DNA from: Allomuricauda sp.
GTDB lineage: Bacteria > Bacteroidota > Bacteroidia > Flavobacteriales > Flavobacteriaceae
DNA length: 35,813 nt
NCBI RefSeq assembly: GCF_028282265.1
Contig: NZ_JANQIH010000165.1
Span: 1-35,813, forward strand
Direction: 5' to 3'
The notes beneath the pieces were generated by a model that did no database searches, had not been told where the DNA came from, and saw nothing but the letters and a program-made list of their open reading frames with translations. Shown here piece by piece: positions 1 to 35,813 of this stretch (position 1 is its first letter; each line of letters opens with the position of its first letter). The translations under genes were made by a program, and so were the position numbers.

Positions 1-1645
1 CTGGAGATGTTCTGGCTGTTCCGGCAGTGGAGAAAGTGAAGTTCATTCCAGAAATTTGTGGGAATTGTCCTGGGGTTGCTCCTGGCGCTGTTGCTGAAAC
101 AGCATGCTCCAATATATCCTTCAATTCTTCAGCGGTAACCGTCAATCGAACCAAGCCATTGTCAAAACGCAATACGGCTCTTAGATTTCCTTCGGAAATA
201 TTATCTGGTGCCGTAAAGACGATATCGTTAGGATCGGTAGACCCGGCGGGAAGAACCGCAGATCCAATTTCTGTACGAATTCCTCCGCCATTTTTTATGG
301 AGATTTGAACCGGTTCGTCAGAAAGTAAATTGGCGTACCAAAGATTAGCATCTGCGGTTAGGTTCCCCAAATTGGTCTCTTGGGTTCGAACTTGGCTTCT
401 CCTCCCATCTAAATAAACATCGGAAAAGCCTACTACATTGCTAAACTGTAGATCTATTACCCCAGTAAGGGCATTTTGTATGGCTACAACATCAGAGATA
501 GGTGAACCCCCCACTTCTGAAACTATCGAAGAATTGGAAGCATATGAACCGTTTAAAAATTCATCCAAGGTATCGGTATCGATAACCCCGTGCTCATCAA
601 ACCCAACCACCAGCCTTCCCAGGTACTTGTAATCGCCATCAACGTTGACTACAAGAGTGGGCTTGTGCTTGGAATCTTGGGTGATAAAAGGATAATCTTC
701 ATCAAAACCATCATCCCCCGAGAAAAGCTCATCAGTACTGTCGCCCATTCTTGTATTGGAACCTCCGGCGACAATGATATCAACGCCATCCAACAAGTTG
801 GCCAGTTCCTTTTCTACAGCAATCTGCTGCATATGGGCCAAAAGTATGATTTTGTTTGCACCACAAGACTTTAAAGCATCAACAGCAGGTTGGATGGTGG
901 CAGCCAACGCTGCATTTCCTCCCTCACCGGTCACGACTAAACTCCCCGTCGAGGTAATACTTGGTAAAGTCGGGGTAGATGCTCCAACCAAGCCAATTTT
1001 TTCTCCATTTACCAGGGTAATTGCATAATTGGCCACCTGAGTTCCCATAGTACTTGCATCATCACCGTCATTTCCGATTAAAAAATCATCGTCCCCACTA
1101 AAATCTACATTGGCGGAAAGAAATGGAAAGGCAGACCCTGAAAACTCAGCACCTCCTCCAGCCTCGGCTTGGATGGCGTCAGCGAATTCACCAGGTCCGG
1201 CATCTAGTTCATGGTTTCCTAAGGCAATAGCAGTAACGCCAAGGGCATTGGCAATAGCAATATCTGCATGTCCCGGTTCGTTGCTTCCAGTCACGGAACG
1301 TACCGCCGATTGTTCAGCAGCGAAGAATCTTGGCCCGGGAATAATGATATCACCCGAACTTACGAGTAGGGACTGGCTACCGTATTCAGGGTCGTGTTTC
1401 AACCCATTGACAAGGGCAGAAAATTCATCGACGGCTTCAAGCGCAATTTCTTCGTTTCCGTCCACATCGGCATAATGAAGCAATTGGAGAACAAAATCAG
1501 CATTGTCCAAAGCCTCTTGTGCATCTGGGTCAACACCTCCACTTCCACCGTCATCATCGGTATGTCCAATAAAGTCGTCCAAATGATCACAGCTAAAGCA
1601 TAAAATAATTACCAAAAAGGTGAGGATGTAATTAAATTTTTTCAT
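1..1645 (-). CDS. 5'-nucleotidase / metallophosphatase family lipoprotein (partial, 3' end outside the window)
   Basis: Minus-strand frame open from ATG at 1645 (MKKFNYILTFLVIILCFSCDHLDDF..., lipobox-like LCFSC) to the window edge. Contains LLHYADVDGNEE, GNHELDAGPGEFADA and a 5'-nucleotidase C-terminal-like segment (NLTADANLWYA, ISIKNGGGIRTEI, NGLVRLTVTAEELKDILEHAVS). Not in the ORF track because it runs off the edge. Confidence 0.88.
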   Translation of the reverse strand, partial: MKKFNYILTFLVIILCFSCDHLDDFIGHTDDDGGSGGVDPDAQEALDNADFVLQLLHYADVDGNEEIALEAVDEFSALVNGLKHDPEYGSQSLLVSSGDIIIPGPRFFAAEQSAVRSVTGSNEPGHADIAIANALGVTAIALGNHELDAGPGEFADAIQAEAGGGAEFSGSAFPFLSANVDFSGDDDFLIGNDGDDASTMGTQVANYAITLVNGEKIGLVGASTPTLPSITSTGSLVVTGEGGNAALAATIQPAVDALKSCGANKIILLAHMQQIAVEKELANLLDGVDIIVAGGSNTRMGDSTDELFSGDDGFDEDYPFITQDSKHKPTLVVNVDGDYKYLGRLVVGFDEHGVIDTDTLDEFLNGSYASNSSIVSEVGGSPISDVVAIQNALTGVIDLQFSNVVGFSDVYLDGRRSQVRTQETNLGNLTADANLWYANLLSDEPVQISIKNGGGIRTEIGSAVLPAGSTDPNDIVFTAPDNISEGNLRAVLRFDNGLVRLTVTAEELKDILEHAVSATAPGATPGQFPQISGMNFTFSTAGTARTSP

Positions 1646-1874
1646 TTCGTGTAGTTTAGATTGAGTATAAATTAGTTGAAAATAACCATTAAAATATAGC
1701 GCTACATTTAAGAATAGTTAAGTTAAGTTTAACAAACCTCTATCTAGGATCTTAACGAAAAAAAATGTGGGATGATTCTGGCTTTCAGCGCTTTGGTATC
1801 TAGAAATAGTGAAAGCTCCAAGAGTCTATGTAGGAGTCAAACGATGATTTGTTCTGCTGCTGGGAAAGTGAAAT

Positions 1875-2612
1875 CTATTTTTTTGAATCCCTGGGCAGTA
1901 CTTCTTCAGGAAATGGAAACAGAATGGTAGAGTTCTTTTCGGCCGCTATGTTCGACAGCGTTTGATAAAGTCTCAATTTTATGGCGGATGGAGATCGGTC
2001 AATCTGAAGGCCAGCTTCCAAGAGCTTGGCTGCCGCCTGCTCCTCAGCTTCCGCCAGGATGATTCGAGCCCTTCTTGATCTTTCAGCCTCTGCCTGATTG
2101 GCCATCATTCGCTTCATGTTTTCAGGTAATTGAATGTCCTTTATTTTCACATCGATAATTTCAATGCCCCAATGACCCGTTTCGGTCTCTACAATGCTTT
2201 TGATGTTTTTCCCCATCTCTTCCCGTTTGGATAGAATGGTATCCAACTCCACTTTACCACAGACATCGCGCAAAGCCGCTTGTGACAGTTGGGTGATGGC
2301 AAAATCATATTCTTCTACTTCAAGAACCGCCTTTTCAGGGTCATTGATTTTAAAAAAGACCACTCCATCTATACTACAGGGTACATTATCCTCGGTCATA
2401 ACTTCTTGGGAAACCACATTGATGGTAATGACCCGGATATCGACCACCTGAATGGTTTCGACCAAAGGAATAATCCAACGAAAACCGGGCTGAAGGGTTT
2501 TTACATATTTTCCGAATCGGAATTTCAAGGCCCTTTTATATTCAAAAACGATTCGTATCCCGGCCAGGAGAACAATGCCAAACAGGATACCTAAAAACAG
2601 GGGAAGGTTCAT
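1875..2612 (-). CDS. SPFH/Band 7 (slipin/stomatin-like) membrane protein
   Basis: N-terminal TM helix, then FEYKRALKFRFGKYVKTLQPGFRWIIPLVETIQVVDIRV and a coiled QAEAERSRRARIILAEAEEQAAAKL segment typical of slipins. Confidence 0.9.
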   Translation of the reverse strand: MNLPLFLGILFGIVLLAGIRIVFEYKRALKFRFGKYVKTLQPGFRWIIPLVETIQVVDIRVITINVVSQEVMTEDNVPCSIDGVVFFKINDPEKAVLEVEEYDFAITQLSQAALRDVCGKVELDTILSKREEMGKNIKSIVETETGHWGIEIIDVKIKDIQLPENMKRMMANQAEAERSRRARIILAEAEEQAAAKLLEAGLQIDRSPSAIKLRLYQTLSNIAAEKNSTILFPFPEEVLPRDSKK

Positions 2613-2999
2613 TTTATTTGCTGTTAAAGTTTGTAATTTACCAGCTCATACCTTTTATAAAATACGAAAAATTGTTGGAAAACTAAAGTCATGCTTTTTC
2701 TCGTAAGCTCTCTTACCCAATAGTTAATTTAAAACTATCCTGTCGAATCATAACGTTGTCAATACTACTGCCCTCATTTTTTCTTAACTCTTGAAATAGG
2801 TTTGAACAAAAGTGTTTTAAAGAAAAGAAGTTTTAAATCTTTTAGGTTGGGTCAAAGGAAACTAACCAGAAAAGAGCAGGAAACGCTTTTTGAATGTAAT
2901 AACACATTACTTAGTTCTAAAAGGATAGTTTGGACCAATTTTAGTAAATTCATACAAGACCAAGTAGAACTACGCTATCGGGTTTCTTCATATTATTTA

Positions 3000-3665
3000 A
3001 TGTTCAAAACACTATCAACCATGCGATTGTTTCCCGTATTCCAGCTATTAGGTTTTATTTTTTTACTTTCTAGCTGCTCTTCTTATTTGACCAGTTCAGA
3101 AAATGTGAGCCAAACTAAAAACGACTACGAAAAAATTCTTGTCGTCGGTCGTTCCAAGGACAAAACAGCAAGAATCAAGTTTGAAAACAGCGTTGTCTCC
3201 CAGTTGGCGGAACAAGGCCTACAAGGCGTTGCTTCCTATTCAGCAAATAAGGTAATCGATATCAACAAAAAATATTCAGACGGCGAACTAGCCACCCTTA
3301 AGAAAAAACTGACGTCAAATGGTTACGATGGGGTTATAGTCACCAATTTAATCAATACGGAAGCCTATACCGATGTAGTTCCTGGTGGCTCATCCACCAC
3401 TTATGTCCCGACAAGGGTAGGAAGGTTTGGGAGATACTTGGCCTACTATCCTGTTACCACCTGGGAATTTGATCAATTAAAAAGTGGTACAAAATATATT
3501 TTTGAAAGCAGTTTATACCAGCTAAATGAAAGTTCAAAGGATAATCTGCAATGGGTGGGACGTTTTGAAGTAAAAGACCCATCTTCTATTGAAAAAACAG
3601 CAGAAAACTATGCCGGTGACCTGGTTTCGGCTTTAGTAAAAGCAAGTATAAACACCACGAATTAA
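3000..3665 (+). CDS. putative lipoprotein of unknown function
   Basis: Internal start of the 2802..3665 ORF gives MFKTLSTMRLFPVFQLLGFIFLLSSCSSYL, a lipoprotein signal peptide. The 66 upstream codons look non-coding. Confidence 0.65.
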   Translation: MFKTLSTMRLFPVFQLLGFIFLLSSCSSYLTSSENVSQTKNDYEKILVVGRSKDKTARIKFENSVVSQLAEQGLQGVASYSANKVIDINKKYSDGELATLKKKLTSNGYDGVIVTNLINTEAYTDVVPGGSSTTYVPTRVGRFGRYLAYYPVTTWEFDQLKSGTKYIFESSLYQLNESSKDNLQWVGRFEVKDPSSIEKTAENYAGDLVSALVKASINTTN

Positions 3666-3684
3666 AGAGAAACCCTCGTACTGG

Positions 3685-4356
3685 TTATTTTTGATCTCTA
3701 GAGTGCGAGATATACTTTTCAACTACCACAGCGGTAACTATAACAAGATAGAACTGTCCCATCAAGCCAACCAGTATAGCCGCTTTTTGTGCTATGGGAA
3801 TTGCTGGCACAATTTCTCCATAACCAACTGTCAACAGAGTGATGTAAGAATAATACAGAATCGCCTCACTAAACCTAACCATATCTTCTGTGTCCAATAA
3901 AATACCCTTGAAAGCCCCAGGATGCGTTAACTCTATGCCCATAAACAGGAAAAAAGCCAAAAAGCCCAAAGAAATATACCCGCTCATCAACCCCAATATC
4001 ACATTCTTGTTTACGTATTTCGCTTGCCAGACCTGCTTGATTATGTTCCAAGTCACCACAATATGAAAAACAAAAAAAACCATGAGTCGCAGCAAGACAT
4101 CGGTTTGCGATTCTTGGCGGTTAATCATGGAACTGCCAAACACGAAAGCAGAAATCATAAAAAGCAGCACAAAAAACCAAGTGACCCACTTGTTTTTTGA
4201 AATCAACAATATCCCCGCCAGTATGCTTGACAGGTAAAGTAAGGGCAACAAGGTAAACTCATAGAAATTGGGGGGTACCAGTAATGACCCAAACAAAATA
4301 CCAAGCTGAATCACCAAAAAGATTTCAAAGCGGTGCCTGTATAACCTTTCAATCAT
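3685..4356 (-). CDS. potassium channel family (Ion_trans_2-like) membrane protein
   Basis: Several hydrophobic helices and a selectivity-filter-like pore segment ILYYSYITLLTVGYGEIVP. 18 bp downstream of the RND permease stop, same strand. Confidence 0.8.
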   Translation of the reverse strand: MIERLYRHRFEIFLVIQLGILFGSLLVPPNFYEFTLLPLLYLSSILAGILLISKNKWVTWFFVLLFMISAFVFGSSMINRQESQTDVLLRLMVFFVFHIVVTWNIIKQVWQAKYVNKNVILGLMSGYISLGFLAFFLFMGIELTHPGAFKGILLDTEDMVRFSEAILYYSYITLLTVGYGEIVPAIPIAQKAAILVGLMGQFYLVIVTAVVVEKYISHSRDQK

Positions 4357-4374
4357 AGGAAATCTAAAAAACCA

Positions 4375-7300
4375 TTACTCTTCCAATAGTCTCTCATTAA
4401 ATGTGTAGCCCTTGTAGTTTACCTTAAACAAAGCGCTATACAAAGAGGGTATGAAAAGCAACGTAATTATCGTTCCAAATAACAACCCTATCATGATGCT
4501 AATGGCCATACCTTCCCACATTTCCCCTCCCGAAAGGTACAAGGGAACCAATCCTAAAATTGTGGTAAACGTTGATAGCAATATAGGTCTAAAACGTTGC
4601 AGACAAGCCGCAATCACCGAATCTTGGTCTGTTCGGCCTGCAGCCAGTTCCACCTCCATTCGGTCGATGAGTACAATGGCATTGTTAATTACAATACCTG
4701 CCAATGAGATGACTCCAAGAAAAGGCATGAATCCGAAAGCCTCCTGAAAAACCAATAGACCCACAACTACGCCGATTATCCCCAGAGGGATGGTAAGTAC
4801 TACCATGGTCATTTTTCGAACAGAATTGAACTGAATAATCAACAACAACACAATAATAAACCCGGAAATAGGCAGATACCCGATAATTGGCCCCATGTTT
4901 TCTGCGGTTTGCTCGGCATCCCCTCCCAGTGCATAGGTATAGCCCTCTGGCCAAACTCCATTCACCTGTTCTTCCAGCCAAGGAGTAACCACCGACATGA
5001 TGGACGAGGCGTTTCCGCCGTCGCGCAATTCACTGCTGATATTTATGGTTCTTTTGATATCAAGTCTTTTGATCTTAGCGTATTGCCATGATGGCATTAT
5101 TGAGGCTACTTGTAATAGCGGTACACTTTTTCCGCTATTTTGTGAATACACATTTAAAGTTTCCAAGGAAGCCAATGTTTGTTGCTGGCTATCCCCACTT
5201 CGCATTAGAATTGGAATCGACTTGTTATCCTCCCGATATTCACCCGTTTGAAAACCATCTAAAACGGTTTGCAAGGATGTGGCTATATCAGAACTGGTGA
5301 TACCCGCGTTTTGGGCGCGATTTTGGTCAATCTCAATCAAAAACTTTTTACTCTTAGGACCCCAATCATCTTTTACATTTTTAGTAAATGCCACTCCAGA
5401 TAACTTTTGTTTTACACTTTCCGCTATGCTTGATAATTGGTCGGGTTCTGGCCCGGACACCTTAATTTCTATGGGGGTACCTCCACCACCAGAACCTAAG
5501 AGCCCTACTTTTATATCTGCGTTAGGGAAATTTTGAAAAGCGTAGGCATCCAAACGTCTTACCATCTCTGCGTTCTCTTCGAAGGTGGTAGTGTTCACAA
5601 GAATATGCGCGTAATTTGAATTGGCTTCGTCCGGTGAATATCCCAAATCATAAGATTCTGGCCCCTCTCCTACATAAGATGACCAACTTACAATACCTTT
5701 CTCCCTATCTCCATTAATTTTAAGGGAATCTGCCATGAAGCCTTCTATTTGCTGAACTACTTCGGTAGTGCGTTCAATTTTGTTCCCCTCCGGCAGATTA
5801 ATATCGATGGTAATCATGTTGCGATCACTATCAGGGAAAAAGATAAATGGGATATACCCAAAGCCAAACAACGAAAGAAAGAAAGCCAAAAAGATGCCAA
5901 TGATTACTTTGTATTTATGGCGCAAGGCCAATAATATAAGGTCTTTGTAATATCGTTTCGCGGAGTCGATAATACGATCGATTAGGCTTGGTTTCTTTTC
6001 CCCTTTAGGTGCTACTTTGAGAAACATATAGCAGAACATCGTGATTACCGTAAGAGCGATCAACCAAGATGACATTAAGGCAATGGTAATCACTACGAAA
6101 ATGGGCCCCACAATATCTCCCATAGTAGTAGGAGAAAGATAAAAGGCCAAAAATGCGGCAGAGGTAGTTAAAGTTGAAATCAATAACGGCATCCAAAGCT
6201 CAGAAAAAGCTTCAACAGCGGCTTGGTACTTTTCCATGCCTTGCTCAAGTTTAACCATGATGGTTTCAGCCACTACAATGGCATTGTCAACCAACATCCC
6301 CAATGCCATGATAAGCGCGGCAAGGGTTACTTGATTCAATCCCATATTAATCATGCCCATTAGCATTAAGGTCATGATGGTCACAATAGGAATCAAACTC
6401 GCAATTACAAAACCGGTACGGAATCCCAAGAACACCAACATCACCAATAAAACGATGGAAATGGACTGTAAAAGGTTTACCATAAAGTCGCTAACCTTAA
6501 GGTCAATATAAGTGTCCAAAGAAGATACCCGCGTCAGTTCCAAACCTACCGGCAGACGGTTTTGCCATTGGGCCACTACTTGATCTACCGCTTCGCCCAG
6601 ATAGACAATATTCTTGTCTTCCTTAAGGTTGACATGCATGGTAATCGCTTCCTTTCCGTCAACACTAACAATTTGCTTAGGAGGATCAATATAGCCTTTG
6701 TTAACCGTTGTAATATCACCCAACTTCACCAGTTGAGATCCATTTCCAACGGCAATCAGCATATTCCGAATGTCCTCAACGGAGTTGAAGTTCCCTGTCG
6801 GTTCTAAAATGATGCGCTCATCCCCTACGTTGATCTGACCTCCCGAACTCAAAATATTGGTGCTACCAATGTACTGTTGTAGTCTAGATGCTGAAAGCCC
6901 ATACTCTTTTAAACGGGCATTGTCAAACTCCACAAAAACCCGTTCTTCCTGATCTCCCCCAAGTTCCACTTTGGCTGCATCGGGGAGCTTGATCAAATCA
7001 TCTTTAATATCATCGGCATACTCCTTCATTTCTGCATAGCTGAATCCATCGGACGTCAATCCAACCACAATTCCGTATACATCACCAATACCATCATCAT
7101 TTAAATTTGGCGCTACTCCAGAAGGAAGACCCTGGATGGAATTTAGTTTCCGTCGCAAACGATCCCAAACCGATTGTAATTTTTCTGGAGAAACCTCGTC
7201 TTTTAATTCAACGCTTACCACGGAAAGGCCTGTTCGAGAAGTACTATTTACCTCCTTAAGTTCGGGCAGCTCCTGAGCCACCTTTTCAATTTTATCGGTT

Positions 7301-7488
7301 ACCAATTGTTCTACCCTTTCCGGACTAGCCCCAGGGAACTGACTCACCACCGTGGCGACACGAACAGTATAGGGGGGCATACTATCCTGAGATAGGCTGA
7401 AATACATATTTATACCTAAAAGGATGATAGTAGCCAGCACCATAAAGGTGATACGATTCTTGTCTATCGAGAATTTTGCGAGATTCAT
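4375..7488 (-). CDS. efflux RND transporter permease subunit (AcrB/MdtB-like)
   Basis: 1037 aa with typical RND content: MNLAKFSIDKNRITFMVLATIILLG, FPGASPERVEQLVTDKIE, LGMLVDNAIVVAE, GVISLAGIVINNAIVLIDRME, RFRPILLSTFTTILGLVPL. Confidence 0.96.
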   Translation of the reverse strand: MNLAKFSIDKNRITFMVLATIILLGINMYFSLSQDSMPPYTVRVATVVSQFPGASPERVEQLVTDKIEKVAQELPELKEVNSTSRTGLSVVSVELKDEVSPEKLQSVWDRLRRKLNSIQGLPSGVAPNLNDDGIGDVYGIVVGLTSDGFSYAEMKEYADDIKDDLIKLPDAAKVELGGDQEERVFVEFDNARLKEYGLSASRLQQYIGSTNILSSGGQINVGDERIILEPTGNFNSVEDIRNMLIAVGNGSQLVKLGDITTVNKGYIDPPKQIVSVDGKEAITMHVNLKEDKNIVYLGEAVDQVVAQWQNRLPVGLELTRVSSLDTYIDLKVSDFMVNLLQSISIVLLVMLVFLGFRTGFVIASLIPIVTIMTLMLMGMINMGLNQVTLAALIMALGMLVDNAIVVAETIMVKLEQGMEKYQAAVEAFSELWMPLLISTLTTSAAFLAFYLSPTTMGDIVGPIFVVITIALMSSWLIALTVITMFCYMFLKVAPKGEKKPSLIDRIIDSAKRYYKDLILLALRHKYKVIIGIFLAFFLSLFGFGYIPFIFFPDSDRNMITIDINLPEGNKIERTTEVVQQIEGFMADSLKINGDREKGIVSWSSYVGEGPESYDLGYSPDEANSNYAHILVNTTTFEENAEMVRRLDAYAFQNFPNADIKVGLLGSGGGGTPIEIKVSGPEPDQLSSIAESVKQKLSGVAFTKNVKDDWGPKSKKFLIEIDQNRAQNAGITSSDIATSLQTVLDGFQTGEYREDNKSIPILMRSGDSQQQTLASLETLNVYSQNSGKSVPLLQVASIMPSWQYAKIKRLDIKRTINISSELRDGGNASSIMSVVTPWLEEQVNGVWPEGYTYALGGDAEQTAENMGPIIGYLPISGFIIVLLLIIQFNSVRKMTMVVLTIPLGIIGVVVGLLVFQEAFGFMPFLGVISLAGIVINNAIVLIDRMEVELAAGRTDQDSVIAACLQRFRPILLSTFTTILGLVPLYLSGGEMWEGMAISIMIGLLFGTIITLLFIPSLYSALFKVNYKGYTFNERLLEE

Positions 7489-7508
7489 AAATTTAGCAAT
7501 GGTGTTGG

Positions 7509-8594
7509 TTATTGTAGTTTTACTTCCTGGCCATCAAGCAACGTCTGTAATCCTGCTACCGCAATTTTTTGTCCGGCAGATAGCCCCTCCATAACCTCAA
7601 AACCTTCGGCGGACAAATTGCCCACAGTTATGGGATGCTTCTTTACCGTGGCCACTTCACCTTCGTCCTCCACTAAAAACACAAAGCGGCCATCACTATC
7701 TTCTCCTACGGCATGGGTAGGCACGACAAGTACAGAATTATTTACTTTTTCCTCTCCAAAATCAAAGGTTACGTTCGCCGCCATCCCACTCTTGATTGCA
7801 TCGCTGGGATCGGTTACCACCACCCGAACGGGATAAGTAGCTGAATTCGCGTCTACGGCAGGAGCCACCTCCGTGACCTTACCCTTAAAGGTTTGGTCGG
7901 TCAATGCAGAAAATGTTACTTCGACATCCATATCTGGATTCACCCCATTTATCACACTTTCGGGTAGGCCAAGTGAAATCTCCATATCCGTTCCCGAATT
8001 TAAAACCGCAACGGCTTGACCAGCCTGCACGTTTTCATCCACTTCAGCGGCGATTGAGGCAATGGTACCGTCCTCAGGGGCATAAATGTATCCGTATTGA
8101 ATCTGTTCTGCCTGAATTGCGACCCCTCTTTTTGCAGATTCATAACTTTCTTCTGCTGTTTTAAAGGAGTTCTTTGCTGCTTCAAAATCACTTAATGGGG
8201 AACTCCCCTTTTCGTAAAGTGCCCGAACGCGATTTAAGCTGAGTTTTGCCGTGTTCATCTGAGACGCAGCACTGTTCAAAGAAGTCACGGCCTGTTCATA
8301 TGACAAACGTGAAGCCACATTATCTAACCGGGCCAAAAGTTGTTTCTTCTTGACTTTTTGTCCCAGTTTCATATCAAAGACCACGATGATTCCGGAACTT
8401 CTAAAGCTTAAATTCACGATTTTATCTGTCCGCGCGGTCCCACTAAATGTACGTACCTTTTGCCCTCCCAAAAATCCAACTTCCTGAAACTTTACAGGGC
8501 GTAAAACCTTTGTTGCAGCTTCTTCTTTACCTCCGCAACCGCACAACATAATTGCCATTGCCATTGTTGCCCAAAGTGTATTGCTATTTCCCAT
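7509..8594 (-). CDS. efflux RND transporter periplasmic adaptor subunit (MFP), lipoprotein
   Basis: LCGCGG lipobox, coiled-coil hairpin, lipoyl-like halves (VDENVQAGQAVAVLNSG), adaptor beta-barrel and C-terminal segments. Lies between the permease and TolC-like genes. Confidence 0.93.
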   Translation of the reverse strand: MGNSNTLWATMAMAIMLCGCGGKEEAATKVLRPVKFQEVGFLGGQKVRTFSGTARTDKIVNLSFRSSGIIVVFDMKLGQKVKKKQLLARLDNVASRLSYEQAVTSLNSAASQMNTAKLSLNRVRALYEKGSSPLSDFEAAKNSFKTAEESYESAKRGVAIQAEQIQYGYIYAPEDGTIASIAAEVDENVQAGQAVAVLNSGTDMEISLGLPESVINGVNPDMDVEVTFSALTDQTFKGKVTEVAPAVDANSATYPVRVVVTDPSDAIKSGMAANVTFDFGEEKVNNSVLVVPTHAVGEDSDGRFVFLVEDEGEVATVKKHPITVGNLSAEGFEVMEGLSAGQKIAVAGLQTLLDGQEVKLQ

Positions 8595-8615
8595 TTTCTG
8601 TGGCTTTTCGGTTAT

Positions 8616-10967
8616 TTAGTTTCTTGTGTTCATATATTCAAAAAATCGTTGACGGAAAGCTTCATTTTCAGCTTCGGACTTCAGCAGAAAATAATACCCC
8701 AACGAACGTTCCAACTGTAAGGAACTGATCAGAAAGTTATACACCGCATTGACCCTTGCCAACTGTGCATTTAAATAATTATTCTGTGCATCCAGCAATT
8801 GCACAATATTAACAGCTCCATTGGAATATAAGGATTGGGTCAACTCCAGAGATTCTTTGGCAGTTTCCTCAGATACCCCAGAAAGCTCAATATTGGACAC
8901 CTGATTGATCAAATTATATACGCCGTTCCGCACGTTGGCATCGATGGCCAGTTCCGTGTTGTCTTTATTAATCTGCAACTGATCCTTTTGAATTGTAGCT
9001 ATTTGACGGTTTATGTTATTTGTGTTCTGATTGAAAATAGGCAGAGAAAGACTAAGTGAAGCATTATAGCTATTGTCCACTAACCCAAACCCAAGACCTT
9101 CTGGTACAGTACTTCCAGCCCCACTACGGCTAAAGGTACTATTGTAACTTCCCTGTAATGCAACAGTGGGCACCAAACGACCAGAACCGCTAAGTCTGAT
9201 ATTGCGCTCCACAGCCTCAATATTGTAGTTCAAGGATTTCACCTCGGGTGCATTGCGAAGGGCTTCTTCCGTTAAAAATCCAATAAAGGGTTCCCGTAAT
9301 TTGGGGTCGTCCAAAATGCTCTTAAACTCCTCGTAGTTATATCTTTCAAACACACCTTGGTCCAGTACGACTTCTTCCACATCGATTTGTGTCTCCAAAG
9401 GATTGTTCATCACTTGATTCAAAACAATGAAGCCCTGTTCCAATTGATTTACTGCCTCTATCATGGATTGCTGGTTCTGTGCCATCTCGCTTCGGAAACG
9501 TAACATGTCTGACTTACCGGACTGCCCCGCTTCAAAGTTTTGTTCGGCAATCTTCATATTCGTCTGGGTAAGGTTTAGGTTCCGAAGTTGAATAGCCGCA
9601 TTGGCCTTTAAAATCAAAATGTTGAAATAGGCTGTGGAAGCGTCCAAAATTGCATCTAGTTGGGACGCATTGAAATTCTCTTCCTGTGCTTTTTGCAATT
9701 TCTTCTGAATGGTAATGTTGGCGTTGGCCGCTTCGGAATATATCGTTTGGTTTAAGGTAATCGCCCCAGCAGTAGAAAACTCCGGATTTTGCCCATTGCT
9801 TATGGCGGCCAAATCAGGGTCCACATAAGTTCCCGAACCTGAAGCGGTAACATTGGGCAAATAATTACTCCAAGCTGTGCGGACATCCTGTTCCGTGAGG
9901 TCCACATCCTTTTGATTGGACTGCAAAGATAGATTCCGGTCTATTGTTTCATCAATGACATTCAAAAGATTGTATCGTTTTTCGGCTCTTACATTTTTAG
10001 GATCTCCCACGAAATCAGTTTCATTGATCAGCGTGTACTTTATAGGAACCTCAACCGCATCTGCTGTGTTGAAATTCAGCGTCAGTCGTGGTGTGTATTC
10101 AATGTACACATCAAGTTCAGAAAGATTCACTCCGGAAACGTAGGCTCCAACAGTTAAAGCGATCCTCCTAAAGAATTGATCAAGGTCGTCACTCGACCGT
10201 GTCGTCGCCATAAAGCCATCGACCACATCCTCTGGGCCATTTACAGTAAATGAAGGCAGTTTTTTAGAGATAAATGCCTGCGCCAATTGTTGGTTTTCCT
10301 CATGAGTAAGAAAAAAACCTCCTGCCATGTATACGGCATCAATCCCATCGAGATTTTCGATGATATCCGAAGTAGTTTCAAAGGGAATCAATCTGTAGTT
10401 GGTGCCGAGGTCAGCGGCTATTTTATCAAAGGTCTGGGCCACCGGTAAAATATCAATCAGTGGAGCTTCCATAATCACGCCCAGATTTTGAAAATTGGTA
10501 AGCTCCTTGAATTTTTTAAGATCTTCCTGATACGATTCCGATGCAATCAGATAAGTGAAATTTTCGATTCCCGAGCTTTTTTTATTGAGGTCGATGTTAT
10601 TGAAATCCCGATTGACCGCTCCAAAGAGAATGGTGGGTTTTGCATGTGTAGCTTGTTTGCTTATAATTTGATTGTTGACCACGCCAAAGGCCAAGATCAG
10701 GTCAATGTTATCATCATTCATCAGTTGATTATAGTTCTCTTGCGCCTTTTGAAGGTCAAGACTACTGAACAATAGACTCCCATCAGGAAAAACAATGGTC
10801 GCATCTTCGCCCACCACTGCCTTAACCTCATTCTTCAATTGCTCAAAGAGAGGCGACAGTTTTGGGGAGCGGCTATCCGCAAGTACCCCAATGGTGTAGG
10901 TAGGTTTGGTTTGGGAAAACGCGAAAGCGGTTATTAGAAGAAATAGCCACAAAAGGTATTTTTTCAT
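8616..10967 (-). CDS. TolC family outer membrane factor with N-terminal ABC-substrate-binding-like domain
   Basis: 783 aa continuous ORF. Signal peptide, ~300 aa type-I periplasmic-binding-like region (YTIGVLADSRSPKLSPLFEQLKNEV..., KPTILFGAVNRDF), then OEP repeats (LNQTIYSEAANANITIQKKLQKAQEENFNASQLDAILDASTAYFNIL; LELTQSLYSNGAVNIVQLLDAQNNYLNAQLARVNAVYNFL). Confidence 0.9.
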   Translation of the reverse strand: MKKYLLWLFLLITAFAFSQTKPTYTIGVLADSRSPKLSPLFEQLKNEVKAVVGEDATIVFPDGSLLFSSLDLQKAQENYNQLMNDDNIDLILAFGVVNNQIISKQATHAKPTILFGAVNRDFNNIDLNKKSSGIENFTYLIASESYQEDLKKFKELTNFQNLGVIMEAPLIDILPVAQTFDKIAADLGTNYRLIPFETTSDIIENLDGIDAVYMAGGFFLTHEENQQLAQAFISKKLPSFTVNGPEDVVDGFMATTRSSDDLDQFFRRIALTVGAYVSGVNLSELDVYIEYTPRLTLNFNTADAVEVPIKYTLINETDFVGDPKNVRAEKRYNLLNVIDETIDRNLSLQSNQKDVDLTEQDVRTAWSNYLPNVTASGSGTYVDPDLAAISNGQNPEFSTAGAITLNQTIYSEAANANITIQKKLQKAQEENFNASQLDAILDASTAYFNILILKANAAIQLRNLNLTQTNMKIAEQNFEAGQSGKSDMLRFRSEMAQNQQSMIEAVNQLEQGFIVLNQVMNNPLETQIDVEEVVLDQGVFERYNYEEFKSILDDPKLREPFIGFLTEEALRNAPEVKSLNYNIEAVERNIRLSGSGRLVPTVALQGSYNSTFSRSGAGSTVPEGLGFGLVDNSYNASLSLSLPIFNQNTNNINRQIATIQKDQLQINKDNTELAIDANVRNGVYNLINQVSNIELSGVSEETAKESLELTQSLYSNGAVNIVQLLDAQNNYLNAQLARVNAVYNFLISSLQLERSLGYYFLLKSEAENEAFRQRFFEYMNTRN

Positions 10968-11174
10968 AGAGGTTAGTGTTTAGAATAGGTCCCTGACCTT
11001 AGAAAATTAACAAAAAAAAGCTCCGAACCCATTAACTAATTTAAAATACTTGAATTCTAGAGGGTTTGTTCAAGAATTTCCAGTCAGTTGAGTGAACTAT
11101 TGAAATTTTGCTAAACAAAACAATTCGATAAAATCATCAAGTAATTCCTGATTTGCTAGGATTCAAATGAAATC

Positions 11175-12416
11175 TTACTGCAACTGTAATCGTTTTATCA
11201 ATTTCTCTATGGTCAATCCCTGAACCAATATGGAAAAAATGACAATACAGTAGGTAATCACCAAGAACAGATCGCGCTCCATACTTTCTGAAAGTCCTAG
11301 CGCCAAAGCGATGGAAATGGCGCCTCTTAATCCACCCCAGGTCATAATCAATGTGGTATTGGGAACGAAATCCAGCCTTTTTTGAAAGAGCTTCACGGGC
11401 ACTATCAGTGAAAGGTAACGACATAGCAAGGCTATGGGAATAGCCAAAAGGCCGGCATAAATATAGGTTTTATTGAATTCGAGCACCAAGATTTCCATCC
11501 CAATAAGGACAAACAAAATGGTATTCAACAAAATATCGATGAGCTCCCAAAATTTATCCACATAGTCTTCAGTAAGCTCTGACATTGCGTGCTTGCGTGT
11601 TTTATTTCCACCAACCATCAGCCCGGCTACCACCATAGCCAATGGTGCTGAAACATGAAGGTGTGTGGCGACAATGGTCCCTGTCATTACCGTTGCCAAT
11701 GTGATAATTACCTCAATATTGTAATCGTCAATTTTTTTCATGAAATAGTACGTGAGCCAGCCCAATAAAAACCCCAACAGCAAACCTCCAAATACCTCCA
11801 CAACAAATAGCTCGAGAACGCTAGAAAGAGAAAAGTTCGATTCTGAACCACTGGCCAGTCCAAAAATGGTCAAAAATACCACTACACCGACCCCATCATT
11901 AAAAAGGGATTCCCCTACAATTTTAATTTCGAGCTTTTTCGGTGCTCCTGCTTTTTTTAGAATACCCAACACTGCAATAGGGTCTGTAGGGGAAATCAAA
12001 GCACCAAAAAGTAGGCAATACACAAACTGGACATTAAGACCCAAAGCCATGCACAAATAGTATACTCCAGTACCTATCAAAAAGGTGGACACCAATACCC
12101 CAAAAGTGGCGAATACCAGAACCGGCCAACGCTGCTCTTTCAGCTTTTGCAAATCGGTATGCAAGGCTCCTGCGAAAAGCAAAAAGCTTAGCATAACATC
12201 CAACAAGACCACTTTAAAGTCGATATGGGTAATAATAAACCGTTCAGCTCTAAGGAGGGTATCATCGAAATAGCTGATGGCAAAAACTGCAATGGTGAAC
12301 AGGATGGTGATTAAAGTAAGCCCAATGGTATTGGGTAGCTTTATAAACCTCACATTGATATATCCAAAACAAGCTGAGATAAACACCAAGATGCTGGCGA
12401 TAAGAAAGTAGTCCAT
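11175..12416 (-). CDS. cation:proton (Na+/H+) antiporter, CPA1-like
   Basis: Multi-TM protein with SPTDPIAVLGILKKAGAPKKLEIKIVGESLFNDGVGVVVF and TLIMTWGGLRGAISIALAL. Confidence 0.93.
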   Translation of the reverse strand: MDYFLIASILVFISACFGYINVRFIKLPNTIGLTLITILFTIAVFAISYFDDTLLRAERFIITHIDFKVVLLDVMLSFLLFAGALHTDLQKLKEQRWPVLVFATFGVLVSTFLIGTGVYYLCMALGLNVQFVYCLLFGALISPTDPIAVLGILKKAGAPKKLEIKIVGESLFNDGVGVVVFLTIFGLASGSESNFSLSSVLELFVVEVFGGLLLGFLLGWLTYYFMKKIDDYNIEVIITLATVMTGTIVATHLHVSAPLAMVVAGLMVGGNKTRKHAMSELTEDYVDKFWELIDILLNTILFVLIGMEILVLEFNKTYIYAGLLAIPIALLCRYLSLIVPVKLFQKRLDFVPNTTLIMTWGGLRGAISIALALGLSESMERDLFLVITYCIVIFSILVQGLTIEKLIKRLQLQ

Positions 12417-12600
12417 GGTTTAATAAAACGGTAAGGTATTTTATTTGTGCGTGGGATACAAATGAAAAATTAGCACTTTACGTTACTTTTTTGCTGGTGG
12501 CATGCCTTTGACCTAAAAGGCTTTTTTATAACCTTATCTTTTCATTTATTCCCTTCAAACAAGAAAGGAACTCCTTAAATTTATATCCCAAAACCCATAT

Positions 12601-14709
12601 ATGGCACTGAATAAGGCAGTTTATATTGCCACCACCCAGCCCAAGAGCGGTAAATCAATTGTTTCTCTAGGATTAATGCAGGTACTACTTGGCAAAATAG
12701 CCAAAGTAGGTTACTTCAGGCCCATTATCGATGATTACAAGGAGGGAAAAGAGGATAACCATATCAGTACAATCATCAGCTATTTTAAATTGGACCTCAA
12801 GCATAAAGATGCCTACGCTTTTACCCGAAGTCAAGTGGTCAAAAAGCTAAACAAGAACAAGGAAGACGAACTCCTTGATAAAATAATTGAAAAATATAAA
12901 GCTATTGAGGAACAATTCGACTTTGTATTGGTCGAAGGCACCGACTTCACAGGAGAGGGGGGAATCATAGAATGGGACATCAATGTTTTGATGGCCAAAA
13001 ACCTCGGTATCCCTACCATTGTGGTTACCAGCGGTGTGGACAAGACCCTGGATGAATTCATTAGGGATATGTACTTGGCCTACGACTCTTTTAAGGATAA
13101 AGGGGTAGAAGTACCTTTATTGGTCGCTAACAAGATTCAACCAGAAAACATAGACCTGGTCAAAAACGCCCTCAGAAAAGATCTCCCCGAAGATGTATTG
13201 GTTGGCGCCATTCCCTTGAATCCCGTTTTGGGCAACCCAAGCATAAAGGAAATTGTGGATGAGCTAAATGCTGAAGTGCTCTTCGGTGAGGCTCATCTTG
13301 ATAACCAAGCAGGAGATTTTGATGTTGGAGCGATGCAGTTGCGCAACTATCTGACCTATCTAAAGGAAGACGGACTAGTGATTACTCCGGGAGATCGTTC
13401 CGATATAATATTGGGTTCGCTTCAGGCCAATCTATCTTCAAATTATCCAGCGGTATCTGGCATAGTTCTTACAGGAGGATTACAACCTGAGGCCTCGATT
13501 ATTAAGTTGATTGAGGGATTGTCGGAGGTTGTTCCCATCATACTGGTTGAAGATGGGACCTTTTCGATTACAAACCGTATTGGGGCAATTAGTCCTAAGA
13601 TCTACGCCGAGAATATCAAAAAAATTACCACCTCCATACAGGATTTTTCAAAGTTTGTCCCTGAAAAGGAACTAGCCTCCCGATTGATTGCCTACAGCCC
13701 CAATGGTATTACCCCGAGAATGTTCCAATATAACTTGCTCAAAAAAGCTCAGGTTGACAAAAAGCACATTGTCCTTCCCGAAGGCCAAGACGAGCGTATT
13801 CTTAGGGCTACCAAAGAGCTTATTGATCAAAACGCGGTTGAGATTACCCTATTGGGGGACCTAGAGCAAATCAAAAACAAAATTGAACGTCTGGATATTA
13901 ACCTTGATTTAGAGAAAGTAACGGTCATTGATCCTGTGAAATCACCTCATTTTGATGACTATGCAGCAACCTTTTATGAGCTAAGAAAGCACAAAAACGT
14001 GGATCTCACCATGGCTCAAGACCTTATGACCGACGTATCTTACTTCGGAACCATGATGGTCTACAATGGTCATGCGGATGGAATGGTGTCTGGGGCGATC
14101 CACACAACGCAACATACCATAAGACCGGCATTGCAGTTCATAAAGACCAAACCTGACGTATCCCTGGTATCTTCTATCTTTTTTATGTGCCTTCCCGATA
14201 GGGTAGTCATTTTTGGTGACTGCGCCATCAATCCAAACCCCACGGCGGAACAGTTGGCCGAAATCGCCATTTCGTCGGCAGATACCAGTATCAACTTTGG
14301 TATTGAGCCCAAGATAGCCATGCTATCCTATTCTTCAGGAAATTCTGGGCAAGGTGAGGACGTAGATCGGGTTCGCAAAGCCACTCAACTTGTAAAACAA
14401 AAACGCCCCGATTTAAAAGTAGGTGGGCCCATGCAATATGATGCGGCGGTAGATATTGAGGTAGGCAAAAGCAAATTACCAGATTCCGAAGTGGCAGGCC
14501 GAGCTACCGTGTTTATTTTCCCTGACCTCAACACAGGTAACAATACGTATAAAGCGGTACAACGCGAGACCGGAGCTTTGGCCATTGGTCCCATGTTACA
14601 AGGATTGAACAAACCGGTCAACGATCTAAGCCGTGGCTGTACCGAAGATGACATCTTCAACACGGTTGTAATCACCGCGATTCAGGCACAGGGTTTTAAA
14701 TCGCCGTAA
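12601..14709 (+). CDS. pta: phosphate acetyltransferase (long form with N-terminal BioD-like P-loop and DRTGG domains)
   Basis: N-term KAVYIATTQPKSGKSIVSLGLMQ; catalytic KKHIVLPEGQDERILRA, NSGQGEDVDRVRKATQ, PDLKVGGPMQYDAA, VFIFPDLNTGNNTYKAVQRETGA. Followed by ackA. Confidence 0.97.
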   Translation: MALNKAVYIATTQPKSGKSIVSLGLMQVLLGKIAKVGYFRPIIDDYKEGKEDNHISTIISYFKLDLKHKDAYAFTRSQVVKKLNKNKEDELLDKIIEKYKAIEEQFDFVLVEGTDFTGEGGIIEWDINVLMAKNLGIPTIVVTSGVDKTLDEFIRDMYLAYDSFKDKGVEVPLLVANKIQPENIDLVKNALRKDLPEDVLVGAIPLNPVLGNPSIKEIVDELNAEVLFGEAHLDNQAGDFDVGAMQLRNYLTYLKEDGLVITPGDRSDIILGSLQANLSSNYPAVSGIVLTGGLQPEASIIKLIEGLSEVVPIILVEDGTFSITNRIGAISPKIYAENIKKITTSIQDFSKFVPEKELASRLIAYSPNGITPRMFQYNLLKKAQVDKKHIVLPEGQDERILRATKELIDQNAVEITLLGDLEQIKNKIERLDINLDLEKVTVIDPVKSPHFDDYAATFYELRKHKNVDLTMAQDLMTDVSYFGTMMVYNGHADGMVSGAIHTTQHTIRPALQFIKTKPDVSLVSSIFFMCLPDRVVIFGDCAINPNPTAEQLAEIAISSADTSINFGIEPKIAMLSYSSGNSGQGEDVDRVRKATQLVKQKRPDLKVGGPMQYDAAVDIEVGKSKLPDSEVAGRATVFIFPDLNTGNNTYKAVQRETGALAIGPMLQGLNKPVNDLSRGCTEDDIFNTVVITAIQAQGFKSP

Positions 14710-14814
14710 ACATGCAAGCATGCGGTTTGGTAGTTGTTATTATTATTTTTGATGGGTTATGAATCTTGCCCCAACCAACAAATGAATCGTCCAATAAGCT
14801 TGGTAAACTAAACA

Positions 14815-16005
14815 ATGAAAATCCTTGTTCTAAATTCTGGAAGTTCCTCTATCAAATTTCAACTCCTAACTATGCCTTCAGAACAGGTGGTTTGTTCAGG
14901 CATGGTAGAACGCATCGGGTCAGAAATTTCCATACTGAGAATCAAAACCGAAACACAAAATATTAAAGAGGAATACTCTCTAAAAACCCATAAGGATGGT
15001 CTACAAAAAATAGTGGATTTGTTGCTGGATCCCGAGAAAGGGGTCATACAAAAACCCAACGAGATTAATGCCGTAGGGCATCGGGTGGTACATGGCGGCG
15101 ATTCCTTTGCAGATACCACGTTAATAACCCCTGAGGTCAAAGAGGAAATCATGGAATTCGCTACGCTTGCCCCCTTACATAACCCGCATAACCTGCAGGG
15201 AATTCAGGTGTCGGAGCAACTGTTCCCCCAAGCCGAACAAGTAGCTGTATTTGATACGGCCTTTCATCAAACGATACCGGTCAAGGCACGCAAATATGCT
15301 ATTCCCAACACATTTTATTCCGAGTATGGCATACAAGCCTATGGGTTTCACGGTACAAGTCACAAGTATGTCTCGGAAAAAGCCATGGCCCATCTCAAAA
15401 AAGAAAAGTCGAAAATCATTTCCATTCATTTGGGGAACGGATGCAGTATGACTGCGGTAAGGAATGGCAAAAGTGTCGATCACAGTTTGGGTTTCGCGCC
15501 TTCCAATGGGCTTATTATGGGCTCCCGTAGTGGAGATATCGATCACTCCCTGATCTTCCATCTTGTCGACACCCTAGGGTACAAGCTGGAAGAAGTAAAT
15601 CAAATGTTGAACAGAAAAAGTGGTATGCTGGGTCTAACGGGTTATAATGACCTTCGGGATATTCAGTCTGAAGCTGAGAATGGGAACTTGGATTGTTTGC
15701 TGGCCCTTGAAATGAACGCCTATCGTGTCAAGAAATATATTGGGGCGTATGCTGCAGCCATGAATGGTTTGGATGCCATCGTTTTTACTGCCGGAATCGG
15801 GGAAAACTCAAGTTTGTTACGAAAAATGGTATGCTCCCATATGGAATACCTTGGGGTTCGGTTCGACGATGTCAAAAATGAATCCGGGTCGGGTTCGATT
15901 TTTGAAATCAATGCTGACGGCTCAGAGGTCAAAGTTCTTGTAATAGCAACCAATGAAGAATTGGAGATTGCGAAACAGGCCTATTCCGTGCTTTCTACTG
16001 GATAA
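14815..16005 (+). CDS. ackA: acetate kinase
   Basis: MKILVLNSGSSSIKFQLL, GHRVVHGGDSF, FDTAFHQTIP, YGFHGTSHKYVSEKA, HLGNGCSMTAVRNGKSVDHSLGF, FTAGIGENSSLLRK. Confidence 0.98.
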   Translation: MKILVLNSGSSSIKFQLLTMPSEQVVCSGMVERIGSEISILRIKTETQNIKEEYSLKTHKDGLQKIVDLLLDPEKGVIQKPNEINAVGHRVVHGGDSFADTTLITPEVKEEIMEFATLAPLHNPHNLQGIQVSEQLFPQAEQVAVFDTAFHQTIPVKARKYAIPNTFYSEYGIQAYGFHGTSHKYVSEKAMAHLKKEKSKIISIHLGNGCSMTAVRNGKSVDHSLGFAPSNGLIMGSRSGDIDHSLIFHLVDTLGYKLEEVNQMLNRKSGMLGLTGYNDLRDIQSEAENGNLDCLLALEMNAYRVKKYIGAYAAAMNGLDAIVFTAGIGENSSLLRKMVCSHMEYLGVRFDDVKNESGSGSIFEINADGSEVKVLVIATNEELEIAKQAYSVLSTG

Positions 16006-16142
16006 TGCATCCACCCCAAAGCGTCGTTCCCAATGGGAGAAAATTTTTCGACATTCTTCGAATCAACATCATTTCCAACGCACTGATGCTCCATCGGTAA
16101 CAAAAAACCGCAAGTTTCGTCATCATAGCATAACTCACAGCC

Positions 16143-17183
16143 ATGATGAAGAAAACCTTACTACTACTGCTTGTTTTAAATCTTTCCTTAGTTACAGCGC
16201 AAGACCATATCAACTTGCCTACAAAGGCAGAATTAGAATCCCTAATAACTGAAAATAACATCCCAGCTCTGGGAATCGGAACAATAGAGAATGGAGAGAT
16301 TGCCCATTCCTTTGTGATTGGCAATCTCAAGGAAAATATTCCAGCGCCCGATAATGCCATTTTCGATACAGCTTCAATCACAAAATCGATTACTACTTGG
16401 TTGACCTTAAAGTTGGTTAATGAAGGATTATTCGACTTGGATGAACCCCTGCATCCATATTGGGTTGACCCCGATGTGGCCAAAGACCCTTTTCATAAAT
16501 TGCTTACCGCACGTTATATTTTGGGTCATCAATCAGGGTTTAAGAACTGGCGATATATGAACGAGGATGGTTTACTTGCCTTCGATTTTGAGCCGGGCAC
16601 TAAAGTCCAATATTCAGGAGAAGGTTTTGAGTATTTGAAGGAAGCCTTGGTCAGGAAATTCAACATGCCTTTTGAAGTGATGGTAGAAAAATGGGTGTTT
16701 GGACCATTTAAAATGAAAGATTCCCATGTTATCTGGAATGAAAGTATTGATGCTTCCAGATTGACCATAGCGCATAACCAAAAGATGGAGCCTTATCCTT
16801 TTGACATTGAGGAGCGCAAAACGGCGAGCGCAGCAGATAATTTCATGACCACCGTACAAGACCTATCCCTTTTTGGTAAAAACATCATGGAACGAAATGG
16901 GGTTTCCGAAAACGTGTTCAATCAAATGGTTGACCCAAAATCTGTTGTTCGGGGAGGGGTAGCCTTTGGATTGGGTTGGATTGTTTTTGAAAATCTCGCC
17001 GGCGGGGAATATGCGCTACTCAATGCGGGCAGTGATAAGGGAGTCAATGCCATTGTACTGCTTTTACCAAAATCGAAAAGAGGACTCATCGCGCTCACTA
17101 ATGGTGATAACGGCAGAAAAGTGGTGATGCAATTGATTGGAAAAACCCTTGATGTAGGTCCAGAGATTTTAGGTAGGTTTTGA
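16143..17183 (+). CDS. serine hydrolase (beta-lactamase/class C penicillin-binding-like), exported
   Basis: Signal peptide MMKKTLLLLLVLNLSLVTAQ; SITKS (SxxK) motif in FDTASITKSITTWLTLKLVNEG; VQYSGEGFEYLKEAL; C-terminal ALLNAGSDKGVNAIVLLLPKSKRGLIALTNGDNG. Confidence 0.9.
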   Translation: MMKKTLLLLLVLNLSLVTAQDHINLPTKAELESLITENNIPALGIGTIENGEIAHSFVIGNLKENIPAPDNAIFDTASITKSITTWLTLKLVNEGLFDLDEPLHPYWVDPDVAKDPFHKLLTARYILGHQSGFKNWRYMNEDGLLAFDFEPGTKVQYSGEGFEYLKEALVRKFNMPFEVMVEKWVFGPFKMKDSHVIWNESIDASRLTIAHNQKMEPYPFDIEERKTASAADNFMTTVQDLSLFGKNIMERNGVSENVFNQMVDPKSVVRGGVAFGLGWIVFENLAGGEYALLNAGSDKGVNAIVLLLPKSKRGLIALTNGDNGRKVVMQLIGKTLDVGPEILGRF

Positions 17184-17271
17184 GATTAAGAACACCTAAT
17201 TACTCTTTTAAGCATTCAATAAAAAAGGCTTATTATTCTTTTAGTTTTTCGGCTACGCTGTCATAATCCTC

Positions 17272-17706
17272 CTAACTTAATACTTCGGTCCATGTGGTTG
17301 GTTGGGTTCCTCCGTAGAGTGCCAAATAAGTTATATCGCTATCCTTGGAAGATGAATGCCAATGTTCCGTTTCTTTATTGCACTTGATAACATCTCCCTT
17401 CTTCATTCGAATAGGGTCCCTTCCTCTTTCCTGGTAGTATCCTTCTCCTTCTACAATAATTAGTACCTGAGGTGATGAATGTTTGTGCCAATCCAATGTG
17501 GAGTTTGCTTTGAAGGTCGCTTTGGTGATATTGTAATTTAATTCTCCGTCAGCACTGAGTAATCGATTTAACCATGCCTCACCAATATAATGCGTGTTAG
17601 GGGCCTTTGTGCCCTCATCCAAATAAGAGGTTATTGAATAGTCCGAATCTTGGGCATAATTAAGTATAGGCAGTAAAACCATTATAACAACTATTAAATT
17701 CTTCAT
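17272..17706 (-). CDS. exported cupin domain protein
   Basis: Signal peptide MKNLIVVIMVLLPILNYAQ; cupin motifs DWHKHSSPQVLIIVEGEGYYQERG, MKKGDVIKCNKETEHWHSSS. Confidence 0.88.
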   Translation of the reverse strand: MKNLIVVIMVLLPILNYAQDSDYSITSYLDEGTKAPNTHYIGEAWLNRLLSADGELNYNITKATFKANSTLDWHKHSSPQVLIIVEGEGYYQERGRDPIRMKKGDVIKCNKETEHWHSSSKDSDITYLALYGGTQPTTWTEVLS

Positions 17707-17739
17707 TGGTAATGTTTTGAAACCAATTTAAAATAAAAA

Positions 17740-17765
17740 ACGGCTATACCGCGAAGTATAACCGT
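17740..17765 (-). terminator. hairpin with minus-strand T-tract (terminator or leader attenuator)
   Basis: ACGGCTATAC-CGCGAA-GTATAACCGT (one G-T wobble). On the minus strand it is followed by TTTTTTATTTT. Lies 33 bp upstream of the cupin start codon. Confidence 0.45.
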
Positions 17766-17785
17766 CTTATTTACTCCCTGCTCCC

Positions 17786-17882
17786 CTCACTTCGGCAAGC
17801 TCAGTGCATTGGCTGGGCTTACCTCCCTTCGACTGCGCTCAGGGTAAACTCGCTCGGGATAAACCTTTCTGCCTACAGGCAG
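17786..17882. repeat. cluster of REP-like short palindromic elements
   Basis: Three imperfect palindromes in ~95 bp: CCTCACTTCGGCAAGCTCAGTGC, CCCTTCGACTGCGCTCAGGG and CTGCCTACAGGCAG. The first two share a TTCGRC..GC.CTCAG-type core. Confidence 0.5.
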
Positions 17883-17897
17883 GCTTCTCCCAATAAC

Positions 17898-18053
17898 AGA
17901 CATAGTTTGGAACCCATTCCCTATTCAAAAATTCCACTACCGGCAATTTCAAAAATGCTAGGGCACAGTAGGCTGTCGACTACTCAAATCTACTTGAAGT
18001 CTCTGCCGCGTGATGTGATTGATGCCTATCGAGAGGAACTGAATAGCTTGTAG
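17898..18053 (+). pseudogene. C-terminal relic of a tyrosine recombinase/integrase
   Basis: Frame reads RHSLEPIPYSKIPLPAISKMLGHSRLSTTQIYLKSLPRDVIDAYREELNSL*, matching the RH...LGHS...TTQ.Y core of phage integrases. No upstream catalytic domain is present. Confidence 0.75.
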
Positions 18054-18141
18054 AGGTTTTAGGTTGATTTCAGGATAAACAAAGATGTCTCGAAAAACGT
18101 TCGTTTCCTAAAACTCGGCTTTGAATAGGTTATTCACTCTA

Positions 18142-19464
18142 TCATTCAAAATCAATGTACATGGATTCAAAATTTATGGTGAATCCACCAAATTGGTTGA
18201 TAAGGTCCTGCCCTAGGTTGCCATATAGGTGCTGAAAAGCCTTGGCTGTATCCTTGGCGATGAGCTCAATGGAGTCCAGTTTAACGGATTTGTCGTTTAT
18301 GACAACATCAAAGGGCACTAGAAACCCTTTTTTCTTTATGCTTCCTCCAGCACCACCAAATTCAAACTCCGTTGGTTCATAATGATCTTCGATATTTTCC
18401 CTAAATCTTTTGAAATACCTGGGATAGAGCATACTTGTGGTGGCCCCGGTGTCGAATGCATACGGAAGCCTTACACCGCTTTTGTCCTGTAGTTCGATGA
18501 TAGGGGTCAGGAAGTCCAGGGCCATATTGCCACCACTTTTTTTGGTGGGGTGCTGGGGAACGACAAATGCATCCATTTTTGTAATGGTCACTTCTCCCAT
18601 GGCCTCTATCACGGGATATCCCAAGATACCGTTTATCTGAAAATCGATGGAAGGGACATACAGGGCCTCATCAGGGAAAACCAAAAAGATTACATTGGCC
18701 AGGGTCATGTTCCCCAAACGCAGTGTGTCGCAGACTGCCAATGAGGCCTCTACTTGTTCCCCTGTTATGGACCCCACTTGAATAGATGCCGGGATAGAGT
18801 GCATTGACAGTTTCTCCGCTGTCGATTTCACAGTGGTTGAGATGTTGGCCCCTGTGTCAAAAATAAAATCCATTGTTATGTCTCCCACCTTGACGGGCAG
18901 GTTCTTTAAGTTGGCCTTGTCCCTAGACATGGTGAATTCTGTATCGGCACTTTTGCTTATGGTCTGGGCAGCAACATTCTTCAAAGGTTCCCAAATGGCA
19001 TTGGTGTTTGCATACCCCTCCTGTTCATCGGGTCCCAAAAAGGAATCGTATTCCTCCAATAGTTTTTCGCCAATATCATGGGCCTTTTTATATTTGTGCA
19101 ATTTGGCATAGTTTACATATTCCACCCCGAGTAGCCCTCTTTCCAAAGAATCCGAGATGTTTTGGCCAAATTCTGAGAACAAGCGTCCAATCAGGATATT
19201 GGAGGTTTCCAAATTGTTGAACACGCTGTTCAATTGTGCTGAAAGGTAAATACTGTCCTTTTTCAATAGAATTGATTTGCTTTCTTCAAACTTCCTTCGG
19301 GCATCAAAAAAGGACTTTACATTTATCAAAGAATCGATTTCTTTGAAGGAAGTCAGGGATAATGGTCCCTCAGGTTCACCAAAGCCGTTCTTGCAACTTA
19401 AGCATAGGGCTATGGTCGTTGTCCACAAAATGTTCCGGATAACTCTCATTTCGTTAAAATTCAT
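18142..19464 (-). CDS. retropepsin/pepsin-like aspartyl protease family lipoprotein with two DTG motifs
   Basis: DFIFDTGANISTTVKSTAEKL and YAFDTGATTSMLYPRYF in one chain; lipobox-like CLSC. Start chosen at the internal Met giving MNFNEMRVIRNILWTTTIALCLSC. Confidence 0.8.
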   Translation of the reverse strand: MNFNEMRVIRNILWTTTIALCLSCKNGFGEPEGPLSLTSFKEIDSLINVKSFFDARRKFEESKSILLKKDSIYLSAQLNSVFNNLETSNILIGRLFSEFGQNISDSLERGLLGVEYVNYAKLHKYKKAHDIGEKLLEEYDSFLGPDEQEGYANTNAIWEPLKNVAAQTISKSADTEFTMSRDKANLKNLPVKVGDITMDFIFDTGANISTTVKSTAEKLSMHSIPASIQVGSITGEQVEASLAVCDTLRLGNMTLANVIFLVFPDEALYVPSIDFQINGILGYPVIEAMGEVTITKMDAFVVPQHPTKKSGGNMALDFLTPIIELQDKSGVRLPYAFDTGATTSMLYPRYFKRFRENIEDHYEPTEFEFGGAGGSIKKKGFLVPFDVVINDKSVKLDSIELIAKDTAKAFQHLYGNLGQDLINQFGGFTINFESMYIDFE

Positions 19465-19509
19465 TTTTTGTGTTTTTATAGATGTCACTGCTTTTCATTC
19501 TATCTGGGT

Positions 19510-20106
19510 TCATCCACAAAGTAATATGAAGATTAGAACTCGTTGTTTTGAATTCGTGTTGTAAAACAAAACAAGCCAAATAAAACTTCCCAAATACATT
19601 ATCTTCTGAATCAACCCTAAATTTTGCTCCGAAATCATAAATAGGGCAGAGCATATGGTTGCAAAAACAAAAAATAAGGCATGAACAAATCTTCTCTTGT
19701 TGTCTTTGATTGAAAAGATCAAAAGTGCCATACAGAATGAAGTTCCCGCCACGGTCGCTGCAATGGAATGAACCAAAGCTTCTGATTCCGAATAGTGCAA
19801 GCCCCTTATAAAAGGTTTGGTGGAATAAAGACCCGAAACAAAAACTGCTAGGGCATAGAAAACAATACTGAGCTCGGCAATAAAATCCGATTGCTTGTTC
19901 AACAATTTCCTCAAGACACCGAGGAACAATATGCCCCCAAAAAGGATAAACCCCGATTTCATGACCAATCGGTCTTTATAGTTTTGGGCCGCCAATTCGC
20001 TTATTGTGTGCTCACACCAATCATAACTGTCAATAGCCAAAATATGTGCCACAATAATAAAGCTGACAAAAACAAATACGGCGAAAACATTGTACTTAAA
20101 ATCCAT
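19510..20106 (-). CDS. DUF998-like integral membrane protein
   Basis: ~6 hydrophobic helices and YDWCEHTISELAAQNYKDRLVMKSGFILFGG, resembling DUF998 proteins. Confidence 0.65.
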   Translation of the reverse strand: MDFKYNVFAVFVFVSFIIVAHILAIDSYDWCEHTISELAAQNYKDRLVMKSGFILFGGILFLGVLRKLLNKQSDFIAELSIVFYALAVFVSGLYSTKPFIRGLHYSESEALVHSIAATVAGTSFCMALLIFSIKDNKRRFVHALFFVFATICSALFMISEQNLGLIQKIMYLGSFIWLVLFYNTNSKQRVLIFILLCG

Positions 20107-20298
20107 TATTTCCTAAGTGAACATGTATTTAAGAACACGGGGAATACCCATTTGCAGACATATCCATAGGAATTGATACTTAAACAGTATTTTCAGTATC
20201 TCTGCGCCTAACATAGTGGCCGCTGCATTGTCTGTCAGATGCCCCGTTCATTAACATTTTTTCTTTCTTAAAAGACAATTAGATAAAAGGTTGTCGCG

Positions 20299-20967
20299 TC
20301 AGGCTTTTTTCCAAATAACCATACCCATTAAAAATCGGCTTATAGGTTGCAAAAGGGGATACATCCAAGCCACAACCCAGCCAGCCCAAACCTCATTGAA
20401 ATAACCTGAAAGGATAATCAAAAAGGTCAAGGGAGCAGCCAACCAAAAGAGGTAACTCAACAGCTTTTCCAATCCCTTACCATTCCATGTGGCCCAACCG
20501 AAAAAGATGGTGGCCAAAAGAAAACCGATAAGCAGTACAAAGAACATACTGTCCCAAAGCGAAAGATAACTCTCTATATTTGCCTTTAAGATGACCTTTT
20601 CAGCAACGGTGGCGGTGGTATAATCTGTCCTCCAATTTCCATTCACGGCAAATATGATTCCCGAGACCCCGATCATCTCCACAATGCCCCAAATCCCAAA
20701 GAAAACCATCCCAAGACCTACTTTGGGCAGCTCCCGTTTTCTGAGTATATAAGCCATGCCAAAATAGGCGGTCAATGCCAGGGGAATATGCAACAAGTTT
20801 ACCCATAGTCTTGCCATATACATGGAATTGGCTGCGAGTGCCACACCTTCCTCGAAACTTGTGGGAGCTGCATAGAGTTTTGGGAGCAACCATAACAGCG
20901 TTGTGGTCAAGGAGGTAAGGAAAGCGCATATCGCTGTTATCCTTATAAATAGAGGATCAGTTTTCAT
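20299..20967 (-). CDS. integral membrane protein (DUF4386-like), unknown function
   Basis: 222 aa with several TM helices. Low-specificity call. Confidence 0.6.
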   Translation of the reverse strand: MKTDPLFIRITAICAFLTSLTTTLLWLLPKLYAAPTSFEEGVALAANSMYMARLWVNLLHIPLALTAYFGMAYILRKRELPKVGLGMVFFGIWGIVEMIGVSGIIFAVNGNWRTDYTTATVAEKVILKANIESYLSLWDSMFFVLLIGFLLATIFFGWATWNGKGLEKLLSYLFWLAAPLTFLIILSGYFNEVWAGWVVAWMYPLLQPISRFLMGMVIWKKA

Positions 20968-21071
20968 AAGATGCTATCATATTGATTCAAGATATACGTT
21001 ACTTGGAACTTTCCACACTTCACCATGCCAGCCGAGGAAAAAGAAGGGCCGGCGGACAATTTCTACAAACT

Positions 21072-21986
21072 CTAGGTCGAGTATGTAACAGGTAAAAATG
21101 ACATTTCCAAAGCCAAACGCCAACCTGTGAACTTCTTGAATTTCCAGATATGCAAATAGGGTCTGCGAAGGCCCTCCAAATCGGTAAAACCAAAGGTGTA
21201 TCCCATATCGCCGATTTTGGAAACATCGGCATCGACCAATTCAAAAGTGGGCTTTTGCGTAGCATCGTTGACCAGCATATTTACTTCTTCGGGAGTTGCA
21301 AAAGGAATGCTGCCATTTCGCAAAAGTCTGGTGTCTTCCGCCAAAAAACGGTCGTAGGCGTTTTTGAGGTTCTCGGTCGCACTGATGGTTCCAAAAAATG
21401 CATCGACTTCTATCAGTTCATTCCTTAATTTTTCCTTATCCCAATCAATGTTTACTTTCAGGGGAAAGTTATCCGGAAACACGATATCAGGGAAGGACAT
21501 CCCAGAATTCCCATAAAATATTCCAAGGTCAAAAGCCACCTTCCATGTCCCGTCAGGTTTTCCTTCCCAAATGGAAACATATTCCCCGTATCCATCGGGT
21601 TCTACGCTGGCCTCCGAAGTACGGATTTCAAAAGGGCCCGTAGTGTAGCCAAAATCCCCTGAGCGGGAAATATCTGCAAAAACAGGTTTCCAAGAAAGTA
21701 TGTCCGAAGTGGGCTCTTGAGGTTCGTAAAAGGCTTTTCCAATTACGAAATCCCCTCGGAAAATGATTCCGTCTTCTGCCAGAAAAGATAGGAACCCTTC
21801 TTTGATACTGGTGCTGGAAGTCAGTTGGGCGAAGGTGAATTCATTTTCCACCAATTCGCGATAGTCTTGTTCGACCGTCCTGCGGTTCTTTGGCGGATCG
21901 TTGTCCCAATCATAATCAATATACTCGCAGCTTGTGAAAAGCCCGATAAAAAGAACAAGTACAAAAGTTAGGTTTTTTGTGTTCAT
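21072..21986 (-). CDS. putative lipoprotein with two NTF2/SnoaL-like (DUF4440-like) repeats
   Basis: Lipoprotein signal MNTKNLTFVLVLFIGLFTSCEY; two similar segments (GFLSFLAEDGIIFRGDF...SRSGDFGYTTGPFEI and AYDRFLAEDTRLLRNGSIPF...SKIGDMGYTFGFTDL). Confidence 0.7.
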   Translation of the reverse strand: MNTKNLTFVLVLFIGLFTSCEYIDYDWDNDPPKNRRTVEQDYRELVENEFTFAQLTSSTSIKEGFLSFLAEDGIIFRGDFVIGKAFYEPQEPTSDILSWKPVFADISRSGDFGYTTGPFEIRTSEASVEPDGYGEYVSIWEGKPDGTWKVAFDLGIFYGNSGMSFPDIVFPDNFPLKVNIDWDKEKLRNELIEVDAFFGTISATENLKNAYDRFLAEDTRLLRNGSIPFATPEEVNMLVNDATQKPTFELVDADVSKIGDMGYTFGFTDLEGLRRPYLHIWKFKKFTGWRLALEMSFLPVTYST

Positions 21987-22098
21987 AACGACATAGCTTT
22001 TATTAATTATACCATTAAAAAGTATTTAGATGGTATGAATATAAAAATAGTAATCTAACCATCAAAGTTAATTTTACCGGTATGGCTATATTTAACAT

Positions 22099-22692
22099 AT
22101 GAAGACCAATACCGAACGACTACAAAACTTCCCCTTGGAAGGTGGGGCCCTATGTCTGGACTTTATCAATACCGTGCATGACCGAACCACAGAAGGCGAA
22201 CTGTACGATTACATAAGTGGCTGGGAAGAGTGGACCACATGGCTTTTCAGAACTGGAATTTTGGAAAAGTCCGCAAAATTGGATCCTGAGGGGGATTTTA
22301 AAAAAATTGCAGAAACACGGGAAATGCTTTATCAAGTATTTAAGGCCGTTATCGATAAGGTCAGTTTATCTGAACCTCTGCTTAAAGGCTATAACCAGCT
22401 GTTGAAAGCCGCTAACTCCCATGTAGAACTTGTGATGGACAATGTTGGTCCATCTGAATCGTTAATCTTCAATGAATCCAAACCGCTGGACTATCTCTTC
22501 CCCATCTTAAGATCGGCTCATGATATCTTGACCGCCGAGAACGTTAGACATGTAAAACAATGTCCCAATTGTGGTTGGTTGTTTTTGGACACAAGTAAGA
22601 ACAAGAGGCGTCGTTGGTGCAATATGAAGACCTGTGGAAGTTCACAAAAAGCGAAACGGTATTACAGAAGGCGGAAAAATTCCAATAAATAA
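22099..22692 (+). CDS. ABATE domain / CGNR zinc-finger protein, putative transcriptional regulator
   Basis: N-term GGALCLDFINTVHDR; C-term HVKQCPNCGWLFLDTSKNKRRRWCNMKTCGSSQKAKRYYRR, a CGNR zinc finger with variant CGSS. Confidence 0.88.
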   Translation: MKTNTERLQNFPLEGGALCLDFINTVHDRTTEGELYDYISGWEEWTTWLFRTGILEKSAKLDPEGDFKKIAETREMLYQVFKAVIDKVSLSEPLLKGYNQLLKAANSHVELVMDNVGPSESLIFNESKPLDYLFPILRSAHDILTAENVRHVKQCPNCGWLFLDTSKNKRRRWCNMKTCGSSQKAKRYYRRRKNSNK

Positions 22693-22704
22693 GGGCTAAG
22701 ATGT

Positions 22705-23133
22705 CTATTTGATCTTTATTTGTTCCTCTTTAAGCCCTTTGTCCTTTAAATATTCATACAGGTGTTTTGCTCCCCCCACCTTGGCATGGTGCAACAGTGT
22801 GAAGCCATGTGCGCCCTTGGCAAAGAGCTGTTCCGGATAGGCCTCCAAGATGGGTTTCACCAGTTCGGTTTTTCCCAACATGGTCATCACAAAAAGGTTG
22901 AGGCGTGCACCTTTGGAAATTAGGTATTCCGCAATTTCCTTGTTGCCCAAATGTCCCAAACCTTCAATCGCTTCCTCAAAATCCCCTTTTCCCCAGTCAT
23001 ATCGACTGTAGATCAGGTTTGGATGTTCCTCAAGCATCTCTTTGACCAATTCCAATTTCCCATATCCCGCAATTACGAAGTCCTTTACCAGTTTTTGGGG
23101 AAGTGGTTCAGGCTCTTGATTGGTTTTGGCCAT
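22705..23133 (-). CDS. ankyrin repeat protein
   Basis: Repeat-like helices: GKLELVKEMLEEHPNLI, GNKEIAEYLISKGARLNLF, GKTELVKPILEAYPEQL, GFTLLHHAKVGGAKHLYEYLKDKG. Confidence 0.8.
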   Translation of the reverse strand: MAKTNQEPEPLPQKLVKDFVIAGYGKLELVKEMLEEHPNLIYSRYDWGKGDFEEAIEGLGHLGNKEIAEYLISKGARLNLFVMTMLGKTELVKPILEAYPEQLFAKGAHGFTLLHHAKVGGAKHLYEYLKDKGLKEEQIKIK

Positions 23134-23504
23134 CAGGGTAGATGGAACAAAGGTACTTTATGGTCGTGCCGACCAATGGTAGTTCTGATAAATGTTTTTC
23201 TATTCATTTTGGGTTTTTGGCCAAAGTCGGGATTAAGCAATCAAAATCCTTCTCAAATCATGATTTCATAGACGTTTGCATTAAAAAACAACTTAGACTT
23301 CTATTTCCAGTTCCTTTAATTGGCCGTTTTATTGGACTCAGCAGAAGAATTAATTCTAACTATTCATACAGTTTTATTTGTGGTCTTTTTTAGTAGTATC
23401 GTTAATTGACATTTTATGGGACCGGAAGAGTTTGCAAAACCAACCGTTTTACTGAACTTATAAAATGGTAAACATAGGACTGTACGACAAAGCTCTTTGT
23501 TACT

Positions 23505-24068
23505 TCATCCTTGTTGTTTGTCATTGTGTTTTTGGAAACTCTCTTGCAAAGGTTTAAAGTGCCAATTATATCTTGTTGGTGGCATAAGGATGTATTCATT
23601 TTGGGGCACATTTTTGAATCCCAGTCTTTTGTATAAGCTCCCTGCTCTTTGCAGCAAGGGGTCTGTCTCGAGATAACAGGTTCCATATCCCATTTCTTGG
23701 GCTTTGTGCAAACAGGATTTGATAAGCTCCATCCCCAGTCCGAATCCTCTCCACTTCCGCTCCAAATAGAACTTTTTTAATTCGCAACCATCTTTTTTCG
23801 TTTTGGGTAACGGAAGTATGCCAACGGTACCAATGACCTTACAATTAACGGTGAGCACCATAAACACCGACTCTTCCCCACTATAGTACCCATGGATGTT
23901 GTCGAGCTCAGGGTCTAGCAAGTATTGGCTGTGGGCATCTATCTCCTTCCGTACTTCCAATATCAGGCTTCTGACCAAATCGTTGTCCGCAGCGGTTGTT
24001 TCCCGTATTTCAAATTTGCCAAACTTTCTGGAAACGGATAGTGGCTTTTGACTTTTAGTGGTGTCCAT
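23505..24068 (-). CDS. GNAT family N-acetyltransferase
   Basis: VNCKVIGTVGILPLPKTKKDGCELKKFYLERKWRGFGLGMELIKSCLHKAQEMGYGTCYLETDPLLQRAGSLYKRLGF. Confidence 0.9.
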   Translation of the reverse strand: MDTTKSQKPLSVSRKFGKFEIRETTAADNDLVRSLILEVRKEIDAHSQYLLDPELDNIHGYYSGEESVFMVLTVNCKVIGTVGILPLPKTKKDGCELKKFYLERKWRGFGLGMELIKSCLHKAQEMGYGTCYLETDPLLQRAGSLYKRLGFKNVPQNEYILMPPTRYNWHFKPLQESFQKHNDKQQG

Positions 24069-24075
24069 ACCTTGT

Positions 24076-25455
24076 TCAATAAAGGGTTATTCCAAAAAAC
24101 GTGTCCAGGACATTGAGGATAAATACAATCCCAAGAATCCACGGGCACAGATATTTGATGGAGAACCCCAGGAATTTGGCAAGGAAGGTATTTGCGAAAC
24201 GTTTATTTCCGTTGGAAACCTCCTCGAACAAATTCTCCTTTTTCCAAACAAAAGCTGCAAAGAGGGCTAGAAGAAAACCGTTCAACGGCAAAAATGAGTT
24301 ACTGGCCACATCGGAGATGAAGGTCATAAAATCGGTTGGGTCCGATGCCCCAAAGTAGGTGACAAACTTTGTGAAGAAACCTGAATAACCGTTGGACAAT
24401 AATGAGGGTATCCCTAATATAAAGATTCCGGCTGCGACCAACCACACGGCCTTGGGCCTTTTCATTTCCTTTTCATCCACCAAATAAGAGACAGGAATCT
24501 CCAATATGGAAACGGTGGAGGTCAAAGCGGCAAATGACAGTAATAGGAAGAACAATATCCCAACTACCAAGCCCATGACGGGGCCCATATTGCCAAATAC
24601 CCCGGGCAGGGACATGAACACCAATCCCGCGCCTCCATGCGTGTCCAGTCCCTGGGATATCACCATTGGGAACAACATGAGTCCCGCCATAAACGCGATT
24701 CCCACATCCAATAGGGTTATGGCCACCGCGGATGAAATGATATTGTCTTTCTTTCCTACGTAGCTCCCATAGGTAATCATGGCACCCATCCCCAAGGAAA
24801 GGGAGAAAAAGGCATGTCCCAAGGCGTTGTAGACCACCTCACCGGTTATCTTCGAGAAATCGGGGAAAAGGTAAAACTCTGCCGCCTTGGATGCGCCGGG
24901 CAGGGTCATGGCATAGCCTGCCAATAACAGAATAATGATGAACAGAACGGGCATCAATATTTTTGCCGCCTTTTCAATCCCCCCGGAAATCCCTCTGGAA
25001 ACAATATAGGCCGTGGTAGCCATAAAGAGAATGGAATAGCTTCCCACTTTGACAATGTCCTTGACAAAGACCGGGAACTGTTCCCCTATGGAAAAATTTC
25101 CTAGCAGTATTTCCACAAAATAGCCAAAACACCAACCGGCGACCACATTGTAGAACGATAAGATCAACACACAGGACAAGATGCCCAACTTGCCGACAAA
25201 GGACCACTTGCCATGCCCTAAAACGGTGAACGCACCAACCGGATTTCTCTGGGCCTTTCTGCCAATGGCGATTTCGGCCACCATCAACGGAAAGCAAAGT
25301 ATTAGGCAAAAGGCCAGATAAACAATCACGAAAGCAGCACCTCCGCTTTCACCAACTTCGAAGGGAAACTTCCAAATGTTCCCCAAACCGACCGCAGAAC
25401 CAGCTGCAGCAGCTATAAAACCAATCTTACTGGAAAAACCAGATCTCTCTTCCAT
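24076..25455 (-). CDS. sodium-dependent transporter (SNF/NSS family)
   Basis: MEERSGFSSKIGFIAAAAGSAVGLGNIWKFPFEVGESGGAAFVIVYL is the classic NSS N-terminus; multi-TM. Internal Met used as start. Confidence 0.94.
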   Translation of the reverse strand: MEERSGFSSKIGFIAAAAGSAVGLGNIWKFPFEVGESGGAAFVIVYLAFCLILCFPLMVAEIAIGRKAQRNPVGAFTVLGHGKWSFVGKLGILSCVLILSFYNVVAGWCFGYFVEILLGNFSIGEQFPVFVKDIVKVGSYSILFMATTAYIVSRGISGGIEKAAKILMPVLFIIILLLAGYAMTLPGASKAAEFYLFPDFSKITGEVVYNALGHAFFSLSLGMGAMITYGSYVGKKDNIISSAVAITLLDVGIAFMAGLMLFPMVISQGLDTHGGAGLVFMSLPGVFGNMGPVMGLVVGILFFLLLSFAALTSTVSILEIPVSYLVDEKEMKRPKAVWLVAAGIFILGIPSLLSNGYSGFFTKFVTYFGASDPTDFMTFISDVASNSFLPLNGFLLALFAAFVWKKENLFEEVSNGNKRFANTFLAKFLGFSIKYLCPWILGIVFILNVLDTFFGITLY

Positions 25456-26018
25456 ACAATTATTTTTTTGAGTTGAACTAGGGCAAACCTTTTCTGAAGG
25501 TCCGCCCAATCAGGGGAGGGAACTTTTGAGTCGGGACTTGTTGCAAGCAAAGATTCAATTTGCACAAATCCCTTGAAGGTTTTAGAACAGCCTCTTGTGA
25601 AACTTTTGTTTTAACCTTTCCTTTCTCCTAACGGTATACGCCTTTATGGTTGTCCTCCTGTCAAGGGGCATGCTTCTCATTATCATAACATTTTGTTTTT
25701 GAATTCGGGGGGCAAAGATATTTCAGGAGCTAACTCAGCGAAAAAAATGGAGTAGACCAGTAGTGTACAATGCCATACGCGAAGTGGACAAAAAAATAAT
25801 CTTCTTAAATTTTGGGAAACATTAGGTAGACAAAGACTTACAAATATTTGATGGACAGGTTTTTACAAAACACAAAAACTTATCATGAAAAACGAATCAA
25901 CGCAAGATAAAAGGGGCCGTATTATTAGACGGATTTAAAATATCATTCTAGTCTTATGAATTGTTCCTTAAACGAATTAACCTCTCTTCATAAATTCTAG
26001 GTTGGATTTGCCGATCCG

Positions 26019-26044
26019 AAAAAAATACTACAAGAGCCCCTCGT
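26019..26044 (-). terminator. weak intrinsic terminator after the sulfatase/FGE operon
   Basis: Minus strand ACGAG-GGGCT-CTTGT hairpin followed by AGTATTTTTTT, about 12 bp after the FGE stop codon. Confidence 0.35.
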
Positions 26045-26055
26045 ACTTTACTTTG

Positions 26056-27219
26056 TTAGCTTTTGTTCTTTAGAACAGACTTTACGGTCCGGAAACCAAG
26101 ATGCTCTTGAGAGGAGTCCAATGTGTTCCCCATTCGGGCTGAAACACGATAGCTGGCACAATAGTTTTCATTGCAAAGAAATGACCCTCCCTTAATTACT
26201 TTTTCCTTAACATATGGATTATTAGGGTTATGGGAATCTTTGGCACCTTTTGGATTAATGACATAATTCTTTGTTTCTGCGATTTTCCTGTAATAGGAAA
26301 CATTGTACCAATCTTGGGTCCACTCCCAAACGTTTCCGACCATGTCATACAATCCATAACCATTGGATGGGTAGGAGGCTACGGGTGCCTTGTTTGAAAA
26401 TCCATCCTTCGCATTGTTCTTTATCGGAAAAGTGCCTGTCCAAGTATTTGTAAATCGGAACAAATCGGTCTTATCATTGCCCCACGGAAATCTGGAATCC
26501 TTGGTTCCTCCACGTGCCGCATATTCCCATTCTGCTTCTGTAGGAAGTCTAGAGCCCGTCCAATTACAATACGCCAAGGCATCTTCATAGGCAATATGAA
26601 CCACGGGATGATCCGCTTTGCCAATCAAATCACTATCAGGACCTAATGGTTGTTTCCAATTTGCTCTAATTTTCCATTGCCACCACTGCGTAAAATCGCT
26701 GAGATTTTGTACATCATGTTGTGGGGTTTTAAAAATCAAGGAGCCAGGTTGAAGAATTGAATCAGGAGGTTTTGGAGTGTCGGGAGGCAATTGCACTTTC
26801 ATTTGTACCCAATCAATTTCCCTTTCTGCCACCGTAACATACCCTGTTGCTTGCACAAACTTTTCAAATTGGGCATTGGTAACTTCGGTACTATCCATGA
26901 AAAAACCATCAACCCAGACCGTGTGGTTGGGTTTTTCGTGTGACATAGCCAAGGAGTCCGAATTAACAGCTCCCATGGTGAAGGAACCTCCAGGAATCCA
27001 AACCATTCCCTCAGGAGTTTTGACATCTTTTGGTTTTTCAACCAGAACTTCAATATTGCTTTCTGTTGATTGGGAAGTTTGTGCATCTGGCTTACCCTTT
27101 TGACTCTTTTCGATACAATAGCTCAAGGTCAAAACTAGGAAGACCCAAATGAAGAATCTTGAGACCCTCGTCCAATAAAGGATTCTCGATGGATTCAAAA
27201 AAACACGTTTTAAGTACAT
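26056..27219 (-). CDS. formylglycine-generating enzyme family protein, exported lipoprotein-like
   Basis: FGE-sulfatase domain: GMVWIPGGSFTMG, RLPTEAEWEYAARGG, FPWGND, GLYDMVGNVWEWTQDWY, VIKGGSFLCNENYCASYRVSARMGNTLDSSQEHLGFR (CxxxxC kept). N-terminal TM/lipobox LTLSYC. Confidence 0.92.
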   Translation of the reverse strand: MYLKRVFLNPSRILYWTRVSRFFIWVFLVLTLSYCIEKSQKGKPDAQTSQSTESNIEVLVEKPKDVKTPEGMVWIPGGSFTMGAVNSDSLAMSHEKPNHTVWVDGFFMDSTEVTNAQFEKFVQATGYVTVAEREIDWVQMKVQLPPDTPKPPDSILQPGSLIFKTPQHDVQNLSDFTQWWQWKIRANWKQPLGPDSDLIGKADHPVVHIAYEDALAYCNWTGSRLPTEAEWEYAARGGTKDSRFPWGNDKTDLFRFTNTWTGTFPIKNNAKDGFSNKAPVASYPSNGYGLYDMVGNVWEWTQDWYNVSYYRKIAETKNYVINPKGAKDSHNPNNPYVKEKVIKGGSFLCNENYCASYRVSARMGNTLDSSQEHLGFRTVKSVLKNKS

Positions 27220-28604
27220 TATTCTTTTTTGCCTTTGAGATATTCAAAATGACTGTTGTCCTTTCCGGTGGTAACGATTAAAGATTCTGGTAAGGGCCCT
27301 AGTTGTTGATAAGCCTGTTCCATTTTTGAAAACAATTCCCTCGTAAAGGATTTTTTTTCCAGATAGAGATTTTTGGTTTCACCGGGGTCTTTTCTTAAAT
27401 CGAACAAAAGCGTATCATGGGCGGCAACGGCTTTTTGCCATGGACTTCCCCTAGTCCCCCTATACGGCTTTTTAATTTTCCACATGCCTTTACGGAATCC
27501 CTGGAGTCGACTTCCATCTAAAAAAAGAAAAGCATCCCCTTCACGTTTCCCATGTTGAAACAGGACCTTTGAGATATCCGAACCATCAATTGGTCTATCA
27601 TCGGGAAGACTAATGCCTAAAAGATGGGCGAATGTGGGAAACCAATCCATTTGCGTGGCCAAACCGCTATATACAGTTCTAGGCTTTATCCTTTTCTTCC
27701 ACATGGCCACCGTTGGAACACGCATTCCCCCTTCAAAGGTAAACTGCTTTCCTTCCTTGAGTATTCCAGCGCTACCTCCGTGCTCTTCCATTACCAACCA
27801 AGGCCCATTATCACTTGAAAAAATAACCAAGGTATTCTCAAGAAGTCCAAATGATTCCAGTTTGGTCAAGATACTTCCCACGCTCCAGTCCAATTCCTCA
27901 ATAACATCCCCGTACAACCCTCTTTGAGACTTATTTCTAAAGTCTTTGGATGCATGAATCGGAACATGGGGCATATTATGGGCTACATATAAAAAGAAAG
28001 GGCTGTTCTTGTTTTTCTCTATAAAATTCAACGCCTCCCTGGTATAGGTCTTGGTAGTTTCCCTTTGATCTACGTAATAATCTACCACTTTATTACCTCT
28101 CATATAGACCACACTAGACATGTCATTGCTATAGGGAATCCCAAAATAATAGTCGAAACCTTGTTGTAACGGTAAAAACTTTTCTCGATGGCCCAAGTGC
28201 CATTTGCCGATAATCCCGGTGCTATAATCTTTTTCTTTTAGCAGTTCGGCCATTGTGATCTCACTTTGGGGCATACCCGTAAAACTCTCTGGAAAGAAAA
28301 CATTGTTTATACCCATTCGTTGAGGATACCTTCCGGTCAACAATGCTGCCCTTGAAGGGCTACAAACCGAGGAAGCGGAATAGAAGTCGGTAAACTTGAT
28401 TCCTTCTTTGGCTAGGCGGTCAATGTTGGGTGTTTTGATATCGGTGGCCCCAAAACAACCCAAATCACCATATCCCAAATCGTCTGCGAAAATGAAAACT
28501 ATATTGGGAAACGAATCTTTCCGCTGTGCCGATAGATTTACTTGACAGAACACCACAATTAAAATGCTCAAAACGATTTTGTCAATTCTAGGAAATGAAG
28601 TCAT
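27219..28604 (-). CDS. sulfatase (arylsulfatase family S1), Cys-type
   Basis: PNIVFIFADDLGYGDLGCFGATDIKTPNIDRLAKEGIKFTDFYSASSVCSPSRAALLTGRYPQRMG, GIIGKWHLG, VIFSSDNG; signal peptide. Confidence 0.96.
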   Translation of the reverse strand: MTSFPRIDKIVLSILIVVFCQVNLSAQRKDSFPNIVFIFADDLGYGDLGCFGATDIKTPNIDRLAKEGIKFTDFYSASSVCSPSRAALLTGRYPQRMGINNVFFPESFTGMPQSEITMAELLKEKDYSTGIIGKWHLGHREKFLPLQQGFDYYFGIPYSNDMSSVVYMRGNKVVDYYVDQRETTKTYTREALNFIEKNKNSPFFLYVAHNMPHVPIHASKDFRNKSQRGLYGDVIEELDWSVGSILTKLESFGLLENTLVIFSSDNGPWLVMEEHGGSAGILKEGKQFTFEGGMRVPTVAMWKKRIKPRTVYSGLATQMDWFPTFAHLLGISLPDDRPIDGSDISKVLFQHGKREGDAFLFLDGSRLQGFRKGMWKIKKPYRGTRGSPWQKAVAAHDTLLFDLRKDPGETKNLYLEKKSFTRELFSKMEQAYQQLGPLPESLIVTTGKDNSHFEYLKGKKE

Positions 28605-28614
28605 GATTACAAAT

Positions 28615-30357
28615 TCAATTGTTGTCAGATCTCACTAAATCGCTGGGTTTGTATCCAATGCGATGGGCCCGGGCCACGAGTAACTTATTAGATTTGATTT
28701 CTAAGGGCGAAGTGTATACTTGCCAAAAATCTTGCGGTTCTTCTCCTGGAGAAAGCCATTGATAACCGATTGAGGCACCTAGGGTCGGAGATTCAAGCTG
28801 AAATGAGTTGCCCTTTTTGGTAAAGCTTGGAGCAACTGTTTTCGGTCGGGCCCAATAGTTGCCCACTTTTTCAATGTGTTCCGCTTCGGGTATAAGGCCT
28901 TTATCTTTGGTATCGCTTATCCAACCGTCAAGCGCACTCCTTAGTTCCTGAAGTTTGCTGGCAAGGAGTGGGTCATTAGCCAAATTGTGTAGCTCGTCGG
29001 GGTCGTTCCAAGTATCAAAAAGCTCCTCAGGGTCCTTTTTTTGTCTAAACCAGAGAAGCTGCTTCGGGTCAAGGCTGTCATTTTTGCGTAAACGTAATAA
29101 TTCCTGCATAATGTCCATTTCCTCCCTAAACTTTATGGGAAGGTAATAAGACTGGTTGGGCAGAAAGTTTCGAATGTATTTATAGCGCATATCCCTAACT
29201 GCCCTAATCCTATCATGTTGACGGTCAAAACGGTCTGCCGCGGCGTAGATATATTTTCTTGAAGACTTATCTTGGTATTGACCCATCCAGGCTCTGCCAT
29301 CCATATATTCCGGATTGGGAAGCCCTGCTAATGATAACAATGTGGGCTTAAAGTCAACAAAACTTAAGAGTTGATTATCGCTTTGGCCTGCCAACTGTCG
29401 ATTTGGAAAGCGAATGATCATGGGAACCTTAATTCCGGAATCATAGATGGTGCGTTTTGACCTGGGGAGAGGTCCGCCGTGATCGGTGTACCAAAAGACA
29501 ATGGTTTTTTCCAAGAGACCTTCATCCTCCAATTCGTTTAAGAGTACTCCCATTTGATGGTCCATTTCCTTGATGTTGGAATACATTCTACGAATATCTT
29601 TTTGGGCAAGAGACGTTTTGGGCCAATACGGTTTAATGGGAACATCCAAAAAGTTGTCCACCCAAAGAGAATCATTCGTCTTGGTCCATATTCTGGATTC
29701 ATGAGTCACCATTAAGTTGAAGATGGCGAAGAACGGTTGGTTGTTGGCACGATTTTTCCAATGCGCCTCCCAACTACTTTCATCCCATGCCGTCAATTCA
29801 CACCTGAATTGATAATCTTCTTTGCGATTGTTGGTACAGTAATAACCGGCGCGTCGGAGATAATCGCTGTGCATATGCACTCCTGCTGGAGGTTTTGCCT
29901 CGTATACCGGATTGTACTTTTCATGATGATTTAACAGTGCTTCATCCTTAGTCTTAAAACTGAACCATGGCCCAGTACGCATGTGCATGGCCCCAATGCG
30001 TGTTGGATACATGCCTGTGGCTATGGCGGCGCGGCTTGGTGCACAGACACCGGCAGGGCTATATACGTTGGTATAGGTAACCCCTTCTTTCGCCAATCTG
30101 CTAAGGTTAGGAGTTGCCACGGTGGAGTCTCCATACATGGGTAAAAAGGGGCTTAAATCCTCTGCAACGATCCAAACAATATTGGGCTGTGCAGGAAGAT
30201 TCAAACTTGAATAATCAACAGGTTGGTTTGTCTTCTGTTGCGCTTCTGCATGAAGGGAGAGGAGCACATATAACAAAGTAGTCAACGGTTTTAGAATGTC
30301 ATTCCGCAAATAGTATTTTGCTCCGTTTTGATATGCCGTTTTCATTAAAAGCTTCAA
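28615..30357 (-). CDS. sulfatase (heparan N-sulfatase-like, S1), Cys-type, with C-terminal CHB_HEX/Fn3-like domain
   Basis: PNIVWIVAEDLSPFLPMYGDSTVATPNLSRLAKEGVTYTNVYSPAGVCAPSRAAIATGMYPTRIG, VFWYTDHGGPLPRSKRTIYDSGIKVPMIIRFP. C-terminal GASIGYQWLSPGEEPQDFWQVYTSPLEIKSNKLLVARAHRIGYKPSDLV. Confidence 0.94.
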   Translation of the reverse strand: MKLLMKTAYQNGAKYYLRNDILKPLTTLLYVLLSLHAEAQQKTNQPVDYSSLNLPAQPNIVWIVAEDLSPFLPMYGDSTVATPNLSRLAKEGVTYTNVYSPAGVCAPSRAAIATGMYPTRIGAMHMRTGPWFSFKTKDEALLNHHEKYNPVYEAKPPAGVHMHSDYLRRAGYYCTNNRKEDYQFRCELTAWDESSWEAHWKNRANNQPFFAIFNLMVTHESRIWTKTNDSLWVDNFLDVPIKPYWPKTSLAQKDIRRMYSNIKEMDHQMGVLLNELEDEGLLEKTIVFWYTDHGGPLPRSKRTIYDSGIKVPMIIRFPNRQLAGQSDNQLLSFVDFKPTLLSLAGLPNPEYMDGRAWMGQYQDKSSRKYIYAAADRFDRQHDRIRAVRDMRYKYIRNFLPNQSYYLPIKFREEMDIMQELLRLRKNDSLDPKQLLWFRQKKDPEELFDTWNDPDELHNLANDPLLASKLQELRSALDGWISDTKDKGLIPEAEHIEKVGNYWARPKTVAPSFTKKGNSFQLESPTLGASIGYQWLSPGEEPQDFWQVYTSPLEIKSNKLLVARAHRIGYKPSDLVRSDNN

Positions 30358-32122
30358 CTTGAAAATAATACTTTTGTTCTATGTTAAGTGCACGTAGCTC
30401 ATAGTTGGGCGAATCGTATATATGGGCTGAGAGATTTAGTTTTTCTGGATGGATTCCCCAGTAAATACCATAGCCTGTAGCAGCCTTTACAGCATCCCAT
30501 GTGAGATCGGCGTTTCTTTTATCTTGCTGTCGTGCAACCTCAAAATTCTTAGGGCTTCGAGGTGGCCTTCCCCTTCCCTTTCCAAAAACTCTTAATTCTG
30601 AGATAGCGAGATACTCGTTGGTACAATATACATGTTCATATTTGATATACCGAGCAATTTCAGGACTTTTCAATTCAATATAGGCGTGGGGCATATCGCG
30701 CTCATTTCTGGAGTAATCTGCTATGGTTTTCCAGCTTTTTCCATCAAGGGAGGATTTGATTCTGAACTGCTGTCGTAAAGTGTCGGGTCGTCCAAAAATA
30801 GTACTCTTATAATCCTGAAAGTTAATCTGAACCGCTCTTACTTCACTGGTATTTTCTAAATCGATTTCCACATAGATGGAATCGTTGTTCGTTTGGGAAA
30901 CCCAATACGACCGAATCTCTTCGTCATTGATTCTTTTGATTCCAAAATCAGTGATTTGCTGCTGCATATAACCTTGGTCACTTTCATCGACTACATTTGG
31001 GGAGCCTTCCACTAGTGGCGAATTGGTCTTTACAGGTTTGTGATAGGACAGCAGCATCCATCCTGTGAAGCGGTTTTTATGATTGTCCACCTCGGTATCC
31101 GGTAAGTAGTGCGGATAGTCACCATAGGCCGTATTTACATACATTTGACCATTATCGGGTTCAAAACCTGCAGGATACATTCCAAGTCTCCGCTCAAACT
31201 TATAATTTACCGAAATGGCCATCGTGGCAAAATGCCAATAGTTCCCATGGTTATCCTTTACAGTACTTCCATGGCCGGAGCCTTTCAAGAAACCACCAGG
31301 TTTATAGGAAATGGGATTGTAAGGAGCATACTCGAAGGGTCCAAGCGGGTTTTTACTTGTATAAACACCATCCGCATACACGTTCCACTGTGTTCCCGGG
31401 GCACCATATTCCAAATAATAAGTATCGTTGTGTTTCATCATCCACGGGCCTTCTATAAAAGGTTTTAAATCTGAGCGATGATCCTGGCCAAAGCGTTCCC
31501 AGCCATGCTTTTCTGGTTGAAGGTTAAAAAAGTCCGTTTGCTCTCCCATTGGGATGTAAAAATTGTTGTCATCCAATTCTACGCCTCTAATGGGCCACTT
31601 GTTTGAGGATTCTTCAAATAGGTAAACCTTACCGTCATCATCCACAAAAAGATTGGGATCTTGTACGCCTCCAGGTACATTGATTACTGCAAAATTGGTT
31701 TTCCAATCTCCCAGTTCAGGACTATCAGTTTCTATTACGGCGCCACGACCCGAAGGGTCTCCCATGAGTATGATCTTGTCATCCTTTACTGCTGCAGCTG
31801 GGGCATTGCTGCCGTTAAAGTACCAACTCTGTGGTCTTATAAAGGTCCAATTGCTCATATCGTCCGAACTCCAATAACCATGCGAACGGGTAACGAACAT
31901 ATAGTACTTGCCCTTAAAATTTACAACCGCGGGGTCAGCACCAGAGCGATAGGACACGTTGTTCTTAGCTCTATAATGTGACATGTATGAATAATCAATA
32001 TCAATGGGATTGCAGTACGTACGGTATTTTTTTATTGGCTTTTCATCTTGGGAAAATGTATTGAAAACCGTCAATAAAAAAACACAAAGTGTTGTTGAAA
32101 TTACAAAAGAACTTTTTATCAA
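30299..32122 (-). CDS. GH43-like glycoside hydrolase with discoidin (F5/8C) and fibronectin type III-like domains
   Basis: Candidate catalytic positions in SGADPAVVNFKGKYYMF, VQDPNLFVDDDGKVYLFEE and FIEGPWMMKHNDTYYLEYG; discoidin-like RQQFRIKSSLDGKSWKTIADYSRNERDMPHAYIELKSPEIARYIKYEHVYC...ISELRVFG; Fn3-like C-terminus; signal peptide. Confidence 0.85.
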   Translation of the reverse strand: MIKSSFVISTTLCVFLLTVFNTFSQDEKPIKKYRTYCNPIDIDYSYMSHYRAKNNVSYRSGADPAVVNFKGKYYMFVTRSHGYWSSDDMSNWTFIRPQSWYFNGSNAPAAAVKDDKIILMGDPSGRGAVIETDSPELGDWKTNFAVINVPGGVQDPNLFVDDDGKVYLFEESSNKWPIRGVELDDNNFYIPMGEQTDFFNLQPEKHGWERFGQDHRSDLKPFIEGPWMMKHNDTYYLEYGAPGTQWNVYADGVYTSKNPLGPFEYAPYNPISYKPGGFLKGSGHGSTVKDNHGNYWHFATMAISVNYKFERRLGMYPAGFEPDNGQMYVNTAYGDYPHYLPDTEVDNHKNRFTGWMLLSYHKPVKTNSPLVEGSPNVVDESDQGYMQQQITDFGIKRINDEEIRSYWVSQTNNDSIYVEIDLENTSEVRAVQINFQDYKSTIFGRPDTLRQQFRIKSSLDGKSWKTIADYSRNERDMPHAYIELKSPEIARYIKYEHVYCTNEYLAISELRVFGKGRGRPPRSPKNFEVARQQDKRNADLTWDAVKAATGYGIYWGIHPEKLNLSAHIYDSPNYELRALNIEQKYYFQVEAFNENGISKRSKILFAE

Positions 32123-32189
32123 ATCGAGAGTTTTGAAGTTTAGGTCAATATCAAGATAGAAAATATGGATTAGCGAAAAAGGGGGTCAA

Positions 32190-32207
32190 ATACATATTAA
32201 ATACATC
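32190..32207 (-). promoter_or_regulatory. candidate operator copy A: GATGTAT-TTAA-TATGTAT
   Basis: Direct repeat with 11-bp period on the minus strand; 67 bp separate it from the GH43-like start codon (32122). Confidence 0.55.
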
Positions 32208-32279
32208 ACTCAAAAAGCATTGAAGCAAAAAGGGTTGTATCGTGCTTTTTATGAATGCTTTGTTATGATTCACAATACT

Positions 32280-32297
32280 GATGTAGTAATGATGTAG
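32280..32297 (+). promoter_or_regulatory. candidate operator copy B: GATGTAG-TAAT-GATGTAG
   Basis: Perfect 7-bp direct repeat, 11-bp period, 116 bp before the regulator start codon (32414). Confidence 0.55.
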
Positions 32298-32413
32298 AAA
32301 AACCTGCTTTGCAGGTGTTGATGAACTATCTTTTGAGTTTTTCAATACCTAGTTTTGTATATTGATTTAAGGTTAACCTAAGGTTTTCTAAAACTTAAGC
32401 AATATTTGTTTAG

Positions 32414-35173
32414 ATGACCAAGCGTATAAAAACAACAATCCTGTTTGTTCTGTTCCAAGTAATGGTTTCAGCACAAAATCTTTTGCCACCGGTCTATAAC
32501 TATTCGTTGTTGGATTATAACGGTGCTGGTAAAAATTGGGGTTTAACAACCAACAAAGAAGGGGAGTTGTTTGTTGCGAATAATAAGGGAATGCTTCATT
32601 TCAACGGGGAGGAATGGAACTTGTACAAGTTGCCCAACAACACGATTATTCGTTCCATCCTCTCACAAGGAGAAAGAGTGTATACAGGTTCTTATGAAGA
32701 GTTCGGGTACTGGCAAAAAAATAAGGAAAACATATTTGAGTACTATTCCTTGACCCATCTTATACGAGACCATACCTTCACAAGTGAAGAGTTTTGGGAA
32801 ATTCTACCCATAGGAGAGGCCATCTTTTTTCGTTCCTTCTCTTCGATTTATGTCTACGAAAAGAATCAAATAAAAGTAATTGACCCGCCTCAAGTTGTTT
32901 CCGATTTCATTGTATATCAGGGAAGATTGATTGTGTCAACAGGAAGTGAAGGCCTTTTTGAGTTGAAGAACGACGTGTTGGAACCTTTGGGAAATCAAGA
33001 ATTGTTAAGGAACAAAACCTTGACCGATATGGTAGTGGTCAATGGAGAATTATTGATAGGATCCAAGTTGGACGGCTGTTTCATTTTCGATGGTAATAAA
33101 ATAGAACCTTGGCAAAATGACCTTAACACGGAACTCAAGTCCCATCAATTGAATAAACTACTCAATTTGACCAATGGGAAACTAGCCTTTGGCACCATAA
33201 AGAACGGCGTTTATCTGTATGATTCCCAAACCGGAACTTCACAGATTTTAAATAAGAAAACGGGGTTGGGAAACAATACGGTACTCTCCATGCTCCAATA
33301 TGAGGACCAACTTTGGTTGGGTCTTGACAACGGAATGGCCCGGGTAAAACTCAATAACTCCATTACCTACTATACCGATTATTCAGGCGCTCTGGGAATG
33401 GTATATGACATGGCACTGCACGATGGAAAGATTTACTTAGGTAGTAATACAGGTATATTCTACTTTGATTCCGATGAATTGAGATTCGTCAACGGCTCAC
33501 AGGGTCATGTGTGGGATTTGGAAATCATTGATGATGATTTGGTTTGTGGCCATAATACCGGAACGTATAAGGTTGAACAGAATGAATTCCAACGTCTTTC
33601 CCCATTTGCGGGAGGATATGAAATCATAAGAATCCCTGAGCGGAAGAATACATATATGCAAGGGCTATATACGGGACTTGCAATGTATGATAAAGAAGCT
33701 GATAACGAGTGGGAGGTAAGCAAAGTAACTGGAATAGGTTTTCCCATAAAACAATTATGCTTTGAAAGTCCTCACGTCCTTTGGGCAGCACACCCTTACA
33801 AGGGTTTTTATCGTATACATCTGAATGAGGATTATTCTCAAGTCTCCAAGATCGATGAGTTTAATGGGAAAAGTGTTCCGAGCAACTACAACGTAAAGAT
33901 TTACAAGATTAAAAATCAAATTGTGTTTTGCAGTCAGGGCAGCTGGTACAAATACGATGCAATTCTTGGAGAGATAATCCCATTCTTGGAATTTGAGAGG
34001 TTCAACAACCAAGAGTTATTGAGCTTCGAAGATGAACATTTTTGGTTTGTTGATGGTGAGAAAAATAAACACGTTGTTAGGACCAACTTAAAGACCGATA
34101 GTTTGGTGATTGCCGATTTGCCACTTCGTAGACGTTTGGTGCCCGACGCCCAAAGAATGATTAAGGTAAACGATACCGTCTCGTTCATAACCCTTAGCGA
34201 TGGTTTTGCTAAGGTAAATGTAGCCCAACTGCAACGGCGATTGGACAGTTTTACATTGCCTGTTCCAAAATTGACCTTTTTAAAGGATCGGAGTGATTCA
34301 TACGTTGCAGATGAGATGGGCTCGCAACGTATTTCGTTTAAGAAATCGAGAATCATAACCATTGGATTTGCCACCCCAAAGTCGATTCAACCCCGTTATC
34401 ATTATAAACTGTCCGGAGCAGAGAATCATAATGGATATGTGGAGGAGGGATTGGTTACTTTTCAAAACCTTTCTCATGGGGATTACAGATTTGAAGTATC
34501 TGCCGTCGGTATAGACAATAAAACATCGGAGTCAAGTAGTCTTGATTTTAAAATAGCTCCTCCATGGTTTTTGTCAAACCTGAGTGTTGCCCTTTATTTC
34601 CTTTTGGTTATTGTTTCCATTATCCTGGTTAGAAGATATAACCGTCTAAAACTCAAAAGAAAGCAAAGAGAACTGGAGGAACAGATGCAAAAGGAACAAG
34701 ACAGGAGAATTGCCCAGTTGGAACGGGAAGAATTGGCGAAAAAAGTGAAGCTTAAACAAAATGAACTGGCGAGTACCGCACTGAATATTGCCAGAAAGAA
34801 TGAAATGATTTTGGAATTGAAAAACATGTTGGTGCTCAACAAAGAAAAGTTCCCCAATTCTCAGCGATATCGTTCCTTTATAAGAAAACTAGATAACTCG
34901 GTAAAGGATACCGAAGATTGGAAACGGTTTGAAGTCAGTTTTAAGGAATTGCATGAGGATTTTTTTGAACGTCTTTTAATGGAATATCCAGAACTCACTC
35001 CAAAAGACCTCAAACTCTGCGCCTATCTTAAAATGAACCTATCCACCAAGGAAATTGCCCCTCTCATGGGAATTACAATAAGGGGAGTGGAAATCCATCG
35101 GTATAGGCTACGCAAAAAATTGAGATTGGAAAGCACAAAGAACCTCTCCAACTTTCTGATTACCTTCTCATAA
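32414..35173 (+). CDS. membrane-spanning one-component regulator: beta-propeller sensor, Y_Y_Y domain, TM, coiled coil, LuxR/GerE-type HTH
   Basis: Signal peptide, propeller-like repeats (NNTVLSMLQYEDQLWLGLDNGMARV), triple-Tyr-like domain (HYKLSGAENHNGYVEEGLVTFQNLSHGDYRFEVSAVG), TM (NLSVALYFLLVIVSIILV), coiled coil, HTH (LTPKDLKLCAYLKMNLSTKEIAPLMGITIRGVEIHRYRLRKKL). No histidine kinase. Confidence 0.9.
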   Translation: MTKRIKTTILFVLFQVMVSAQNLLPPVYNYSLLDYNGAGKNWGLTTNKEGELFVANNKGMLHFNGEEWNLYKLPNNTIIRSILSQGERVYTGSYEEFGYWQKNKENIFEYYSLTHLIRDHTFTSEEFWEILPIGEAIFFRSFSSIYVYEKNQIKVIDPPQVVSDFIVYQGRLIVSTGSEGLFELKNDVLEPLGNQELLRNKTLTDMVVVNGELLIGSKLDGCFIFDGNKIEPWQNDLNTELKSHQLNKLLNLTNGKLAFGTIKNGVYLYDSQTGTSQILNKKTGLGNNTVLSMLQYEDQLWLGLDNGMARVKLNNSITYYTDYSGALGMVYDMALHDGKIYLGSNTGIFYFDSDELRFVNGSQGHVWDLEIIDDDLVCGHNTGTYKVEQNEFQRLSPFAGGYEIIRIPERKNTYMQGLYTGLAMYDKEADNEWEVSKVTGIGFPIKQLCFESPHVLWAAHPYKGFYRIHLNEDYSQVSKIDEFNGKSVPSNYNVKIYKIKNQIVFCSQGSWYKYDAILGEIIPFLEFERFNNQELLSFEDEHFWFVDGEKNKHVVRTNLKTDSLVIADLPLRRRLVPDAQRMIKVNDTVSFITLSDGFAKVNVAQLQRRLDSFTLPVPKLTFLKDRSDSYVADEMGSQRISFKKSRIITIGFATPKSIQPRYHYKLSGAENHNGYVEEGLVTFQNLSHGDYRFEVSAVGIDNKTSESSSLDFKIAPPWFLSNLSVALYFLLVIVSIILVRRYNRLKLKRKQRELEEQMQKEQDRRIAQLEREELAKKVKLKQNELASTALNIARKNEMILELKNMLVLNKEKFPNSQRYRSFIRKLDNSVKDTEDWKRFEVSFKELHEDFFERLLMEYPELTPKDLKLCAYLKMNLSTKEIAPLMGITIRGVEIHRYRLRKKLRLESTKNLSNFLITFS

Positions 35174-35216
35174 TGTGAAAATCGGTTCTTTACGATGTGT
35201 TCTATTCCGTTTTACA

Positions 35217-35234
35217 CTACATCAAAGTTACATC
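35217..35234 (-). promoter_or_regulatory. candidate operator copy C: GATGTAA-CTTT-GATGTAG
   Basis: Direct repeat with 11-bp period, minus-strand orientation, between the regulator stop and susC. Confidence 0.5.
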
Positions 35235-35319
35235 ATTATGTTAATTATTTATTAGCAAGTTTTTTGTTCAACTACTGCAAAAGCCTTGTTTTCGTGCCTT
35301 GTTGATTCCAAAAAAAGGT

Positions 35320-35337
35320 GATGTAGTTTTTATGTAG
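35320..35337 (+). promoter_or_regulatory. candidate operator copy D: GATGTAG-TTTT-TATGTAG
   Basis: Direct repeat with 11-bp period; 69 bp before the SusC-like start codon (35407). Confidence 0.55.
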
Positions 35338-35406
35338 GCTACTACACCGATTTCAGATATGCTCTTTATTAAATTAGCAATAAACTAACTCCTTTGCTAA
35401 ACAATC

Positions 35407-35813
35407 ATGAAAAAAAAGAGTGTATTTTTATCAATCTTTCTATTGCTAGTTAACGTAGCTGTTTTCGCACAGAGTACGATCACGGTTTCCGGGGTGGTTA
35501 CTGAAGTGAGTGGGCAGCCTTTACCGGGTGCTTCCGTAATCGTTGTTGGTACTTCAATAGGTACACAAACCGATTTTGATGGCAATTACGTATTAAACGG
35601 TGTTCCAACCGATGCAACGCTTGCTTTTAGCTATATTGGCTATATACGACAAGAAGTTCCTGTTAACAACCAAACCTCAATTAATGCTTCTCTTCAGGAA
35701 GACACCCAACTTCTGGACGAAGTTGTGGTCATCGGTTACGGTACCCAACAAAAAGAGGATATCACTGGTTCCATTGAAGTAGTCACTGGCGACGAAGTTG
35801 CGAGTCAGCCCAA
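35407..35813 (+). CDS. SusC/RagA-like TonB-linked outer membrane receptor (partial, continues beyond the window)
   Basis: MKKKSVFLSIFLLLVNVAVFAQSTITVSGVVTEVSGQPLPGASVIVVGTSIGTQTDFDGNYVL (CarboxypepD_reg-like) then LLDEVVVIGYGTQQKEDITGSIEVVTGDEV (TonB-box/plug start). Confidence 0.95.
   Translation, partial: MKKKSVFLSIFLLLVNVAVFAQSTITVSGVVTEVSGQPLPGASVIVVGTSIGTQTDFDGNYVLNGVPTDATLAFSYIGYIRQEVPVNNQTSINASLQEDTQLLDEVVVIGYGTQQKEDITGSIEVVTGDEVASQP

Follow-up and report, generated by a model that had tools for sequence, protein, structure and literature searches.

The window, which is the whole stretch of 35,813 nucleotides that was analysed, is one whole contig of a 3.87-Mb Allomuricauda genome in 312 contigs. 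It contains an enzyme operon on the minus strand, a regulator gene and the beginning of a susC gene (Table 1). The GH43-like gene has TTG as its start codon instead of ATG, and the open reading frames of the apparent enzyme operon overlap or abut. The last gene of this operon, which is SUMF1/FGE-like (26056-27219), has its top score to GldK-type lipoproteins, below the cut-off, and its product is possibly a partner of the sulfatases and not a formylglycine enzyme. In relatives of the locus, susC is followed by susD and then by a gene for a GH144-like protein, of which the best named PDB match is the endo-beta-1,2-glucanase 5gzh (E=1.1e-175); in some relatives a LamG-type lipoprotein also comes after susC/susD.

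Table 1. Features of the locus, in window coordinates.
Feature	Position	Strand	Sequence or basis
Two sulfatases and FGE/SUMF1-like protein, rest of enzyme operon	26056..30357	-	Pfam
GH43-like enzyme, first gene of enzyme operon	30299..32122	-	Pfam GH43, E=1.9e-26
-7 promoter element, GH43 operon	32151..32158	-	TATCTTGA, 31 nt from box A
Box A, D-type, promoter-proximal, GH43-sulfatase operon	32190..32207	-	GATGTATTTAATATGTAT, exact match
Box B, C-type, distal partner of A, 90 bp apart	32280..32297	+	GATGTAGTAATGATGTAG, exact match
Candidate -7 box, regulator gene	32350..32357	+	TAGTTTTG, 52 nt after box B
Regulator, 919 aa	32414..35173	+	Pfam Y_Y_Y and GerE
Box C, distal partner of D, 103 bp apart	35217..35234	-	GATGTAACTTTGATGTAG, exact match
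Box D, promoter-proximal, susC	35320..35337	+	GATGTAGTTTTTATGTAG, exact match
-7 promoter element, susC	35370..35377	+	TAAATTAG, 32 nt past box D
susC, cut by contig end	35407..35811	+	OMP_RagA_SusC domain

The regulator appears to consist of a signal peptide, a propeller-like periplasmic sensor, a Y_Y_Y domain, one membrane helix, a coiled coil and a C-terminal HTH, with domain borders that were partly read off the sequence. The sensor part gives a partial, weak match to the HTCS sensor structure 3v9f, and for Pfam GerE the score is 22.8 bits, just below the curated cut-off of 23.5 (E=7e-5). AlphaFold modelling of the C-terminal 176 residues (mean pLDDT 87.6) predicts the tetrahelical NarL/LuxR-type HTH fold for the C-terminal domain, and the modelled HTH matches the DNA-binding domains of VraR, LiaR, DosR and NarL (Foldseek, TM by target 0.72-0.77); the Foldseek E-values exceed 0.01, an effect of the long coiled coil in the query. 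A Pfam scan of the regulator revealed Y_Y_Y and HTH only, with no histidine kinase domain, no AraC HTH and no N-terminal receiver or autoinducer domain, of which one or the other is usual, though not obligatory, in NarL/LuxR proteins. The protein thus appears to be a one-component membrane sensor, and we place only its DNA-binding domain in the NarL/LuxR group.

A sequence-only reading of this DNA had reported four copies of KATGTAD-N4-KATGTAD, here called boxes A to D, in the intergenic regions flanking the regulator gene, and no further copy in the window. When the window was searched again, all four were recovered as exact matches with the reported positions, strands and 4-nt spacers. The hexamer GATGTA or TATGTA recurs every 11 bp, and a direct hexamer-N5-hexamer geometry (GATGTA-N5-KATGTA) fits all four boxes and those of orthologues. 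The distances given from box A to the GH43 gene (67 nt) and from box D to susC (69 nt) are also correct, and box C lies 43 nt past the stop codon of the regulator. Exact matches in the window are confined to boxes A to D; allowing two mismatches adds only three, for a total of 7 versus 5.3 +/- 2.1 in shuffles. These three are chance matches, and the zero-mismatch copies are the signal. The whole genome contains five exact matches, four of them at this locus, and a reversed control pattern likewise has five. At 1-5 matches per 3.87 Mb, about 1e-4 to 7e-4 matches would be expected in the two intergenic regions (approximately 524 bp), where four are found. The same four copies served to define the motif, so that conservation provides the independent test, and it is strong.

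Conservation and promoter register

Box C on the minus strand and box D on the plus strand are present, 100-105 bp apart, in the regulator–susC gap of nearly all orthologues (50-86% identity), the pair being kept down to 50% identity and in more than 20 genera of Flavobacteriaceae. The regulator and susC are in tandem in all loci inspected, once these are oriented. Among 41 non-redundant loci, the C–D distance is 100-103 bp. In this set, the half-site columns of D, which was located by its half-sites and is missing from none of the loci, are invariant and those of C nearly so (at or near 2 bits); the flanking columns have 0.17-0.4 bits. In a few orthologues the C box is degenerate. Besides C and D, the conserved intergenic elements of the 41 loci comprise the -7 region and a T-rich tract. 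The T preceding D (TGATGTA) is also invariant in these loci, and the conserved tract TGTTAAATTTTT, located 4-15 nt 3' of box C on the plus strand (35239-35252 in the window), reaches 1.1-1.8 bits at many columns.

Start-site mapping in F. psychrophilum has given a Bacteroidota -7 consensus, TAnnTTTG, at positions -12 to -5 (PMC9723704), which would place box D at about -62 to -45 from the expected transcription start. A -7 element of the form TAnnTT(x)G is located 31-33 nt after box D in 55 of 55 orthologues, at exactly 32 nt in 47, and this register is fixed while the start codon lies anywhere from 63 to 89 nt from D among the same orthologues. On the other side of the regulator, TATCTTGA is found 31 nt from box A in the window and in two further genomes (G005 and G022), and a sister clade with GACGTA half-sites (36-39% identity) likewise has its -7 register at 31 nt. 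Conservation is lacking in the columns that separate box D from the -7 element. A -7 element at a fixed place after D and A is a likeness to Bacteroidota sigma-A promoters (PMC9723704, PMC7366714), but no -33 element is evident here, which fits an activator-dependent promoter.

A composite of box and -7 element (GATGTA-N6-ATGTA, 32-34 nt, TAnnTT) was searched in 73 genomes of the genus and gave 60 matches, whereas the reversed control gave 4. The genomes with the composite are exactly the 53 of the 73 that have an orthologue; none of the 20 without one contains it, and its only two matches in the window's genome are A and D. Judged by coordinates, a single one of the 60 matches (G008:C29) lies off the regulator locus. 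The co-occurrence of box and regulator is in part a reflection of shared synteny. Across the genus, the single matches outside the composite that were inspected, for instance GATGTATTTTTGATGTAT, lie within open reading frames except for one intergenic match in G004; with nearly all of them inside open reading frames, no extra regulon member was found. The intergenic one (GATGTATAAATTATGTAA, G004:C1:1025080, L060) stands alone in a genome that lacks an orthologue and is probably due to chance. The plasmid records searched contained no match. The genome-wide scan and the comparison of orthologous PULs that the sequence-only reading had proposed have both come out in its favour, as the motif is rare, not frequent at random positions, and is kept in orthologous loci.

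Box pairs and half-site specificity

Separate matrices for proximal (D) and distal (C) boxes were trained on other species and typed 98 of 100 boxes correctly in leave-one-out. With these, boxes A and D are of the D-type (22.1 versus 6.1 bits and 28.3 versus 18.3 bits, respectively) and box B is of the C-type (31.2 versus 17.6 bits). For box C of the window the two types are not separated (15.0 versus 16.7 bits), and its distal class rests on position and synteny. The four boxes thus form two putative outward-facing modules, with C (distal) and D (proximal) directed to susC, and B (distal) and A (proximal) directed to the GH43–sulfatase operon. As distal partners some 90 and 100 bp upstream, B and C may play no part in the control of the regulator gene. 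The C+D module is general and ancestral, and the A+B module occurs only where a GH43 gene is divergent. The A–B distance of the window, 90 bp, is 89-93 bp in G022 and in Croceivirga-type loci; in G441 it is 110 bp and the B-like box is degenerate.

In one genome (G065, locus L052), an insertion of about 1.2 kb with an open reading frame of 181 aa separates the regulator from susC, and despite this insertion a perfect C remains with D, at 101 bp. Because C stays with D, the pair is a unit that belongs to its promoter and is independent of the regulator gene. The inserted open reading frame is preceded by another pair, degenerate and with 104 bp between its boxes, which is followed by TATCTTTT; with its -7 box, it looks as if the operator module had been copied to recruit a new gene. 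At locus L019 (G008), three tandem half-sites GATGTATTGATGATGTATTTATGATGTAT are found upstream of the regulator at 11-bp steps, with the nearest box 33 nt before TAGTTTTG, an arrangement that may reflect autoregulation in that species.

The half-sites read GACGTA in one sister clade (support 100/98) and GATGTA elsewhere. Regulators of the GACGTA loci have a threonine in the recognition helix after the invariant glutamate, where GATGTA regulators have isoleucine, valine or leucine: 12 loci combine GACGTA with threonine and 2 more are mixed, 58 combine GATGTA with Ile/Val/Leu, and none combines threonine with a pure GATGTA box. In an alignment to NarL-type helices, the switch residue corresponds to Val189 of NarL, a base-contacting residue. 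According to the tree, the switch is a single evolutionary event. Independent origins of GACGTA were considered and rejected, as the tree gives one clade and the GAC labels of L083 and L101 are mixed half-site pairs with tied scores. The second half-site of D keeps ATGTA or GTGTA in the GACGTA clade, so that not every half-site follows the switch.

In paralogues of about 30% identity, with SVEIK in the helix, the regulator gene is followed by TAGGTAATGTTGAGGTAA and, about 140 bp further on, by a related box. One of these paralogues (32%; L150, G000:C157) is in the window's genome, where it precedes another susC and has TAGGTAATGTTGAGGTAA behind its stop codon. The paired layout therefore seems to reach beyond the orthologues, to these distant paralogues. 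In another family of the class (L174-L183), C reads GAGGTAATGATGTAG and D reads GATGTATTAATGTAGAG, with hexamers at an 8-bp offset, possibly indicating another head-to-tail binding mode. A family-wide cis code can be proposed tentatively, at less than even odds: membrane-tethered Y_Y_Y-LuxR regulators of Bacteroidota would bind and bridge two unlike, mutually inverted direct-repeat boxes about 100 bp apart (about 140 bp in other branches), with the proximal box in a strict -7 register and a half-site predictable from the helix (Ile/Val/Leu for GATGTA, Thr for GACGTA and SVEIK for an AGGTA-type half-site).

Proposed operators, alternatives and relation to known systems

We interpret the boxes as operators that would work in proximal/distal pairs and serve the membrane-spanning one-component regulator whose gene lies between them; we put the probability of this reading at about 0.8. 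That the neighbouring LuxR-type sensor coordinates the enzyme and SusC operons had already been suggested in the sequence-only reading, and the suggestion gains strong support from the rarity, conservation and -7 register of the sites; these, the pairing and the specificity switch are all read directly from the DNA and protein sequences. The 3' end of the proximal box (D or A) is 31-33 nt before the -7 element, and a regulator bound there could touch RNA polymerase, presumably as an activator and not as a repressor. The distal box (C or B), which is slightly different in sequence, inverted and about 100 bp further upstream (90 bp for A/B), would add cooperativity or bridging. Upon binding of its oligosaccharide, the predicted ligand, by the periplasmic sensor, the cytoplasmic HTHs would occupy both boxes, probably with bridging or looping of the DNA, and susC/susD and the GH43–sulfatase operon would be switched on together. 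Most likely, two HTH domains sit head to tail on each box, in the manner of ComA on TTGCGG-N5-TTGCGG (PMC4797271).

It is unlikely that the four boxes are equivalent operators in two divergent pairs, with B driving the regulator gene (autoregulation) and C also acting at the regulator end. B is indeed oriented towards the regulator and has TATCTTTTG 29 nt after it, and in G008 and G024, which have similar candidate regulator -7 boxes (TAGTTTTG/TACTTTTG), a box is located 33 nt before the TAnTTTTG box of the regulator. However, in most orthologues the region upstream of the regulator is devoid of a box, and no -7 box is conserved at the right distance from B: G022 has lost TATCTTTTG, and in L009, L010 and L012 the -7-like sequence following B is missing. 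Furthermore, B is typed by its sequence as a distal box, C points into the 3' end of the regulator with no -7 box, and in G065 C goes with susC and not with the regulator. Of the two divergent pairs described in the earlier reading, the orientations stand, but the symmetric divergent promoters do not, A and D being proximal and B and C another, distal type of box.

The regulator is linked to the boxes by sequence comparison, and they might belong to another transcription factor sharing the PUL, for example a global carbon regulator. This is improbable given a single off-locus match of box plus promoter in 73 genomes, none in the regulator-less ones, half-sites that change together with the recognition helix of this regulator, and boxes that accompany it across genera. 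An inverted pair such as C/D (or A/B) could also form an RNA stem, as a terminator or attenuator, instead of protein sites: the C and D half-sites are reverse-complementary, and a read-through transcript could pair them. A stem is very improbable, and for C–D it was ruled against by the unpaired spacer positions (0%, 17% and 34% at three of them); D is upstream of the susC -7 box and hence outside the susC transcript, a single box without a partner occurs ahead of a -7 box in L072, and a stem has no need of an 11-bp direct repeat within each arm. That one promoter segment was duplicated, so that the similarity reflects recent ancestry and not function, would account for the same motif at a similar distance from both start codons, but is barely credible. 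It was ruled against by the flanks of A and D, which have no similarity beyond the 18 bp, and down to 50% protein identity the half-sites persist although the flanks have diverged.

The operators of PUL regulators, as which we read the boxes, are a known kind of site; what is new is their arrangement. The sequence-only reading had regarded a direct repeat as unusual for a LuxR/GerE-type HTH, which is less odd than stated. ComA of Bacillus subtilis, with an HTH of the NarL/LuxR type, binds as a dimer to a non-palindromic 6-5-6 direct repeat of 11-bp period (PMC4797271), and boxes A to D have the same hexamer-5 nt-hexamer geometry and period. However, ComA is a cytoplasmic response regulator and the regulator described here is a membrane sensor. 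ComA also uses a neighbouring inverted repeat, whereas here two direct-repeat boxes are mutually inverted about 100 bp apart, and an inverted hexamer repeat of the ComA kind (spacer of about 4 nt) is not among the conserved intergenic elements of the 41 loci. For SusR-like and HTCS regulators of Bacteroides, direct-repeat sites with long-range pairing near susC-type genes have been predicted, 67 or 77 bp apart for SusR (PMC3878776). These are also PUL regulators with periplasmic sensors and paired direct-repeat sites, but their DNA-binding domains are different, the SusR boxes are in tandem on the same strand and not inverted at 100-105 bp, and the kinase, receiver and AraC domains of HTCS are absent from the regulator here. 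Laminarin PULs of Muricauda/Flagellimonas, from the same genus group, are headed by a gene annotated as LuxR, with no binding sites described (PMC13188888); relatives of the present locus carry the GH144-like endo-beta-1,2-glucanase. A literature search covering papers available without subscription found no published binding site for Y_Y_Y–LuxR PUL regulators.

LuxR-type sensors head many marine PULs, and an operator gives a testable map of the genes belonging to each sensor. At this locus, a conserved, promoter-registered operator links the GH43–sulfatase operon with the SusC system. The paired inverted boxes raise the question of whether a membrane-bound activator bridges about 100 bp of DNA, and the correspondence of GATGTA and GACGTA with isoleucine and threonine is a natural specificity switch with which recognition can be tested. 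If the family-wide code were true, the targets of a very large, unstudied class of regulators would be readable from sequence.
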